Source: Myxococcales bacterium
Lineage (GTDB): Bacteria; Myxococcota_A; Polyangia; Polyangiales; Houyiibacteriaceae
Direction of reading: 5' to 3'
Assembly: GCA_029863605.1 (NCBI GenBank)
Contig: JAOTVB010000006.1
Span: 1 to 64,000 of the forward strand
DNA: 64,000 nt
A program made the position numbers and the translations under genes. Positions 1-64,000 of this stretch are shown piece by piece. The notes under the pieces were generated by a model. The model saw nothing but the letters and a program-made list of their open reading frames with translations. It was not told the DNA's origin and made no database searches. Every line of letters begins with the position of its first letter. The stretch's first letter is position 1.

Positions 1-2
1 CT

Positions 3-1919
3 CCTGAGGTTCCGGTCGCCCCAGGCTCCACGGTCACATGCACCGCGGACACCACCGACGGCGACACCGACTGTGACAAGCAAAAGATTGTCCAGGTCAC
101 CTGTCCGGGTCTCTCTCCCTGTCAGACCTTCGGCGGCGATGCGGCATGTCAGGCTGCGTCCAGCACGGTCTGCCAAGCCGGCACCTGCAACGACGCGACC
201 TGCGACGGGGCCTCAGCGGCCGCATGCTGCACGTACGCCGCCGTGCCGGACTCGCCCGCCGTGGACTGTTCATCGGAAATCCCCGAGCCAACCGGCGAGT
301 GTCAGGGTGGTGTTTGCACACCCACGAGCTGCTTGGACGACGCATCATGCGACAACGACGGCAACGACTGCACGTTCGCACCGCCCGGCACATGCGACCT
401 TGGCTCTAACCTCTGTGGTCCGCTCGCCAACCAGCCAGCGGGAACCCCGTGTGCCGGCAACACCGGTCAATGCGATGCCGCGGGCACGTGCGTTGACAAC
501 TGTACCGGCGTCGATTGCTCCGACGGCAACCAATGCACACAGGATTTGTGTGACCCGTCCGGCGGCGTGGCCACCTGCTCCAACCCGAACGAGGTCGACG
601 GCACGTCGTGCGATTCCGGTGGCGGTCCAGGTAGCGGCATGTGCGAGAGCGGCACTTGCGTGGGCGTCGCTCTAGTTCGAGTCGAGACCTACAACCTGGC
701 GCTTGCAGGCGCTTTCATTCCGTATGAACAGGAACGGCGCCAGGCGCTTCCCCAGGCGATGGCAGCGACGCAATCCGACATCCTCTGCCTCCAGGAGGTC
801 TGGAACCAGACGGACAAAGACGCGATCGCCGCCGCGGCGCTCCAAAACTTCCCGTACATCATCTCGTTCCTGAACGATCTCGACACCCCGCTCGACGACC
901 CAACGGACCAGAACGGGCAAGTGCCCCCCGCACCCACCACCGTGCCCTGCCCGGATAACGTCGAGGCCCAGCCAGGGGTGACCATTGCGGACCAGATGAA
1001 CGCCGCGATCGATTGTGTACGTGATGGTCAAGACCTACAGGGAAATTTTTGTTCGACGATCCCAGGAAGCGACCTGGGCCGAACCACAAGCATACAGTGC
1101 GCAATCGAGGCATGCCTCTTGGATGTTGGGGGACTTCTTTTCGGAACCGAGCAGCAACAACGCTGCTATGCATGTCTCGCGACCCAGCTTCCGACGGATA
1201 CGTTCGGCACCATTCGCGCGAGGTGTCCCACGGTCATCAACCAAGACCTCGCCTTCCAGGGGCAAAATGGTGTGATGATCCTCTCCCGATATCCCTTGAG
1301 CAACGCTGTGAACTGGGTGATTCCTGGGACGTGGAATCGCAGAGTCATCTTGAGCGCCAGGGCCGAGCTTCCTAACGGGAGCGACCTCGATGTGTACTGC
1401 AATCACCTCACCCCGATCTTCGAGGGGGCCGGCGCAGGGTTTCCGTACACCGGGCAATACGGAGACGGACTGCCGGACGCGCTCGGCTGGGAGGCCGAGC
1501 AGTTCCTTCAGGCCGAGAAGCTGATCACCCACGTGCAGAACGTGAGCGGCGCAACACCTGCGGTCATTCTCGGTGATCTCAACGCAGGCCGTGGCTACTT
1601 CGATGATCCGAATAACCTCATCTTCCCCGAGGGTGAGCCCACGCTGGACCTGCTAGAGGCCACCTTCACCCCGGCCTACACCCCGACCTACACCCCAGCT
1701 TGCACCTTCTGCCAAGAAAACCCAGTCGCGGGTGTCGAGCGCACTGGAACGGTGTGGATCGACCACATCCAAATGTACAACCTACCGGCCTCGGCCGTGA
1801 CGGATACCGTGCGCACGTTCGACCAGAACGTGCTCACCGTCCCAGATGGCGCTGGCGGTACCATGGACATCCCGCTCTCCGATCACTACGGAATGCGTTC
1901 AGTCATCGCTGTCCCCTAG
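3..1919 (+). CDS. Secreted Cys-rich endonuclease/exonuclease/phosphatase family protein (5' end cut by window)
   Basis: The reading frame is open from the left edge, so the start and any signal peptide lie outside the window. The first ~220 residues are rich in Cys, Asp, Asn and Gly in the pattern of short disulfide repeats seen in secreted deltaproteobacterial proteins (for example CSDGNQCTQDLC near 520-555). From about 680 an EEP/DNase I-like catalytic domain follows: LCLQEVW near 785-800, ILSRYPL near 1280, CNHLTP near 1400, GDLNAG near 1572-1588 and the terminal SDHYGMRSV near 1879-1900. These match the metal-binding Glu, the Asp-x-Asn and the catalytic Asp-His of the superfamily. Members cleave phosphodiesters or phosphomonoesters (nuclease, sphingomyelinase, phosphoinositide phosphatase); the substrate cannot be told here. 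Likely extracellular or surface-attached. The family call is firm, the substrate unknown. Confidence 0.85.
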   Translation, partial: PEVPVAPGSTVTCTADTTDGDTDCDKQKIVQVTCPGLSPCQTFGGDAACQAASSTVCQAGTCNDATCDGASAAACCTYAAVPDSPAVDCSSEIPEPTGECQGGVCTPTSCLDDASCDNDGNDCTFAPPGTCDLGSNLCGPLANQPAGTPCAGNTGQCDAAGTCVDNCTGVDCSDGNQCTQDLCDPSGGVATCSNPNEVDGTSCDSGGGPGSGMCESGTCVGVALVRVETYNLALAGAFIPYEQERRQALPQAMAATQSDILCLQEVWNQTDKDAIAAAALQNFPYIISFLNDLDTPLDDPTDQNGQVPPAPTTVPCPDNVEAQPGVTIADQMNAAIDCVRDGQDLQGNFCSTIPGSDLGRTTSIQCAIEACLLDVGGLLFGTEQQQRCYACLATQLPTDTFGTIRARCPTVINQDLAFQGQNGVMILSRYPLSNAVNWVIPGTWNRRVILSARAELPNGSDLDVYCNHLTPIFEGAGAGFPYTGQYGDGLPDALGWEAEQFLQAEKLITHVQNVSGATPAVILGDLNAGRGYFDDPNNLIFPEGEPTLDLLEATFTPAYTPTYTPACTFCQENPVAGVERTGTVWIDHIQMYNLPASAVTDTVRTFDQNVLTVPDGAGGTMDIPLSDHYGMRSVIAVP

Positions 1920-2106
1920 AAGGCTTGGTGGTCCACGTAGATACCGGCCCCATGTCGCCAACGCACATTGCCATGTCGATTCCGTCGGCGACGGGGTCGA
2001 CGCGCCTATCCGTAACGAAGATGTCCAACGTCACGCCTGGATACCGGCGCGCGAACGTCCGGAAGACCTCCCACAGCGGTTCGAGATGGGGTGGCATCGA
2101 GAGAGG
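1903..2106 (-). pseudogene. Remnant of a LysR-family regulator (substrate-binding domain fragment)
   Basis: The minus strand encodes about 67 residues resembling the LysR effector-binding domain: a segment reading PPHLEPLWEVFRTFARRYPG, followed by a block ending DRRVDPVADGIDMAMCVGDM. This corresponds to the family pattern in which a pocket region is followed by 'FLARYPEVRLEL...SDRxVDLVxEGxDxAIRxG'. It has no helix-turn-helix and no second half: a stop codon (minus TAA at 2107-2109) precedes it and TGA at 1903-1905 ends it. It fills the gap between the EEP gene and the propeller gene. Read as a gene fragment left after recombination or deletion; no function is expected. Confidence 0.6.
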
Positions 2107-2139
2107 TTACCCGACGGGTTTGACAGGTTCGGCTAGGGC

Positions 2140-3246
2140 TTGTGGGAGAAGTGGCTCGCCACGTCAAAGGCGATTGACGTACACGTGCTGCTATGGTGCA
2201 GCGAGACGTCGGGCACGGGTGGTAACGGCGGCGTCGGTGGAACCGGGGGAACCGCTGGTGATGGGGGCTCGGGCGGAACCGCAGCAACCGGTGGAGACGG
2301 AGGTTCAGGCGGCAGCGGTGGTTCGGGCGGTTCGACCGGCAGTGCGTGGGTGGAGCAACATCCCGATGCACCACTGGGGGACACCCTCAGAGACGTGCAC
2401 TTCGTTGACGCGAATACCGGGACAGTGGTGGGCGCCGATGAAACCATTCTGCGAACGACGGACGGCGGGGCGACGTGGACGCCGCAGGACGGCGGTATTG
2501 GCTCGAACTACTACTTCAATGGTGTTTGGTTCACCGATGCGAACACTGGGACCGTGGTGGGCACGAGCGGGACCATTCTGCGAACCACCGACGGCGGCGC
2601 GACGTGGGTCAAGCAGGACAGCGGTGACTGTTTTGAAATCCTCAACGCTGTGCATTTCGTGGACGAGAACACCGGCACGGTCGTAGGTTGGGGCTCACAC
2701 ATTTGTCGAACGACCGACGGCGGGGCGACCTGGACGCGCCAGGACAGCGGCGTCGTCGGTACCCCACTCCACGACGTGCATTTCGTCGATGCGAACATCG
2801 GGACGGTCGTCGGTCACAGCACTACCATTCTGCGAACTACGGATGGGGGCACAACGTGGGTGCGCCAAGATCTTCCTTCCGGGTTGTTTGCCGACTTCTA
2901 TGGCGTTTGGTTCACCGATGCGAACACCGGGACGGTGGTGGGCGAAGACACCATCGTGCGAACGACAAATGGAGGCGCAACGTGGGTGGAGCAGGAGCTC
3001 CCCGCGACGAATACTCTTCCCTTTGTTCTTCGTGACGTGTTTTTCATCGACACAAACACTGGTTGGGCCGTGGCCTGGACGCACGGGTGCATCCTCGGGA
3101 CAAAGGACGGGGGTACTACGTGGGTGCACCAGCGCAGCTGCGAAGCCTCGCTCACGGAACTCTACGGCGTATGGTTCTCTGACGCGAATACAGGCTGGGC
3201 CGTCGGCTTGGGAACCATCTTGCACACGACGACCGGCGGCAATTAG
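2140..3246 (+). CDS. Ycf48/BNR-type beta-propeller surface protein with Gly-rich linker
   Basis: After a short N-terminal stretch comes a Gly/Thr/Ser-rich linker (about residues 25-70), then seven related blades. The blade mark TDGGATW or a variant (TDGGTTW, TNGGATW, KDGGTTW, TTGG) recurs about every 125-140 bases near 2458, 2587, 2710, 2839, 2968, 3103 and 3228, each preceded by F.DANTGTVVG-like sequence. This is the Ycf48/photosystem-assembly-type BNR propeller fold, common in secreted proteins of Myxococcota. The only in-frame start after the upstream stop (TAG at 2134) is TTG at 2140, with GTG at 2185 further in, and neither gives a normal signal peptide. LLWC directly before the Gly linker looks like a damaged lipobox. 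The 5' end may therefore be broken. Function unknown, probably adhesive or scaffold. Confidence 0.7.
   Translation: MWEKWLATSKAIDVHVLLWCSETSGTGGNGGVGGTGGTAGDGGSGGTAATGGDGGSGGSGGSGGSTGSAWVEQHPDAPLGDTLRDVHFVDANTGTVVGADETILRTTDGGATWTPQDGGIGSNYYFNGVWFTDANTGTVVGTSGTILRTTDGGATWVKQDSGDCFEILNAVHFVDENTGTVVGWGSHICRTTDGGATWTRQDSGVVGTPLHDVHFVDANIGTVVGHSTTILRTTDGGTTWVRQDLPSGLFADFYGVWFTDANTGTVVGEDTIVRTTNGGATWVEQELPATNTLPFVLRDVFFIDTNTGWAVAWTHGCILGTKDGGTTWVHQRSCEASLTELYGVWFSDANTGWAVGLGTILHTTTGGN
2392..3240 (+). repeat. Tandem ~126-bp coding repeats (propeller blades)
   Basis: Seven imperfect copies of a roughly 125-140 bp unit run through the propeller gene. The DNA is conserved as well as the protein, with recurring strings such as gatgcgaacac.gggac.gt and gacggcgggcgacgtgg variants. 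This suggests expansion by recent internal duplication. Confidence 0.7.
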
Positions 3247-3506
3247 CTTCGGCAAACGTGCGACTCACCACCGCACTGGGCAGTAGAAAGCGACGTCGGT
3301 GCGTTTGAGGTGCAGCCGTAGGCGCTATGTGCAACGCCGCCGCCCGGCGCGCTGGTACTGTTGCTGTTACCAGCGGCCGACTGTGCACGCCGCGAATGTG
3401 CCCCCTGATTACAGTCGCGGTCCCACGCACATCGTTGCCGCGCGTTCGCCGCGTATAGGAAACGAAACGGAGGGAAAAAGTACCAGCACAGGTACCAGCA
3501 ACGATC
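3247..3506. other. Non-coding spacer, no gene seen
   Basis: No convincing coding frame is seen here; the open frames have no recognisable product. A short direct repeat gtaccagca occurs twice (about 3480 and 3492). Otherwise nothing is supported. Confidence 0.5.
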
Positions 3507-3541
3507 AAAAAAGAAGGGAAGGGCGTTTTACCCTTGTTTTT
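3507..3541. terminator. Bidirectional rho-independent terminator after tRNA-Thr and the propeller gene
   Basis: Inverted repeat AAGGG-CGTTTTA-CCCTT at 3519-3535. On the plus strand it is followed by GTTTTT (3536-3541). On the minus strand it is followed by CCCTTCTTTTTT (3518 down to 3507). It lies directly 3' of the tRNA-Thr gene (minus) and could also stop plus-strand transcription from the propeller gene. Confidence 0.65.
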
Positions 3542-3544
3542 CAG

Positions 3545-3617
<73 letters not shown>

Positions 3618-3724
3618 GAATGAGATTACGTTTTCAAGGTTGGACGCTAGAGCCTACGGCTGGTTTTCGGAACGCGCGCGGCGAGGCTGGTAGCGTGAGG
3701 GGGCAGGGCTGTCAATCCCCCCCG

Positions 3725-3768
3725 GGCAGTGTCAGCATCGGTGTCCGTGCCAGCGCCAACGTCAGGGC
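3725..3768. repeat. Degenerate GTGTCAG/GTGCCAG intergenic repeat
   Basis: Between tRNA-Thr and the acidic-protein gene, a run of GTGTCAGC, GGTGTCCG and GTGCCAGCG hexamer-like units occurs (around 3725-3760). Similar units recur in the convergent gene gaps near 24982-25011 and 46622-46646. Low complexity and short, so significance is uncertain. Confidence 0.35.
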
Positions 3769-3819
3769 CACGCCACCCTGGCGCCAAACGAGAGGACTGT
3801 CCCCCTTTTCCCGCGGGTC

Positions 3820-4185
3820 TCACAGATCGTCGTCGTCGTCGTCTACGATGAGCTCTTCGTCCTCTTCCTCGTCGTCTTGCTCTTCTTCTGCGTCGTCGTC
3901 GGTCTCGGGGGCGGCGTATTTGAGATCGACGTCTGCGTCCGAGAGCTGTGCTTCGAGCAGCTCGAGGAGCTCGTCGAAGTCTTCGCCGGACCATTCGTCG
4001 AGGATTTCCGAGACGAAGTCGTAGAAGTCGGCGCTGTCGATGCGACGCTCGATTTCCTCGACGTCGTCGTCGGAAAACAGGCTGACGAGGTCCTCGCGCA
4101 ACGAGTCGATTTCGCCGTCTTCGATGGCATCGGCGACCGAAATGCGTAGCGCCCGCATCACGCGTTTGCTGAGAAAGACCTCCAT
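3820..4185 (-). CDS. Small highly acidic protein, unknown function
   Basis: A 121-residue protein. The N-terminal half (about 1-90) looks alpha-helical with regular Leu/Ile/Val spacing (for example DLVSLFSDDDVEEIERRI). The last ~25 residues are almost only Asp and Glu. There is no membrane segment or signal peptide. It has its own well-formed promoter (4215-4242) and a GAGG ribosome site 5 bases before ATG at 4185, which supports it as a real, probably well expressed gene. Acidic tails like this can bind basic proteins, metals or mimic nucleic acid, but no family was recognised. The Asp-rich tail is encoded by GTC-repeat-like DNA, which may vary in length. Confidence 0.7.
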   Translation of the reverse strand: MEVFLSKRVMRALRISVADAIEDGEIDSLREDLVSLFSDDDVEEIERRIDSADFYDFVSEILDEWSGEDFDELLELLEAQLSDADVDLKYAAPETDDDAEEEQDDEEEDEELIVDDDDDDL

Positions 4186-4214
4186 CAGACCTCTAAGCGG
4201 TTCGAATCGGCGCT

Positions 4215-4242
4215 ACTATAAGAGAGGCCCGGGGCCTGTCAA
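4215..4242 (-). promoter_or_regulatory. Near-consensus sigma-70 promoter of the acidic-protein gene
   Basis: On the minus strand TTGACA (4242-4237), a 16-base spacer and TATAGT (4220-4215). The expected start site near 4208 leaves a ~23-base leader with GAGG before ATG 4185. The spacer holds an 11-base inverted repeat (GGCCC-G-GGGCC on the plus strand), which might serve as an operator. Confidence 0.75.
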
Positions 4243-4280
4243 TCTTGTCGAGAACCATCGTCCCCCTCTATGCTACGGCC

Positions 4281-4904
4281 GTGCCAATCCGTGCCTTGAT
4301 CGTATGCGTGTCGGCCTTATGCCTCGTATTGCCCAGATCCGTCCAGGCGGATTCGACAAATATCCCGGGGGCGGCTCCGGAGGGCACGCCTTCCTTCGCT
4401 CTCGGGGTGGAGACCGGCTTGGTCATCCCCGTTGCCGACAAGCCACTTTGTCCCGACGGCTTCGAATGCCTCTTTGGGGTCGGGTGGGCCTTTGGCTTCC
4501 CATTCTCGTACCGGTGGGCCAAAGGCACGGGAATCGGCGCCGGCTATGAGTTTTGGGTTCAGAACGGGAACGGCGTCTATGAGGCGACGGTCGCTCAGGC
4601 GTTCACGGCGCTCTTTCGGCAGAGTTTCCTCCTTAGCCGGTCGGTACATCCGGTGCTTCGTCTGCGTGGAGGCTTCCTGATGCTCGGGCCTTCGTTCCGG
4701 GTCGCCACCCTAGGCGGCACCGCCGAGCTCGCCTTTGGCGGTGAGACGGAGCTCACCCCGACCACGCTCTTCACCTTCCTGCTCGGGGGCCAGATCCTCC
4801 GAACGCGCGCCTTCACCACCCAGGCAGACGGAGCCCGGCGTTCAGTCGCGGGTGGGGTGGACGCGGCCTTCATCTTGCGTCTCGGGATCGTCTTCCTCCT
4901 CTAA
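4281..4904 (+). CDS. Outer-membrane beta-barrel-like protein
   Basis: The GTG at 4281 is preferred over the earlier in-frame TTG at 4245, because it starts a clean signal peptide (MPIRALIVCVSALCLVL, cleavage after SVQA). The mature part (~180 residues) has alternating hydrophobic and polar strands with Gly and aromatic residues (GVGWAFGFPFSYRW, GIGAGYEFWVQNG) and ends in a hydrophobic strand LRLGIVFLL. This fits a small outer-membrane barrel of about eight strands. No enzymatic motif. It is divergent from the acidic-protein gene, with 95 bp between them. Porin, adhesin or structural roles are all possible. Confidence 0.7.
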   Translation: MPIRALIVCVSALCLVLPRSVQADSTNIPGAAPEGTPSFALGVETGLVIPVADKPLCPDGFECLFGVGWAFGFPFSYRWAKGTGIGAGYEFWVQNGNGVYEATVAQAFTALFRQSFLLSRSVHPVLRLRGGFLMLGPSFRVATLGGTAELAFGGETELTPTTLFTFLLGGQILRTRAFTTQADGARRSVAGGVDAAFILRLGIVFLL

Positions 4905-4936
4905 ACCCCCTCGATCTCGTTGAATTCCGCGCCTGG

Positions 4937-4960
4937 GGCGGTGGAGTTTTCGACACCGCC
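4937..4960 (+). terminator. Hairpin downstream of the barrel gene
   Basis: GGCGGTG at 4937-4943 pairs perfectly with CACCGCC at 4954-4960 around a 10-base loop. No U-tract follows, so termination is only a guess. Confidence 0.35.
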
Positions 4961-5021
4961 GCTGTAGGCTGTATCGTTATGGTGTCTTTGTGGGGTCACA
5001 GGATGCGCAGGCGGGGAATGG

Positions 5022-6491
5022 ATGAGCGGCGACGCACACCGTAACGGGGACGATCAGGCCGAAGCCAGGGAAGCGCCCGAAACGCTGGCTCCGTCTCCCG
5101 GCAATGAGAGCTGGAGCCGCCCCCGACGAACGACGCCGGGGCCGACCCCCGAGGGGATCCAGTTCAAGGTGTTCGGCAAGACCCATGTTGGGCTCATCCG
5201 TGAGCACAACGAAGACAACTTCATGCTGGCGGACCTGAGCTCGGACGCTGGACCACTCGAAGGAGAAGACGAGTTCGAGGGGGCAGTATCGGATCGCGGC
5301 GTCGCGTTCGCGGTTTGTGATGGAATGGGTGGTGCCGCCGCAGGTGAAGTCGCAAGTCACATGGCGGTCGACGCCCTATTCGAGGTGCTTCGCGGCGATA
5401 GCGCCGCCCAGGACCGTGACTCCTTCGCGCGTCGGCTGGTCACTGCGGTCGAAGAAGCCGGTGCACGGATTTTCCTCGCAGCCAAAAAGGATCGTACTCG
5501 CCGCGGGATGGGAACCACGGCAACGGTTGCGGGCCTCATCGACAAGGTCCTGTTCGTAGGCCAGGTGGGTGACAGTCGATGCTATGTTCTCCGAAACGGT
5601 CAGCTTAGTCTCATCACGAAGGATCAATCCCTCGTGAATCAATTGATCGAGGCGGGACAACTCACAGAGGACGAAGCCGAAGCGTTCGAGCACTCGAACA
5701 TAATCCTGCAGGCGCTCGGAACGACCGAGCGGGTTGTCGTCGACCTCACTTTCATCGAGCTTCGACGGGGCGATCGCCTGCTGCTTTGCTCGGATGGTTT
5801 GAGCGCCCTCGTCCACGATGACGCGATTCGGGAGGAAATGGCCTGCGTAGGCCCGCTGCCTCAGCTCACCGACCGCTTGATCGAGCTCGCGAACGCTGCG
5901 GGCGGTCATGACAACGTGACCTGCATCGTGGCGGACTTCGACGGCGATGCGCTGGAGCCACCCGAGGAAGGCGCCGTCCCATTTTACCAACAGTACCCGC
6001 TGCCCAGGGACGGTGAGCGCCACAGTGCCGGTCCCACTTTGCCAACCATCGTAAAGAGTATGGTACCACGTGCGATGGCCGCCCCGCGGCCGGACCGGGT
6101 CTCACAACCACAACCTCCTTCGTCGTTTTCGTGGCCGATCGCCGCGGCCGTGGTGGTGCTGCTCGGGTTGGCTGCGGCAATCACGATCATCGGCGCGGGG
6201 GGGCGTTCTTCGGAGACGATCGCCGGGCCACCACCACCACCGCCGCCAGCCTACGCAGACGCCCAGACCCCAGTCGAGGTTCGGGTCCGTTCGAACGTCC
6301 AGCAAGGGGAACTCTACGTCAACGGGCGAAGCTATGGGCCCTTGCGGTTGGACCAAGCGGTGTTGCTTCGGCTGCTCCCCGGTTCCTATCGCATCGAGGC
6401 GCGTGAGGTCGATGGAACCCGGATTGGCCAAGACGTGCGCGTCGAGCCCGGACAACCAACCGAAGTGCAACTAGCTCCGCCCGCCGATTGA
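5022..6491 (+). CDS. PP2C-type Ser/Thr protein phosphatase with membrane anchor and PEGA domain
   Basis: Removes phosphate from Ser/Thr of target proteins using two metal ions. The N-terminal ~55 residues are a Pro/Glu-rich lead. The PPM catalytic domain covers about residues 50-310: REHNEDNF (about 5200), CDGMGGAAAGEVA (about 5316), GMGTTATV, GDSRCYVL (about 5570), LLLCSDGLSAL (about 5785-5810) and GGHDNVTC (about 5900) supply the metal-binding Asp residues. A low-complexity linker is followed by one transmembrane helix (about 6130-6200), a poly-Pro stretch, and a C-terminal PEGA-like domain (about 6265-6475; GELYVNGRSYG, LLPGSYRIEA). The phosphatase should be cytoplasmic and the PEGA part across the membrane. 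The FHA gene follows after 10 bases, so the two probably work on one phospho-Ser/Thr pathway. Confidence 0.93.
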   Translation: MSGDAHRNGDDQAEAREAPETLAPSPGNESWSRPRRTTPGPTPEGIQFKVFGKTHVGLIREHNEDNFMLADLSSDAGPLEGEDEFEGAVSDRGVAFAVCDGMGGAAAGEVASHMAVDALFEVLRGDSAAQDRDSFARRLVTAVEEAGARIFLAAKKDRTRRGMGTTATVAGLIDKVLFVGQVGDSRCYVLRNGQLSLITKDQSLVNQLIEAGQLTEDEAEAFEHSNIILQALGTTERVVVDLTFIELRRGDRLLLCSDGLSALVHDDAIREEMACVGPLPQLTDRLIELANAAGGHDNVTCIVADFDGDALEPPEEGAVPFYQQYPLPRDGERHSAGPTLPTIVKSMVPRAMAAPRPDRVSQPQPPSSFSWPIAAAVVVLLGLAAAITIIGAGGRSSETIAGPPPPPPPAYADAQTPVEVRVRSNVQQGELYVNGRSYGPLRLDQAVLLRLLPGSYRIEAREVDGTRIGQDVRVEPGQPTEVQLAPPAD

Positions 6492-6501
6492 GGCTTCGTC
6501 T

Positions 6502-7083
6502 ATGATCCACCTCCGCCAGACCAAAGGCGCCGACGCCGGACGCGAGCTCGAGTTCAAACAGGACTTGATCCGTATCGGTCGCATGCCGGACAGTGATTTG
6601 AACTTCGATCCCGAGGTCGACCTCGACGCGTCGGGGCGACACGCCGAGATTCGCAACGAAAACGGTAGATATCTACTGGTCGATACCGGCAGCCGGAACG
6701 GGACCTGGCTCAACGGGCAACGAATCAAGCATGCGGCGCTCGGGGACGGCGACGAAATCGAGTTCGGTCGCGGCGGTCCCAAAATCTTCATCGCCTCCGT
6801 ACGAAGTGATCCGAGCCCCCGTGAGCTCACGGCTGGCCCTCCGGTCGGGGTCCCACGACGCGACCTGAAGTTCGAACCGCTCGCCATGCCTGTTACTACG
6901 GCTACCCGCCTCGAGGATCTCAGGTCTCAGTCAAGAGACCTCGGCAGGCATGACTCGCCGCCGCGCGTGAGGGCTACGAGTCGAGTACGACGCGCATCGC
7001 GCAACTCGGGCTTTCTTTGGGGAGCGGCCGGCGTACTGTTGCTCACTGCGCTCGCCTTGATCGTCTCGACCACCCTTCAGTGA
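6502..7083 (+). CDS. Membrane-anchored FHA-domain protein
   Basis: An FHA domain binds phosphothreonine peptides. Residues ~1-95 form it: IRIGRMPDSDLNF, the DASGRHAEI block and DTGSRNGTWLNG with the conserved Gly-Arg, Ser-x-x-His-like and Asn-Gly positions. A basic, disordered region follows (about 100-165), then a C-terminal hydrophobic helix (GFLWGAAGVLLLTALALIV) that anchors the protein with FHA in the cytoplasm. The gene sits 10 bases after the PP2C gene, with GAGG before ATG. Its end overlaps the convergent phosphomutase gene by 7 bases. Probably recruits the phosphatase or its targets at the inner membrane. Confidence 0.9.
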   Translation: MIHLRQTKGADAGRELEFKQDLIRIGRMPDSDLNFDPEVDLDASGRHAEIRNENGRYLLVDTGSRNGTWLNGQRIKHAALGDGDEIEFGRGGPKIFIASVRSDPSPRELTAGPPVGVPRRDLKFEPLAMPVTTATRLEDLRSQSRDLGRHDSPPRVRATSRVRRASRNSGFLWGAAGVLLLTALALIVSTTLQ

Positions 7084-8795
7084 GACACGATCTTCCCGAC
7101 CTCCTCCGCCATTCGGTCGAGCACGGCAGCAGTGAGCGCGCGCGCCTGCGCGAGGCCGGACCCGGCACTTGCATAGGCATGTAGGTACCATTTGAGCTTG
7201 GGCTCCGTGCCACTCGGACGAACCATCGCCCGATGACCCCCATCGAGCTCGAAGATCAATACTTCGCTCTTGGCCAGCCCTTCATACGGCGTCTCACCGT
7301 CCCGCGTCCACTTCACTTGACGGCCGAGGTCGATCATGGTCGTCACGGGGTGACCTCCGATCTCGGTCGGAGGCTTCCTGCGCAGGTCTTCGACCAATTC
7401 CGCCATTTGTCCTCCGGCGTGCAGACCTTCGAATCTTCGTGTCAGTTGCATACCTTGGAACACCCCGTGTTCCCGCCAAAGCGACTCGAGGGCATCGATC
7501 AGCGTTTCGCCACGGGACTTCAGTCTCGACGCTAGGTCGATGATCAAGAGGGCCGAGCTGATGCCGTCCTTGTCGCGGATCGACGACAAAGGTGCGTAGC
7601 CGAGCGCCTCTTCGTATCCGAAGACGTATTGGTAGCCTTCGCGTTCGAGCTCGAGGGCCCGGTTTTGAATCCACTTGTGACCGGTGAGGGTTTGTTCCCA
7701 TCTTGCCCCGTGGCTGGCCGCGACCGGTCCGAGCATCGGGCTGCTCACGACCGTCGAGATCACTAGTGGCTTGTGGAGGTCAGCACGGCCTGTGAGTAAG
7801 TCCTCGGCGAGGAGGACCCCGACGTCATTGCCGGAGAGCGATTCGAACGCACCTTCGTGCATGACTGAAACCGCCAATCTGTCTCCGTCAGGGTCGTTGG
7901 CGATGATGAGGTCGGCGTCGATCGCCGAACCGAGCGCTAGCACGGCATTCATCGCGCCGGGCTCTTCGGGGTTCGGGAATGCGACCGTTGGGAACCGACC
8001 GTCTGGCGTCGCTTGCTCGACGACGCTTTGGACTTCGCAAAACCGGATCCGCGACAAGATATCGCGCAGGGTGCTTTCGGCCACGCCATGGAGCGCCGTG
8101 TAAGCAACACGCACCTCACGGCGTTCGCCTGGTCGCCGCGCTGCGCCTGCTACGAGATCGACATACGCGCTGACGAGGTGGTCGACGTTGCGGAGAAGCC
8201 CTCGTTCGCGCCCCTCTGCCATCGGCATCCGGGGCAACTCGTTCGCCGGTGGGGCGAGCTCGATCTCGCGCGCGACTCCCAGGTCGTTTGGAGGAATGAT
8301 CTGAGCGCCGTTTTCCCAGTAAACCTTGTAGCCGTTGTATTCTGGCGGATTGTGGCTTGCCGTGATCATCACGCCGCCGCCCGCGCCGAGCTCGAGTACC
8401 GAGAAGGCCAACACGGGGGTTGGCACCACGTTGGAAAATGTCCACACGGGGATGCCCGCCCCAAGCGCGACCTCGATCGCGTCTTCGGCAAAGACATCGC
8501 TTTGCATGCGAGCGTCGCGTCCGATGCAGATGCCTCGCGTGCCCGCATTCCGCACCTGCCGCTTCAGCCAAGCACAGAGCCCAGATGTCGTGCGCATGAC
8601 GGTGACTCGATTCATTCGGGTGGGCCCGGCTCCCAGAACGCCCCTTAGCCCAGCGGTACCGAACTCCAACGACCCCGCGAACCGTGCCTCGAGCGCAGCG
8701 TGATCATCGCTCGCGATCAGGTCTTCGAGCTCTCGCCTGGTAGTTGGATCGGGATCTTGCGCGATCCACGCCCTTGCTCTGTCGATGACACTCAC
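7077..8795 (-). CDS. Phosphohexomutase (phosphoglucomutase/phosphomannomutase, PGM2-like)
   Basis: Interconverts hexose 1- and 6-phosphates through a phosphoserine enzyme. Visible motifs: [13 protein letters not shown] with the phosphorylated Ser (about 8330-8365), the metal site NDPDGDRL (about 7876-7903), the sugar-specificity loop [10 protein letters not shown], and the phosphate-binding loop [10 protein letters not shown] (about 7194-7224). Four-domain alpha-D-phosphohexomutase layout, 572 residues, usual for the PGM2/PgcA branch. The start is GTG at 8795, whose GTGA overlaps the stop of the upstream POT transporter by 4 bases, so the two are translationally coupled; a longer in-frame extension upstream lies inside the transporter and is not used. 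Exact sugar (Glc, Man, deoxyribose) not certain. Confidence 0.92.
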
Positions 8796-10150
8796 TGGGG
8801 TGACTCGCTTGGGGCTTCGTCTTGAATGTACGCCTGTTCTTTGTACCAGACCGCCACCGGCACGAAGAGGATCGCGGTCACGGCCATTGCTCCCGCGAAG
8901 AACAGGTAATAAGAAGGCCCCTCGAGCTTGCTCGTTCCGTCGGGATTCTGAATGAAGTAATTTACCCCGGCGGTGAAGAGGTTGCCGATCGACACACTCA
9001 TCAAGAACGCGCCCATCACCAGCGACTTCATCTTCTTGGGCGCCTGAGTGTACGAGAACTCGAGTGCAGTGATCGAGACGAGGATCTCCGCCGCGGTTAT
9101 CAGGATGTACCCGCCAAGCTGCCACGAGATATTGACGCTTTCGCCAGCGTCGAGCCGCGCCTCCACCCAGGCGGGCAGGACAAAGGCAAACACCGTCAGG
9201 AAAAGCCCCATCGAGATCTTCCGAAGCGGCGTGAGCGGCCAGAATCGATCGAAGACAGGGTAGACGACTCGATTGAACAACGGGATGAAAAGCAGCACCA
9301 ATGCCGGGTTGAGCCACTGTGCCTGAGATGGGTCCCACTCGATGCCGAAGCGCCGATCCATCCGCGCGGCTTGAAGGACCCAAGCGGACCCCTGCTGATC
9401 AAAGAGCGCCCAGAACATCGCGATGAACGCATAGATGATGAAGAGCTTCGCAAGTGCCTTGAGTCCTTCGCGACTGAAGAGTTCTCGCAAAAAGGCGACT
9501 CCACCTGGAGGAACGTGCACGAAGGTGTTGCGACCCATCCAAAAGGCGAACGTCGCAATTGCCATCAGCACGCCGGGCACGCCGAAAGCGACCGACGCAC
9601 CGAAGCGATGGAGCAGCGGCTCGGCAAACAAGATCGACGCCAACGCGCCCACGTTGATCGAGAAATAGAACCAACCGAACACCTTCGGCAGCAGGTGACT
9701 GTTGGTCCGACCGAACTGGTCGCCCACGTGGGCAGAAACACACGGCTTGATCCCCCCAGACCCGACAGCGATCAATCCGAGACCGAGCGCGAGGCCCGCA
9801 CGGGTATCGTCGATGGCAAGCGTGAGGTGTCCGAGGCAGTACACGATCGATAGGGTCATGATCGTGCGGTACTTCCCGAGAAACGCGTCGGAGATGATCG
9901 CACCGAGGATTGGAAAGAAGTAGACGGCGGTAACGAAGCCGTGAAACCAGGTCTTGGCTTGCTCGTCGGTCATGACGTCGAGCTCGCCCTGCGCGTTCAT
10001 CAAGAACTTGGTCATGAAGATGACCAGAATCGCGCGCATCCCGTAGAAGCTGTACCGCTCGGCCCCCTCGTTTGCGACGATGTAAGGGATTCCGGGTGGC
10101 ATCCCCCGCATCGGCTCAGGCGCCGTACGGTATCGAGCCTTCGCAGACAT
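8792..10150 (-). CDS. POT/PTR2-family proton-dependent oligopeptide transporter
   Basis: Inner-membrane importer of di- and tripeptides driven by protons. Residues ~20-50 carry the family signature [17 protein letters not shown] (E-x-x-E-R motif form), followed by about 12 hydrophobic helices, and the second conserved block [13 protein letters not shown]. 452 residues, slightly short of the usual 480-550. The gene is divergent from the OmpA-like gene and overlaps the phosphomutase by 4 bases. Substrate class is family knowledge; the sequence alone does not show the peptide preference. Confidence 0.92.
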
Positions 10151-10214
10151 AGGTGCGATGTTAGCGGATTATTTGCTCAGGAGCGGCTTTCCGGATCACA
10201 CTCGCGCTCGGTTC

Positions 10215-10244
10215 TTGTCGGTTTTCGGTTCGGGAAGTGATACT
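10215..10244 (+). promoter_or_regulatory. Possible promoter of the OmpA-like gene
   Basis: TTGTCG at 10215-10220, an 18-base spacer and GATACT at 10239-10244. A partial match to sigma-70, placed 66 bases before the GTG start. Weak evidence. Confidence 0.3.
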
Positions 10245-10309
10245 AGAGGCCGAGCGGGGGTGGTTGAGTTGGGGCCCCGGCACGCTGCAACGATACAATG
10301 GAGGATGGC

Positions 10310-12115
10310 GTGACACAGAGGGATGACCAGAGAAAGTTCAACCGGGGTTGGCTCGCGAGCCTGATCGTCGTAACGAGTGTTCTTTTTGGCGCTTCCGGAG
10401 CGGTCGCGCAGGCACCAGCCCAGTTTGATCTGAATCAGTTTCGGCCATCTGAATTGAGGACTGACGGTTTTGCCGTGAGCACCGCGGATGGTCAGGGCCA
10501 CAAGCGCTTCGGTTTTCAGATCTACATCGATTATTCCGATGATCCCTTCGTCTTCGAAGGAGCGCCGGGAAGCCCTCAAGCGGGCCAGCAGTTCAAGATG
10601 GTCCACCAACAGCTCACCGGCCACATCACCTGGAGCCTCGGCTTGTGGGATCACCTCGTGATCTTCATGGACCTGCCCTACCATTTCATGGCCAAGGACG
10701 ATCTGTCCGGCGATCCCAGCGACCCGACCACCGACCGGGGTTTCATCGAGGCGATCGGCGCGAGCGGGCTCATTCCGCGCGGAAGCGGTCTCGGCGATGT
10801 CTATCTCGGAGCACGAGGCAATCTATACGGGACGCGCGATGACGTTTTTCAGGTCGCGCTCCAGGCGACTTTGACCGCCAACACGGCCTCTGGCGCGGAT
10901 TCCCGACAAAACTACCTCGGCGAGCTGAGGAAAAGCCCCTACATCGGCGGTTGGTTCGAGCTTTTCACGACGTTCAATATTGGTGACCACGTCCGCATTC
11001 CACTCAACATCGGTTACAAGACCAGCTTTACCCAGGAAATCCAGACCCTGAGACTCGGCAGCCAGCTCACCTGGGGCGGCGGTTTGCAGGTTCTGATGGG
11101 CGACGATCGCTTCATGCTCACGGCTGAAACGTTTGGCAGAACTGCCGCGGCAAGCGCGACGGGCTTTGGTGGCCGGGAGGAGACTCCGCTCGAGGTCCTC
11201 GGTGGCTTCAAGTACAACGGTCGCACCGGCCTTTCGGTGGGCGTTGCCGGCACCGCGGGAGTGACTCCTGGCTACGGAGCGCCGGACTGGCGGATGATCG
11301 GCCTCCTCGGCTTCACGATGCCCGAGAAGGAAGAGGTCGTCGCCGTCCTCGATGCCGATGGCGATGGCATTCCGGACGACGTAGATCAGTGTCCGACCGA
11401 CCCGGAGGACATGGACGGCTTCCAGGATGAGGATGGTTGTCCCGACTTCGACAACGATGGTGACGGTGTGCTCGATGCCGACGACGGCTGTCCGATGGAC
11501 GCAGAGGACATCGACGGCTTCGAAGACGAAGATGGGTGCCCCGATCCTGACAATGACGGCGACGGCATTCTCGATGCTGACGACAAATGTCCGAACGAGC
11601 CCGGCCCGCCAGAGAACGATGGGTGCCCGGATGCCGACCGCGATGGTGATGGCGTGCCCGACCGGGTCGACAATTGCCCGGACGAGCCTGGAACGATCGA
11701 GAACCAAGGGTGCCAAGCAGCGCAGCTGGTGGTCATCGGCGACGGACAACTCGAAATCCTCGAGAAGGTCTTCTTCCGAACTGGCAGCGCGAAGCTCCAG
11801 CCCCGGTCCTTCGTCCTGCTCGACAACGTCGCTGCGGTCCTAAACGCGCACCCGGAGATCCCACTCATTCGAGTGGAAGGTCACACCGACTCGACCGGCG
11901 CACTCAAGTACAACATGAGGCTGTCGCAAAAGCGCGCTGAGACCGTCGTCCGCTACCTCGTCGGCAGAGGCAAGGTGAGCAGGGGCCGTCTCCTCGCCGA
12001 GGGCTTCGGTCCCACGCGACCCGTCGTGCCAGACGCCAGGACGAGGGACGAGCTCGCACAAAACCGACGCGTCGAGTTCCACATCGTCGACGTCGGTCCC
12101 GAGGCAGACGACTAG
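10310..12115 (+). CDS. OmpA-family outer-membrane protein with thrombospondin type 3 repeats
   Basis: GTG at 10310 is chosen because GGAGG (10300-10304) sits 5 bases before it; the in-frame ATG at 10298 would have this site inside the gene. A signal peptide ends near AVAQA. Then come a ~320-residue beta-rich barrel-like domain, four Ca2+-binding TSP3-type repeats (about 11350-11720; units such as DADGDGIPDDVDQCP and DNDGDGILDADDKCP), and an OmpA C-terminal peptidoglycan-binding domain (IRVEGHTDSTG...NMRLSQKRAE, LLAEGFG, NRRVEFHI). It probably ties the outer membrane to the cell wall. It starts divergently from the POT gene, 160 bp away, and a hairpin follows at 12162. Confidence 0.93.
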   Translation: MTQRDDQRKFNRGWLASLIVVTSVLFGASGAVAQAPAQFDLNQFRPSELRTDGFAVSTADGQGHKRFGFQIYIDYSDDPFVFEGAPGSPQAGQQFKMVHQQLTGHITWSLGLWDHLVIFMDLPYHFMAKDDLSGDPSDPTTDRGFIEAIGASGLIPRGSGLGDVYLGARGNLYGTRDDVFQVALQATLTANTASGADSRQNYLGELRKSPYIGGWFELFTTFNIGDHVRIPLNIGYKTSFTQEIQTLRLGSQLTWGGGLQVLMGDDRFMLTAETFGRTAAASATGFGGREETPLEVLGGFKYNGRTGLSVGVAGTAGVTPGYGAPDWRMIGLLGFTMPEKEEVVAVLDADGDGIPDDVDQCPTDPEDMDGFQDEDGCPDFDNDGDGVLDADDGCPMDAEDIDGFEDEDGCPDPDNDGDGILDADDKCPNEPGPPENDGCPDADRDGDGVPDRVDNCPDEPGTIENQGCQAAQLVVIGDGQLEILEKVFFRTGSAKLQPRSFVLLDNVAAVLNAHPEIPLIRVEGHTDSTGALKYNMRLSQKRAETVVRYLVGRGKVSRGRLLAEGFGPTRPVVPDARTRDELAQNRRVEFHIVDVGPEADD

Positions 12116-12161
12116 TCGGGCAAACGATCAGCCCCAGCGCCCCTGAGGCACCTACTCAGCG

Positions 12162-12198
12162 ACCCCGTGGCCGACGCAAAGAGTCGGCCTCGCGGGGT
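12162..12198. terminator. Hairpin between convergent genes
   Basis: ACCCCG-TG-GCCGAC at 12162-12175 pairs with GTCGGC-CTCG-CGGGGT at 12183-12198 around loop gcaaaga. It lies between the OmpA-like gene and the stop of the kinase gene, fitting a shared transcription end. No U-tract on either side. Confidence 0.45.
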
Positions 12199-15100
12199 TA
12201 GCTGGCGATTCGAACAGGCCAGTGCGCATTCTCGACGCCGAGCCTGAGGTTCGCGAGAAACTGGCGTCCTTGTCGGATCGTGATGCGGTCGTTCGGGTCG
12301 CGGCGCAGGCATCGAGCGACGAGCGCGCCGAGCTCCCGGGTTTCGGCCTGCGCAAGCAGCGCGCGCACCGCATCCGGGTCGCCATCGTGGGTTACGTGCT
12401 GTGTGATCATCGCGGCTTCGCCGGTACCGTCGAACAGCGTCTTCCCCGTGTAAGCTTCGAAGATCAGACAGCCGAAAGCGTAGACGTCAGCCGGGATCGC
12501 TTGGCTGGTATCCCCGGTGCCCCAGATCTCGGGTGATCCGTAGTTTGCCGTTCCGCACCCAGGCCGAAGGTGCCGTCCCGCGAGACCGAAGTCGACGAGC
12601 ACCGGCTTTGGCGGGTTACCAACTCCCGTAATGGCGTCGGCATTGCACACGATGATGTTGGAGGGTTTGACGTCGAGGTGCGCTATGCCAACTTGGTGCA
12701 TCGCATCGAGACCGGCGCCGACCCCGAGCAGCAGGTCTCTGGCCCGCCGAATCGAAAGATCGCCCATCTCGAGCGTGCGTTCTAAGCTGGGCCCTTCCAC
12801 CAGCTCCATGACCAAGATCGGTTTCGGCCCTGCTCCGGCATCGAATGTGACGAAGCGAGCAATATTGGGATGCTCGGGGAGTGCGAGTAGCGCCCCTGCT
12901 TCCTCGCGGAACAAACGCAAGAACTCCTCCTCGGACAAGGTGCGTGCCGCGGCGGCAGAGTAGTCGGGGACTTTCAAGGCGAACAGCGGCGCCGACTCGT
13001 CATGCCGCTCTTCGACGCGACGAGCGACGAAGACCGATCCGACCGCGCCCGTCCCGACCGCTCTGATTAAATAGAAGCCACCGAGAATCCGGCTTGGAGG
13101 AGCCCATGCGGGAAGGGGCGCGTCCGCGTCGAGCTCGGGTGACGCAATGCTCGGTGCTCGTCGAGGCGCATCAAGCGGAAGCCGTCTAAGATGCTTCAAG
13201 ACTGCCTTCGTCAGTTGGGCGAACGCACCAGGCAGGTCCTTATCGACTGCGGCCACGGCGTTGGCGTACGCCCGATCGAGCTCGGAGACCGATCCGCGCA
13301 ATGCACGTTCGACCTCCAGTCCCATCGCCCAGATCGATGCGCCGGATGTCGGTGATTCCCTCTCGGTCTCTCCGAGCCGGCGGCGCGAACCACTGGCCAG
13401 CTGTGCTAGCGTGGCGACCCCGCGTTCCAAAGGCGCGAGTGGCGTAGTGGCCGCGCGGTCCGAGACTTCGGTGAGCGAGCTAGACGCGGCCACAGAGCGG
13501 AGTCCTCTTGCCAGCAATGAGAGTGCCTGCCGCAGCGCTTCGACCCGGGCCGAGGAGGCAACGGGGAGCTCGTTGCCGATGGCACGGAGGGCGTCGGCGG
13601 CGGCAACCAAACCGTGACCGTCGCGCTCGGCAGTCCGAGTCGCTTCCCTAAGCTTGATATACGCCCGAACCACCGTCTTGATCTCAGGTACCATCGAGGC
13701 TTCGGCCATCGTTTTCAAATCGTCGAGATGCGGCACGTGCTCAGCGGTCGCAATGACGATGTCGGAAACATCAGCGATATCTTCCCGAACGAGGGCATCA
13801 CAGGTTCGTGCCGCCGCGGCGCAAAGCGTCCGCCGAAGTGAATTCTTCTGATCGTGCTGCACCCTACTGAGCAAAACCTGCTGCGTGAGCAGCCGGCGCT
13901 GGCTCACCAGATCCTTACGGGGGTCGACGTGGGGGCCGTCGGCGTCGACGAGGTGCAGCATCGTTCGCAGCTGACGAAGACGCGTGGTGAACTGCGGGAC
14001 GTGGTTCTCTTCCCCAAGCGGATCGCCCTCTCGAATGACCAACCAGTTGGTGACGCGCTGAAAGAGGTCGCCCAAACGATGATCGTGTTCCGCCCCGGGG
14101 TCGTTATCCTCGCCGAGAAGCAAGAGGTCGTTCAGCGCAGATGTCTCGAACAAGGCCGAGTCGAGCTCGCGGAGCGCAAGGAACGCCGCGAGGTCGCTTT
14201 CGGGGTTGCCTCGCACGGGCCTCTCGAGCAGGGCTACCTTGGCTGCGGCAGCTTCGAGAATCGGCTCCGCTTCTCGTGCTGCTTCGTATGCGCCGTCCCG
14301 AGCGAAGGTCTCTAATGCATCCGAGATCATGTCGCGGAGCGTGGGCTCACGTTTTGCACGAGCGCCGCTGAGCTCGTCTGCGAGGGCTCGCATGAGCGCG
14401 GCTCGGCCGACGTCTTCGGTGTCGCCCTGAGCCACCGACTTTCGCAGGTGTGCCTCGGCCCTCTCGGCGGCAGCATCTGCGAAGCCACGTCCCAGGCGTT
14501 CTCGCCGAAGATCGACGAGCGCTTCGGCCATGTCGAGCCCACCAACGCGCATCAACTGATCGAGCAGGGTTTCAACCGCTTCTGGATGGCTCTCCGCCGC
14601 GCGCGGAAGGCCGGCGATCATCGCAGCGGCGATCCCGTGATCCTGCTGAAACACGACCGACTCCAGCAGATCTCGGCAAGCGCGCAGCCCTTTCTCCGGC
14701 TCGACCGCAATGCTAGCGGCGAGGGAAGCGGAAGCCCTGCGCCATTCCGTGATGGTGAACTCTGGATCGAGATGCCGATGCATCTCCTCCCGAAACACGG
14801 GCATCGACGACGCCAACAAACCCCGGGCAGACGCCACGTGGCGCCAAACGAGCGTCTCTCGATCAGCCAACAGTCTGTCCCAGGCCTCTCGCACTGGCCG
14901 CGTGCAGAACACGCGGATTCCGCTGTCGTCCCCTTCGACGGCCCGGCGCGCAGCCTCGCGAGCAGCGCGTTCCAACAGCCTCGCGGCGAGACGACGCGAG
15001 GGCAGCGATCCGGTGGCTGGCGTGCGCAGCCAGTCGTGACTCAGCTCATGGCGAGAGATGAGGGCCAACGCCAGCGCATCGGCGCTAGCGACGCTACCGA

Positions 15101-15542
15101 TCGGTAGACTCAATGCCAGTGCGACTCGGGCGCGCACGGATCGACCCCCTAGAGCGCGCTGCGATCCGAGCGCGAGCTGCGTAGCCACTGCGACGAACGT
15201 GGCGGCATCACCGCGACGCAGACGCTGCAAGACCAGCCGGCCGAGTTTGCGCTTGGTAGCGCTCGCCGGAAGCGCGGCGGCAACCTCGTAGAGGGCGGCT
15301 GCCGCAGCCGGTCCGGACAGCCAGTCGAGCCGTTCGACGTATCCCCCTTGAACGGCCAGCTCCATGCTCTCGAGTAGCGCGTTCGGGTCGAGCCCTTCGA
15401 GTGGCACCGGTCGACGCTCGTCGACGACCGCACGTGCCAACGTCGCCATCCCCTGACGCCACGCCGCTTCACGCTGCTCCGGGGCGCTCAGTCGGTGCAA
15501 CACCGTTAAGCCTTCGAGGCGGTCCCGAGTGGCAGCACGCAT
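12198..15542 (-). CDS. Large protein with C-terminal Ser/Thr protein kinase domain
   Basis: About 1114 residues from ATG at 15542; GTG at 15572 is an alternative, and longer starts would overlap the divergent metalloprotease gene. The first ~800 residues are Leu/Ala/Arg/Glu-rich and appear helical, with no family recognised, perhaps HEAT- or TPR-like. The kinase domain is at the C end: GTGAVGSVFVARR (glycine loop), FALKVPDYS (Lys), EEAGALLAL (helix C), HLDVKPSNII (catalytic loop, about 12650-12685), VDFGLAG (about 12583-12603), YGSPE and DVYAFGCLIFEA. The loop has HLD instead of HRD, so it is a non-RD kinase. A C-terminal kinase is unusual in bacteria, where the kinase is mostly N-terminal with a distal membrane helix; no membrane segment was seen here. 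It may be cytosolic. Function of the N-terminal region unknown. Confidence 0.85.
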   Translation of the reverse strand: MRAATRDRLEGLTVLHRLSAPEQREAAWRQGMATLARAVVDERRPVPLEGLDPNALLESMELAVQGGYVERLDWLSGPAAAAALYEVAAALPASATKRKLGRLVLQRLRRGDAATFVAVATQLALGSQRALGGRSVRARVALALSLPIGSVASADALALALISRHELSHDWLRTPATGSLPSRRLAARLLERAAREAARRAVEGDDSGIRVFCTRPVREAWDRLLADRETLVWRHVASARGLLASSMPVFREEMHRHLDPEFTITEWRRASASLAASIAVEPEKGLRACRDLLESVVFQQDHGIAAAMIAGLPRAAESHPEAVETLLDQLMRVGGLDMAEALVDLRRERLGRGFADAAAERAEAHLRKSVAQGDTEDVGRAALMRALADELSGARAKREPTLRDMISDALETFARDGAYEAAREAEPILEAAAAKVALLERPVRGNPESDLAAFLALRELDSALFETSALNDLLLLGEDNDPGAEHDHRLGDLFQRVTNWLVIREGDPLGEENHVPQFTTRLRQLRTMLHLVDADGPHVDPRKDLVSQRRLLTQQVLLSRVQHDQKNSLRRTLCAAAARTCDALVREDIADVSDIVIATAEHVPHLDDLKTMAEASMVPEIKTVVRAYIKLREATRTAERDGHGLVAAADALRAIGNELPVASSARVEALRQALSLLARGLRSVAASSSLTEVSDRAATTPLAPLERGVATLAQLASGSRRRLGETERESPTSGASIWAMGLEVERALRGSVSELDRAYANAVAAVDKDLPGAFAQLTKAVLKHLRRLPLDAPRRAPSIASPELDADAPLPAWAPPSRILGGFYLIRAVGTGAVGSVFVARRVEERHDESAPLFALKVPDYSAAAARTLSEEEFLRLFREEAGALLALPEHPNIARFVTFDAGAGPKPILVMELVEGPSLERTLEMGDLSIRRARDLLLGVGAGLDAMHQVGIAHLDVKPSNIIVCNADAITGVGNPPKPVLVDFGLAGRHLRPGCGTANYGSPEIWGTGDTSQAIPADVYAFGCLIFEAYTGKTLFDGTGEAAMITQHVTHDGDPDAVRALLAQAETRELGALVARCLRRDPNDRITIRQGRQFLANLRLGVENAHWPVRIAS

Positions 15543-15622
15543 CCACGAAGATTCTAGCCTGCCGATCGCCACCCTCAAAGCGCGGTTGACAAGGGGGACG
15601 TGACCCTCTAGCTCCAGATGGC

Positions 15623-16387
15623 GTGCTCCAACTCTCCTTCGAGTTTGCCGGTGATTCCCCGACGATCTCGGACCTAGGCGCGTCCAACGGCCCCGAGGAC
15701 GATCTCGACCGCGCATACGCCCGTGCGTCCGACTGGAGCAGGGCCCTCGCGAGGCGGCTGGGTCAGCAAATCCGGCTCGTCATCACCGATAATCGCAGCA
15801 CCATGCTCTCCGCGCGGCCCAAAGAGGGTCGGCTCGAGGTGAGGCTGCATCACATGTTTCTGACCGCCGACGAGGACATCCTCGAGGCCGTGGGAGACTA
15901 TCTCGACGGAAGCCACCAAGCGACGGTCATCGTCGATACCTTCATCGAGGAGCACCGAGCCCGCTACGTCGCGCTGGGGCGACCCCAGAGTGCCCTGCGT
16001 ACCGAGGGTCGCAATCACGATCTGCGTGCGATCGTCCATAGTCTGGCTGAACGGCACTTTGGAGGGGTGGTCGACCTCAAGATAGCGTGGGGCAAACGGG
16101 TCCAGCCCAAACGGCGTCAGCGTTCGCTTCAGCTCGGCACCTATCTGCCCGACGAGCAGTTGATCCGGATCCACCCCGTGCTCGATCAACCCTGGGTTCC
16201 GAGCTTCTTCGTCGAGGCGGTGGTCTTCCACGAGATGTTGCATCACGACATGCCGGCCGTGGTCCGAAACGGTCGTAGCCACTATCACACCAAGGCGTTC
16301 AAGAAGCGCGAACGAAGCTTTGAATATCACTCCGCAGCCGAGGAGTGGGAGAAAGAGAATCTGTGGCGTTTGCTCCGTGGCCAGTAA
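15623..16387 (+). CDS. SprT-like zinc metalloprotease
   Basis: A 254-residue protein with VVFHEMLHHDMP (HExxH zinc motif, about 16225-16255), followed by HYHTKAFKKRE, which fits the downstream third ligand region of SprT/minigluzincin-like proteins (HG..F form). The first ~130 residues form an unassigned domain. No signal peptide, so it is probably cytosolic. GTG at 15623 is the start; it diverges from the kinase gene. It is followed 18 bases later by the histidine kinase, so it is likely co-transcribed with the two-component pair. Protease activity is inferred from the motif only. Similar proteins in the SprT group act on DNA-bound or unfolded proteins. Confidence 0.7.
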   Translation: MLQLSFEFAGDSPTISDLGASNGPEDDLDRAYARASDWSRALARRLGQQIRLVITDNRSTMLSARPKEGRLEVRLHHMFLTADEDILEAVGDYLDGSHQATVIVDTFIEEHRARYVALGRPQSALRTEGRNHDLRAIVHSLAERHFGGVVDLKIAWGKRVQPKRRQRSLQLGTYLPDEQLIRIHPVLDQPWVPSFFVEAVVFHEMLHHDMPAVVRNGRSHYHTKAFKKRERSFEYHSAAEEWEKENLWRLLRGQ

Positions 16388-16405
16388 GCGGGTGGGTCTA
16401 ATACG

Positions 16406-17350
16406 ATGGCACGTCGCCGAAAAATTCGTTCGTCGATCTCCGTTCCGATAACGCTCGGCGCGGTCACCGTCCTACTGAGCGGCGCGCTGCTCGTGGGCTG
16501 GTCGTTCCTGCTCGGCCAGAAGATCGAGCGGTCCGCCGATGTGGCGGGCGACGTATGGCTATTGGTCCTCGGCGCGCTTTCGTTCGTGCTTATCATCGTC
16601 GTGCTGGTGCTTTTCGTGATTTCGCTAGCACGCGGGATCATCGAAGTCCGAAAGCAAGACACATTCATCGACTCGGTCACACATGAGCTCAAAAGCCCTC
16701 TTGCCTCGCTTCAACTTTGCCTCGACACCCTCGGGCGTGAGGGGCTCGACGGCACTGACCGCGAGCACCTTCGCGGGATGATGCTGGACGACGTCGATCG
16801 ACTCAGGGCATTCATCGACGACGTGCTCGAGGCCAACCGGTTGTCATATGCGCGCCCTGGCATGCTCAACCTGAGCGATGTGTCGCTAGCGGAGCTTGCC
16901 GAGGACTGCGCCGAATCGGTCCGCGTTCGTCATAGGCTCGAGCCCGAGGAGTTGCTCATCGACGTCGATCCCGACCTCGTGGTCAGTACCGACCGTGCTG
17001 CGCTCGAGATCGTGGTCAAGAACCTCATCGACAACGCGGCGAAATATTCGGGGCGCCCCGCTCGAGTTGAGGTGATCGCGCGGAGGGAAACCGACCACAA
17101 AGTCCTGCTCGAAGTACGTGATAGCGGCATCGGCATCGATCGAAAGAACCTCAAACGGGTGTTCCATCGTTTTTATCGCGTCGAAGACCAAGAGGTACGC
17201 CGGCGGCGCGGCACAGGTCTCGGCCTTTTCGTCGTTTGGGCGCTGGTGAAGCAGCTGGGTGGTAAGGTCGAAGCACTTTCCGACGGACGAGGACGAGGCA
17301 CGACGATGCGTGTGGAGCTTCCGATGGCACACGCGGTGAGCGCAGCATGA
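16406..17350 (+). CDS. Sensor histidine kinase with minimal membrane sensor
   Basis: Two transmembrane helices (residues ~12-35 and ~48-72) are separated by only about 12 residues, so there is no real periplasmic sensor domain. Next comes the dimerisation/phosphoacceptor box DSVTHELKSPLASLQ (His near 16684), then the ATP domain: NLIDNAAKYSG (N box, about 17017), VRDSGIGID (G1) and RRRGTGLGLFV (G2). 314 residues. Its stop overlaps the ATG of the response regulator by 4 bases (ATGA at 17347), so the two are coupled. It may sense the membrane itself or a partner protein. Confidence 0.93.
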   Translation: MARRRKIRSSISVPITLGAVTVLLSGALLVGWSFLLGQKIERSADVAGDVWLLVLGALSFVLIIVVLVLFVISLARGIIEVRKQDTFIDSVTHELKSPLASLQLCLDTLGREGLDGTDREHLRGMMLDDVDRLRAFIDDVLEANRLSYARPGMLNLSDVSLAELAEDCAESVRVRHRLEPEELLIDVDPDLVVSTDRAALEIVVKNLIDNAAKYSGRPARVEVIARRETDHKVLLEVRDSGIGIDRKNLKRVFHRFYRVEDQEVRRRRGTGLGLFVVWALVKQLGGKVEALSDGRGRGTTMRVELPMAHAVSAA

Positions 17351-18060
17351 CGACTCCCGATCCCCAACGCCTTCTCGTCGTCGAAGACGAGGCTCATCTC
17401 GCGGCGGGCCTGAAGCTCAACCTCGAGCTCGAGGGCTATCGCGTCGATGTAGCCGCAAACGCCAAAGAAGCCGGACAGCGCCTACTCGACCCTTCAGGCT
17501 ACGATGCGATCGTGCTCGACGTGATGTTGCCGGACATCAACGGATTCGATCTGTGCAAGAAGTTCCGAGATGCCGGCAACTTCATGCCCGTGATCATGCT
17601 TACCGCGCGCTCCTCCCCCGATGATCGCGTTCGCGGTCTCGAGGCGGGAGCCGACGACTACATGGTCAAGCCCTTCGAGCTGGGCGAGTTGCTTGCACGA
17701 GTGCGTTCAGTTCTGCGGCGTCGCCAGTGGGAGCAGGACGCAGGCACCCATGCCAAGGCTTCCACCCTGTCGTTCGGTGGGGCGAACATCAACTTCGACA
17801 CGCACGAAGTGAGCGTTGCAGGTGAGGCGATTCAACTGACCCAGCTCGAGCTCGACCTATTGCGGTACTTCGCCGAAAATGCGGGCCGTGTGTTGAGTCG
17901 CACCGAGCTCCTCGAGCGCGTCTGGAAGCTCCGAAACTACAACAACACTCGGACCGTCGACAATTTCATTTCGCGCCTTCGGCGACGCTTCGAGGACGAT
18001 CCAAGCGACCCGACGCACTTCCTCTCCGTCCGTGGGGCGGGTTACAAGTTCATCGCATAG
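17347..18060 (+). CDS. OmpR/PhoB-family response regulator
   Basis: Receiver domain (residues 1-120): VVEDEA acidic pair, phosphoacceptor in VLDVMLPDING, LTARS, and the KPF Lys. Winged-helix DNA-binding domain at ~130-237 (LTQLELDLLRYFAENAGRVLSR, TVDNFISRLRRRFE, VRGAGYKFIA). It should be phosphorylated by the kinase whose stop codon overlaps its start and then bind promoter DNA. Targets are not evident; a desaturase gene follows 145 bases later in the same direction. Confidence 0.95.
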   Translation: MTTPDPQRLLVVEDEAHLAAGLKLNLELEGYRVDVAANAKEAGQRLLDPSGYDAIVLDVMLPDINGFDLCKKFRDAGNFMPVIMLTARSSPDDRVRGLEAGADDYMVKPFELGELLARVRSVLRRRQWEQDAGTHAKASTLSFGGANINFDTHEVSVAGEAIQLTQLELDLLRYFAENAGRVLSRTELLERVWKLRNYNNTRTVDNFISRLRRRFEDDPSDPTHFLSVRGAGYKFIA

Positions 18061-18102
18061 AATAGGCGATAGCGTGGGGGCGGTCATGCCGGACCAATTG
18101 CA

Positions 18103-18115
18103 GGGCCGGAGGCCC
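18103..18115 (+). terminator. Small GC hairpin after the response regulator
   Basis: GGGCC (18103-18107), loop GGA, GGCCC (18111-18115). No U-tract. A weak candidate for the end of the two-component operon. Confidence 0.25.
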
Positions 18116-18205
18116 GACCGGGATCACCCGCGTTGACACAACTGTGACAGAAAAGGGACCGAACCATGACGGCGCTCACCGCACGTCTCGGATAGCCTCG
18201 GGAGC

Positions 18206-19126
18206 ATGGAAAAAGTGGCAATTGCGCCCAACCCGGCGCCCTCCACCTCACCGACGCGAGCTCAGATGTGGGGCAAGGCTACGCCATTCATCTTGTCTCA
18301 CGTAGCCGTGCTCGGCGCGATCTGGTCCGGAGTCACCTGGCAGTCCGTGGTGCTTTGCGTCGTCCTCTTCCTGGCTCGCATATGGGGGATCACCGCGGGC
18401 TACCACCGATACTTTTCTCATCGCACCTACAAGACGAGTCGTGCGATGCAGTTCTTGCTGGCCTTCGTGGCTGAGACGAGCGCGCAAAAGGGCGTCCTTT
18501 GGTGGGCCGCGCACCACCGAGTCCATCACAAGCTGTCGGACCAACCAGGCGACGTGCACTCACCGGTGCAGAACAGTTTTCTCTACGCGCACATGGGTTG
18601 GTTGTTCGACAACACCAACGAAACCCGTTGGGACAAGATTCGGGACTTTGCCAAGTATCCGGAGCTTCGCTGGCTCAACGAGCATTGGCTGGTGCCGCCG
18701 ACGATGCTTGCAGTGTTCTGTTTCTTTGTGGCCGGCTGGCCGGGCCTCTTCATCGGATTCTTCTTGAGCACGGTGCTCCTTTGGCACAACACCTTCTTGA
18801 TCAACTCGCTCACGCACGTGTGGGGCAAGCGCCGTTTCAACACAATGGACGACAGCCGCAACAACGCACTGACGGCGCTCCTGACCCTCGGCGAGGGCTG
18901 GCACAACAATCATCACCGCTACCAGTCTTCGTGCCGCAACGGCTTCTATTGGTACGAGATCGACATGACCTATTACGTGCTCAAGATGATGAGCTGGGTC
19001 GGGCTGGTGTGGGATATTCGCGAAGTCCCCGACCACGTCCTAGAAGAAGGTCGACGCTGTGATCACGGCGAGATCGACGAACCGGAGCAAACCGCCGACC
19101 AGCAAGAGCTCGGGCTCGCGGCCTGA
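18206..19126 (+). CDS. Acyl-CoA/fatty acid desaturase (delta-9 type)
   Basis: Introduces a double bond into acyl chains with a di-iron centre. The three His boxes are present in order: HRYFSH (about 18405), HHRVHH (about 18513) and HNNHH (about 18903). Hydrophobic blocks between them form the membrane hairpins. 306 residues and family-typical spacing. Integral inner-membrane enzyme that needs electron donors encoded elsewhere. TTGACA occurs at 18133-18138 upstream, but no good -10 follows. Possibly controlled by the preceding two-component system, an inference from position only. Confidence 0.93.
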   Translation: MEKVAIAPNPAPSTSPTRAQMWGKATPFILSHVAVLGAIWSGVTWQSVVLCVVLFLARIWGITAGYHRYFSHRTYKTSRAMQFLLAFVAETSAQKGVLWWAAHHRVHHKLSDQPGDVHSPVQNSFLYAHMGWLFDNTNETRWDKIRDFAKYPELRWLNEHWLVPPTMLAVFCFFVAGWPGLFIGFFLSTVLLWHNTFLINSLTHVWGKRRFNTMDDSRNNALTALLTLGEGWHNNHHRYQSSCRNGFYWYEIDMTYYVLKMMSWVGLVWDIREVPDHVLEEGRRCDHGEIDEPEQTADQQELGLAA

Positions 19127-19157
19127 CTCGTCTATCGGATGGCAGCTCGGCTCAGGC

Positions 19158-19238
19158 CTAGAGCCACCATCTCAGGATGTGGGCCCACCAGGGCGCGGGC
19201 TTTTGGCTGGGCTGCCAATTATGGCTTTCGCTACTCAT
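19158..19238 (-). CDS. Trp-rich 26-residue mini-protein
   Basis: ATG at 19238, stop TAG at 19160-19158. It begins MSSESHNWQ and ends ILRWWL; five of 26 residues are Trp (8, 17, 18, 24, 25), with two Lys/Arg and several Pro. On the minus strand GGAGG (19248-19244) lies exactly 5 bases before the ATG and a TATACT box (19281-19276) lies ~38 bases before it, so all expression signals are in place. No downstream gene exists on this strand, so it is not a leader peptide for an operon; it faces the desaturase gene's end. A membrane-surface peptide is possible. Existence is inferred from signals only. Confidence 0.45.
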   Translation of the reverse strand: MSSESHNWQPSQKPAPWWAHILRWWL

Positions 19239-19275
19239 AGGGGCCTCCACGGGCAAAGACGAACCCCGAACCGCG

Positions 19276-19304
19276 AGTATACCTAAGACGCGCTAGTTTC
19301 CGAA
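19276..19304 (-). promoter_or_regulatory. Candidate promoter of the Trp-rich mini-ORF
   Basis: Minus-strand TATACT at 19281-19276, with a weak TTCGGA -35 at 19304-19299 and a 17-base spacer. It could drive the mini-ORF that starts at 19238. Confidence 0.4.
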
Positions 19305-19357
19305 TTGTTTCACAAGCCCAGGAGCGCCCGGAATTACGGGGGAATTTGGCGGCGGGC

Positions 19358-20029
19358 CTACCTGGTGTAAACCTCGCGCCCCTCACCTTCGACATAACCT
19401 TTGAACTTCGTGGGGATGCGAAGGAGGTCTTTTCGGACCGCGGGTCGGATGATCGAGACCAAAACCCCATCCCCGATGTCGACCATAGCCCCGAATGAGA
19501 CGAGGGTCCTGTCACCTTTCCAGCGTCGCGCCCTGAGAAAGCCCCAGCCAGCGCGAAGCTCGTGCCCTTGCGAGTGATCGAGCCGAAACATCATGACGCG
19601 TTTGTTGGGGTCGAGTGTCGTTTGGAGCACGTACTTGATGTCGACGGGACCCCACTGCTGGCGAATCGCGAGATCGATCTCGTCGCCGCTCTGACCGGTG
19701 ATATCGCTCTCGGTCGCGAGAGGGATGATGCGCTTGTAGCTCGGGAGGTCTTCCATCGCGCGCCAGGCGGTTTCAACCGGTACATCGACGACTTGCCAAC
19801 TCTGTCCCCCAAAAAGCTTCAGCCCGCCTCGCTGCTCATTTACGGGCTTCATCACCAGCTCGCCGGACGCGAGGAGCTGTTTGTCTTCCGAGGTGAGCCC
19901 CCCGCCTTCGGACTCGGAGGGCGAAGGCGTCCCCGGCAGCGCCACGAACACGCACAGACTTGCCGTCAACCAGGTCAAAATTGGCCACAGCTGGCGTTCC
20001 TGTCTATGTCTGGCGGTAGTCATGCGCAT
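19358..20029 (-). CDS. Exported SRPBCC/START-like protein
   Basis: ATG at 20029 (20023 and 20044 are alternatives). An N-terminal hydrophobic segment (LWPILTWLTASLCVFVAL) acts as signal peptide or anchor. Residues ~65-220 fit the SRPBCC helix-grip fold: VVDVPVETAWRAMEDLPSYKR is the typical opening, followed by beta strands and a C-terminal helix. Such proteins bind hydrophobic ligands or act as polyketide cyclase/dehydrase relatives. No catalytic residues stand out. The start codon shares a palindrome with the divergent antiporter gene, leaving no separate promoter space. Confidence 0.7.
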   Translation of the reverse strand: MRMTTARHRQERQLWPILTWLTASLCVFVALPGTPSPSESEGGGLTSEDKQLLASGELVMKPVNEQRGGLKLFGGQSWQVVDVPVETAWRAMEDLPSYKRIIPLATESDITGQSGDEIDLAIRQQWGPVDIKYVLQTTLDPNKRVMMFRLDHSQGHELRAGWGFLRARRWKGDRTLVSFGAMVDIGDGVLVSIIRPAVRKDLLRIPTKFKGYVEGEGREVYTR

Positions 20030-20030
20030 G
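20021..20030. promoter_or_regulatory. Palindrome CATGCGCATG shared by two divergent start codons
   Basis: A perfect 10-base palindrome holding ATG codons on both strands: plus at 20022 and 20028 (antiporter), minus at 20029 and 20023 (SRPBCC protein). The genes therefore overlap at their 5' ends. Confidence 0.7.
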
Positions 20031-21737
20031 GCCTCGGTCCTCATTGTAGTATTTGTGTGGATTGGGTGCGTTACTGTTAGCGCCCAATCCAGTGACGGCG
20101 GCTCTGCTGAGACCATTCAAAGTATAGCGTCAAATACCACATCGGCCCCGTCGGTCGAAATCGATCGAAGTGACCGACATTACAGTCTTCCTGCCTGGAC
20201 CTCGATCTTGCCTCCGTTGCTCGCGATCGTCTTGGCACTCGCATTTCGCCATGTGCTGTTAGCCCTCGCCGTCGGGGTGTGGCTTGGCGCGTTCCTGCTC
20301 ACCGGGTTGTCGCCATTGAGCTCGTTTGCGCGATTACTCGATACGCATCTCGTTGGCGCCATCGCCGATCGTGGGCACGCGTCGATTCTCGCATTCAGCT
20401 TGCTGCTAGGGGGTATGCTCGGGCTCATCACCCAGAACGGAGGGGCCAAGGGCCTCGCTTCCTGGGCGCGAAGCGACGCGGGGAGTCGACGGCGCGGCCA
20501 ACTCACGACCTGGTTCCTCGGCCTCCTGATCTTCTTCGACGACTACGCGAACTCGTTGCTCGTGGGCGCGTCGATGCGTCCCGTGACCGATCGGCTTCGG
20601 ATCAGCCGCGAAAAACTGGCGTTCCTAGTCGACGCCACGGCGGCACCCGTATCGAGCCTAGCCCTGATTTCGTCGTGGATCGCCGTCGAGGTTGGCTACA
20701 TCGAAGACCAGTTCGTGCACCTCGGGATCGAACGCGATGCGTACGTGACGTTCATCGAAACGATCCCCTATCGTTTCTATCCTCTGCTCATGTTGTCATT
20801 CGTCGCGTGGGTAGCGCTCCGTGGTCGTGACTTCGGCCCGATGCTCAGGGCAGAGAGGCGTGCGGCCGAGGAGGGTCTGCTCTTGCGCACTGGGGCTCAG
20901 CCCGCCTCTGACTTCCACGATGAGGCTGTCCGGGAAGACGCTCCTGGCCGCCCTATGAACGCCCTGATCCCGGTCGTCGTCGTCGTGCTGGTGGCCGGCG
21001 CAGGGATCTACTTCGACGGGCAGGCCAAGGTGCTCGCCGCGGGACTCGAGCCGTCCCTTCGCGAGATCGTCGGTGCGGCTAGCTCGAGCGCAGCACTGCT
21101 CTGGGCCTCGGGTGCAGGGTGTCTCGCAGGCTTGGCGATGTCCCTCTGGAGCCGGGCGCTGACGCTGAGCGGCTCGATGGACGCCTGGATGTCGGGCATG
21201 CGCGGGATGCTGCTCGCGGTGTTGATTCTGGTGCTGGCGTGGGCACTCGGCGCCGTTTGTCGAGACCTCCATACAGCTGAGTTCTTGATCGGGATCGTCG
21301 GCGATTGGCTGACGCCGATGTGGATCCCCGCGACGGTATTCGTGCTGGGGGCCATCGTGAGCTTCGCAACCGGCACGTCTTGGGGGACCATGGCGATCTT
21401 GTTTCCTCTGGTCGTTCCCCTCGCGCACGAGATCGCGCCTGGCAACGAAGGGATTCTGCTCGGCACGGTATCCTCGATTCTCGCGGGTTCCGTTTGGGGG
21501 GACCACTGCTCGCCGATCTCGGACACGACGATCCTCAGCTCCATGGCGACGAGTTGCGATCACATGGACCACGTGCGCACCCAGCTGCCCTACGCCCTCT
21601 TGGTAGGCCTCATCAGCCTGCTCGGCGCCGAGATCCCGGTTGCCGCGGGTTGGTACGGCCCGTGGGTCGGCCTGATGGTGGCGGGGTTTGCGCTGATCTT
21701 TGCGTTTGAGCTAATCAGTCGGCCCGTGGTCCGGTGA
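20022..21737 (+). CDS. NhaC-family Na+/H+ antiporter
   Basis: ATG at 20022 (or 20028) begins a signal-like N end (ASVLIVVFVWIGCVTVSA) and a polar stretch, followed by ~11-12 membrane helices. Family-typical segments: LIFFDDYANSLLVG, ATAAPVSSLALISSWIA, ATGTSWGTMAILFPLV and VWGDHCSPISDTTILSS, with conserved Asp pairs in helices, as in the NhaC (COG1757) group. It exchanges Na+ for H+ (some members exchange malate/lactate or other organic ions). The N-terminal leader of ~50 residues before helix 1 is longer than in typical members. The 3' end overlaps the convergent acyl-CoA synthetase by 27 bases. Confidence 0.88.
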   Translation: MRMASVLIVVFVWIGCVTVSAQSSDGGSAETIQSIASNTTSAPSVEIDRSDRHYSLPAWTSILPPLLAIVLALAFRHVLLALAVGVWLGAFLLTGLSPLSSFARLLDTHLVGAIADRGHASILAFSLLLGGMLGLITQNGGAKGLASWARSDAGSRRRGQLTTWFLGLLIFFDDYANSLLVGASMRPVTDRLRISREKLAFLVDATAAPVSSLALISSWIAVEVGYIEDQFVHLGIERDAYVTFIETIPYRFYPLLMLSFVAWVALRGRDFGPMLRAERRAAEEGLLLRTGAQPASDFHDEAVREDAPGRPMNALIPVVVVVLVAGAGIYFDGQAKVLAAGLEPSLREIVGAASSSAALLWASGAGCLAGLAMSLWSRALTLSGSMDAWMSGMRGMLLAVLILVLAWALGAVCRDLHTAEFLIGIVGDWLTPMWIPATVFVLGAIVSFATGTSWGTMAILFPLVVPLAHEIAPGNEGILLGTVSSILAGSVWGDHCSPISDTTILSSMATSCDHMDHVRTQLPYALLVGLISLLGAEIPVAAGWYGPWVGLMVAGFALIFAFELISRPVVR

Positions 21738-23240
21738 AGGCGTCGTCTCGAGCTCGCCGGAGATCAGCCGATCGCGGAGCAGACGCTTGAGCGTTTTGCC
21801 GCTCGCGCCTTGGGGAAGGGCGTCGACGAAGGCGTACCGCCTAGGCACCTTGTAAGGAGAAAGGCGTTCCCGTGCCCACGTGTCGAGCTCCCGAAGGCCG
21901 ACATGCTTACGCGGCACGACGACGGCGACGACCTCCTCGCCGTAGTAGTCGTCCGGCTCGCCGACCACCGCGATATCGGCGACCGCCGGATGAGCCCCCA
22001 CTGCGCTTTCGATCTCGAACGGATAGATGCTGTGTCCGCCTCGTAAGATCAGGTCTTTGCTTCGATCCACGATTGTGAGCCGCCCCGTCTCGTCGACGAA
22101 ACCGATGTCTCCAGTATGAAGCCAGCCGCCGCGCATCACGTGGGCGGTGGCGGTCTTGTCGTCGAGGTAGCCCGCCATGACGTTCTGGCCGCGGACTAGA
22201 ACTTCACCACGAGCTGCCGTGGGGACGGTCTCGCCGTTTTCGTTTGCGATTCGGATTTCGACGCCTGACACCGGTCGGCCGACCGATAGGGGGGCGACAT
22301 GGTCGGGAGGTGCGTTGATCGTCGAGAACGTCGCCTCGGTAAGCCCGTATCCCTGCCGGACGGTAGCGCCGAGACGCTCCTCGGCGCGAAGTCGGCTCTC
22401 TTCGACGAGCGGTGCACCGGCGCTCATGCACCAGCGAAGAGATGGAATGGCCGGTTGGCTCGTTGCGTCGGCCCATGCCACGAACATAGTTGGCACTCCG
22501 GGAAGCCACGTCACCTCGTGCTTCGCACAGAGGTCCAAAGTTCGTCCCGGCGAAAAACGCGGAACGAAGATGGTGCTGGCGCCAGCGTAGAACGGCACGA
22601 GCAGCGTCATGCGGATGCCGTATGAGTGCGTCAAGGGTAGACAACCGAGGACCCGATCGCAGTCCGAGAGCACGAGCGTTTGCCCAACGAGAGCGGCCGT
22701 ATGTGTGCTGAGCGAACCGTGGGTGATGCAAACGCCCTTGGCGGCTCCGGTCGTGCCCGAAGTGTAGAGAATCATCGCGAGCGCCTCTGGCTCGCACGCG
22801 GCCGGAGGCACTTCCCCGCGCGCGGCCTCGATCGCCTCGTCGACCCGGATGATCTCCGTGTCGGTGCCCGCGCGTTTCTTGCTGTCCTGCGAGAGGTCGA
22901 AGTGAGGGGCGTCGCACAGAAGCGCTCTACAGCGAGCGTGCTCGAGGCGGAACGCGATCTCGTGTGAAGTCGACATGACCGGAATCGGTAAGGTCGTGCA
23001 GCCCGCATACACAGCACCAAACCAAGCAGCGACGAATTCGAGCCCGTTGTTGGTGCACACCGCGATTCGGTCGCCAGGCCCGAGGCCTCGCGCGGTGAGG
23101 TGAGCCGCGACCCTTCCCGCTTCGCGGTCGAGGGATTCATAGCTGCACGCGAGGTCCCCGCGGCCAGAGTCGATGATCGCCGTTCGGGCAGGATCGCGGG
23201 TTGCCCAGCGATGTAGAAAGCTCCCGACGTTGGCGTTCAT
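21711..23240 (-). CDS. Acyl-CoA synthetase / AMP-dependent ligase
   Basis: Activates a carboxylic acid with ATP and CoA. The ANL fold signature LYTSGTTGAAKG is at about 22730-22765, then QGYGLTEATFS, GDIGFVDETGRL and DRSKDLILRGG, and the C-terminal Lys in QGASGKTLKR. ATG at 23240 is preferred; it gives ANVGSFLHRWATRDP at the N end. About 509 residues. The substrate (medium or long chain) is not certain. It is divergent from the oxidoreductase gene 55 bp away. Confidence 0.92.
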   Translation of the reverse strand: MNANVGSFLHRWATRDPARTAIIDSGRGDLACSYESLDREAGRVAAHLTARGLGPGDRIAVCTNNGLEFVAAWFGAVYAGCTTLPIPVMSTSHEIAFRLEHARCRALLCDAPHFDLSQDSKKRAGTDTEIIRVDEAIEAARGEVPPAACEPEALAMILYTSGTTGAAKGVCITHGSLSTHTAALVGQTLVLSDCDRVLGCLPLTHSYGIRMTLLVPFYAGASTIFVPRFSPGRTLDLCAKHEVTWLPGVPTMFVAWADATSQPAIPSLRWCMSAGAPLVEESRLRAEERLGATVRQGYGLTEATFSTINAPPDHVAPLSVGRPVSGVEIRIANENGETVPTAARGEVLVRGQNVMAGYLDDKTATAHVMRGGWLHTGDIGFVDETGRLTIVDRSKDLILRGGHSIYPFEIESAVGAHPAVADIAVVGEPDDYYGEEVVAVVVPRKHVGLRELDTWARERLSPYKVPRRYAFVDALPQGASGKTLKRLLRDRLISGELETTPSPDHGPTD

Positions 23241-23295
23241 CGCCGCGAACCTAGCACGGCTCTCGCCACTGGACGGCTTGCCGCCGCGGGTTACG

Positions 23296-24294
23296 ATGGG
23301 GCTCATGCCACGCGCCAGAGCGATCCGAATTCGTGAAGCGGGAGGTCCGGAAGTGTTGGAGATCGGCGAGATCGAGCTTCCGAAACCGGCCCAGACCCAA
23401 GTTCTCGTTCGAGTCGCTGCGGCAGGTTTGAACCGCGCAGACTGCCTGCAGCGACGGGGTTTTTATCCTGCTCCGCGTGGCGTCCCTGCCGATGTGCCCG
23501 GGCTGGAGCTCGCCGGCGTCGTCGAAGCTGTCGGCGCGGAGGTGAAAGACTGGGCGCCAGGTGATCGGGTCATGGGGATCGTCGGCGGGGGCGGAATGGC
23601 CGAACGAGTCGTGACCCAGGCCCGGGAGCTGATGCGGGTCCCCGAGGGGCTGTCGCTCGATCAGGCCGCCGCCATCCCTGAAGCGTTTCTCACGGCGTAC
23701 GACGCGGTCGTGCTCCAAGGTGGCCTCAGACGCGGGGAGTCGGTTCTGTTTCATGCGGTAGCAAGCGGCGTCGGGACGGCGGGGATTCAGCTCGCCTCGG
23801 TGGTCGGAGCCACTTCGCTCGGAACTTCTCGAACCGTAGAAAAGCTCGCCCGCTGTTCGTCGCTCGGGCTCGGTCACGCCGTGTTGGTCGACGACGGCCA
23901 ATTCGCCGACCAGGTATTAGAAGCCGTGCCCCGGGGCGTCGACGTCGTTCTCGACACGGTAGGCGCTGCATACCTTGCGCAGAACCTGAAGGTCGTTGCC
24001 GCCAAGGGTCGCATCATCGTGATCGGTTTGATGGGTGGCGTGAAGGGCGAGCTGTCGCTTGGCGCTTTGCTTGGCAAGCGTGCGTCGATCCGTGGGTCGG
24101 TGCTGCGGAGTCGCTCGCCTGCGGAAAAGGCCGAGCTGACCGCTGCGTTTTCCCAAGCGATGCTCGGGAAATTCGAAACCGGTGAGCTCCGTCCAATCAT
24201 CGACGACGTTCTGCCGATGACGGAGATCCAAACTGCGCACGCGCGTATGGATGCCAACGAGACGTTTGGAAAGCTGGTGCTGAGCTGGGGCTGA
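23296..24294 (+). CDS. Zinc-independent NAD(P)H quinone oxidoreductase (PIG3-like MDR)
   Basis: A medium-chain dehydrogenase/reductase without the catalytic Zn Cys residues. NRADCLQRRGFYP and the ELAGVVEAVG region are typical of the PIG3/TP53I3 group, as are FHAVASGVGTAGIQLA (NADPH-binding) and the C-terminal GSVLRSRSPAEKAEL and FGKLVLSWG. 332 residues from ATG at 23296 (ATG 23305 also possible). A cytosolic reductase of quinones or enones. It starts 55 bases from the divergent acyl-CoA synthetase; no regulator seen. Confidence 0.93.
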   Translation: MGLMPRARAIRIREAGGPEVLEIGEIELPKPAQTQVLVRVAAAGLNRADCLQRRGFYPAPRGVPADVPGLELAGVVEAVGAEVKDWAPGDRVMGIVGGGGMAERVVTQARELMRVPEGLSLDQAAAIPEAFLTAYDAVVLQGGLRRGESVLFHAVASGVGTAGIQLASVVGATSLGTSRTVEKLARCSSLGLGHAVLVDDGQFADQVLEAVPRGVDVVLDTVGAAYLAQNLKVVAAKGRIIVIGLMGGVKGELSLGALLGKRASIRGSVLRSRSPAEKAELTAAFSQAMLGKFETGELRPIIDDVLPMTEIQTAHARMDANETFGKLVLSWG

Positions 24295-24435
24295 CTCACC
24301 GGTATTCCGGTCCGCGCCGCACGGCACGCCCTCGCTTCCTGCTGCCAATTTGGCAACCGCTCATATGCATCGGTTGGGGAATAGGATGTAACGGGAGCGC
24401 GTTGCTCAACATAGAACACACCACTAGGGGGCTCT

Positions 24436-24957
24436 ATGAAACTCGAGATCGACACGCCGCAACGACCCACCCGCGACATCAGCCATGACCGGCTGTCGGT
24501 CTTGAGAGATGCACACCGGACACTCATTGCACTGGCCGACGGGGCGGATTCGGGAGGGGCATCGCAGGCCGCCGCTGCCCTTACGGTACGAGAGCTCGCC
24601 CGCTGTTTCCGCAATGGGAGCCTGCCCGACAATCCCTTTGATTGGGAAATGGTCCTTCAGGGGATCGACCTGACCGTCTTCAAAGACCCGGTCGCCAGCG
24701 AAACCAGCGCGTTGGTCATGATCGTTCAGCAGGACGTCGTCGTCGGCGCATCCGTCGGAGACAGTCTCGCGTACATCGTTTCCACCGTCGGCGATTCGCA
24801 GCTGTTGACGGCTCGTTACCGCCACGAGCCTCGCATCGGAACAGGCATGGCCGTCCCCATCGGCTTCGGCCCAGTCCAGCTCGACGGCAAGCTGATCACC
24901 CGACGCGCCGCCAGGGTCGACCCCCGCGGGCTCCCCTCCACCATTGCCGCCGCGTAG
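24436..24957 (+). CDS. Short PP2C-like protein, possibly degenerate
   Basis: 173 residues. LIALADGADSGGASQAAAAL (about residues 30-50) resembles the PP2C DGMGG metal motif, and VVVGASVGDSLAYIVS matches GDSRAY. The later SDGL and GGxDN motifs are missing, because the frame ends at TAG 24955-24957. A GGGGG ribosome-like site lies before ATG 24436. It may be a truncated or pseudophosphatase of the PPM family. In another frame after the stop, SSDGVSD-like codons occur (about 24977), so a frameshifted ancestor is possible but not proven. Confidence 0.55.
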   Translation: MKLEIDTPQRPTRDISHDRLSVLRDAHRTLIALADGADSGGASQAAAALTVRELARCFRNGSLPDNPFDWEMVLQGIDLTVFKDPVASETSALVMIVQQDVVVGASVGDSLAYIVSTVGDSQLLTARYRHEPRIGTGMAVPIGFGPVQLDGKLITRRAARVDPRGLPSTIAAA

Positions 24958-24995
24958 AAATGCAACCGTCTTCCTGGAGAGCAGTGACGGTGTCA

Positions 24996-25011
24996 GCGAC
25001 AGTGCCAGTGA
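24996..25011. repeat. 16-base dispersed repeat, copy A
   Basis: GCGACAGTGCCAGTGA, 15 of 16 bases identical to a copy at 46631-46646. Both lie in gaps between convergent genes and next to more GTGTCAG-like units. Confidence 0.45.
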
Positions 25012-25028
25012 GCTGGGGAAGCTCTGCG

Positions 25029-25721
25029 CTAGTCATGCGCTTTGTCTGGTAGGAAGAGAACTTCTTCTCCCCGGCGGGATACCCAGGCGACGCGAAAACC
25101 GGCGCGCCGAAGCCTTGCGACGATATCCTGAGTGTCGGCTTTCGAGTACGAGGCGAAGCGGTGGTGGAACTCGACGAGTAATTGCGGTCGCTGCTGCTCC
25201 AGGATCTGCATCGTCTCGTCGTCTCGGAGCACTTCGTATTCCGAGCCCTCGATGTCCATCTTCAACACGTCGAACCGCCTCACGCCAGTCTCCCGCATGG
25301 TGCTTTCCAAGCTGCGAAGGCTGACCTCGACGGCCTGGTTCTTTAGATGTCGGGAGTGGGAGATGCTGCCCGAAACGTAGCGCGGATTCCTTGGAAGATA
25401 GAACGTACGGTTCTCGTCCGTGGCGCCGAGTCCCCACGGGTAAACCCTGAGCTTGTCGCTGGCGAACGGCTCCACGTACGTGAGCGCTTTCGGCGTGGGG
25501 TCGAACGCGTGCACTGTGCACGCGTACTTGCCGATGATCGCCTCGTCGAAAGTGATGTCTTCGCCGATGCCGAAGGACAGAACCACGCTGTCGGCGTTCA
25601 AGCTGTCGGCGGCAATGGACCAGCCACCGTAGTCGCTGCCGTGGAACTCGAGGGGGACGTCGATGTCGAGGTAGATGTCCGTACCGCGCGTGCGCCACCA
25701 TCTCTGCACCATGTTCAGCAC
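25029..25721 (-). CDS. FkbM-family SAM-dependent methyltransferase
   Basis: The central core VLKMDIEGSEYEVLRD (about 25236-25283) is the FkbM hallmark; an N-terminal GIGEDITFDEAI block takes the SAM-binding role. 230 residues. GTG at 25721 is chosen because GAGGGG (minus, 25732-25727) is 5 bases upstream, overlapping the stop of the upstream glycosyltransferase; ATG at 25760 would lack a ribosome site. Probably O-methylates a sugar or glycolipid made by the neighbouring glycosyltransferase and flippase. Confidence 0.88.
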   Translation of the reverse strand: MLNMVQRWWRTRGTDIYLDIDVPLEFHGSDYGGWSIAADSLNADSVVLSFGIGEDITFDEAIIGKYACTVHAFDPTPKALTYVEPFASDKLRVYPWGLGATDENRTFYLPRNPRYVSGSISHSRHLKNQAVEVSLRSLESTMRETGVRRFDVLKMDIEGSEYEVLRDDETMQILEQQRPQLLVEFHHRFASYSKADTQDIVARLRRAGFRVAWVSRRGEEVLFLPDKAHD

Positions 25722-25731
25722 TTGAGCCCCT

Positions 25732-26646
25732 CTACCATCCAGCCATTCGGAAGAAAGCATCCATTGCGCGTGCCCAGCGTTCGAGCGCTACTTCGGCCGT
25801 TGCATTCGTCAGTATCCAACGGCGAGGCTGATACGAGTGAGTGGCGAGTGAACGAAGGAAGGCGCCGAGCTCGTCGTGCAGATAGCGCGCATCGGAGAAA
25901 GCACGTTTGGCAGAGATGACACGAACGTCTTGCGGTCGCCCGGAGTCACGCATCAACCCAACATCGGTGAACATGCAGGGTAGATTCATCGCCATCGCCT
26001 CGTTGCAGACGATGCTGTTGCCCTCGTATGCACTCAGATGAATGAACGTACCTGCCTTGCGCATGCGGTCTGGAACGTCTTCTGGCTTGCAAGCAAGTGG
26101 CTCGAATGTCCAATCCGGGTACGCAGCTTGAAGCCTTGGAAGGAGATGCTTGCCCTTGTGACGCGTGCGCGCGTCGTGGAGAATTAGGCGCGACCCATCG
26201 TTGTCGAGGCGGCCATCAAAGCGCTCGACATCGATCGGGTGATAGATGACCTCTTCCGTGTTGGTGCCAAACGACCTGGAAAACGCTTTCGCGATCCACT
26301 CCGCACACGCGACCCACAGTGTGTTGGGTCGACGGGAGGCGAGCCACTGTTCGGTGGCCATCACGACGTGGCCTGGTGACTTGGTCACCCATGCCTTTTC
26401 CTTGGCGAATCCATGCTGGAACCCAATGACGGGAATGTCCTTCGGCCAGTCCCGCACACGCTGGTTGTCGCAAATGACCGGGATGCGTTCTCGACGAACG
26501 CGATCGAAATCGCGATTACGCGGTGTCATGAACTCGACCTGTCGAAACGAGAGCGCCAGGTTGCGGGCAAAAGTCTCCACACCTCCGGTCGTTGACCTCG
26601 GGTCCTTGCCGCCGTAATGCACAACTGTGAAGGGTAGCTTGTCCAT
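25732..26646 (-). CDS. Glycosyltransferase, GT4-like
   Basis: 304 residues from ATG 26646. The N-terminal TVVHYGGKDPRSTTGGVETF has the GGVETF loop of GT4/GT-B enzymes. A later IHLSAYEGNSIVCNEAMAMNLPC block matches the EGxxxxxxEAMAxxxPV nucleotide-sugar site. It probably transfers a sugar from a nucleotide donor to a lipid carrier or polysaccharide. A longer start (26697) is possible. It is followed 10 bases later by the FkbM methyltransferase and divergent from the flippase gene. Confidence 0.82.
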   Translation of the reverse strand: MDKLPFTVVHYGGKDPRSTTGGVETFARNLALSFRQVEFMTPRNRDFDRVRRERIPVICDNQRVRDWPKDIPVIGFQHGFAKEKAWVTKSPGHVVMATEQWLASRRPNTLWVACAEWIAKAFSRSFGTNTEEVIYHPIDVERFDGRLDNDGSRLILHDARTRHKGKHLLPRLQAAYPDWTFEPLACKPEDVPDRMRKAGTFIHLSAYEGNSIVCNEAMAMNLPCMFTDVGLMRDSGRPQDVRVISAKRAFSDARYLHDELGAFLRSLATHSYQPRRWILTNATAEVALERWARAMDAFFRMAGW

Positions 26647-26737
26647 ACGAACGCGACGCCAAAGGAGGCGGCGCCTGTCTCTTACCCTGCGCACCAAAGT
26701 AGTTCAATCGGACTTCGGCGCGCACCATTAGTTTCAC

Positions 26738-28219
26738 GTGGCCAAGTCCGTCGAAGCATACCGAGCTGGAATCCTCGTCTATGGGCAGTTCGCGGCCAAG
26801 CTCGCCGAAGTACTGGTCCCGATCGTGGTGGCTCGGCTGGTCTCAAAGACCGATTTCGGAATCCTCGGTGAAGTCTTACTGATCTACAGCACCGCCGCAG
26901 TGGTGCTGACGGTCAACCTGCCAGCGGTCGTGTCGTTCTACCTGCCAAAACGACCCGACGAAGAACGGTACGCGATCGCGAGCCGCGCGCTGAACGTGAT
27001 GTTCGGGATCGCTGTGGTGTGTTCCGTGGCTTTCGTTGCAACCGGCTTATTTGCTGGGGCGCAAGGCGAAGGCGTACTCGGACATCTTTGGGCTGTCGCA
27101 CTGTTTCCGCTCGGGGACATTCCCTCTCGCATCTTGCCGAATCTGTTGATCGTCGAGGGCCGCGCCAAAGCAGCCGGCGTCGCCGGTGCCATACGGGCTA
27201 TCGCCCTGATGGTCGCCGTGCTCCTCCCCTTGGCACTTGGCTACGGCATTCAAACCGCATTCTTCTCGTTGAGCGTGGCCGGCTTGGTTTTGGGCGCTGG
27301 GACATGGTGGGTCGTTCACCACACCTACCGGGGCATCGCGGCCACAACCTCTCCAATCACCACTAGGAAGATGGTCTCGTTCGCGCTGCCACTCGGCGCG
27401 CAAGAAATTGTCGCGAACCTAAACAATCACGTCGACAAGTATCTCATCCTGTTCTTCTTCAGCGAGGCCGTCTACGCCGAGTATCAGGCTGGCAGCTGGC
27501 AAGTCCCCTTGATTCCAAGCCTCGCATACGCCATCGGCGTCGCGTATGCACCGTTGTTTGCCATCCTATACAAGGAGGGCAAGAAGGTTGCGGCGATCCA
27601 GACGTGGCGGCGCCAGGCGCTCGGCAGCATGCTCATCGTCGTCCCCATCGCCGCGATCTTCGTGGTCTCCGCCGAGGAGATCATCGCGTTGCTCTTTCCG
27701 GCTGGCTACGCGCCAGCGGCAGACGTGCTGCGTATCTACTCGGTGTTGAGCATGGGTCGGATCACCGCGTTTGGCACGATTCTAGTGGCGGCGGGCCGAC
27801 CCAATCTCGTGTTGCGGGCAGGCGTCGTTTCCTTCCTTGCAAACGTGCTGATCAGCACGCCGCTGGTCATGACCGTGGGGTTTCTCGGCCCGGCCATTGG
27901 GACACTGCTCGCCTTCATTCCTCAAGTCGCCATCTACATGTACTTCATGTCGATCTGCTCGGACGTTTCGATGCGGCAAACGTTTCCAATGAAGGGCTAC
28001 CTGCAGACGTTGGCCATCTGTGCTCCAGGATGCGCAGCCGCCGTCGCGATAAAGCTCACCTGCCCCTGGGGTGCAGGTGCGTTGCTCGCAGCCGAAGCGG
28101 CGACCGTTGTTTTGTCATTCGCTGTAGTCGGCATCCTCACGCGGCGCATCCTCGGCGAAGACTGGCGCTTCGTCGCGGACTGGTTGACGCTACGGAGTAT
28201 TTCGCGTGCGGGGGACTGA
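26738..28219 (+). CDS. Polysaccharide flippase (Wzx/MOP superfamily)
   Basis: 493 residues with about 12-14 hydrophobic helices and little else. The N-terminal VSKTDFGILGEVLLIYS segment is a common opening of oligosaccharide flippases (PF01943/PF13440 type). It should move lipid-linked glycans across the inner membrane. GTG start at 26738, 91 bp from the divergent glycosyltransferase. The substrate is unknown but is likely a product of the glycosyltransferase/methyltransferase pair. Confidence 0.88.
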   Translation: MAKSVEAYRAGILVYGQFAAKLAEVLVPIVVARLVSKTDFGILGEVLLIYSTAAVVLTVNLPAVVSFYLPKRPDEERYAIASRALNVMFGIAVVCSVAFVATGLFAGAQGEGVLGHLWAVALFPLGDIPSRILPNLLIVEGRAKAAGVAGAIRAIALMVAVLLPLALGYGIQTAFFSLSVAGLVLGAGTWWVVHHTYRGIAATTSPITTRKMVSFALPLGAQEIVANLNNHVDKYLILFFFSEAVYAEYQAGSWQVPLIPSLAYAIGVAYAPLFAILYKEGKKVAAIQTWRRQALGSMLIVVPIAAIFVVSAEEIIALLFPAGYAPAADVLRIYSVLSMGRITAFGTILVAAGRPNLVLRAGVVSFLANVLISTPLVMTVGFLGPAIGTLLAFIPQVAIYMYFMSICSDVSMRQTFPMKGYLQTLAICAPGCAAAVAIKLTCPWGAGALLAAEAATVVLSFAVVGILTRRILGEDWRFVADWLTLRSISRAGD

Positions 28220-28251
28220 TATGAGTCAGGCCATGAAGATCACAACTATCG

Positions 28252-28560
28252 GTGCTGCCGATGCTGTTCGCTGCCCGCGAGCTGTCTCGATACGTGAGCC
28301 ATGGCACGCCTCCTCTCTGTAGAGCAATCCTGCGGACGCTCGGCTCCTGCGCTCTTTGCGTCGGTTTCGTGCTTCTGGCATCGACACGGATCAAAGGTTT
28401 CGATTCCGACCCCGGAGCGGTGCCGACCCTATCGATCGTCGCCGCCGGCCTCTCGTTGACGGGTGCGATCTTCCATCTGCTACGCATCAAGCCAGCCTTG
28501 AAGCTCTCAGCATTGACCGTGGACAAGAGCGTGGTTGAGAGTCACCTTCGCGACCTGTAG
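28252..28560 (+). CDS. Small two-helix membrane protein, unknown
   Basis: 102 residues with two hydrophobic segments (ILRTLGSCALCVGFVLLA; TLSIVAAGLSLTGAIFHLL) and a polar C end. GTG at 28252 or ATG at 28261 can start it. The stop TAG at 28558-28560 shares one base with the GTG of the transporter gene, so the two are coupled. A 33-codon frame begins at ATG 28221, just after the flippase stop, and ends inside this gene. No family recognised. Confidence 0.5.
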   Translation: MLPMLFAARELSRYVSHGTPPLCRAILRTLGSCALCVGFVLLASTRIKGFDSDPGAVPTLSIVAAGLSLTGAIFHLLRIKPALKLSALTVDKSVVESHLRDL

Positions 28561-29918
28561 TGTCGCCGTCCGAAGAAAATCCCGAGCCTGAACCCTCTCG
28601 GACTCCGCTCGACCGCGCGCTCCGACTCTTTGGCGACGTGCGCCGGGGCGAGGGCGTGACCGTCGTTCTGATGACGCTCAATGTCTTCGTCGTTCTGGTC
28701 GCGTACTACGTGATCAAGACCGTTCGCGAGCCGTTGATCCTGATGACCGGAGGCGCGGAGCTCAAGGCGTACGCGGCTGCTTGTCAGGCCCTCGTGCTGA
28801 TTGTGGCGGTGCCTGTGTACAGCTACTTTGCGTCGCGGACGAAAACGCGACAGCTCATCTTTGGCGCCACGCTCTTCTCCCTGCTCTGCATCGAGGCCTT
28901 CTTCGTCGGGTATCAGGCGGAGATCCCCATGCTCGGTTTTGCGTTCTTCGTGTGGGTGGGCATCTTCAACGTCGCGATCATTGCGCAGTTCTGGTCCTTC
29001 GCGAACGACATTTACTCGGTTCCCACCGGCGAACGTTTGTTGCCGTTGATCGCCGTCGGTGCAACGGTGGGCGCACCCGTCGGTGCGTGGACCGCGGGGA
29101 AGCTATTCGAAGCGGGCCTGTCGCCCGCCGTGCTCATGCAGGTGTCTGCTGGCCTGTTGTTGTTGCACATTCTGCTGTATGGAATGACCCTATCGCGCCC
29201 GGATGGCGTGCCGCACGAGCGTGAAGCTGACGCGCCGCGCGAGAGATCCATCTCGGGGGGCTTTGCGCTCGTCTTTCGTAACCGATACCTCACCCTGATC
29301 GCGGCGCTTCTCGTGCTGCTCAACCTCGTCAACAGCACTGGCGAGTATTTGCTCAGCTCCTTTGCCGAGGAGCAGGCAGACGCCGCTCTTTCCCAGGCCC
29401 TCGCCGTTGACCCCAACCTGAACGTGGGTGAGTTCATGGGGCGTTTCTTCGGTGTCTTCTACGGGGATTTCTTCTTTTGGGTGAACATTCTCGGTGTGAT
29501 TCTGCAAGCGCTCATCGCGTCGCGCATCGTCAAGTATCTCGGCGTTGCGGGTGTGTTGTTTGCCCTGCCGATCGTCGCTTTTGGCAACTACGGGTGGATC
29601 GCAATGGGGCTCGGTTTCGGGGCATTTCGCGTTTTCAAGACGACTGAGAACGCGACCGACTACTCGATCATGAATACCGCCAAAGCGATACTCTGGCTCC
29701 CTACGAGTCACGATGAGAAGTTCCAGGCCAAGCAGGCCGTGGACACCTTCTTTGTTCGCCTCGGCGACGTGATCGCTGCGGCCGTCGTCTATCTTGGAAC
29801 GCGACAACTCGCCTTCGGACCTACGGAGTTCGCGCAAGTCAACGTCGTGATCATATTCGTATGGATGGTCGTGGCGGTTTTGGTTCTCCGCCGCTATCGG
29901 CAGCAGGCGAGCTCGTGA
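28560..29918 (+). CDS. NTP/NDP exchange transporter (Npt1/Npt2-like, MFS fold)
   Basis: 452 residues, about 12 hydrophobic helices. YYVIKTVREPLILMTGGAELK is typical of the bacterial ATP/ADP translocase-like proteins (COG3202/TLC), as is FWSFANDIYSVPTGERLLP. True members in intracellular bacteria swap ATP for ADP; in free-living bacteria the substrate is often unknown. The C-terminal block with TSHDEKFQAKQAVDTFFVR fits too. Energy parasitism should not be inferred. Confidence 0.8.
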   Translation: MSPSEENPEPEPSRTPLDRALRLFGDVRRGEGVTVVLMTLNVFVVLVAYYVIKTVREPLILMTGGAELKAYAAACQALVLIVAVPVYSYFASRTKTRQLIFGATLFSLLCIEAFFVGYQAEIPMLGFAFFVWVGIFNVAIIAQFWSFANDIYSVPTGERLLPLIAVGATVGAPVGAWTAGKLFEAGLSPAVLMQVSAGLLLLHILLYGMTLSRPDGVPHEREADAPRERSISGGFALVFRNRYLTLIAALLVLLNLVNSTGEYLLSSFAEEQADAALSQALAVDPNLNVGEFMGRFFGVFYGDFFFWVNILGVILQALIASRIVKYLGVAGVLFALPIVAFGNYGWIAMGLGFGAFRVFKTTENATDYSIMNTAKAILWLPTSHDEKFQAKQAVDTFFVRLGDVIAAAVVYLGTRQLAFGPTEFAQVNVVIIFVWMVVAVLVLRRYRQQASS

Positions 29919-30036
29919 TGGCACCCCGGCGCCAGAAAACCGTTGCCCGAGTGGCGCGCACAACACGCCGTCACGCCCTTGCATGCCGCCCAGGTGGGCC
30001 GCAAGGACTCCAGGGCCTCGAGCGGCTGACGCGCAC

Positions 30037-30876
30037 CTAGAGCTTCAGCGCGCGTTTTACGTAGTTTGGTAGGGCGAAGACGCCTCGGTGAAGCTCGTCG
30101 TTGTAGGCCTTCGCCGCTTCCATGACCTCGGCTTGCCGCTCCGGAATCGCCCTGAGTGGCTCTCCGGTGTCGGAGCACCACGTCCAGCTCCATGTGCCTG
30201 TGCCGTAGAGTGGTACAGGCCCCATGTACGGATGCACTTCCGCGAACAGGCTTCGTAGCTTGTGTTGAGTCTCGACGAACACGTCCATCATCAGGAGCGG
30301 TGACGCGCTTTGCAGAGCCATGACGCCGTTCGGGGCGAGCATTCGCTTGCAACCCTCGTAGAACGCTTGATCGAAGAGGACCGCGCCCGGCCCAACTGGA
30401 TCGGTGCCGTCGAGCAGAACGACGTCATACTTGGGATCATTGCTATGCTTGACGTAGTCGATGGCGTCGATGAAACGTACGTCCAGTCGCGGGTCATTCC
30501 ACGCGGTTCCGATGCTCGGTAGGAACTTTTTGGATGCCTCGACGACCATCCGATCGATCTCGATCATCACGCACTCTTTGACGTCTGAATATCGGAGCAC
30601 TTCGCGTATGGTGCCGCCGTCGCCGCCGCCAATTACGAGGACTCGCTCGATCTCCGGGGCGGTGGTGAGTGGCGGATGCGCGAGCATTTCGTGGTAGAGA
30701 AACTCGTCATACTCGCTCGTCATGAAGATGTTGTCGATGACCAGCACTCGCCCAAAGCCGACCGTGTCGATCACCTCGACCTTTTGGTAAGGGCTCTCGT
30801 CGGAGAACAGGGTTTGTTTGACGCGAAGGCCGAGTCGCGTGTGACCGTCGAAGGTTTCGTCGTACCAAAGACCCAT
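30037..30876 (-). CDS. speE: Polyamine aminopropyltransferase (spermidine synthase)
   Basis: Transfers the aminopropyl group of decarboxylated SAM to putrescine, giving spermidine. Motifs: MTSEYDEFLYHEMLAH, VLVIGGGDGGTIREVLRY (SAM-binding loop), MIEID, and VVLLDGTDPVGPG with the catalytic Asp. 279 residues, full length. It begins 6 bases after the MBL gene on the same strand, so they are probably co-transcribed. The convergent transporter gene ends 118 bp away. A cytosolic enzyme. Confidence 0.95.
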   Translation of the reverse strand: MGLWYDETFDGHTRLGLRVKQTLFSDESPYQKVEVIDTVGFGRVLVIDNIFMTSEYDEFLYHEMLAHPPLTTAPEIERVLVIGGGDGGTIREVLRYSDVKECVMIEIDRMVVEASKKFLPSIGTAWNDPRLDVRFIDAIDYVKHSNDPKYDVVLLDGTDPVGPGAVLFDQAFYEGCKRMLAPNGVMALQSASPLLMMDVFVETQHKLRSLFAEVHPYMGPVPLYGTGTWSWTWCSDTGEPLRAIPERQAEVMEAAKAYNDELHRGVFALPNYVKRALKL

Positions 30877-30882
30877 CGTCGC

Positions 30883-31662
30883 TTAAAGCCCCAGTTGGAG
30901 TTGTTGGGCACCGACGTAGGGCAGCTCCATCGGTTCGCGCTGTTGTGCAACGAGGAGCTGAGTCCTCTGGTGCCCCAAGGCGGCTTCGGCCGAGTTGCGT
31001 GCAAGTCGAGCCGAGTTGTTGGCTTCCGATAGGTGCATCAACACGACGCGTGCAGGGGAGTGCGGAAGATCCGCGAGGAGGTCGCTCGCTTGCTCGTTCG
31101 AGAGGTGTCCAAGAGCGCTGGCTACTCGCCGTTTGACGGCCGCAGGGTAGGGTCCCATCCGAAGCATCTCCGGGTCGTGGTTGCTCTCGAGAAGTAGGGT
31201 GTCGCACCCTCTCAGAAAGCGCGATAGGCCTTTGGGGACGTGTCCGAGGTCGGTGACGAGGCCGATCTTGGTGAGCGCCGTTTCGAACACCAATGCCACC
31301 TGGGGCGCATCGTGCGGAATCGCGCAACTGTGCACCGTGATGCCGCCCACGCGGAACCGGCGCCCTACGATGAAGGGGCGGGCTTCCACCGACGGACGCA
31401 GTCTGAGCGATCTCAGAGTGGCCGCAGTTGCGCGAACTGGGCAGCCCCATCGCGTCGCATACACCGATGCATGTGCCGCGTGATCCGTATGCCCATGCGT
31501 TATCAACACCGACGAAACAATCGGGGCGGTTCGCCCGAGCGTCGCCAGCCTCGCAACGAGCTTTCGGTGGGAAAGACCGGCGTCTACGACGATGCTTGTC
31601 GCGTCGGATTCCAAGAGAAGCGCATTCCCCTCGCTCCCGCTCCCGAGGATCGTGACCCTCAC
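30883..31662 (-). CDS. MBL-fold metallo-hydrolase (WalJ/YycJ-PhnP type)
   Basis: GTG at 31662 begins MRVTILGSGSEGNALLLES, the usual N end of this family; ATG at 31707 adds an unlikely extension. THGHTDHAAH is the HxHxDH di-metal site, preceded by VDAGLSHRK. VTDLGH and the LLLESNHD motif follow. 259 residues. Such enzymes are phosphodiesterases or nuclease-like; the exact substrate is unknown. Upstream of speE by 6 bases and divergent from hemH. Confidence 0.87.
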   Translation of the reverse strand: MRVTILGSGSEGNALLLESDATSIVVDAGLSHRKLVARLATLGRTAPIVSSVLITHGHTDHAAHASVYATRWGCPVRATAATLRSLRLRPSVEARPFIVGRRFRVGGITVHSCAIPHDAPQVALVFETALTKIGLVTDLGHVPKGLSRFLRGCDTLLLESNHDPEMLRMGPYPAAVKRRVASALGHLSNEQASDLLADLPHSPARVVLMHLSEANNSARLARNSAEAALGHQRTQLLVAQQREPMELPYVGAQQLQLGL

Positions 31663-31742
31663 AACCGACCTAGAGCACAGCTGCGATCGCTTGGCAAGAC
31701 CGTTCACTTGCCACGGGCGATTTTAAGGGCGAGAGTTCGGCC

Positions 31743-32789
31743 GTGAGCGAAGAACTCGGCCGAGAGTACGACAGCTTGCTCTTCGCTTCTTTTGGGGGGC
31801 CTGAGCAACGCGAGGATGTCATGCCTTTCCTCGAAAACGTCGTGCGGGGCAAGAACGTCCCCAAGGAACGACTCGAAGAAGTCGCGGAGCACTACTACCA
31901 TTTCGACGGCAAGAGTCCGATCAACGATCAGAATCGCGCTTTGATCGCTGCTCTCGAAAAGGAATTGAAGGCGCACGACATCGACCTTCCGATCTACTGG
32001 GGTAACCGCAATTGGGATCCCACGTTTGGAGGGGCCTTGCGCCAGATGAAAGCGGACGGGCGAAAGCGCGCGCTTGCGTTCGTGACTTCGGCATACAGCA
32101 GCTACAGCGGCTGCCGTCAGTATCGCGAGGCCATCGAGGAGGCACGACAAGAAATCGGCGACGGCGCTCCCGAGGTCGACAAGCTCCGCGTTTTTTACAA
32201 TCATCCTGGCTTCATCGAGGCCAACGTCGACGGCCTGCTGGCCGCTTTCGAGACGCTTCCCAAGGAGCGTCGGGAAAGCGCTCGAATTGCGTTTACTGCA
32301 CACAGCATTCCGTGCTCCATGGCGGAAACCTCGGACTATGCGGACCAGCTCGAGGAGACGGCACGGCTGGTTGCCGAGGGGGCGCGCAACGATCGGTGGC
32401 AGTTGGTTTACCAAAGCCGAAGTGGCCCTCCGCACGTGCCGTGGCTCGGCCCCGACATCTTGGAGCATCTCGACGCCCTTTCGAAGATCAACGTCAAGGA
32501 TGTCGTCGTCGCACCGATAGGGTTTCTGTCGGACCACATGGAGGTGGTCTGGGACCTCGACATCGAGGCACGCAATCTTGCGAACAACTTAGGCATTACC
32601 CTGACACGGGCGCCGACCGTCGGAACGCATTCAGCCTTCGTCTCGATGATCCGCGAGCTGATCGAGGAGCGACTCGGCCGTACGGAAACCCGGCAAGCGG
32701 TTGGGAAACGCGGCCCGTCACACGACGTGTGTCCGCCCGATTGCTGCCAGTACGAAGCGAAGGTGTCCCGGCCGCCCAGCAAGCCCTGA
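31743..32789 (+). CDS. hemH: Ferrochelatase
   Basis: Inserts Fe2+ into a porphyrin in the last heme steps. LLFASFGGPEQREDVMPFL opens the family fold; the GLY-like VTSAYSSYSGCRQYREAI block, FTAHSIP (catalytic His) and VAPIGFLSDHMEVVWDLD follow. 348 residues, GTG start at 31743. Cys124 in the SGC segment and the C-terminal CPPDCC (residues ~332-337) resemble the ligands of [2Fe-2S]-bearing microbial ferrochelatases. Porphyrin substrate (proto- or coproporphyrin) is not settled. It ends next to the convergent crotonase gene. Confidence 0.95.
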   Translation: MSEELGREYDSLLFASFGGPEQREDVMPFLENVVRGKNVPKERLEEVAEHYYHFDGKSPINDQNRALIAALEKELKAHDIDLPIYWGNRNWDPTFGGALRQMKADGRKRALAFVTSAYSSYSGCRQYREAIEEARQEIGDGAPEVDKLRVFYNHPGFIEANVDGLLAAFETLPKERRESARIAFTAHSIPCSMAETSDYADQLEETARLVAEGARNDRWQLVYQSRSGPPHVPWLGPDILEHLDALSKINVKDVVVAPIGFLSDHMEVVWDLDIEARNLANNLGITLTRAPTVGTHSAFVSMIRELIEERLGRTETRQAVGKRGPSHDVCPPDCCQYEAKVSRPPSKP

Positions 32790-33584
32790 TCACTCGGGAT
32801 CAGCGAACGAGGGATCGCGCTTCATCATGTTGGCCTGGACAGCCTCCATTTGATTGGGGCTTCCAAGGAGCGCTACCTGTAGCTCGGTCTCGAGCTTGAG
32901 CGCATCGGCTTGCGACAAGCCCGGGGCCTCGTTGAAGAGCCTCTTGGCTGCGCGGATGGCGTGGGGCGACTTTTTGGTGATGAGCTTCGCCAAGGCGAGC
33001 GCCTCGTCGAGCGGATTCTCACAGATCTTGGTCGCAACACCGAGCTCCACTGCCTCGGTGCCCGACAGGATTCGGCCCGTGAACGTGAGCTCCTTCGCGA
33101 TGTCGATTGGAACGAGCCGCAGCAGCGTTTGCGTGATGCTCATGTCTGGAATCAGCCCCCACTTGATCTCCATCACCGAAAGCTTCGCATCCGGCCTGAC
33201 GTAGCGGAGGTCAGCGCCGAGGGCGATCTGCAAGCCCCCACCGAACGCGACTCCGTGCACCGCGGCGATCACGGGCACCGGCACTTCCTGCCAAACCCAT
33301 GCGGCCCGCTGCGCGACATTCGCTGGGCTTTCGTCGCCGCGGTCGAGCAATTTCTCATTGATATCGGCCGTGGCCATGAATGCCTGGAAGTCGAGACCGG
33401 CGCAGAAGCCCTTGCCCTCGCCGTGCAAGACGACCGCGCGCACCGTCTTGTCTGCCGCCACGCGTGTCCCTGTATCGATCAACGCGTCGAACATGTCCGG
33501 GTCCAGCCCGTTGAGCTTGTCGCCCCGCGAAAGACGAACGGTTGCCACGCCGTTATCGATGGTGAGCTTTACTCTGTCGGACAT
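32790..33584 (-). CDS. Enoyl-CoA hydratase/isomerase family protein (crotonase)
   Basis: 264 residues. VRAVVLHGEGKGFCAGLDFQ contains the oxyanion-hole region, and AAVHGVAFGGGLQIALGADL is the second conserved loop. The isomerase/hydratase Glu pair is not clear, so the exact reaction is open. AGGAGG sits 5 bases before ATG 33584. It follows purU by 18 bases on the same strand. Cytosolic acyl-CoA metabolism. Confidence 0.9.
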   Translation of the reverse strand: MSDRVKLTIDNGVATVRLSRGDKLNGLDPDMFDALIDTGTRVAADKTVRAVVLHGEGKGFCAGLDFQAFMATADINEKLLDRGDESPANVAQRAAWVWQEVPVPVIAAVHGVAFGGGLQIALGADLRYVRPDAKLSVMEIKWGLIPDMSITQTLLRLVPIDIAKELTFTGRILSGTEAVELGVATKICENPLDEALALAKLITKKSPHAIRAAKRLFNEAPGLSQADALKLETELQVALLGSPNQMEAVQANMMKRDPSFADPE

Positions 33585-33602
33585 GCAACCTCCTCGGGGG
33601 CG

Positions 33603-34457
33603 TTAATTGAAGACTACGGTCTTGTTGTCATAGACGAGGACGCGGTCGTCAAGGTGCCATCGCACCGCGCGTGCCAAGACGACCTTCTCGAGGTCGCGAC
33701 CCTTGCGCACGAGATCCTGCACGGAATCCCGGTGGGAGCACCGAACCACATCCTGTTCGATGATCGGGCCCTCGTCCAAATCCGCGGTGGCGTAATGCGC
33801 AGTTGCACCGATCAACTTCACGCCGCGCTCGTAGGCACGGTGGTATGGCTTACTGCCCATGAAGGCCGGTAGGAACGAGTGATGGATGTTGATCACCTGG
33901 TTCGGATAGGTCCGAAGGAAATCCCGGGTCAGGATCTGCATATAGCGAGCGAGCACGACTAGATTGACGTCGGCCGCTTGCATGAGCTCGATCGCTTTGT
34001 CTTCTTGGAGGCGCTTGGTTTCTTTGGTGATGGGAAGATGGTGAAACGCGATCCCGAACTGCTCGGCAACTGGCTCGAGGTCGTCGTGGTTGCTGATGAT
34101 GAGTGGAATGTCGGTCGTGAGCTCCCCGGACCGCTGTCGGAGGAGCAAGTCGTACAGGCAGTGGTCATACTTCGACACGAAGATCGCCGTTCGTGCTCGC
34201 TGCTTACCGTCGGCGAGTCGCCAGCTCATTCCAAAACGGTTGGCGACTTCGCCAATGGCCGCTTCGAGGCTGGTTCGGTCGGTGCGTAGCTCGGAGAGGT
34301 CGAACTTGATGCGCTGGAAGAACTGGCCGGCAACGGGGTCGGTGTGTTGGTCGGCATCTAAGATGTTCGCGCCGTGGCCGTAGAGCAGCTGCGCAAGCGC
34401 CGCGACGAGGCCCTTTCGGTCCGGGCAGCAAACGAGAAGTGTGGCGGTTTGATCCAC
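33603..34457 (-). CDS. purU: Formyltetrahydrofolate deformylase
   Basis: Hydrolyses 10-formyl-THF to formate and THF. The ACT domain (residues 1-80; LLVCCPDRKGLVAALAQLL) is followed by a formyltransferase fold: NLVVLARYMQILT, NIHHSFLPAFMGSKPYH and GATAHYATADLDEGPIIEQD with the conserved Asn-His-Asp set (IHHS and the ATAHY loop). 284 residues, GTG at 34457. Linked with the crotonase and DUF445 genes on the minus strand. Formate supply for purine synthesis is the usual role. Confidence 0.95.
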   Translation of the reverse strand: MDQTATLLVCCPDRKGLVAALAQLLYGHGANILDADQHTDPVAGQFFQRIKFDLSELRTDRTSLEAAIGEVANRFGMSWRLADGKQRARTAIFVSKYDHCLYDLLLRQRSGELTTDIPLIISNHDDLEPVAEQFGIAFHHLPITKETKRLQEDKAIELMQAADVNLVVLARYMQILTRDFLRTYPNQVINIHHSFLPAFMGSKPYHRAYERGVKLIGATAHYATADLDEGPIIEQDVVRCSHRDSVQDLVRKGRDLEKVVLARAVRWHLDDRVLVYDNKTVVFN

Positions 34458-34505
34458 GGCGCCACGTTCTAGCCGTTGAGCAGGCGTTCGCCAAGCGGTC
34501 GGGGA

Positions 34506-35744
34506 CTATCGGCTGAGGCGCTCCATCGCGTCGCCAAAGATGTAGACCAGCTGCAATACGCCGGCCACGGTCCCGAGCACCGCCCCCGCGGCGATCAGCT
34601 TCCACTCGTCCTGTTGGAATGCCGGCCGGAGCACGCCCTCGTAGGTCGCCCTGTCGAGCGCTGCCATTCGGCGCTCGAGCTCTCCCTGCAGGTCTACCGC
34701 CTCGGCGGCGAAGGTATGGAAGAACCCCCCGGGTTTCGGCCATTCCCGCTCTATTCGTTCGAGTAGTTCGGCGCGAAACTGAGGGCGTCTTTCGGCAGGA
34801 AGCACCAGGGCGGCTATCGGGTGGGCTTCGTACTTGCCGATGAGCTCGCCGACTCGCTGCTCGACGATTTCGTTCATCCGAATGGCGCCCGGGCTGTCCA
34901 TGACCGAGATCACGATGTTGTCGGCATTGAGGACCTTGTTGGCCACGGTTCGACCAAACGCCTGGGCGACCTCCGCCTGACGCTTGTGAAACAGCCCTTG
35001 CACGGTCATCGGACCGATCTTCACCGGCTCCCGAGGATGAAACACCAGCTTCAGCGCGATCCAGTTGGTCACGTAGCCGACACCGAAGCCCGCCGCAGGC
35101 AAGATCCACGGTGCCGGATACGTCACCCACACCGCCATTTGAACGATGCCGAAGAGGAAGCCGAAGTACAGGCCCGAACGCTCGATGAACTTGAACTCTT
35201 TGCGACCGACATCGTAGAACATCTCGCCCATTAGCCCCTTTTGGCGGTCCACCGCTTCGAGAATCGTCTTTTCGATGTTGAGAATTGCGTCGATGTCGTC
35301 GGCCATGTCCATCGCGATCGCACGCGAGACTTCCACGACCTCTGCGCGCACCTGAGCACGCACCTTGTTTTGCATGAACTCACCGGCGTTGTCCCACATC
35401 GGCTTGGCATGCTTGTTGGCGATCTCGTCTATGGCCTGCTCGGTGATGTCATCGACGACTGCGCCGAGCTTGCATTCGAACGCGTCTGTGCTGAAGCTCG
35501 CATCGAAGAGGTCACGCAACGACAAAAGCTTTTGGGTGATCAAGGCGTTCGACACTCTGGCGAGCCGGAGAGCATTGGCTGGGATCACACCCTGCCATCC
35601 CAAGTACGGAGGGATGCCGACGAACTCGACCGGATGGAACATCATCTTGACGGCGACGACATTCGTGAACCATCCGACGAAGGCGCTGATCACGGGGATC
35701 AGCAGGACAATCCAGTTTTCTTGAATGCGGGTCAGCAATTCCAT
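34506..35744 (-). CDS. DUF445-family membrane protein
   Basis: 412 residues. The N-terminal VGWFTNVVAVKMMFHPVEF repeated later as GYVTNWIALKLVFHPREPV marks the DUF445 family; the motif occurs twice, so the protein is an internal duplication. An N-terminal and a C-terminal hydrophobic helix anchor it, with amphipathic helical middle parts. Its role is unknown; other members are annotated only as membrane proteins. Gene order on the minus strand is NUDIX, this gene, purU, crotonase with gaps of 18-48 bases. Confidence 0.88.
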   Translation of the reverse strand: MELLTRIQENWIVLLIPVISAFVGWFTNVVAVKMMFHPVEFVGIPPYLGWQGVIPANALRLARVSNALITQKLLSLRDLFDASFSTDAFECKLGAVVDDITEQAIDEIANKHAKPMWDNAGEFMQNKVRAQVRAEVVEVSRAIAMDMADDIDAILNIEKTILEAVDRQKGLMGEMFYDVGRKEFKFIERSGLYFGFLFGIVQMAVWVTYPAPWILPAAGFGVGYVTNWIALKLVFHPREPVKIGPMTVQGLFHKRQAEVAQAFGRTVANKVLNADNIVISVMDSPGAIRMNEIVEQRVGELIGKYEAHPIAALVLPAERRPQFRAELLERIEREWPKPGGFFHTFAAEAVDLQGELERRMAALDRATYEGVLRPAFQQDEWKLIAAGAVLGTVAGVLQLVYIFGDAMERLSR

Positions 35745-35773
35745 CGCGGTTCTGACGGTCTGGCTTCAGTGGG

Positions 35774-36304
35774 TCATTTAGGGGTGTAAATGTGCATCCA
35801 GTACAGCAGCAGCGCGATGGTTTTCCCATCTTCGATGTGTCCGTCCTTCAGCATGTCGCGCACTTGCCATGAGGGGAGGGGAAAGACTGCGATCTCTTCG
35901 GATTCGTCGAGCGCTTGCGCCGTTTGTTCGAGCTCGGTGGCCAGGTAGCCGTACATCCTCTCGTTCAGGATCCCCGGTGAAGCAAAGAACTCGGTCAGAG
36001 GTTTGATCGTCTTGGCACGGTAGCCCGTCTCCTCTTCGAGCTCTCGCGCTGCGCACTCCTCAGGGGGCTCGCCTTCTTCTAACGTCCCAGCCGGCAGCTC
36101 CCAAAGGGTTTTGCCGACCGTCCGTCGTAGATTTCGGATCAGCACGACCCGGCCATCGTCGAGGACGGGAAGAATCACCGCCGCGCCCGGATGCTCGACG
36201 ACGTCTCGAGTGATCTCCCCACCGCCGGGGGCGTCGAACTTCAACCGTGCGACGTCGAACTTTGCGGCTTTGAGCAGCAACTCTCGCTCCTTCATGGCGT
36301 GCAT
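35774..36304 (-). CDS. NUDIX hydrolase (ADP-ribose pyrophosphatase-like)
   Basis: The NUDIX box GTLEEGEPPEECAARELEEE, followed by TGY, supplies the metal-binding Glu residues. A preceding beta domain (VILPVLDDGRVVLIRNLRR) is typical of ADP-ribose/nucleoside-diphosphate-sugar pyrophosphatases. ATG 36304 (or 36295) is chosen; the longer frame reaches into the divergent SGNH gene. 176 residues. It heads the minus-strand NUDIX-DUF445-purU-crotonase group. Confidence 0.92.
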   Translation of the reverse strand: MHAMKERELLLKAAKFDVARLKFDAPGGGEITRDVVEHPGAAVILPVLDDGRVVLIRNLRRTVGKTLWELPAGTLEEGEPPEECAARELEEETGYRAKTIKPLTEFFASPGILNERMYGYLATELEQTAQALDESEEIAVFPLPSWQVRDMLKDGHIEDGKTIALLLYWMHIYTPK

Positions 36305-36372
36305 AATGGCCGACTTCTCGCCGGTTCTCACGTCAATTTGACTGGATCGGGACGGATCGCCATTGTGGGGAC

Positions 36373-37797
36373 GTGCGGCTCGAAAATCCATGGGGCTCAC
36401 CGATCGCGGTGGTTTCGGTTGGATTGGCGTTGGCGGGCGTTTGGACGCTCGGCTACGGCGCCGCCACGACGTCGGCCGACGCGACGACGAAGGCACCTGC
36501 AGCAATCGACGAGACCGGAGTCGTCGAGGCCGTGAAGTCCGCCCAACGCATGGGGCCTCGTCTTCTTCGGCCGCCGCCCAACGACAAGCTCGGGCTCGAT
36601 ATCGCGATCGAGGATCGCGACGGCGAATCGATGAAGGCTCTGCACGAAGCCTTGGCGCGGGCGCAGGCCGGCGAAGGGCAAGCCCGCTTAGCGTTCTTCG
36701 GGGCTTCCCACGTCGCGAGCGACCTCTTCACCGGTCACATTCGACGCGAGCTGCAAGCGAGGTTCGGCGATGCGGGGCATGGCTTCGTCGTGCCCGTGCA
36801 TCCGTGGCGGACCTATCGACATCGAGACATCAACATCGAGAGTGACGCCCAGCGTTGGGAGACTCATCGTATTCGCGTCGGCGACTCCGAGGTCGAGCAA
36901 GTCGGAATCGCTGGAGTGGCAATGGCGAGCAATCGCCCCGGGTCGTTCGGCGTGGTCAGGACCGCAGAGGAAGGCGATCACGGAAGAAACGCCGGCTTCT
37001 TCGAGCTTTACTATCTCAAGACACCCCGTGGAGGCGACCTGGATGTCCTGATCGACGGTCGGCGGGCGCGGCGGATCTCGACACGCGCCTCGAGCACGGG
37101 ACCTGGTTACGCCACGTTTCGGGTCCCGGACGGTCCTCATAGCTTCGAAATTCGGACGCTCAGCAAACGACCGGTGTGGCTTTTCGGTCTGACCGTCGAG
37201 CGGGACCAACCGGGGGTCGTCGTCGATACTCTGGGCATCAATGGGTCACGCGCGCGCTACCAGCTATTGTGGGATGACGCTCTCTATCACGAGCATCTTC
37301 GACGGCGCGACCCCGACCTCGTCGTCCTGGCATACGGCACGAACGAAAGTGGCGACGAGTCACCTCTCGAAGATTACGAGCGCGACTTGCGTGCCGTCGT
37401 TGACCGCATGCGTGACGCCGTCCCGGACGCGTCCTGCCTCTTGATCGGCCCGTCCGATCGGCCCACGCAGGTCGAAGAGCGCGTCTTCGAGGACCGCGCA
37501 CGCACCGCAGCGGTGATCTCGATCCAGCACCGCGTTGCACTAGAGCACGGGTGCGGGTTCTTCGATCTCGTTGCGTTCCAAGGCGGCGCGCTCTCGATGG
37601 TGCAGTGGGCGGCTAGCGACCCCGCCTATGCTTCGCAAGACCACATCCATTATACGCGCCTCGGCTATCAGCGGTTGGGCGAGGTGCTGCTGTCGGCGTT
37701 GCTCGACGGAATGCCGGTCTCGGGTGACTCGGATGCCGAGATAGGGTCTACCGCCTCGGCAGACGCGGGATCTGGCGACGAGCCATCGGCCAAGTAG
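36373..37797 (+). CDS. SGNH-family esterase/acyltransferase A (exported)
   Basis: 474 residues with an N-terminal hydrophobic anchor. SGNH blocks: FFGASHVASD (Ser near 36705), LVVLAYGTNESGDE (Asn block, about 37320) and DHIHYTRLGYQ (Asp-His, about 37640). It is a clear paralogue of the 538-residue gene opposite (shared FGDAGHGFV, GPH, LTVERDQPGVVVDTLG-like segments). In AlgJ/DltD/PatB-type systems such a protein hands acyl groups from an MBOAT to envelope polymers. GTG start at 36373. The last 130 bases overlap the convergent paralogue. Confidence 0.82.
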   Translation: MRLENPWGSPIAVVSVGLALAGVWTLGYGAATTSADATTKAPAAIDETGVVEAVKSAQRMGPRLLRPPPNDKLGLDIAIEDRDGESMKALHEALARAQAGEGQARLAFFGASHVASDLFTGHIRRELQARFGDAGHGFVVPVHPWRTYRHRDINIESDAQRWETHRIRVGDSEVEQVGIAGVAMASNRPGSFGVVRTAEEGDHGRNAGFFELYYLKTPRGGDLDVLIDGRRARRISTRASSTGPGYATFRVPDGPHSFEIRTLSKRPVWLFGLTVERDQPGVVVDTLGINGSRARYQLLWDDALYHEHLRRRDPDLVVLAYGTNESGDESPLEDYERDLRAVVDRMRDAVPDASCLLIGPSDRPTQVEERVFEDRARTAAVISIQHRVALEHGCGFFDLVAFQGGALSMVQWAASDPAYASQDHIHYTRLGYQRLGEVLLSALLDGMPVSGDSDAEIGSTASADAGSGDEPSAK

Positions 37798-39278
37798 TCG
37801 GCGAAGCCTGCCAACAGAGCCTTGTAGAACATGTTGCCGATGATCTCGTAGCCAGCGGGGGTCGCATGTCGAAAGTCGCTCATCGCGAGTCGGGGATGCG
37901 CCTTGTACCACCGTCGCATGGCGTCTCGTCCGCCCATTGCCTCCCAGGTGTTGTAGAAGGCGCATCCTGCTTCTAAAGCAGCCCGGCGCTGGGCCGCGAC
38001 GATTCGCGGGATCGTCTCCAACGTCCGAATTCGGCCGCGTCGCCGTGAAGCCTGGTCGAGCGGCGCGAACACCAGACAACCCAGGTCTTCGCGGCCCTGG
38101 CGGACATGGGCCAGAACCCGGGCGTAGTCTTCGTAGAAAAGGTGTTCCGGTTTGTCGTCGCTGGCTTCGTTCCCGCCGAACCCGAGCACGACGAGGTCGG
38201 TGCCACGTTGCTTCAGCTGGCTTGCGATGTGCGCCTCTTCGAAGTTGAGAAGCCGGTTTGCACGCGCTCCCACCAGGCCGAGCGAGTCGTAAACGACCCC
38301 TGGCCCATCTCGTTCGACGACCACACCATAGAAATGAACCGGCCCGCCCTTCTTGTACCGGACATGAATCTGATGTGGACCATCGGGGGCGTCGACCGAA
38401 TAGACTGCATCGCCCAGCTCGGGCGCTTTCGTCGAGATTTCCTCCCAGTCCCCGCGATCCAATCGCACGGCGAACGTGCCGCCTCGAGGCTGCTCTTGAT
38501 AGTAGATATCGAAGCGTGATGCTTTGGTACCGAGCTCTCCACGTGGAGCCGTGGCTACGCGAGCCCATGCGCCTCTTTGCGCTCTCGATTGAACGCCTCC
38601 GTACCCGTAGCGCCCGTGACGATCCTGGCGACGCGCGACTTCCCGGGTGATCCAGCTATCATCATTGGAGGACTGGCGAACACCTCGATGCTTGTAAGGG
38701 ATGTGCCCCGTTGCAGCGATGACGAACCCATGTCCGGCATCCCCGAAGCGGCGCTGAAGCTGCCCGCGGACCGTCGATGTGATCAGGTCGGTTGCGATGC
38801 TCGAATCGCCATAGTGACCGACTCGTGTGATCGCTCCGGCTTCTTCCTTCGCCGTCTTTTCGAGCGCACGATAGAAGGGAGCCATACCGCGGCCTGAAGG
38901 ATCTTCTATGAAGACCGAAATTCCGGCGTACTCGTCCGGATCGATCTTGAAGCCGTCTGTCGCCTTTTGAATTGGCTTGACGACGGAAGCGCCCAAGTTC
39001 GCTGCCACGGTCTCGCCGACCGTCTCGGCGAGCCGAGCGGTGCTCTTCGACCCGGTAGTAGTTGCACGATACGAGCCTCCATGGCCAGCAAAGGCGGGGA
39101 TCTCACCCCATCGCCGGAACAGCCGAACGATCGGGATACCCTCTTCACTCGGAATCCAGGGGCGAAGCGAATGAAGCGGAGGCACGACGTACGTCAGCGT
39201 GCAGGCGACCAGCATGAACAGGGTCACAATCGCGAGGTGCTGAAGGGGAGTTGGCTGTGTGAGGGTTCGTTTCGTCAT
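37668..39278 (-). CDS. SGNH-family esterase/acyltransferase B (exported)
   Basis: ATG at 39278 overlaps the MBOAT stop (TGATG), so it is coupled to it. 536 residues. One N-terminal transmembrane helix (LQHLAIVTLFMLVACTLTYV), then HYGDSSIATD (Ser), LVVLGFGGNEASDD (Asn block) and SDFRHATPAGYE (Asp-His). Paralogue of the convergent gene; shared segments include RFGDAGHGFV, VVVERDGPGVVYDSLGL. The Ser block reads GDSS here but GASH in the other copy. Its stop lies 130 bases inside the opposite gene. The MBOAT-SGNH pairing suggests O-acetylation of an envelope or extracellular polysaccharide. Confidence 0.85.
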   Translation of the reverse strand: MTKRTLTQPTPLQHLAIVTLFMLVACTLTYVVPPLHSLRPWIPSEEGIPIVRLFRRWGEIPAFAGHGGSYRATTTGSKSTARLAETVGETVAANLGASVVKPIQKATDGFKIDPDEYAGISVFIEDPSGRGMAPFYRALEKTAKEEAGAITRVGHYGDSSIATDLITSTVRGQLQRRFGDAGHGFVIAATGHIPYKHRGVRQSSNDDSWITREVARRQDRHGRYGYGGVQSRAQRGAWARVATAPRGELGTKASRFDIYYQEQPRGGTFAVRLDRGDWEEISTKAPELGDAVYSVDAPDGPHQIHVRYKKGGPVHFYGVVVERDGPGVVYDSLGLVGARANRLLNFEEAHIASQLKQRGTDLVVLGFGGNEASDDKPEHLFYEDYARVLAHVRQGREDLGCLVFAPLDQASRRRGRIRTLETIPRIVAAQRRAALEAGCAFYNTWEAMGGRDAMRRWYKAHPRLAMSDFRHATPAGYEIIGNMFYKALLAGFADYLADGSSPDPASAEAVDPISASESPETGIPSSNADSSTSPNR

Positions 39279-40705
39279 CAGAATTGGAAGTAGATGTAAG
39301 GGACGACTTGACTGGTCGCGATGAAGCTGAGGGCAAAACCGAGACACGCAAGCGCCACTCCTTGGGCGGGCGCAGGCATCGCCATGAACCGTGCTTCGAT
39401 CGATTCAAACCACCGCTTCGGCGTGTAGTGGAGGAGAAAGGTGACGATCAGCATGGCCCACACTTCGGCTGAGATTTGGGCGACGCCATAGTTGCCGCTC
39501 CCCAGACGTGTCGTGACATCGACCGCGTTTTGCAGGCTGGTCGCACGGAACAGGATCCGTGAGAACACAACGAACTGGAGCGCCCAGAATACCTTGAAGG
39601 CATGAACCTGCCAGGCATCGACGGTGTCGCGGGTGCGCCCCGACCGACGATAGAAGAAGCGATGGATGACCATCGCCATGGATTGGAGGATCGCGTAGAA
39701 CACGAACGTCCAAGACGCGCCGTGCCAAATTCCAATGAGAAACATGGTGAGCCAGAGGTTCCAGTACGCCCGAATCGGGCCGACACGCGAGCCCCCGAGG
39801 GGGAAATACAAATAGTCGCGAAGCCAGGTCGAGAGCGTGATGTGCCATCGCCGCCAGAACTCGGCCGGGCTCGCAGACTGGTATGGGCGGTCGAAGTTCT
39901 CGGGAAGCTCGAGCCCCATCAGCTTTGCCGAACCCCGAGCGCAATCCGTGTAACCAGAGAAGTCGCAGTAGATTTGCATCGTGAAACCGTACAGAGCGAC
40001 CACGACCTCCGCACTGGTGTAGAGCTCGGGTTGATCGAAGACCCGGTCGACTAGATTGACCGAAAGGTAGTCCGCAATTGCGACTTTCTTCACGAGGCCT
40101 GTTGCGATGAGAAAGATGCCCTGAGTGACCTGGTTCTCGCGAAGGGTGATCTTGCGCGCGAGTTGCGGGAGCAGCTGCGAGGCTCGAACGATTGGACCCG
40201 CGACCAGTTGCGGAAAGTAAGTCACGAAAACGGCGAACTGAAAGAAGTTGCGCGTCGGCTCGAGCTTCCGCCGATAGATGTCGATCGTATAGCTGAGGGT
40301 CTGAAACGTGTAGAACGAGATCCCGACCGGAAGGAGCACGTCGAGGAAAGGCGGGTGCTCGATCGTCATTCCGAACAAGAGATGAAAGACGTCGGCCGTA
40401 GCTTGAGAGGCGAAGTTGAAGTACTTGAAGGCGCCCAGCAGGCCCAGATTCGAAACGAGGCTCACGATGAGCCATCGCTTGCGGACCTTTTCGTCGTTGC
40501 TGGCGTAAATCCGGAAGCCCACCACGTAGTCGACCACCGTCGAGGTCAGGATCAGAACGATGTACGCCGGGTGCCACGCCATGTAGAACAGGCACGAGGC
40601 GACGAAGAGAAGCACCATTCGGAGCTGGGTCTGCTTCGCCAGCAACCAAAAGCCTGCGACGGCCAGTCCGAGAAATACAATGTAGTCGAGGCTGCTGAAG
40701 AGCAC
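39278..40705 (-). CDS. MBOAT-family O-acyltransferase (AlgI-like)
   Basis: GTG at 40705 preceded by AGGGG with 6-base spacing (minus) gives the normal MLFSSLDYIVFLGL start. About 10 hydrophobic helices. YCDFSGYTDCARGSAKLMGL is characteristic, as is FWRRWHITLSTWLRDYLYFPLGGSR. The catalytic His is in GIWHGASWTFVFY. 475 residues. It passes an acyl group across the membrane, probably to the SGNH partner that starts on its stop codon. AlgI, DltB and PatA are the known analogues; the polymer acylated here is unknown. Confidence 0.92.
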   Translation of the reverse strand: MLFSSLDYIVFLGLAVAGFWLLAKQTQLRMVLLFVASCLFYMAWHPAYIVLILTSTVVDYVVGFRIYASNDEKVRKRWLIVSLVSNLGLLGAFKYFNFASQATADVFHLLFGMTIEHPPFLDVLLPVGISFYTFQTLSYTIDIYRRKLEPTRNFFQFAVFVTYFPQLVAGPIVRASQLLPQLARKITLRENQVTQGIFLIATGLVKKVAIADYLSVNLVDRVFDQPELYTSAEVVVALYGFTMQIYCDFSGYTDCARGSAKLMGLELPENFDRPYQSASPAEFWRRWHITLSTWLRDYLYFPLGGSRVGPIRAYWNLWLTMFLIGIWHGASWTFVFYAILQSMAMVIHRFFYRRSGRTRDTVDAWQVHAFKVFWALQFVVFSRILFRATSLQNAVDVTTRLGSGNYGVAQISAEVWAMLIVTFLLHYTPKRWFESIEARFMAMPAPAQGVALACLGFALSFIATSQVVPYIYFQF

Positions 40706-40815
40706 TGGTTCCCCTACCCAGCGTGAACGCGCCCGGTTTAGCCGCAGCGGGGGTCGGACGCTAGTTGCTTGACGAAGGGCCTGGTAGGGCGAAGCATCCG
40801 CGGTCGGAGGTCTCG

Positions 40816-41580
40816 ATGAGAATCGACGGTTCGGTAGCGGTGGTGACGGGTGGAGCTTCGGGTTTGGGCGAGGCAACGGTTCGTCAGTGGGTGAGTAAAG
40901 GTGGGCGTGCGGTCATCGTCGATTTGAATACGGAACGCGGCGAGAAGCTGGCGGCCGAGCTCGGTGATGCAGCCTCTTTTGTGCCGGCGGATGTCAGCGA
41001 CGCCCAGCAGGTCGAAGACGCGATCGCCCTTGCGACTTCAATTGGACCGCTTCGTGCGGCCATCAACTGTGCCGGCATCGGGATCGGTCTCCGGACCGTC
41101 GGCAAGGACGGCACGCCGCATGACCTCGGGGCCTTCCAAAAAGTCATATCGGTCAATCTCATCGGCACGTTCAACGTCCTGAGACTCGCCGCGTCTGCGA
41201 TGTACAAAAACGAACCCGAGGACCGGGAGCGTGGCGTCATCATCAATACGGCTTCTGTGGCGGCCTTCGATGGTCAGATCGGCCAAATCGCGTACTCCGC
41301 TTCGAAAGGGGGCATCGTCGGGATGACGCTCCCGGCCGCACGAGATCTCTCGAAGGCGGGGATTCGCGTCGTCACGATCGCCCCCGGCACGTTCGATACC
41401 CCGCTCCTCGGAATGCTCTCGAACGAGATCCGCGCAGCCTTGGCTGCAACGATCCCGCACCCGAGCCGCCTCGGGCGTCCGGACGAGTTCGGTGCGCTCG
41501 CCTGCCATATCGTCGAGAACAGCTATTTGAATGGCGAGGTCATTCGCTTGGATGGCGCGCTTCGCATGGCCCCTCGCTAA
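40816..41580 (+). CDS. Short-chain dehydrogenase (3-hydroxyacyl-CoA dehydrogenase type 2-like)
   Basis: NAD(P)-binding [15 protein letters not shown] (TGxxxGxG), INCAGIG (NAG-like), the Ser-Tyr-Lys set [11 protein letters not shown]...YSASKGG, and [12 protein letters not shown]. The HSD17B10-like form is suggested by [18 protein letters not shown]. 254 residues; GGAGG and ATG 40816 define the start. Probably oxidises 3-hydroxyacyl-CoA in fatty-acid breakdown. Confidence 0.93.
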
Positions 41581-41615
41581 CTTGCGAGCACCGCGCGGCG
41601 TCCTACAGTCGGCCG

Positions 41616-42980
41616 GTGGATGAGCCGGCGCACGCGAAGGCACACCCGTTGTCTGTGCCCGTTGAGCGGCGACGACGAATCCTAGGTCTTGCCCTTCCGA
41701 TCATCGGAGGGATGCTTTCCCAGAACGTGCTCAACCTCGTCGACACCGGGATGGTGGGCACGCTCGGTGACGCAGCCCTGGCTGGAGTCGGGCTCGGGGG
41801 CTTCGCGAACTTCCTGCTTTCGTCATTCGTGCTCGGTCTGTCGGCGGGCGTGCAAGCGATGGCCGCACGGCGGGTCGGGGAAGGAAGGCGATCCGAAACC
41901 GCGATACCGCTCAACGGGGGCTTGCTGATCGCCGTGATCGTCGCGGTTCCGTGGTCGGCGGTTCTGATCACGTTCGCTCCCGAGTACTTCCCCTGGCTGA
42001 CGACGGACGCTGCGGTGGTCGATCAGGGAGTTCCGTACTTGCGCGCTCGGTTGTTTGCAATGGCCGCAATGGGCATGAACTTCGCGTTTCGTGGCTATTG
42101 GAATGCCGTCGACAAGTCCATTCTCTACATGCGCACGCTCATTTCGATGCACGTGCTCAACATCTTCCTCAACTGGGTGCTGATCTTCGGTAACCTGGGT
42201 GCCCCGGAGCTCGGAGCGACGGGTGCTGGCGTCGCCTCGGCGATCTCGACCATCTTTGGAACGGCGTCATACTTCTTTCTCGGTCGGAGCTACGCTCGCG
42301 ATGCTGGTTTCATGCATGGCCTTCCCGATCGACAAACGGTGACGACCATTCTCAAGCTCGCGGCGCCGGCAGGGCTGCAGCAGTTCTTCTTTGCGGCGGG
42401 CATGACCACGTTCCTCGCCTTGGTGGCTCGAATGGGGACCTCGGAGCTGGCTGCAACCAAAGTGATCATCGACTTGATCCTCGTCGGGATCTTGCCCGGC
42501 CTCGGCTTCGGCCTTGCTGCAGCGTCGCTGGCTGGTCAATCGCTCGGGCGGAGCGATCCCGACGACGCGAAACAGTGGGGTTGGGATGTCACGAAGATCG
42601 CCGTGGTCGTCGTTGGCTTACTCAGTCTACCCGGTGTGCTCGTGCCCGAATGGATTCTCGGTGTGTTCATCCACCAGCCGTCGACGTTGGCGCTCGCCAC
42701 CACCCCCTTGCGGATCGTCGCGGCCTCGCTGTCCATCGATACTCTAGGGATGGTCCTCATGAACGCGCTGATGGGGGTAGGTGACGTGAAGCGGGTGATG
42801 ATGATCGCCACCAGCTTTCAGTGGCTTCTTTTCTTGCCCGCGGTGTACGTCATCGGGCCAGTGCTCGGAATGGGGCTGGTCGCGGTCTTCGGCGCGCAGA
42901 TCTTCTACCGTCTCCTGCAGTCGCTGACCTTCACCTCGATGTGGAAAGCCGGCCGCTGGCAGACGATTCAGCTCAGCTGA
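41616..42980 (+). CDS. MATE-family efflux transporter
   Basis: 454 residues with 12 helices. Two homologous halves; LVDTGMVGTLGDAALAGVGLG in the first half is the usual MATE mark. Exports cationic drugs or metabolites by Na+ or H+ antiport. GTG at 41616, 35 bases after the SDR. It ends 4 bases before the convergent GFA gene. DinF/NorM branch cannot be told. Confidence 0.93.
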   Translation: MDEPAHAKAHPLSVPVERRRRILGLALPIIGGMLSQNVLNLVDTGMVGTLGDAALAGVGLGGFANFLLSSFVLGLSAGVQAMAARRVGEGRRSETAIPLNGGLLIAVIVAVPWSAVLITFAPEYFPWLTTDAAVVDQGVPYLRARLFAMAAMGMNFAFRGYWNAVDKSILYMRTLISMHVLNIFLNWVLIFGNLGAPELGATGAGVASAISTIFGTASYFFLGRSYARDAGFMHGLPDRQTVTTILKLAAPAGLQQFFFAAGMTTFLALVARMGTSELAATKVIIDLILVGILPGLGFGLAAASLAGQSLGRSDPDDAKQWGWDVTKIAVVVVGLLSLPGVLVPEWILGVFIHQPSTLALATTPLRIVAASLSIDTLGMVLMNALMGVGDVKRVMMIATSFQWLLFLPAVYVIGPVLGMGLVAVFGAQIFYRLLQSLTFTSMWKAGRWQTIQLS

Positions 42981-42983
42981 GAG

Positions 42984-43376
42984 CTACCGCTTGAGCAGGT
43001 CGGCGATGTTTCCTTTCCAGTCCTTTCCATCGAAGAGGGTGACGTCGAAGGCGCTGGGATCGATGCCTTCGAGGCAGTAGACGTTGACGTCGATTCGGTC
43101 TGGATGGGATCGCGGCCGGTAGAACGAATGGATGCCGCAGTGCTTGCAGAAATGATGTTTCGCGGTGTGCGTGCCAAACGTATACGTCTGGATCGCGTCG
43201 GTGCCCTGTAGAAGCTCGAAGTCTTCTTCAGGAACGAGGAGGTGCAGGAACCCCTTCTTCGTGCAGATGCTGCAGTTGCATCGAATCGCAGCGTGCGAGG
43301 AAATTCTCGCGCGGAATCGAACAGCGCCGCAGTGACAGCCTCCTTCGACGGTCTCTGCTGCCGGCGACGTGCTCAT
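42984..43376 (-). CDS. GFA-family zinc protein
   Basis: 130 residues from ATG 43376. Zinc ligands CHCGAVRF, CNCSICTKKG and FCKHCGIHSF match the glutathione-dependent formaldehyde-activating fold (PF04828). Often called formaldehyde-activating, though most members have no proven activity. Its ATG overlaps the stop of the upstream gene (TGATG), so it is coupled to it. Confidence 0.9.
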   Translation of the reverse strand: MSTSPAAETVEGGCHCGAVRFRARISSHAAIRCNCSICTKKGFLHLLVPEEDFELLQGTDAIQTYTFGTHTAKHHFCKHCGIHSFYRPRSHPDRIDVNVYCLEGIDPSAFDVTLFDGKDWKGNIADLLKR

Positions 43377-43744
43377 CACTCCACCGGTCGCCCCGACGTG
43401 CGCTCGAGGGTCATCCAGGAGGTTCCGGCGACTTGAACTTCGATGACATCGTCCTCGACGACCAGAACGGGTTGGGTCGTGATCGTCCCGAGCTCGGAAC
43501 GCCACACCAGCTTCCCGGAGCGAATGTTTTGTGCCGTGACGACCGCGGGGTCTCCACTCTTGGCCTCGTAGATGACGCCTTCAGCAAGGACGCGGGGCGC
43601 CCCGGTCATGAGCGTGCCCTCCGGTCCACCTGGTCCCTGGATGGCCTTGAAACCCACCCAAGCAATGAACACCGCCAGCACGACGAATCCCAGGAGGATC
43701 GCCACCACCCGCTTTCCGGACTTGCCCTTGGTCATTTCGCCCAT
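43376..43744 (-). CDS. Single-pass membrane protein, unknown
   Basis: 122 residues: a transmembrane helix at ~12-32 (VVAILLGFVVLAVFIAWVG), then a ~85-residue soluble region. ITTQPVLVVEDDVIEVQV and NIRSGKLVWRSELG resemble one or two PQQ/beta-propeller-like strands, but no complete repeat is visible. ATG 43744 or 43735. It is divergent from the membrane gene at 43780 with 35 bases between, and upstream of the GFA gene by TGATG overlap. Confidence 0.6.
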   Translation of the reverse strand: MGEMTKGKSGKRVVAILLGFVVLAVFIAWVGFKAIQGPGGPEGTLMTGAPRVLAEGVIYEAKSGDPAVVTAQNIRSGKLVWRSELGTITTQPVLVVEDDVIEVQVAGTSWMTLERTSGRPVE

Positions 43745-43779
43745 GTTCTAGCACGCCGAACGCTGGTAGGGTCCGCTTC

Positions 43780-44427
43780 ATGTTCGTCGGGCACTACGGA
43801 CCGAGCTTCGCTCTTCGGCGGACGGGTGGGGTTCCATTGTGGGTCCTGTTCCTGGCCGTTCAATTCGTCGACGTGCTTTGGTCGATCCTGGTGATGGCGG
43901 GGGTCGAAAAGGTTCGCCTGACCGAGGGGTTCACCGCGTCGAGCCCGCTGGACCTCTACTACATGCCGTATACGCACAGCCTGACCGCCTCGATCAGCTG
44001 GGCGCTGATCGTCGGATGGCTTGGAAGCTTTATCTGGGGGCGACGGGGTGGGGTGGTCATCGGCATTTGTGTGCTCTCCCATTGGATCATCGACCTCCCG
44101 GTACACGTCGCCGACCTTCCGCTTTGGGGGAACGAATACAAAGTCGGCTTCGGGCTTTGGAACCGCCCCGTGATCGCATTCGTGCTCGAAGCTGGCGTGC
44201 TTCTTGGAGGCGTCGCGATCTACGCCCGTCACGCGCGCGCCAAGCTCCCGATATGGATTTTTGCGATCGTGATGCTGGGGATCCAGTACAGCAACACTAT
44301 CCTGCCCCCTCCCGAGTCCCCAACGCGGTTTGCCCTGATGGCGTTGACTTCGTATTTCGGCCTTGCCGCGGCGGCCTGGTTCGTCGAGAAAAAATGGGGA
44401 AACCCGACGCAGACGCTCGTACAGTAA
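43780..44427 (+). CDS. Multi-pass membrane protein (YdjM-like putative metal-dependent hydrolase)
   Basis: 215 residues, about six hydrophobic helices. MFVGHYGPSFALRR and THSLTASISWALIVG carry His residues; LSHWIIDLPVHVADLPLWG has the His-Asp pattern of the LexA-binding, membrane-associated YdjM-like group. Assignment is by overall pattern, with modest confidence. It sits before the sigma-54-type promoter of the next gene. Confidence 0.6.
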   Translation: MFVGHYGPSFALRRTGGVPLWVLFLAVQFVDVLWSILVMAGVEKVRLTEGFTASSPLDLYYMPYTHSLTASISWALIVGWLGSFIWGRRGGVVIGICVLSHWIIDLPVHVADLPLWGNEYKVGFGLWNRPVIAFVLEAGVLLGGVAIYARHARAKLPIWIFAIVMLGIQYSNTILPPPESPTRFALMALTSYFGLAAAAWFVEKKWGNPTQTLVQ

Positions 44428-44497
44428 CCCCCGCAAAATCGCGTCCGGTGGCACATGTTGGCCCAGGCGCTACGCTGAAATCACTTGGTTTTTCGCG

Positions 44498-44511
44498 GGC
44501 ACGCGATTTGC
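44498..44511 (+). promoter_or_regulatory. Sigma-54 type (-24/-12) promoter
   Basis: GG at 44498-44499, ten bases, GC at 44510-44511, inside GGGCACG-CGAT-TTGCT, near the consensus TGGCACG-N4-TTGCT. Predicted start at ~44523 leaves a ~19-base leader holding the AGGAGG ribosome site of the beta-propeller lipoprotein gene. An enhancer-binding activator would be needed. Confidence 0.6.
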
Positions 44512-44541
44512 TTCTACAGGGTGCATATCAGGAGGATGAAG

Positions 44542-46626
44542 ATGCGCAGTTGTTGGGTAATTCTTTGCTTCATTGTGGCCGGCGGCCTTGTCGGCTGTAC
44601 GCCCGATTCCGAGGTCAGCGAGTACGAAGGCGCGCTCCGGCAGGCCAAGACGTGCGGTGAGGTCCTCGAAGCGATCCAAGAGGACGCGATCGCGAAGGTG
44701 GACCTCGAGCTCAAGGCGTTCGAGGACGACAATTTCTACGGTCGCGGTGGGCCGATAATCTTTGACGGTTTCGGTGTCGCCGAAGGTGCTCCCGACGGTG
44801 TTCTTGCGCCAGCGGCAGGTGGGGACGCCGATGCGCCCTCCGGGGTGTCCGACACGAACCGCCAGGTGGCGAGCGTCGATGAGGCCGACATCGTGAAGGT
44901 CGGCGATGGTGGAACCAAACTCTATGTGATCCGCGACAACGGATTTTACGAGTTCGACTCGTGGCCGGCTGCGGAGACTTCGAAGGTCGCCGACCTCCAG
45001 ATCGAGGGGTACGCGATCGAGATGTTCGTTGAAGGCAACCGCGCGGTCGTGTTCTCCAACGTGTTTGGCGTCGAAGCCCTAGGCGGCGGTGACCTCTGCA
45101 ACGGGGGGCCTGAGCCCGTGGGGATCGCCGCAGACGGGGCGTACTACTGCGGGCCCTCGTACGTGAAGACGACCGTCGTCTCGCTCGAAGGAACCGCGCC
45201 CGAGGTCATCCGAGAGATCTACCTCGAGGGCTACTACACCTCGTCGCGAAGGCATGACAACATCGTGCGTGCGGTCGTTCAAACCAACATGCAACACCCT
45301 CCGACCGTGCCGCAGCTTTGGGAAGTTCTGTACAACGCCGAGCCCTATCCCGAGACGCGGGAGGAGCAGATCGCGCGCGCTCGCCTTTGGGCTGCGGCCG
45401 CTAAGGCGGCGATCCGCGAAACGACCCTCGAGGAGTGGCTCCCGAGTTGGGGTGAGCGAGTCGAAGGTGAGATTCAGGCACGGGCACCTCAATGCACGGA
45501 CTTCTACGCTCCGTCACCCGGCTTCACCGACTACGGGATGACGCAGATCCTCGGAATCGACATCGCCGATGGCAGCGACGCGACCATTACGTCGATCTTG
45601 GGTTGGGCATCCCAGGTCTATGCCAACGCTGAGGCGTTGATTCTGACCCAGCCCGACTACGGTTGGTTCGACCGCGACATCGATTACGATCGAACCGCCG
45701 TCCACCGGTTTGCGGTATCTTTCGCGGCGCAGCGAACGCCCTATCAAGGGTCGGGTTTCGTTCCAGGGATGGTCAATGACCAGTTCTCGATCGATGAAGC
45801 GAGCGGTGTCATCCGGATCGCCACGACGCGAACGACTTGGAAGGACCTCGGCAACGGCGACGTTTGGATTCCACCGGTGACACACAACTTCGTCAGCACG
45901 ATGAGCCTCGGCGACGGTCTGCTCACCGTGATGGGCGCGACACCGCCTTTGGCCGAGGGCGAGCGCATCTTCTCGGCTAGGTTCATCGGCGATCTCGGAT
46001 ACATCGTCACCTTCCGCCAGATCGACCCCCTCTTTGCCATCGATCTCAGTGATCCCTCGAATCCTACGGTTCTCGGCGCGCTCAAGATCCCCGGGTTCAG
46101 CGACTACATGCACCCCCTCGGCGATGACCATCTGCTGACGATCGGCCGCGACATCGACGAGCAGACGCAGTTCGACAACGGCACGGCGCTACAGATCTTC
46201 GACGTGTCCGATCCGGCCGACCCGCGGCAGAAGTTCAAAGCGCTCGTCGGCGAAGGCTTTTCCGAGGCCAACCACAACCACAAGGCGTTCAACTTCTACG
46301 ATGAACGTGGGCTTCTCGCGTTTCCGTTCGTTTCCTACGAGACAGGCTTTTCGAGCACCCTCGAGCTTTGGGACGTCAGCGCGGACACCGGCTTCTCGCG
46401 GCGCGGGAGCGTCGATCACTCGGCCTTGGTTTTGGACGGATGCGGTGGCTGGGAGCCCCCCGTCGGGCCATTCGTGGGAGACGCGTTCTACGAGAACTGC
46501 CAGTATCTGCCGCAGGTGTCCCGAGGCGTCTTCATCGACGAATACATCTACTCGATCAGCCACGGCGGCGTGTTGGTTCACAATGTGGGCGACCTCGAAA
46601 CCCCCGTAGCCACGGCGACGTACTGA
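44542..46626 (+). CDS. Secreted beta-propeller lipoprotein (PF09826-like)
   Basis: AGGAGG (44530-44535) is 6 bases before ATG 44542, and adjoins ATG 44536, so 44542 is chosen. A lipoprotein signal peptide ends in GGLVGC. The mature part (~670 residues) has the family's VDEADIVKVGDGGTKLYVI start and repeated beta-strand segments (FVEGNRAVVFSN, GYIVTFRQIDPLFAIDLSDP). These proteins form a C-terminal propeller distantly related to WD40. Function is unknown; surface location probable. Likely under sigma-54 control. Confidence 0.85.
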   Translation: MRSCWVILCFIVAGGLVGCTPDSEVSEYEGALRQAKTCGEVLEAIQEDAIAKVDLELKAFEDDNFYGRGGPIIFDGFGVAEGAPDGVLAPAAGGDADAPSGVSDTNRQVASVDEADIVKVGDGGTKLYVIRDNGFYEFDSWPAAETSKVADLQIEGYAIEMFVEGNRAVVFSNVFGVEALGGGDLCNGGPEPVGIAADGAYYCGPSYVKTTVVSLEGTAPEVIREIYLEGYYTSSRRHDNIVRAVVQTNMQHPPTVPQLWEVLYNAEPYPETREEQIARARLWAAAAKAAIRETTLEEWLPSWGERVEGEIQARAPQCTDFYAPSPGFTDYGMTQILGIDIADGSDATITSILGWASQVYANAEALILTQPDYGWFDRDIDYDRTAVHRFAVSFAAQRTPYQGSGFVPGMVNDQFSIDEASGVIRIATTRTTWKDLGNGDVWIPPVTHNFVSTMSLGDGLLTVMGATPPLAEGERIFSARFIGDLGYIVTFRQIDPLFAIDLSDPSNPTVLGALKIPGFSDYMHPLGDDHLLTIGRDIDEQTQFDNGTALQIFDVSDPADPRQKFKALVGEGFSEANHNHKAFNFYDERGLLAFPFVSYETGFSSTLELWDVSADTGFSRRGSVDHSALVLDGCGGWEPPVGPFVGDAFYENCQYLPQVSRGVFIDEYIYSISHGGVLVHNVGDLETPVATATY

Positions 46627-46630
46627 CGTA

Positions 46631-46646
46631 GCGACAGAGCCAGTGA
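46631..46646. repeat. 16-base dispersed repeat, copy B
   Basis: GCGACAGAGCCAGTGA, 15 of 16 bases as at 24996-25011, again between two convergent genes (lipoprotein and TMTC-like). GTGTCAGTGTC follows at about 46680. Confidence 0.45.
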
Positions 46647-46683
46647 ACTTCATCTGCGTCAACCGGTGACCCGGTCTCCAGTG

Positions 46684-48750
46684 TCAGTGTCTATCGAGTT
46701 GTGCGTCCAGGGTGCGGATGGTGGCTTTTGCCTTGGCGAGTCGGATGAAGCGGGGGAGCTCGTTGTACTGTCTTGCGTGCGAGTCTAGAGCATCGGTGTT
46801 CACAGGCTTATCGATGCTGTAGGCACGGAGCGCTTCCAGAATCGTTCGGTCTTGCGCTGACAGGGACTCCAGATCTTTCGGTGCTTGGCTGAATCCGAGC
46901 GCGTAGCGGGCCAGGGCTGCTTGGTCCTCCGGCGCGATGCGCGCGCGCGTCAGCGTCTCGTGCAGGGTCCCGAGGACGGAGGTCAGGCTTTCGACATCGG
47001 GGAGGGAGTCGTTTTTCGCGAGCTCGACCAGCGATTGGCGCACGCGTCCCTGGCCGGCGAGCAGCCGCAGTCGTAGCGACTGGGATTGAGCGTGAAGCTC
47101 GGTCCTGCCCAACGCCGAGTCGTCGAGAATCGCCATCGCCGCATCGACGTGACCTAGCCGCGCCTCGATCGTGGCTAGGGGTAGGGCGTAGTGGAGCTCG
47201 TCGGCGACGAGGTCGCGTGCTTCTTCAGGCGTGAGCTGAACCAACCACCCCGGGGGCCCGTCGTGCTCGAACAGGCCGTCCCGCGGTACTCGTGCATAGG
47301 TGGCTTTCAGCTTGCTGAGGGTTTCTCGGTCATCGGGGCCGGCGCCCAAAGAGAGTGCCCACCCGAGATCTTTCGCGGCGCGGACCGCGTCTGTATGGAC
47401 ACATGTGCGCTCGGCGAGTGCTTGCGCGCGTTCGAGAAATGCGAGCCCGGTGTTGCGAAGCCCCGCCCGCGTGCGCGCAGTGCCGACGGCGTGGAGTGCA
47501 AAGGGGTTCTCCGGGTTGCGCTGTGCTTCGTACTCCCAGAACGAAGACGAAGAAGCGAACACGCGCGAGTGGAGCGATGTGACGACCGCGAAGCCTACGA
47601 CGAGCACCACGACCGCGATCGCGGTTGTTCTTCCAATGGCCGGTCGTCTTTCGAGAAGCCACAATATGCCGCGCGCCGCGATCGCGGCGACGCCCAACAT
47701 CGGCAGGTACAAGAACCGATCCGCAGTCAGGTTGCGACTCCCCAAGTCGAGGAGGTTCACGACCGGCAGCAGTGGTACCATGAACCACAGGGCGTCTGCG
47801 AATAGCGGTCGCCATGTGTTTCGGCGAAGCGCGAGGATCCCAAGTGCCGCGGTGGCCAGAACAACGAGAGTTCCGCCGACCAACCAGCCTGCCGAGAACG
47901 ACTCCCCAGCCCCACACGAGTAGACCCGCATGCCGGGAAAGGCGGTCGGATTCCAAGGCGCGGCGACTTGCTGGGCGTATAGACCCAACGAAGCGAATGC
48001 CCGGGGCAGCGCATTGCGGACTTCCCCCGTAGGCAGGTCGACGTCGACGATCCAAATCCGCGCGATCAACGCCGCGACCACGGGAGCCGTCAACGGAATA
48101 GATGAAGCTCGATTCCGACCTCCGCGGACCAAGGAGCGATCGAGCAAGAGGAGCGGGGCCGCGACTACGGCGGACTCCTTCGCCAAGAGCGCGAAGGCCA
48201 GCAGGATCCCGGCAAGCCAGTTTCGATTCGAGTCAAAAGCCCAAGCGCCCAAAAGAACGAGCGCACACATCCAAAGCTCGGTGCTTCCCGAAATCCAGGA
48301 AACTGCCTCGACCCGGCTCGGGTGAAGCGCGAAAACGGCGGCGCCCAAGCTTACCGCGACTAGACGATGTCGTTCGTTGCCTGTCGGGAGTCGGCGCGCC
48401 AGCCAGAAAAACGCCAAGACACAGCACAAGACGTGCAATGCAAGACTGACCATTCGGTAGCCCAGAGCGTGAAGACCGAAGAGCCGGTACTGAGCGATGT
48501 AGGCCAGCGTAACGAGCGGCCTATACAAGTGATTGTAGGTCTCGTTTGCTTCCACCGCGTTTTCCGAGACATTCCAGAAATGCGTGGTGAGTGCCTCGCG
48601 GAAGCGCTCCGGCCGTTGCACGTTTTCATTGGTGCGGATCAGACCGTTGTCATCCCAAGTGAACTCGTCGCTGAGGCCAGGAATGAACACCAGAACGACG
48701 AGAAGACCCAAGAGGATCGACGCTGCGCCCCACCAACGTCGAGAAACCAT
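46684..48750 (-). CDS. TMTC-like membrane O-mannosyltransferase/TPR protein
   Basis: 688 residues. The N-terminal ~400 residues hold about 9-10 helices, with FTWDDNGLIRTNENVQ, YNHLYRPLVTLAYI and FALHPSRVEAVSWISGSTE matching the TMTC/DUF1736-type GT-C enzymes (acidic DD after the first helix). The C-terminal ~250 residues are soluble and helical with Ala/Leu-rich repeats, TPR-like. It probably transfers a lipid-linked sugar to a protein outside the membrane. Actual acceptor unknown. Confidence 0.75.
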   Translation of the reverse strand: MVSRRWWGAASILLGLLVVLVFIPGLSDEFTWDDNGLIRTNENVQRPERFREALTTHFWNVSENAVEANETYNHLYRPLVTLAYIAQYRLFGLHALGYRMVSLALHVLCCVLAFFWLARRLPTGNERHRLVAVSLGAAVFALHPSRVEAVSWISGSTELWMCALVLLGAWAFDSNRNWLAGILLAFALLAKESAVVAAPLLLLDRSLVRGGRNRASSIPLTAPVVAALIARIWIVDVDLPTGEVRNALPRAFASLGLYAQQVAAPWNPTAFPGMRVYSCGAGESFSAGWLVGGTLVVLATAALGILALRRNTWRPLFADALWFMVPLLPVVNLLDLGSRNLTADRFLYLPMLGVAAIAARGILWLLERRPAIGRTTAIAVVVLVVGFAVVTSLHSRVFASSSSFWEYEAQRNPENPFALHAVGTARTRAGLRNTGLAFLERAQALAERTCVHTDAVRAAKDLGWALSLGAGPDDRETLSKLKATYARVPRDGLFEHDGPPGWLVQLTPEEARDLVADELHYALPLATIEARLGHVDAAMAILDDSALGRTELHAQSQSLRLRLLAGQGRVRQSLVELAKNDSLPDVESLTSVLGTLHETLTRARIAPEDQAALARYALGFSQAPKDLESLSAQDRTILEALRAYSIDKPVNTDALDSHARQYNELPRFIRLAKAKATIRTLDAQLDRH

Positions 48751-48795
48751 GTGACCGATACTATCGTATGCGCAGAGCAGTGCGGAAAAACCAGG

Positions 48796-50775
48796 TCAGA
48801 GGTCGAAGGCCGCCCTGAGCCGCTCCAACTTCTCGTGCGCCTCGCTCCACTGTTCAAAGGACCGCTCGAGCTCCGCTTGTGCTGTCTGCATCTCCCGAAT
48901 CACAGCGTTCCGCTTCGACGCGTCGTCGTAGAGCTCGGGGTTGCTGAGGTCTTTGGTGTGCTGAGCTACCGCTTCCTCGAGCTCTGCGATCCGTTTCTCG
49001 AGGGCCTTCGCGCGCTTCTCGAGCGGCTTGAGCTCACGGTTTTGTTCAGCCCGAAGCTCCGCATCCCGGCGTCGCTGCTCCTTGCGTGCGTGTTTGCTCC
49101 CCTTCTTGCTTTCTGGTTTTACCGCGGCATCGGTAGCCGGCGCGATTTCACGCGCCTGGCAGGACCAGAGGTAATCGTCGAGAGTGCCCGGGTAGCTTTC
49201 CACCTGTCCGTCGTGAACGACCCACAGCTTCGTCGCGAGTTGCCGAATGAAGCCACGGTTGTGACTGACAAACAAGAGCGTGCCATCGAAGGTCGCTAGG
49301 GCATCAGTCAGCGCCTCGGTGGTTTGAAGGTCGAGGTGGTTGGTGGGCTCGTCCATCAACAGCACATTGCCGGGCCGTACGAGGATCTTGGCGAGTGCGA
49401 CGCGCGCCCTTTCGCCACCCGACAGCACCGAGACGCGCTTTTCGATCCCAAGCTCGTCGAACAACAAAGCGCCCAGCACCGCCCGGACCCGCTGAGCGCT
49501 CGATTGATCGCTTGAGCGCATGACTTCGTGGTAGACGGTGTCTTGGAGGTTCAGCGCTTCGGCGTGATGCTGGGCGAAGTACCTCACTTCCGAAAGACCC
49601 GGTAACTGCACACGACCCGCGGTTGGTTCGATCTCGCCGGAGAGGATCTTGAGAAGCGTCGTCTTGCCGGCGCCGTTGGGTCCCACGATAGCCACGCGGT
49701 CGCCGCGCTCAACCGCGAGGGTGACTCGATCGAGCACGACGAGGTCTCCGAATGACTTCGAGAGCGCATCTACGCGAAGCGGTACGCGTGGCCCTCGGGC
49801 AGTCGGTGGAAACGAGAAGCGCGTCTCGCGCGCAGACCGATACAGCTCGACGGTCTCCATCTTTTCGAGCATGCGGACCCGGCTTTGGACCTGCGCCGCC
49901 TTGCTGGCCTTCGCCCTGAATCGCCGCACGAACTGCTCGAGGTGAGCTCTTTCTCGTTCGAGGTTTTTTGCTCGGTTCTCGAGGACCTGTCGTTCTTCGT
50001 CGCGCTGCTTCAGATAGCCGTCGTAGTTGCCGCGGAATGTTCGAACGCCCTCGGGCTCGAAGCTCACAATTCGATTGACCTGCTCGTTGAGGAACTCCCG
50101 ATCGTGAGAGACCAGGAACAGGGCATGGCCGTAGGCCCGTAGGAACTTCGAGAACCACGCGACCGATGGCATGTCCAAATGGTTGGTCGGCTCGTCGAGA
50201 AGCAAGAGCCCTGGCTTTTGAAACAAGAGCGAAGCGAGAACCGCGCGCATCTTCCAACCGCCGCTCAGCTCCGAAAGTGGGCGGCTATGGTCGTTCTGCG
50301 AAAATCCCAAGCCGTGCAGGATCTGCTTCGCCTCGTGCGCAGAGAATTGAGCGTCGACCGCAGCCGTGCGCTCATGGAGCTCGGCAACGGTGTTGGCTGC
50401 CTCGACCAGCTCGGTCTCGTCGGCCCCACCCGAGCTTTGAAGCTTCGCCAAACGTGACTCGGCTCGTTCGAGCTTTCTGCGCAACCGCGGTCGCTCGGCG
50501 ATGCTGTCGTAGACGAACGCGAAAAGCGGTCGGTCGGGGAACTGCGCGATCTCTTGTGGCAAGAAGCCAACTCGAACTCCCTCGACCCTGGTGATTCGTC
50601 CTCCGTCGGGCTCGAGCTCACCGGCAAGCAGTCGCAGCAAGCTCGACTTCCCTGAGCCGTTGGGCCCCACGAGGCCGACGTGGTCGCCGTCGTGCACCTG
50701 CAGGCCCAGCCCGTCGAGGAGCGTCTCGCCCCCGAGACTGAGCGAAACATCATTGAGCGCGGCCACCGTCGTCAA
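48796..50775 (-). CDS. ABC-F family ATPase (YheS-like)
   Basis: 659 residues: two ABC domains without membrane helices. Walker A GLVGPNGSGKSSLL and VGPNGAGKTTLL, signatures LSGGWKMRAVLA and LSGGERARVALAK, and DEPTNHLD twice. The inter-domain linker is RFRAKASKAAQVQSRV, followed by LEKMETVELYRSARE, like YheS rather than EttA. A C-terminal coiled coil (RRRDAELRAEQNRELKPLEK...) follows. It should act on the ribosome. TTG at 50775 is favoured because GAGG is 6 bases upstream; it overlaps the stop region of the upstream hydrolase-OsmC gene. Confidence 0.93.
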   Translation of the reverse strand: MTTVAALNDVSLSLGGETLLDGLGLQVHDGDHVGLVGPNGSGKSSLLRLLAGELEPDGGRITRVEGVRVGFLPQEIAQFPDRPLFAFVYDSIAERPRLRRKLERAESRLAKLQSSGGADETELVEAANTVAELHERTAAVDAQFSAHEAKQILHGLGFSQNDHSRPLSELSGGWKMRAVLASLLFQKPGLLLLDEPTNHLDMPSVAWFSKFLRAYGHALFLVSHDREFLNEQVNRIVSFEPEGVRTFRGNYDGYLKQRDEERQVLENRAKNLERERAHLEQFVRRFRAKASKAAQVQSRVRMLEKMETVELYRSARETRFSFPPTARGPRVPLRVDALSKSFGDLVVLDRVTLAVERGDRVAIVGPNGAGKTTLLKILSGEIEPTAGRVQLPGLSEVRYFAQHHAEALNLQDTVYHEVMRSSDQSSAQRVRAVLGALLFDELGIEKRVSVLSGGERARVALAKILVRPGNVLLMDEPTNHLDLQTTEALTDALATFDGTLLFVSHNRGFIRQLATKLWVVHDGQVESYPGTLDDYLWSCQAREIAPATDAAVKPESKKGSKHARKEQRRRDAELRAEQNRELKPLEKRAKALEKRIAELEEAVAQHTKDLSNPELYDDASKRNAVIREMQTAQAELERSFEQWSEAHEKLERLRAAFDL

Positions 50776-50776
50776 A

Positions 50777-52001
50777 TCATGCCTCGGGGACCAGCTCCGA
50801 ACGGATCTTGATCTCGTTGAGGAGCGTTCGATGCACCGGGCAACGCCCGGCCATCTCGAAGAGGCGCTTGCGTTGCTCTTGGGTGAGGTCTCCTCTTAGC
50901 TCGAGCTCTTTGTCGATCACGTCCACCATGCCGGACTCTTTCTCGGAGTCCTCCACATCTTTGGCGTGGACTCGGTCGTGCCGGAGCTTGACCCGCACAC
51001 CTTCCAGCGGCCATTCCTTGCGTCGCGCATACATCCTCAGCGTGATCGAAGTGCAAGTGCCGAGGCTTGCTAGCAAGAGCTCGTAGGGCGTTGGACCGAG
51101 ATCGGTTCCCCCAACCGTCACCGGCTCGTCCGCAGAAAACACATGCCCCCGCGCTTGGATCCGCTGGAGGTATCCGCTGGCCCTTCCTTCGACCACGACC
51201 CCGCCCTCGGGTGCATCCTCGGGCACTTCCTCGATGTCCTCTGGCAAGTAGCGACTCGCCCATGCCCTCAGTACCGTGGCTACATACGCCGCGTCGGCTC
51301 GTCGATTGAGCAGGTGGTCGGCTCCATCCAAGGAAACGAAGCTCTTCGGATGCCGCGCGGCTTCGTAGATCAACCGCGCATTGTCGACATCGACGATGCG
51401 GTCTTGCGGGGAGTGAAAGATGAGCAGGGCTTTGTCGAGTGATCGGATCTTCTCCTTACTGCAATTTGCCTCGAGGTCTTCGAGGAAGCTTCTGCGAATC
51501 GTGAAGGGGCGGCCGCCGAGGTCTACTTCGGCTTCCCCGCGCTCTTTGATCTCTTCGATAGTTGCGCCGAACAGCCGAGCGACATGCTGTGGCTCGACGG
51601 GTGCGCCGATCGTCGCTACCGCAACGATCTCTGGAATCTGCGACGCGGCGGCCAGTGCGGCGGACCCACCGAGGCTATGGCCGACCAGGAGTGCAGGAGC
51701 ACGGTGAAGTTCTCTTAGAGCGTTTGCAGCAGCGACGACATCGTCAACGTTGTGCGAGAAGGTCGTACTGCTGAAGTCACCTTCGCTTTCACCAAGGCCG
51801 GTGAAATCGAAGCGCAGGGTTGCAATGCCCTGTGCTGCCAACGCCGCGCTGATGTGGGCGGCCGCCCGGCTTTCCTTCGAGCACGTGAAGCAATGCGCAA
51901 AGATCGCGTAGGCGATCGGGTCGACTGCGGGCAGATGAAATCGCCCCGCCAGGGTTTGGCCGTTGCTGCCCACGAACTCGAAACGTTCGACTTCCGTCAT
52001 A
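50777..52001 (-). CDS. Alpha/beta hydrolase-OsmC fusion
   Basis: 408 residues from ATG 52001 (GGAGG 5-6 bases upstream). N part (1-250): alpha/beta hydrolase with LLVGHSLGGSAAL (nucleophile elbow), the Asp in SPQDRIV and the His in GADHLLNR. C part (270-408): OsmC/Ohr-like, with the two reactive Cys in LGTCTSI and CPVHRTL. This bifunctional arrangement is known in various bacteria; the OsmC part reduces organic peroxides with thiols. It is followed at once by the ABC-F gene. Confidence 0.9.
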
Positions 52002-52075
52002 GAGCCTCCAAGAAGGCTCAATGTACAACGGCCGGGGGCATTACGTTAGGGATCCACGTATCGCCTAACCCCTCG

Positions 52076-52097
52076 AAAAGGGAACTGTCCCCTTTTT
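52076..52097 (-). terminator. Hairpin after the sulfotransferase gene, REP-like
   Basis: AAAAGGG (52076-52082), loop AACTGTC, CCCTTTT (52090-52096) on the plus strand. On the minus strand this lies directly after the sulfotransferase stop. A related motif GGACTGTCCCCCTTTT is at 3794-3809 after the acidic-protein gene. A second imperfect stem GTTAGG/CCTAAC occurs at 52045-52069. Confidence 0.45.
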
Positions 52098-52098
52098 C

Positions 52099-53253
52099 TT
52101 ATTCGGCGGCTTCGAGCTGGAGTTGGCCTGGGTGTTCGTAGCCGAACTCTTCGAAGACGTCGCGGAGCTCGCTATAGACTTCCTCGGGGGTCACACCGAA
52201 GAAATCGAGCCCGAAATCGCGAGAGCTCTCCCAATCACGGTGCACTTTGATCGCTTCGTCGAGCTTGGCTTCGAAAGCCTCGCTCACCGGCATATCGAGG
52301 CGTCCGTACAGGCCGAGGATGGTCGATTTCGGATCGCGGACCAAGTCTTCGTACCGAATGACGATGAACTGGTTTTTCGGGATCTCTCGCCTGCATTCGA
52401 GCGCGTAACGATAGTAGTCATAGCCAAGCTGCTTGAGTGCCTGAATCTCTTCGCCGTCTGGGCGGATGCTGGGCGAGTGTGCCTTCCAAGCCTGGTAAAA
52501 CATGTTCAAGAACGACGGCAGGCCATCGATCGGATTACGGATCAAGTACACGAAAGCCGCGTCCGGAAATCGCCCGTACATGGACCGCACGCTTGGCGCG
52601 AAAAAAACGTTCTTGTTGAGAAAGCGTTTGCCGCCAGCTTCGTAGACGTGCCGCTTGAGCGTGCTCTCATAGCAATCCATAAAGGCAGCACGCTGCTCGG
52701 GACTCTGTCGATCGAGCCAAGTTTGGCTCTGGAGATCGTCCATGAATGGAAACAGCAACCCCAATGCTGGCGATTGCAGGCTCCAGAGCAGAGTGCACAC
52801 GTCCTCTTCCGGCTGGTCCAAGCTCAGATGATGGACCTCCGTCCACCGGCTCTCGAGCGGATTGTTGAAGAACTCGTAGACACGATTGAGGACGCCGCCG
52901 ACGCTGGTTTGCGCTACCTCGACCAGTCGCTTGAACGTGCGGGTGGCGGTAACCGACGGGAAGATGGTCTGATAGAGCTTGATCGTCGTGAAGACTTCGT
53001 CGTCCATGCTGATCAGCCGATGCACGAGGGTCGTGCCGCTCCTTGGATTGGCGAAGACGAAAACCGGCTTGTCGATCTTCTGGTCTCGGTATTCGGGGTG
53101 GATCAGCTCATCGAGAGCACGGAACCCCACCGTGGCTTGACGGATCGTCATGTACAGAGACCCGATCCACGCCGTCGTGACGAGACGGCCGACGGTGGGC
53201 CTTTTGAACAGGACATCGCGAATCTCGCGAAGCCCTTCTTTGTTGACGTACAT
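52099..53253 (-). CDS. Sulfotransferase family protein
   Basis: 384 residues. The phosphosulfate loop VFANPRSGTTLVHRL is at residues ~65-79, and the second cofactor region AFVYLIRNPIDGLPSFL is at ~230. It transfers sulfate from PAPS to an unknown acceptor (PF13469-like). ATG 53253; the gene is on the minus strand upstream of the hydrolase-OsmC gene, with a hairpin in between. Acceptor may be a lipid or glycan. Confidence 0.87.
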   Translation of the reverse strand: MYVNKEGLREIRDVLFKRPTVGRLVTTAWIGSLYMTIRQATVGFRALDELIHPEYRDQKIDKPVFVFANPRSGTTLVHRLISMDDEVFTTIKLYQTIFPSVTATRTFKRLVEVAQTSVGGVLNRVYEFFNNPLESRWTEVHHLSLDQPEEDVCTLLWSLQSPALGLLFPFMDDLQSQTWLDRQSPEQRAAFMDCYESTLKRHVYEAGGKRFLNKNVFFAPSVRSMYGRFPDAAFVYLIRNPIDGLPSFLNMFYQAWKAHSPSIRPDGEEIQALKQLGYDYYRYALECRREIPKNQFIVIRYEDLVRDPKSTILGLYGRLDMPVSEAFEAKLDEAIKVHRDWESSRDFGLDFFGVTPEEVYSELRDVFEEFGYEHPGQLQLEAAE

Positions 53254-53307
53254 CGTGCTTTCCTCGGGATTCGGCGAATGCCTTCCCCTCGGCGCAGTCT
53301 AGGGTCG

Positions 53308-53359
53308 CCGGGCGAAATTGCTGGAAAAACCGGGCGAACGGGGGAACGCTCCGGGCGAA
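53308..53359. repeat. Three direct repeats CCGGGCGAA upstream of the sulfotransferase
   Basis: CCGGGCGAA at 53308-53316, 53330-53338 and 53351-53359, spaced 22 and 21 bases, about two helical turns. They sit between ilvD and the sulfotransferase and could be regulator sites. Confidence 0.35.
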
Positions 53360-53389
53360 CGGGCGCTGCTCAGGGCCGAGCGGAGGCGC

Positions 53390-55072
53390 TCATTCGTCGG
53401 TCACGCAGCCTTCCGAAGCTGATTTCACATTTTTGATGTACTTGTAAAGGGTCCCGCGTCGGGCTTTGAGTGGCGGGGCTTTCCATTCGGCCCCTCTCCG
53501 GTTCATCTCTTCCGGGGAGATGTCGACATCGATCGTTCTCGCCTCTGCGTCGATGGTGATGAGGTCGCCTTCCTTCAAGAGAGCGATCGGCCCTCCCTCC
53601 TGCGCCTCGGGCGTGATGTGCCCGAGGATGAACCCATGCGAGCCACCGGAGAACCTTCCGTCGGTGATCAGCGCGACGTCCTGGCCGAGGCCGGCCCCCA
53701 TGATCACCGAAGTCGGGGAGAGCATCTCGGGCATGCCTGGTCCGCCCTTGGGTCCCTCGTACCGAATGACCACGACGTCGCCTTTTCGGATCTCTCCGCG
53801 CTCCACCGCGGCGAGCATGTCTTCTTCGCAGTCGAAGACTTTGGCCTGGCCTTCGAAATGAAGGCCTTCTTTGCCGGTGATCTTCGCCACGCTGCCGTCT
53901 GGCGCGAGATTGCCGCGCAGGATCGTTAGATGCCCAGTCTTCTTGATCGGATCCTCCCACGCACGAATGACATCCTGCCCTTCACTCAGGTCAGGAAGCT
54001 GCGCCAGGTTCTCGGCGAGGGTCTTTCCAGTGACCGTCAGGCAATCACCGTGAAGCGCGCCTTTTTCGAGCAGGTACCGCAGTACCGCCGGCGTACCGCC
54101 GACCGCGTGTAGGTCTTCCATCACGTATTGGCCGCTTGGCTTGAGGTCGGCGAGAAGAGGGATGCGATCGCTGACAGCCTGAAAATCGTCGATGGTGAGC
54201 GGCACGTCGACCGCCCTGGCCATCGCGATCAAATGCAGCACCGCGTTGGTCGAGCCGCCGAGTGCCATGACGGTCACGATTGCATTCTCGAATGCGTTTC
54301 GGGTCATGATGTCGCGCGGTTTGATGTCTCTTTCCAACAGTAACCTCACTGCCGCACCGGCCCGCATGCACTCCTCCCGTTTGCCGGAGTCCTCGGCGGG
54401 CGTGGATGAGCTGTAGGGAAGCGACATGCCCATTGCCTCGATCGCTGAGGCCATCGTGTTGGCGGTGTACATGCCGCCACATGCTCCTGCGCCGGGACAC
54501 GCATGCTCGATGATGTCGAGGCGCTTCGTCTCGTCGATCTTGTCTGCCAGGAGCTCGCCGTAGGCTTGAAACGCGGACACCACGTCGAGCTTCTCGCCTG
54601 CGCTGCCGCGCCCGGCCCGAATCGTTCCTCCGTAGATCATCAATGCCGGTCGGTTCAAGCGTCCGATTGCGATCATGCAGCCCGGCATGTTCTTATCGCA
54701 TCCGGGGATCGAAATGTTGGCGTCGTACCATTGCGCGCTCATCACCGTTTCGATCGAATCGGCGATCAGATCACGCGATTGCATCGAATAGCTCATCCCG
54801 TCGGTGCCCATCGAGATGCCGTCCGAGACACCGATTGTGTTGAAGCGCATCCCAATGAGGCCAGCGCTTTCGACGCCCCTCTTCACCACTTCGGCTAGGC
54901 CGTTGAGATGCATGTTGCAGCTGTTCCCCTCGTACCAAACCGCTGAGATGCCCACCTGGGCCTTGTCCATATCGGCGCGGGTGAGCCCGGTGGCGTGGAG
55001 CATCGCCTGGGAGGCGCCCTGGGCGGGTGACTGCGTGATGCGGGCGCTGTACTTGTTGAGCTTTTCGGTCAT
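53390..55072 (-). CDS. ilvD: Dihydroxy-acid dehydratase
   Basis: Third step of valine/isoleucine synthesis, with an Fe-S cluster. [11 protein letters not shown] and [19 protein letters not shown] supply cluster Cys residues; [14 protein letters not shown] and [20 protein letters not shown] follow. 560 residues, full length. ATG 55072. The gene has its own orientation opposite to the GbsR-type regulator. Confidence 0.97.
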
Positions 55073-55157
55073 TGGGAGCTGCGGAGTCTAGCCCCGGGGT
55101 TCGGGTCGAGCCACGACGCGCCTTTCTTGACTGGGGCCCTCCTTGGTCCTAAGTCCC

Positions 55158-55173
55158 TTCAAGAAGTTTTGAA
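55158..55173 (+). promoter_or_regulatory. Possible operator of the GbsR-like regulator
   Basis: Inverted repeat TTCAA-GAAGTT-TTGAA ends 17 bases before GTG 55191, a place that would suit autoregulation by the MarR-like product. Inference only. Confidence 0.35.
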
Positions 55174-55190
55174 AGAACTGAGCCGCCAAA

Positions 55191-55769
55191 GTGCCGAGTG
55201 CAGCAGCGAAACAAGTAGAATCGAATAGTTCCGAGCCTTTGTGGCGCGACGCAGAGCTCAGGGCCGCCGACGCGATGGGGCGGCTGATGGAATTCTGGGG
55301 CTTTCGGCGCCACATGGGACGCATCTGGACCGTCCTCTATCTCTCCCCAGAACCCATGACGACTCTCGCGCTGTCCGAGACGCTTCAACTGAGCAGCAGC
55401 GCGGTCAGCCTTTCACTCGCTGAGTTGATGCGGTGGGGTGCCGTGAGAAAGACGTGGCGCCCTGGGGAGCGCAAGGACTTCTACGAGGCTGAGACCAGCA
55501 TGTGGAAGCTCTTGCGACGTGTGTACGAGCGGAGGGAGCTGAATCTCATTCGTGAAACGATTGAGACGTTCGCTGCGGCCCAACAGCAGCTCGATGGCTC
55601 GCGGTCGCAGCTCACCCCAAAGGATCGCCGTCGAGTCGACCACATGCGAAAGCGACTTTCGCGCTTGAGTGCGCTATCACGAGCCGGCGAACGGCTGGTC
55701 GGGCTCCTCGTGGCGGGGCAAATGATCCACCCGGCCGACCTTCGAGCAGCCGAAGAGCAAGAGCAATGA
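55191..55769 (+). CDS. GbsR/MarR-family transcriptional regulator
   Basis: 192 residues. The winged-helix core RLMEFWGFRRHMGRIWTVLY and the recognition helix LQLSSSAVSLSLAELMRWGA are typical of the GbsR group; FYEAETSMWKLLRRVYERRE follows. GTG 55191. It is 28 bases upstream of the prenyl/menaquinone operon, so it likely controls it, and perhaps ilvD too. Effector unknown. Confidence 0.87.
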   Translation: MPSAAAKQVESNSSEPLWRDAELRAADAMGRLMEFWGFRRHMGRIWTVLYLSPEPMTTLALSETLQLSSSAVSLSLAELMRWGAVRKTWRPGERKDFYEAETSMWKLLRRVYERRELNLIRETIETFAAAQQQLDGSRSQLTPKDRRRVDHMRKRLSRLSALSRAGERLVGLLVAGQMIHPADLRAAEEQEQ

Positions 55770-55797
55770 AACGGGCAAGAGTCACCGGAGGCACGCG

Positions 55798-56868
55798 ATG
55801 TCGCTCATAGCAGCGGTCCGAGCTGAGCCGTCGTCCGACGTGCTGACCAGTCTGCAGGCGATTTGTGACTCCCAAGGCTTGGGAGACCTTTCGGCGCACC
55901 TCGCGGATCTCGCCGATCTCGTCAAGTGGGACATGAGCGCGCTCGAGGAAGCGATTCAGAAGTTGCCCACGGGAGAGTCCGTCGTGCACCAGAGCGCGCA
56001 TCATCTTCTGGAAATAGCCGGCAAGCGACTGCGTCCGATGTGTGTCGTCCTCGCGTCCAGACTTGGCAATGGGCTGGACGATAGCACTCGCGATTTCGGC
56101 GTTGCAGTCGAGCTCGTACACTGCGCCACGCTTCTCCACGATGATGTCATCGATCTCGGCGAACAGCGTCGCGGCAAGCCCGCGGCCCGAACCTTGTACG
56201 GCAACGCCGCGTCGATCTTCGCCGGAGACTGGTTGCTCGTAGATGCGCTCCGCCGCGTACGTGCTGCCGAAATGCCTGATGTTCTGGTGCGGCTCCTCGA
56301 CATCATCGACGAGATGATTTTTGCCGAGGCGATTCAGCTGGAGAACCGAGGCCGTATCGATGCTCGTCTGCAAACGTACATGCAGGTGGTCGAAGGCAAG
56401 ACGGCTGCGCTGTTTCGTTGGGCGATGCTAGCCGGGGCGCGCGCAGGCGGTTTGCCGAAAGATGCGTGCGTGGCGCTCGAGGACTACGGGCTGCATCTCG
56501 GCGTCGCCTTTCAACTGATCGACGACTATCTCGACTACGCGGGGGACGGATCGACGATCGGGAAAGCTCCCTTTGCCGACCTCCGAGAGGGCAAGATGAC
56601 ACACCCTCTGATCGTTGCCCTGGAGCGCGACCCGTCCTTGCGCCCGGTGCTCGAAGAGTTGGTTGCGAATCCTGCAGATGACATTGCCGAAAGGCCACGT
56701 ATGCGCCTCCTCGAAGCTCTCCAGCAGACGGGCGCCCTGGAAGCGACCCGCGAGCTCGCGGTCAGCAGGGCGGGGGCTGCCTGTGAGGCGCTGGCCGGCC
56801 TGCCAGATAGCCGCGCGCGTGATGCTTTGTTTACGGTGGCCCGTGCCACCGTCCACCGGGAGTCTTAG
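55798..56868 (+). CDS. Polyprenyl diphosphate synthase (trans-isoprenyl)
   Basis: Builds the prenyl side chain. First Asp motif LLHDDVIDLGEQRRGKP, second QLIDDYLDYAGD, and GKRLRPMCVVLASR at the start of the fold. 356 residues. GGAGG is 6 bases before ATG 55798. The length of product is not readable with confidence, but placement with menA suggests the menaquinone tail. Confidence 0.93.
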   Translation: MSLIAAVRAEPSSDVLTSLQAICDSQGLGDLSAHLADLADLVKWDMSALEEAIQKLPTGESVVHQSAHHLLEIAGKRLRPMCVVLASRLGNGLDDSTRDFGVAVELVHCATLLHDDVIDLGEQRRGKPAARTLYGNAASIFAGDWLLVDALRRVRAAEMPDVLVRLLDIIDEMIFAEAIQLENRGRIDARLQTYMQVVEGKTAALFRWAMLAGARAGGLPKDACVALEDYGLHLGVAFQLIDDYLDYAGDGSTIGKAPFADLREGKMTHPLIVALERDPSLRPVLEELVANPADDIAERPRMRLLEALQQTGALEATRELAVSRAGAACEALAGLPDSRARDALFTVARATVHRES

Positions 56869-56893
56869 CGAGTGAACAGAGAAAGAGGCATAA

Positions 56894-58108
56894 ATGTCTG
56901 ACCAACCCTCAAGCGTGACGAGCCGGATCCCGGGTTTCTATCGCGAACGCATCGAAGAGCGGCTTCGAACGATGATCGAAACTGGCCTGCTCTCAGAAAA
57001 GTCGGCCCAGCACCTTCGTGACGGTGGGCGACTGACCCTCGACGTTGCGGATCGCATGAGCGAGAACGTGATCGCTGTTCACGGCCTTCCCTTGTCGATC
57101 GCTCTGAACTTTCGAGTGAACCACCGTGACGTACTGGTTCCGATGGCCGTCGAAGAACCTTCGGTCGTGGCAGCCGCATCGAATGCAGCCCGGCAGGTGC
57201 GCATGACTGGCGGTTTCTTCGGTGAAGCGACGGCTCCGATCATGACCACCCAGGTGCAATTCGACGACGTGCCCAATCCTCGGCAAGCCAGGGCGCGCGT
57301 CGAAGCGGAGCGTGAGCGGATTTTCAAAGTCGCGGATGAAGCGATTCCTGGGATGGTGAAGCGCGGCGGTGGCTGCCGTGACATGGATGTCCGCGTTCTC
57401 GACGAGGAACATGGGGTGCTCGTCGTGCACCTCTACGTCGATGTCGGCGACGCTATGGGCGCGAACGTCGTAGATGCCGTTGCTGAGGCGGTGGCGCCCG
57501 AGATCCGCGAATTCACCGGCGGCACGGTTGGTCTTCGCATTTTGAGCAACCTTTCGATACGACGCAGGGTGCGCCTGCATTGCGAAGTGAGCGCCGACGT
57601 CCTCGGTGGCCCCGATCTTGCCGAGGGCGTCGTGAAGGCCAGCAGGTTCGCCGAGCTCGATCCCTACCGCGCCGTCACGCACAACAAAGGCGTAATGAAC
57701 GGTGTCGACGCGGTCGCGCTAGCGATGGGACAAGATTGGCGATCGATCGAAGCCGGTGCCCACGCATTTGCCTCCCTGACGGGGACGTACAAGCCTTTGG
57801 TGGTTTGGCGCCGCACCGAGAGCGGGATTCGCGGCGAGCTCGACATGCCGTTGGCCGTCGGGATCGTCGGCGGGTCGACACGTGTGCATCGCGGCGTTCG
57901 CGCGGGTTTCGAGCTGATGGGCGTGACGTCGGCGGGTGAGCTTGCCATCGTAATGGCTGCGGCGGGGATGGCATCGAACCTGGCTGCGCTCAGGGCGCTC
58001 GCTGGGGAGGGGATTCAACGCGGCCACATGCGGCTCCACTCCCGCAAGCAAGAGGTGCACGAGAACGCGCGTCTTCAGACCAAAGCGGTTGAACGAGGTG
58101 GTCAGTGA
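56894..58108 (+). CDS. Hydroxymethylglutaryl-CoA reductase, class II
   Basis: Makes mevalonate from HMG-CoA. LNFRVNHRDVLVPMAVEEPS and THNKGVMNGVDAVALAMGQD (catalytic Lys, Asp) are class II marks; the C-terminal HMRLHSRK gives the catalytic His. 404 residues. It stands between the prenyl synthase and menG, and its stop overlaps the menG start (GTGA). In this context it is most likely biosynthetic, feeding IPP for the quinone tail, although class II enzymes are often labelled degradative. Confidence 0.93.
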   Translation: MSDQPSSVTSRIPGFYRERIEERLRTMIETGLLSEKSAQHLRDGGRLTLDVADRMSENVIAVHGLPLSIALNFRVNHRDVLVPMAVEEPSVVAAASNAARQVRMTGGFFGEATAPIMTTQVQFDDVPNPRQARARVEAERERIFKVADEAIPGMVKRGGGCRDMDVRVLDEEHGVLVVHLYVDVGDAMGANVVDAVAEAVAPEIREFTGGTVGLRILSNLSIRRRVRLHCEVSADVLGGPDLAEGVVKASRFAELDPYRAVTHNKGVMNGVDAVALAMGQDWRSIEAGAHAFASLTGTYKPLVVWRRTESGIRGELDMPLAVGIVGGSTRVHRGVRAGFELMGVTSAGELAIVMAAAGMASNLAALRALAGEGIQRGHMRLHSRKQEVHENARLQTKAVERGGQ

Positions 58109-58833
58109 GTGAAGCGGTCCGGCAGAGCTCGTCCCCGAGTCCTGGTTCCGGCGGGATGTTCGACCAGATTGCCGGTCGGTACGATCTCCTCAACCGTTTG
58201 ATGTCGATGGGGATCGACCAATCGTGGCGCCGAAAGACGGTCACGGCGATGGAGCTTCCTCCAAACGCGCGGGTTCTCGACCTGGCGACTGGCACGGGCG
58301 ACCTCGCACTGATGATCGTGCGGCGACATCCGGATGCACATGTCGTGGGGAGCGACCCTTCAAAGCGAATGCTCGAGGTTGGCATCGAAAAAGTGAAGCG
58401 AGCCGGTCTCGCGGATCGGGTGCAGTTTCAAGAAGGTGATGCGCAATCGCTTCCGTTTGACGATGACTCCTTCGATGGCTGTTGTATCGCGTTTGGGATT
58501 CGCAACGTTCCCGACCGCGACGCAGCGCTCGCTGAGATGGCGCGGGTGACGAAACCTGGCGGTCGGGTTGCCGTCCTAGAGCTCTCCGAACCCCATGTCG
58601 GGCTGCTGAGTCCCGTCGCGCGCTTCCATGTGCGCCAGGTGATTCCCCTACTTGGTGGGATGCTCTCCGGCTCGCGCGAGTACCGCTACCTCCAAAAGTC
58701 GATCGCAGCGTTTCCGCCAGCGGATGAGTTTGCCGAACAGATGCGGGTAGCAGGGTTGAACGTGCTCGATGTCAAGCCGTTCACCTTTGGTGCATGCACG
58801 CTGTTCGTTGGTGAACCCTGGGGGGCCTCATGA
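58105..58833 (+). CDS. menG: Demethylmenaquinone methyltransferase
   Basis: UbiE/MenG family. GMFDQIAGRYDLLNRLMSMG opens the fold; VLDLATGTGDLA is the SAM motif; AFGIRNVPDR and KPGGRVAVLELSEP follow. 242 residues. GTG 58105 overlaps the reductase stop; it precedes menF with 4-base overlap. Adds the methyl to the naphthoquinone ring in the last step. Confidence 0.95.
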   Translation: MSEAVRQSSSPSPGSGGMFDQIAGRYDLLNRLMSMGIDQSWRRKTVTAMELPPNARVLDLATGTGDLALMIVRRHPDAHVVGSDPSKRMLEVGIEKVKRAGLADRVQFQEGDAQSLPFDDDSFDGCCIAFGIRNVPDRDAALAEMARVTKPGGRVAVLELSEPHVGLLSPVARFHVRQVIPLLGGMLSGSREYRYLQKSIAAFPPADEFAEQMRVAGLNVLDVKPFTFGACTLFVGEPWGAS

Positions 58834-60182
58834 GGTCTCACGGCGCAGCCTTTGCATTCGAAGGCGTTCCGACTCGGGAGGCATCGCGGGGGTTCCTCGA
58901 GGAGGCGCTTGGCCGACGGAGCTCGCGTGCCGACCTGATCGTGACCGTTCCCGCGCCGGTGGCGCCGCCCGACGCGTTGCTTCGAGCGTTTCCTCATGAG
59001 GCAAGCATTCTCTGGGACCCGCCGCAGAGCGCGGCGTGCTCCGGGCTGGGCGTCGCGGCGACCCTTGCGCCCACCGCGACTGCCATCGACAACTTCTTCG
59101 CAGACGCGAAGCACGTCGCCGTCGAGGCAAGCCCGGTTCCTCGCGTGTTCGGGGGCGCGTCGTTCGCACCTGGAGCCGCAAAGGAGCCGCCTTGGGAGAG
59201 TTTCGGGGATGGGTTTCTCATACTCCCAACTTGGACATACCACGTCGACGAGAGGGCCTGGTTGTCGTTGGCCATCGGTGGGTCGCAAGAGGCGGACGCC
59301 GACGAGTTGCTGGACGTGTTCGATGCGATTTGGGACAGCTTGGAGCGGCCACTCGGCGTCATTCCGTCGCCGGTCTCGGCGCGACGTCTGGATCAGGCGG
59401 ATCGAGATGGCTGGTCGCAGCAAGTCGAAGAGATTCGAGACGAGATTTTGGCCGGCGCGTTTCGAAAGATCGTTGCGGCGCGTCACTGCGTGGTGGAGCT
59501 CGAAACCGGAGCTGGTTCCCTCGACGTCTTGGAGCGGCTCGAGGAGCGGTTCCCGGGATGCACGCGTTTCGCCTTCTGGCGAGGGGACGCGGCGTTCCTC
59601 GGAGCAACCCCCGAGCTGTTGATCGCACGCCGTGGGGCGGCCGTCCGTAGCGAAGCCCTTGCAGGCTCGACTGCCCACGGCGACGCAGCACGAATGATGG
59701 CGAGCAAGAAAGAACAGGAAGAACACCAGTTGGTCGTGCGTGCGGTGCTCCGAGCTCTCGAACCGTATTGCGACTCTCTACGTTCTGCTCCGGAGCCTAG
59801 TGTGCGAGAGCTTCCGAACGTATTGCACATGCAGACGCCCATCGAGGGACGCCTTCGCGAGCCGGTGCACGTGTTGGCTTTGGTTCAGGCATTGCACCCA
59901 ACACCTGCGGTTGGTGGCGTTCCCACACGGGAGGCGATCAATTGGATCGTCGATCACGAGGAGCTTCCACGCGGCTGGTACAGCGCGCCAGTCGGTTGGA
60001 CGGACGCAAACGGCGACGGGGAGTTTTTCGTCGCGTTGCGCTCTGGGTTGCTCCGCGACGGAAAGGCCTGGGTGTATGCCGGCGCCGGCATCATGGCAGA
60101 CTCCGATCCAGATGCGGAATACGCCGAGACCGAGCTCAAAATGCAGGCGCTTCTAGGAGCGCTCCATGGGGACGGTCGCTGA
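58830..60182 (+). CDS. menF: Isochorismate synthase
   Basis: Converts chorismate to isochorismate. The C-terminal chorismate-binding fold has the ALAGSTAHGD, ALHPTPAVGGVPTREA and GWYSAPVGWTDANGDGEF blocks, with the catalytic Glu residues near the end (ETELKMQALL). 450 residues. ATG 58830 overlaps menG; the end overlaps menD by 17 bases. Confidence 0.94.
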   Translation: MRSHGAAFAFEGVPTREASRGFLEEALGRRSSRADLIVTVPAPVAPPDALLRAFPHEASILWDPPQSAACSGLGVAATLAPTATAIDNFFADAKHVAVEASPVPRVFGGASFAPGAAKEPPWESFGDGFLILPTWTYHVDERAWLSLAIGGSQEADADELLDVFDAIWDSLERPLGVIPSPVSARRLDQADRDGWSQQVEEIRDEILAGAFRKIVAARHCVVELETGAGSLDVLERLEERFPGCTRFAFWRGDAAFLGATPELLIARRGAAVRSEALAGSTAHGDAARMMASKKEQEEHQLVVRAVLRALEPYCDSLRSAPEPSVRELPNVLHMQTPIEGRLREPVHVLALVQALHPTPAVGGVPTREAINWIVDHEELPRGWYSAPVGWTDANGDGEFFVALRSGLLRDGKAWVYAGAGIMADSDPDAEYAETELKMQALLGALHGDGR

Positions 60183-61941
60183 TCTACAGAGCGAGTGGGC
60201 GCGCCTCGTAGTCGGGAGCTTCGTGCACGCCGGCGTCCGTGACGTCATCGTAAGCCCTGGGTCGAGGTCCACCCCTTTCGTCATTGCTGCGCTGGAGCAC
60301 GACGGGCTTTGCTGCGTACGAGCCCTCGATGAACGTTCCGGCGCGCACTACGCGCTCGGCCAGGCGCGCGCGACTGGGCGTCCATCGTTGGTCCTGTGCA
60401 CTTCCGGCAGCGCGCCTGCGAACTACTTTCCCGCGGTCGTCGAGGCGCACGAAGCAGGTGTACCGCTCGCCGTGCTTTCCGCAGACCGCCCGCCGGAGCT
60501 CTTGGGCTGTGGTGCGAACCAGACGACCGATCAGATCGGAATGTACGGGAAACACGTCCGCTTCTTCGCCAATCTCGGGGAGCCCCGCGGAGACGTGGCG
60601 AGCTTGCGGGCCGCCAAGCGTTTCGTGACCCAAGCGGTGGCAACCGCTGAGGGTCCGAGGCCAGGGCCGACGCATCTCAACGCCCAGGCTCGAAAGCCGC
60701 TCGAGCGTGTCGCATCGATGGAAGCCGGTGCGGCGGAGGTGCACGCGCGCGTCGATGCGATTCTCGGAGAGCCGCTTACCGAGCTTCGCCACGCCGCATT
60801 CGTCGGCCCGTCGATCGTCGAGCAGGTGGCTCACGCGATCGATGCGGCCGCGCGACCGGTCATTCTCTGCGGTCCAGCTGACGTGCGACAGGGCACCGCG
60901 TCGGATGCGGTGGTGCGACTCGCCGAGCGTTCGGGCGCATTGGTCGTCGCCGAAGCCGCGAGTCAATTCCGCTTCGGTAGGGCCGCTCGGACCGTGTTTG
61001 GAGCGTTCGACACGATTTGGTCGGCAGACGCCGGGCGGGCCGAGCTGGCTCCCGACTTCGTCCTGCAACTGGGCGCCAACCCCGTCTCTAAGGGTTGGGA
61101 GCAACTGAGCCGGGGCCGCCGGCTTTCTCGGGTGGTCGTTCACCCGTGGGCGTGGGCTGACCCCTCGTCAGGCGCCGAAGCGATCGTGCGTAGCGACGTG
61201 GCGCCCTTCGTCGAGCACCTCGCCGAGTGCGAGTACGACGTCCGCAAGCGTGACACCGATTTCAGCGCCCGCTTCCGAGCGGCAGAGCACGCGGTTTGGG
61301 AGGCAGCCACCGCGATCGTGAAAAGCGCGGGAGATGCGCTAACCGAAGCCGCCGTGAGCCCAGCGGTCGTCGAACCATTGCCTGAGGGAAGCGCCTTGGT
61401 TCTTGGCAACAGCCTTCCAATTCGGAACGTCGATCGATGGGTCCCTCCGGCCGACAAGCACCTTCGTGTCTTCTCACAGCGTGGCGTGAGTGGCATCGAT
61501 GGGTTGGTTTCATCGGCCGCGGGAGTCTCGTCGAAGGAACGGAGCGCGACCACCGTGTTGGTCGGAGATGTGAGCTTCCTCCACGATTTGAACGGGCTCG
61601 AGCTCGCATCGCATGCGACCACGCCGCTGGTCATCGTCGTCATCAACAATGGTGGTGGACGCATCTTCGAGCAGCTTCCGATCGCTCGGAAGGGCAAGGA
61701 AGACTGGCTGAGGTATTTTACCACCCCCCATCAAGCGGACCTCGCCGGCGCGGCATCGATCTACGGCTGCCGCTTCCATCCCACGACCACGGTGACCGAG
61801 CTCAACCGTGCCATCGAGGGGGCGCTCGAGTATGCTGGCTGCACCGTGATCGAGGCGAGCGTTCCTCCGAGAAGCGCGCTCGAGCAGGGTGACCTACTCG
61901 CTACGGACATCACACGCGCGTTTCTATCCGAGGAATCTTGA
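60166..61941 (+). CDS. menD: SEPHCHC synthase
   Basis: Thiamine-diphosphate enzyme joining isochorismate and 2-oxoglutarate. SPGSRSTPFVIAAL and LDERSGAHYALGQARATG at the N end; the ThDP site is LVGDVSFLHDLNGL with VVINNGGGRIFEQLP. 591 residues. ATG 60166 lies in the end of menF; its stop overlaps the menH start (TGATG). Confidence 0.97.
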   Translation: MGTVADLQSEWARLVVGSFVHAGVRDVIVSPGSRSTPFVIAALEHDGLCCVRALDERSGAHYALGQARATGRPSLVLCTSGSAPANYFPAVVEAHEAGVPLAVLSADRPPELLGCGANQTTDQIGMYGKHVRFFANLGEPRGDVASLRAAKRFVTQAVATAEGPRPGPTHLNAQARKPLERVASMEAGAAEVHARVDAILGEPLTELRHAAFVGPSIVEQVAHAIDAAARPVILCGPADVRQGTASDAVVRLAERSGALVVAEAASQFRFGRAARTVFGAFDTIWSADAGRAELAPDFVLQLGANPVSKGWEQLSRGRRLSRVVVHPWAWADPSSGAEAIVRSDVAPFVEHLAECEYDVRKRDTDFSARFRAAEHAVWEAATAIVKSAGDALTEAAVSPAVVEPLPEGSALVLGNSLPIRNVDRWVPPADKHLRVFSQRGVSGIDGLVSSAAGVSSKERSATTVLVGDVSFLHDLNGLELASHATTPLVIVVINNGGGRIFEQLPIARKGKEDWLRYFTTPHQADLAGAASIYGCRFHPTTTVTELNRAIEGALEYAGCTVIEASVPPRSALEQGDLLATDITRAFLSEES

Positions 61942-62684
61942 TGTGGATGCTCCTGCACGGCTTCATGGGGTCGCCGCGAAGCTGGGATCGAGTCCTGTCG
62001 GCTTGTGATTCGCCGGACGAGCCCACTGTGCCTCAGTTGCTGGGCCACGGCGACGATTGGAAGCGCAACCGGGTCGCGTCGTTCGAGGAAGAGGTCAGTC
62101 GTCTTCTGGCGATCGCGACCACCATGACGCGGCCCCGGTACCTATGCGGTTATTCCATGGGGGCACGAGTCGCGTTGGGGATGCTGGTGAGAGGCTCAGA
62201 CCTCTTTGAAGGAGCGATCCTGGTCGGTGCCCATCCCGGGCTCGACGATGCCGAAGCGCGGACCGAGCGGCGTGCCGCTGATGCCAAGAGAGCTCGTGAG
62301 CTTCGCCGCGAGGGTCTAGTCGGGTTTGTCGACGCCTGGGAAGCTCAGCCGCTGTTTGCAAGCCAGCGGCGTCTTCCCTCGCCGGTTCTCGAGGTGCAGC
62401 GGCAAATACGGCTAAGCCACGATGCCGAGGGCCTTGCAGCCTGTCTCGAAGTCCTCGGCCTCGCCGAGATGCCGAGCCTCGGAGCCGCGCTCTCGTCGTT
62501 TGAGATTCCGATCACGCTCATGGCCGGCGCGCTGGACACCAAGTTCGCCACGATCGCAGAGAATCTTTCGTCGAAGGTTGATTTGCTGCAGATCGTCGAA
62601 GGGGTCGGGCACAATGTCGTGTTAGAGGCGCCAGAGGTAGTGGCGATGGCCTTGAAGACCAGGGAGCAACGAGCACATGAGTAA
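61941..62684 (+). CDS. menH: SHCHC synthase (alpha/beta hydrolase)
   Basis: Eliminates pyruvate in menaquinone synthesis. [13 protein letters not shown] is the oxyanion loop; [10 protein letters not shown] holds the Ser; [10 protein letters not shown] the Asp; [11 protein letters not shown] the His. 247 residues. ATG 61941 overlaps menD (TGATG); its end overlaps menA. Confidence 0.92.
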
Positions 62685-63567
62685 AGTCACCCCGGGCTCG
62701 GCGCGTGCGTGGATGCTCGCGGCGCGGCCGGCGACGCTTACGGCCGCGTTTGCGCCCGTGGCGGTCGGGACGGCATGCGCCTTGCGCGCCGGTGGCTTCC
62801 GCTGGGATGCGGCGCTTGCGGCTCTGCTCGGGGCGTTTCTGATCCAAATTGCAACGAACTTCGCCAACGACCTCTTCGATTTCGAAAAGGGGGCCGACGA
62901 CGAGAAACGCCTAGGCCCGATCCGCGCCGCTCAAGCGGGGCTGCTCACCACCGACGAGCTTCGCAGGGGGATCACGCTGACACTTCTGCTGGCGGTCGCG
63001 GTGGGGGTGTATCTGACCGAGGTGGCAGGAACACCGGTGATCGTGATCGGTTTGTCGTCGATCCTCGCGGGACTTGCATACACCGGCGGCCCGTTTCCAC
63101 TGGCCTACAAAGGCCTCGGCGACGTCTTCGTCATGGCCTTTTTCGGTTTCGTCGCGGTGTGTGGGACCGCATTCGTTCAGACCGGATACGTCCCCGACGT
63201 TGCGTGGGTGGCTGCGGTCCCGATGGGAGCCTTGGCGACCGCGATCCTCGTCGTGAACAACGTGCGCGACTTCGAGGGGGATGCACGTGCTGGCAAACGC
63301 ACCATCGTCGTTCGTTTTGGAAAAAAAAACGGCGTTAGGGAATACGTCGTGCTTTTGATCGTCTCCTACGCGAGCCTGGTCGCCCTGTGGCTCGTCGGAT
63401 CGACCACGGGCTGGGTGTACCTCCCGTTTCTGACCGTGCCTTGGGCGCTTGATTTGGCCAGGTCCGTGGCGCGCGATCGTGGCGTTGCGCTAAATCGGAC
63501 CCTCGCCGGGACCGCAAAGCTCCTTTATGTGTTTGGCGTTCTGTTGGCGATCGGGCTGGTTCCGTGA
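62677..63567 (+). CDS. menA: 1,4-Dihydroxy-2-naphthoate polyprenyltransferase
   Basis: Attaches the prenyl tail to DHNA in the inner membrane. The first Asp-rich motif is [14 protein letters not shown] and the second is [17 protein letters not shown]; about nine membrane helices. 296 residues. ATG 62677 lies in the end of menH. A run of nine A (63321-63329) encodes KK-N in the second motif region. Confidence 0.95.
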
Positions 63568-64000
63568 CCCTGCTCCATGCGCGAGTGGACGTCATCGAAG
63601 GCCGCTTGCCGAAAGCGCTCGTGGGCGCGCCTGCCGGTCTTGGCGAACGGGCTTTCGTCGTTCTGACGCTCACGAGTGAGGACGAGACCGCGGGGGTCGG
63701 CGAAGCTTCGCCTCTTCCTGGCTACTCGCCGGATTCGATTGAAAATGCCGCCGGGGAGCTCAACGACCTCATCGCCGCGCCGATCGAGGTCGACCCATCG
63801 CTCGGATCACGTGCGCTACTCGATTCGATGTCCGAGGTGCAGCTCAGCGAGCATCCCTCCGCACGCTTCGCCTTGGAATCAGCGCTACTCGATTGGTTGG
63901 GAAAGGTGCGGGGGGAGCCGGTTCACAGGCTTCTCGGCTCAAATCCAGTGCGACCGGTTCCCATCGCCGACCTGGTTCTCGAGACGGACCCAGCGCGATG
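63564..64000 (+). CDS. menC: o-Succinylbenzoate synthase, 3' end cut by window
   Basis: GTG 63564 overlaps the menA stop (GTGA). The frame stays open to the right edge (about 145 codons). The N-terminal enolase-superfamily cap is visible: [15 protein letters not shown] and [15 protein letters not shown]. The catalytic barrel lies beyond the window. Context in the men operon makes the call firm. Confidence 0.88.

Follow-up and report, generated by a model that had tools for sequence, protein, structure and literature searches.

Clusters for the O-acetylation of peptidoglycan (OAP) of the patA-patB-ape1 type, as found in Neisseria and Campylobacter, bring together an MBOAT protein with an acetyl-tyrosine motif (PatA), an adjoining SGNH protein (PatB) and the esterase Ape1 (PMC12148441, PMC6174289). 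The tyrosine in question lies in the C-terminal FXYXXF motif of PatA, where it is acetylated and acts as donor to PatB, the known transferase partner, a separate and compact SGNH protein for which two marks of a transferase have been proposed: a serine or asparagine in block II and a hydrophobic isoleucine or valine before the catalytic histidine (PMC12148441). Asp79 in the GDSH block of Ape1 has been proposed either to position the catalytic residues or to bind substrate (PMC6174289). In C. jejuni, peptidoglycan O-acetylation stands at 12.5% in the wild type, falls to 2.5-3% when patA or patB is missing and rises to 35.6% when ape1 is missing (PMC5077204). A second kind of cluster, ape1b-ape1c-pat, encodes two Ape1-family proteins and a pat gene (Weadge et al. 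2005, PMC1199599); a literature test of which of 1b and 1c transfers was not found. MBOAT and SGNH proteins also act together in the acetylation of alginate, cellulose and secondary wall polysaccharides (PMC12148441). For peptidoglycan O-acetylation in Myxococcus, a search of open papers found no direct study.

The locus described here lies in a 64,000-nucleotide stretch of a Myxococcales genome (the window, contig JAOTVB010000006.1) and consists of two convergent SGNH genes, A and B, and an MBOAT gene. We think it somewhat probable (roughly 0.6) that this is a variant OAP cluster in which an Ape1-type protein, B, stands in the place of PatB and A is an inverted esterase; the activities of A and B, their direction and the peptidoglycan substrate are what we infer. 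By analogy with patA-patB-ape1 clusters, the acetylated polymer is likely to be peptidoglycan, with one copy as transferase and the other as esterase. The layout is as follows.

36373-37797, plus strand: gene A, Ape1-like SGNH protein, GTG start, TAG stop, 474 aa
37668-39278, minus strand: gene B, Ape1-fold SGNH protein, ATG start, TGA stop, 536 aa
39278-40705, minus strand: MBOAT gene, 475 aa
37668-37797, both strands: convergent overlap of A and B, 130 bp, length mod 3 = 1
39276-39280, minus strand: TGATG, in which the MBOAT stop and the B start have one base in common
37795-37797, plus strand: TAG stop of A, facing GAC TAC, the Asp-Tyr codons in the conserved FADYL of B
37668-37670, minus strand: TGA stop of B, opposite the Tyr-Gln codons (TAT CAG) of A's conserved GYQRLG

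The original prediction had described two convergent SGNH genes with 130 bp of common 3' ends, one of them coupled to the MBOAT gene by TGATG; the coordinates were reproduced exactly, and the coupled partner is B. A and B are the sole two matches of their kind in the genome (4.2 Mb, 54 contigs). The third protein is assigned to the MBOAT family by Pfam and is the sole MBOAT found in the genome. The differences from patA-patB-ape1 are that the MBOAT partner here has the Ape1 fold with its insert, whereas the PatB domain is compact, and that the co-directional patA, patB, ape1 order is not seen in the window, gene A being convergent, as in most Myxococcota that keep the linkage. In ape1b-ape1c-pat clusters both ape genes precede pat, whereas B follows the MBOAT gene, and Ape1c lacks the insert of about 100 residues that is present in both A and B.

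Both SGNH proteins belong to the Lipase_GDSL_2 family (Pfam). The features of A, with helix, insert and tail taken from a predicted structure of mean pLDDT 84.4, are:

Residues 10-26, plus strand: signal-like helix
36706-36711, plus strand: Ser112-His113 of the catalytic Ser block GASH
Residues 291 and 324, plus strand: oxyanion Gly291 and Asn324
Between blocks I and II, plus strand: beta-sandwich insert
37639, plus strand: catalytic Asp423
37648, plus strand: catalytic His426
Residues 451-474, plus strand: disordered tail, pLDDT under 50

The best structural match of A is Ape1 (4k3u of N. meningitidis; Z 39.6, rmsd 2.5, 347 residues aligned), the best non-Ape1 structure reaching Z 15.9, and its match to the Ape1 profile (E 4e-48) covers the SGNH domain and the insert. 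This fold, common to A, B and Ape1 (4k3u, and 8gkd/8gld of C. jejuni), includes an insert that is a CBM35-like beta-sandwich in both A and B. A also retains the Ape1 active-site signature GxSH, GTN, Dx[VI]H, with His113, Thr323 and Ile425 at its variable positions. Of the Ape1 residues examined in PMC6174289, equivalents of Ser80, His81, Gly236, Asn268, Asp366 and His369 are kept in 56/56 A homologues, that of Thr267 in 54/56, and the equivalent of Val368 is isoleucine or valine in all 56. The difference from Ape1 lies in the Ser block, GASH rather than GDSH, with Asp79 replaced by alanine in 47 of the 56 homologues and kept as GDSH in nine. A can thus be filed as Ape1-like, every catalytic feature being present except Asp79. 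The loss of Asp79 from most A proteins is an observation that counts against the OAP model.

B, whose predicted structure has a mean pLDDT of 82.5, is organised similarly behind a membrane helix and a long linker:

Residues 11-31, minus strand: membrane helix in the predicted structure, hydropathy peak 2.2
From the membrane helix to about residue 115, minus strand: linker of about 80 residues
38804, minus strand: catalytic Ser159
Residues 337 and 370, minus strand: oxyanion Gly337 and Asn370
37877, minus strand: catalytic Asp468
37868, minus strand: catalytic His471
Residues 501-536, minus strand: disordered tail, pLDDT under 50

Here too the best structural match is Ape1 4k3u (Z 39.7, rmsd 2.5, 348 residues aligned; best non-Ape1 structure Z 17.3), and the match to the Ape1 profile (E 1.4e-34) covers the catalytic domain and the insert. 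Equivalents of Asp79, Ser80, Asn268, Asp366 and His369 are kept in 60/60 B homologues, and that of the oxyanion glycine of block II, Gly236, in 58/60. The Ape1 signature, by contrast with A, is gone. His81 has been lost from 55/60 homologues and kept in 5, so that the Ser block reads GDS followed by a non-histidine residue in those 55; Thr267 is lost from 57/60 and kept in three; Val368 is lost from 59/60, the remaining one having isoleucine; and B also differs from Ape1 at the equivalent of Asn235. In the window the replacing motifs are GDSS, GGN and DFRH, with Ser160, Gly369 and Arg470 at the changed positions; the last of these precedes the catalytic histidine (arginine in 39/60 homologues).

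Neither proposed PatB mark was seen in B: block II keeps its glycine in place of the serine or asparagine of PatB, and in place of the Ile/Val of the hydrophobic wall there is mostly arginine. If B is a transferase, it took another route. At sequence level B was rejected as a PatB on profile matches and active-site residues, and the PatB structures 8tlb and 7tjb are not among the 50 matches listed for B (Z >= 10.4); AlgJ and AlgX are also missing from the fold matches listed, such absence proving nothing. B is classed here as an Ape1-fold paralogue, not a PatB member, for which a PatB function is likely. The missing PatB marks (block II Gly, Arg before His) and the presence of an Ape1-type insert that PatB lacks are two further observations that count against the OAP model.

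That A and B are paralogues, as had been claimed, is borne out (34% identity, E 4e-68), and the quoted common segments are present in both, as RFGDAGHGFV and VERDQPGVVVD in A and RFGDAGHGFV and VERDGPGVVYD in B. The contrast of Ser blocks between GASH in A and GDSS in B also proved real; it is diagnostic and marks a phylum-wide split between the 56 A and 60 B homologues. In a tree of 77 proteins A and B fall on opposite sides of one branch (support 100/99), indicating that the duplication predates the families sampled. Neither copy has lost its catalytic set, Ser, Asp, His and Asn being present in 56/56 A and 60/60 B proteins and the oxyanion glycine in 56/56 and 58/60, respectively; judged by these residues, neither A nor B appears to be a catalytically dead copy. 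The ancient duplication was followed by opposite losses from the GDSH block, B retaining the aspartate and losing the histidine, and most A proteins retaining the histidine and losing the aspartate.

The MBOAT protein carries two features of note:

39722-39724, minus strand: invariant His328
39290-39292, minus strand: codon of Tyr472 in the C-terminal hexapeptide YIYFQF

His328 is invariant across 35/35 loci, and the last six residues fit [FY][IV]Y[FG]QF in all 35 (YIYFQF 32, FVYFQF, FIYFQF and FIYGQF one each). The hexamer fits the FXYXXF motif of PatA, except that the first residue in the window is tyrosine. Against the NCBIfam model LTA_dltB the protein scores 165.8 bits, well short of the cut-off of 375 for assignment as DltB. 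B has the two attributes of the SGNH partner in an OAP cluster, adjoining the MBOAT gene (TGATG) and being membrane-anchored (predicted helix 11-31).

Across Myxococcota relatives the usual order is MBOAT then B on one strand. In a spread of 112 genomes from Myxococcota, the B profile matches strongly in 54, and 54/54 of these encode a related MBOAT, against 34/58 of those with no B-profile match (Fisher p 8e-9, uncorrected for kinship); as the B profile picks up A too, this co-occurrence is a test of the A/B pair. B accompanies the MBOAT across Myxococcota. Taken with the Ape1 fold of both proteins and their opposite signature losses, this tracking of the MBOAT by B agrees with the proposal that a module next to the MBOAT gene was duplicated and its copies divided the work; that part of the original prediction is supported, while its other part, antisense control by the overlap, is not (see below).

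B might instead be a second O-acetylesterase, anchored in the membrane and editing nascent strands; alternatively, both proteins might be esterases. The MBOAT would then have its partner elsewhere or act alone. The Ape1 fold and the retained block II glycine of B are hydrolase-like, and the genome contains two further GDSL-type matches. These two, however, cannot adjoin an MBOAT gene, the sole MBOAT being at this locus, and read by eye they are unlike an anchored PatB; the MBOAT gene is coupled to B, matches to the B profile are confined, among the 112 genomes, to those with a related MBOAT, and the Ape1 signature has gone from B but is retained by A. We regard this alternative as unlikely.

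Under the OAP reading, the MBOAT, in the role of PatA, would pass acetyl from acetyl-CoA to Tyr472 of its C-terminal YIYFQF. B, membrane-anchored and encoded in the same operon, would in the role of PatB take the acetyl group onto Ser159 and hand it on to MurNAc at the C6 hydroxyl. A, exported and in the role of Ape1, would strip acetyl groups and so let lytic transglycosylases act. The broader proposal, that Myxococcota use an Ape1-fold protein rather than PatB as acetyltransferase partner of the MBOAT, an ancestral Ape1-type protein having given rise by duplication to a transferase marked by GDSx, GGN, DxRH and to an esterase marked by GASH, GTN, Dx[VI]H, we put at about even odds.

A different polymer is also conceivable: the MBOAT and B might acetylate an exopolysaccharide or other envelope glycan that A then de-acetylates. 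The alginate system AlgI/AlgJ/AlgX and the cellulose system WssH/WssI likewise combine an MBOAT with one or more SGNH proteins for polymer acetylation, although the SGNH proteins are others, the systems being set apart here by their literature descriptions. The flanking ORFs give no pointer to peptidoglycan and name no other polymer. Read by eye, however, they include no recognisable polysaccharide synthase and no alginate or cellulose genes were recognised adjoining the locus; A and B, moreover, match the peptidoglycan esterase Ape1 far better than any other fold, and the match takes in both the catalytic domain and the insert. A polymer other than peptidoglycan thus seems doubtful to us.

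Were B shown to be a transferase, a single fold (SGNH with the Ape1 insert) would have yielded both acetyl-adding and acetyl-removing enzymes within one cluster and throughout a phylum. A and B would then form a natural paired sequence set separating transferase from hydrolase within one fold, and the question of how a hydrolase becomes a transferase could be tested with two aligned families that differ at few active-site positions. The marks currently proposed for PatB, the Ser/Asn of block II and the hydrophobic wall, would prove unnecessary, and the OAP pathway would reach into Myxococcota, there with its esterase gene inverted.

The overlap codes for residues 433-474 of A and 494-536 of B. 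All 16 genomes of the genus in which both 3' ends can be read (that of the window included) have a convergent overlap, of 100-172 bp, which excludes an assembly artefact. Its length mod 3 is 1 in all 16, such that third codon positions pair. In this phase, a tyrosine codon after a pyrimidine-ending codon reads as a stop on the opposite strand, as does a histidine or glutamine codon after a T-ending codon, and conserved C-terminal residues of each protein therefore limit the run-on of its neighbour. In 16/16 the stop of A is a TAG that faces an X-Tyr pair in B (FADYL in most), and that of B lies opposite Tyr-Gln of A in 13/16, Gly-Tyr in 2/16 and Ile-His in 1/16. Between these two limits lie the disordered tails and the last helix of A. 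The idea that the overlap is far longer than chance would allow was rejected, as 33% of 46 window genes permit an opposite-strand run-in of at least 130 bp in the same phase.

The possibility that each frame of the overlap encodes a conserved functional domain was likewise rejected, on the low pLDDT of both tails. The conserved GIPSS...TSP part of the B tail faces the last helix of A, from which its conservation can derive. At codon positions 1+2 the tail of A changes about three times faster than the body and that of B about 1.5 times. Tails of pure junk are nevertheless disfavoured: all 10-11 length changes that the overlap has undergone within the genus are multiples of three, and in mid-overlap it is third positions that change most (28/71, against 20/139 at first and second positions; p 1e-4, three species pairs). 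At least one of the two tails is probably translated, on this evidence from the sequences, the coinciding third positions hiding which frame.

Beyond the genus, the A/B pair in other families is either separated, by gaps of up to 4.9 kb, or has overlaps of 4-98 bp that lie in other phases; overall the overlaps span 4-172 bp and all three phases. On the tree the long overlap requires two changes. Two genomes have a convergent YhfC gene (PF10086) beside B instead of A, with overlaps of 148 bp (G024) and 109 bp (G022) in the same phase as A/B and starting likewise at the C-terminal Tyr-Leu of B, at the same tyrosine. Linked pairs within 6 kb number 36 among 54 genomes of the phylum, of which 26 are convergent, 10 co-directional and none divergent. 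From these comparisons, the convergence of the two genes goes far back, and it is the long overlap that is secondary. The overlap may be a by-product, each gene having lost its own stop and run on to one imposed by a conserved residue of its partner; it resembles the ordinary run-on of GC-rich genomes, an origin that we infer, and it offers a worked example of how long convergent overlaps can form in them, by run-on to a partner-forced stop.

The remaining claim was that the overlap provides antisense control. As a conserved antisense switch, it would make the transcripts of transferase and esterase interfere, production of one enzyme lowering that of its counterpart. Antagonistic enzymes are a sensible target for such a switch, the tail-to-tail order is old, the overlap has been retained in every one of the 16 genus members in spite of its length changes, and a consensus scan found no intrinsic terminator between A and B. 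Set against this, among relatives in which the pair is still convergent, many have no overlap, a shorter one or one in another phase. RNA folding in the overlap is ordinary (z -0.10 and -0.36), leaving a structured regulatory RNA unsupported. The overlap codes mostly for disordered tails that change faster than the protein bodies, preservation of phase requires translation of just one tail, and B overlaps the unrelated YhfC gene to about the same extent. We consider a switch of this kind quite improbable, and antisense control as a conserved feature is not supported. Consensus scans, uninformative for this phylum, gave no sigma-70-like promoter in 35700-41000 and no excess of terminator-like sites (5, against 4.5 in shuffles). 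The tail-to-tail order itself is long-lived, and convergent transcription of transferase and esterase could matter. In two genomes (G147 and G168) the MBOAT gene, B and A lie on one strand, in the same order as patA-patB-ape1.

The gene for B, the Ape1-fold SGNH paralogue, is overlapped in two relatives by a convergent YhfC-family gene (PF10086), by 148 bp in G024 (L055:6492-6639) and by 109 bp in G022 (L053:6252-6360). These overlaps have the same phase as that between B and the Ape1-like SGNH gene A, and the tails are rich in Ser, Ala, Asp and Glu in both frames.

The A-B spacer of the relative G020 is occupied by a MITE-like element (L057:5856-6022) that extends to the stop codons of both genes and carries 30-nt inverted repeats at its ends (90% complementary, 107 nt apart). 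The spacer of G052 contains an inverted repeat of 34 nt that encloses a loop of 5 nt (L064:6017-6089; 79% complementary) and may be a terminator or a mobile repeat.

Another pair of ORFs in the window, their likely identities read by eye, is likewise convergent, with stop codons that directly abut:
31743-32789, + strand, ferrochelatase-like ORF
32790-33584, - strand, enoyl-CoA hydratase-like ORF

Upstream of A lies a divergent gene, the two starts being only about 75 bp apart:
within 35774-36373, - strand, NUDIX hydrolase gene (start about 36298)

Distant from the MBOAT gene, the same genome encodes a further secreted GDSL-type protein (G000:C28:131321-131698), in which the catalytic part is followed by a long Asp/Ala/Thr repeat (DADADADAGADTDTG).
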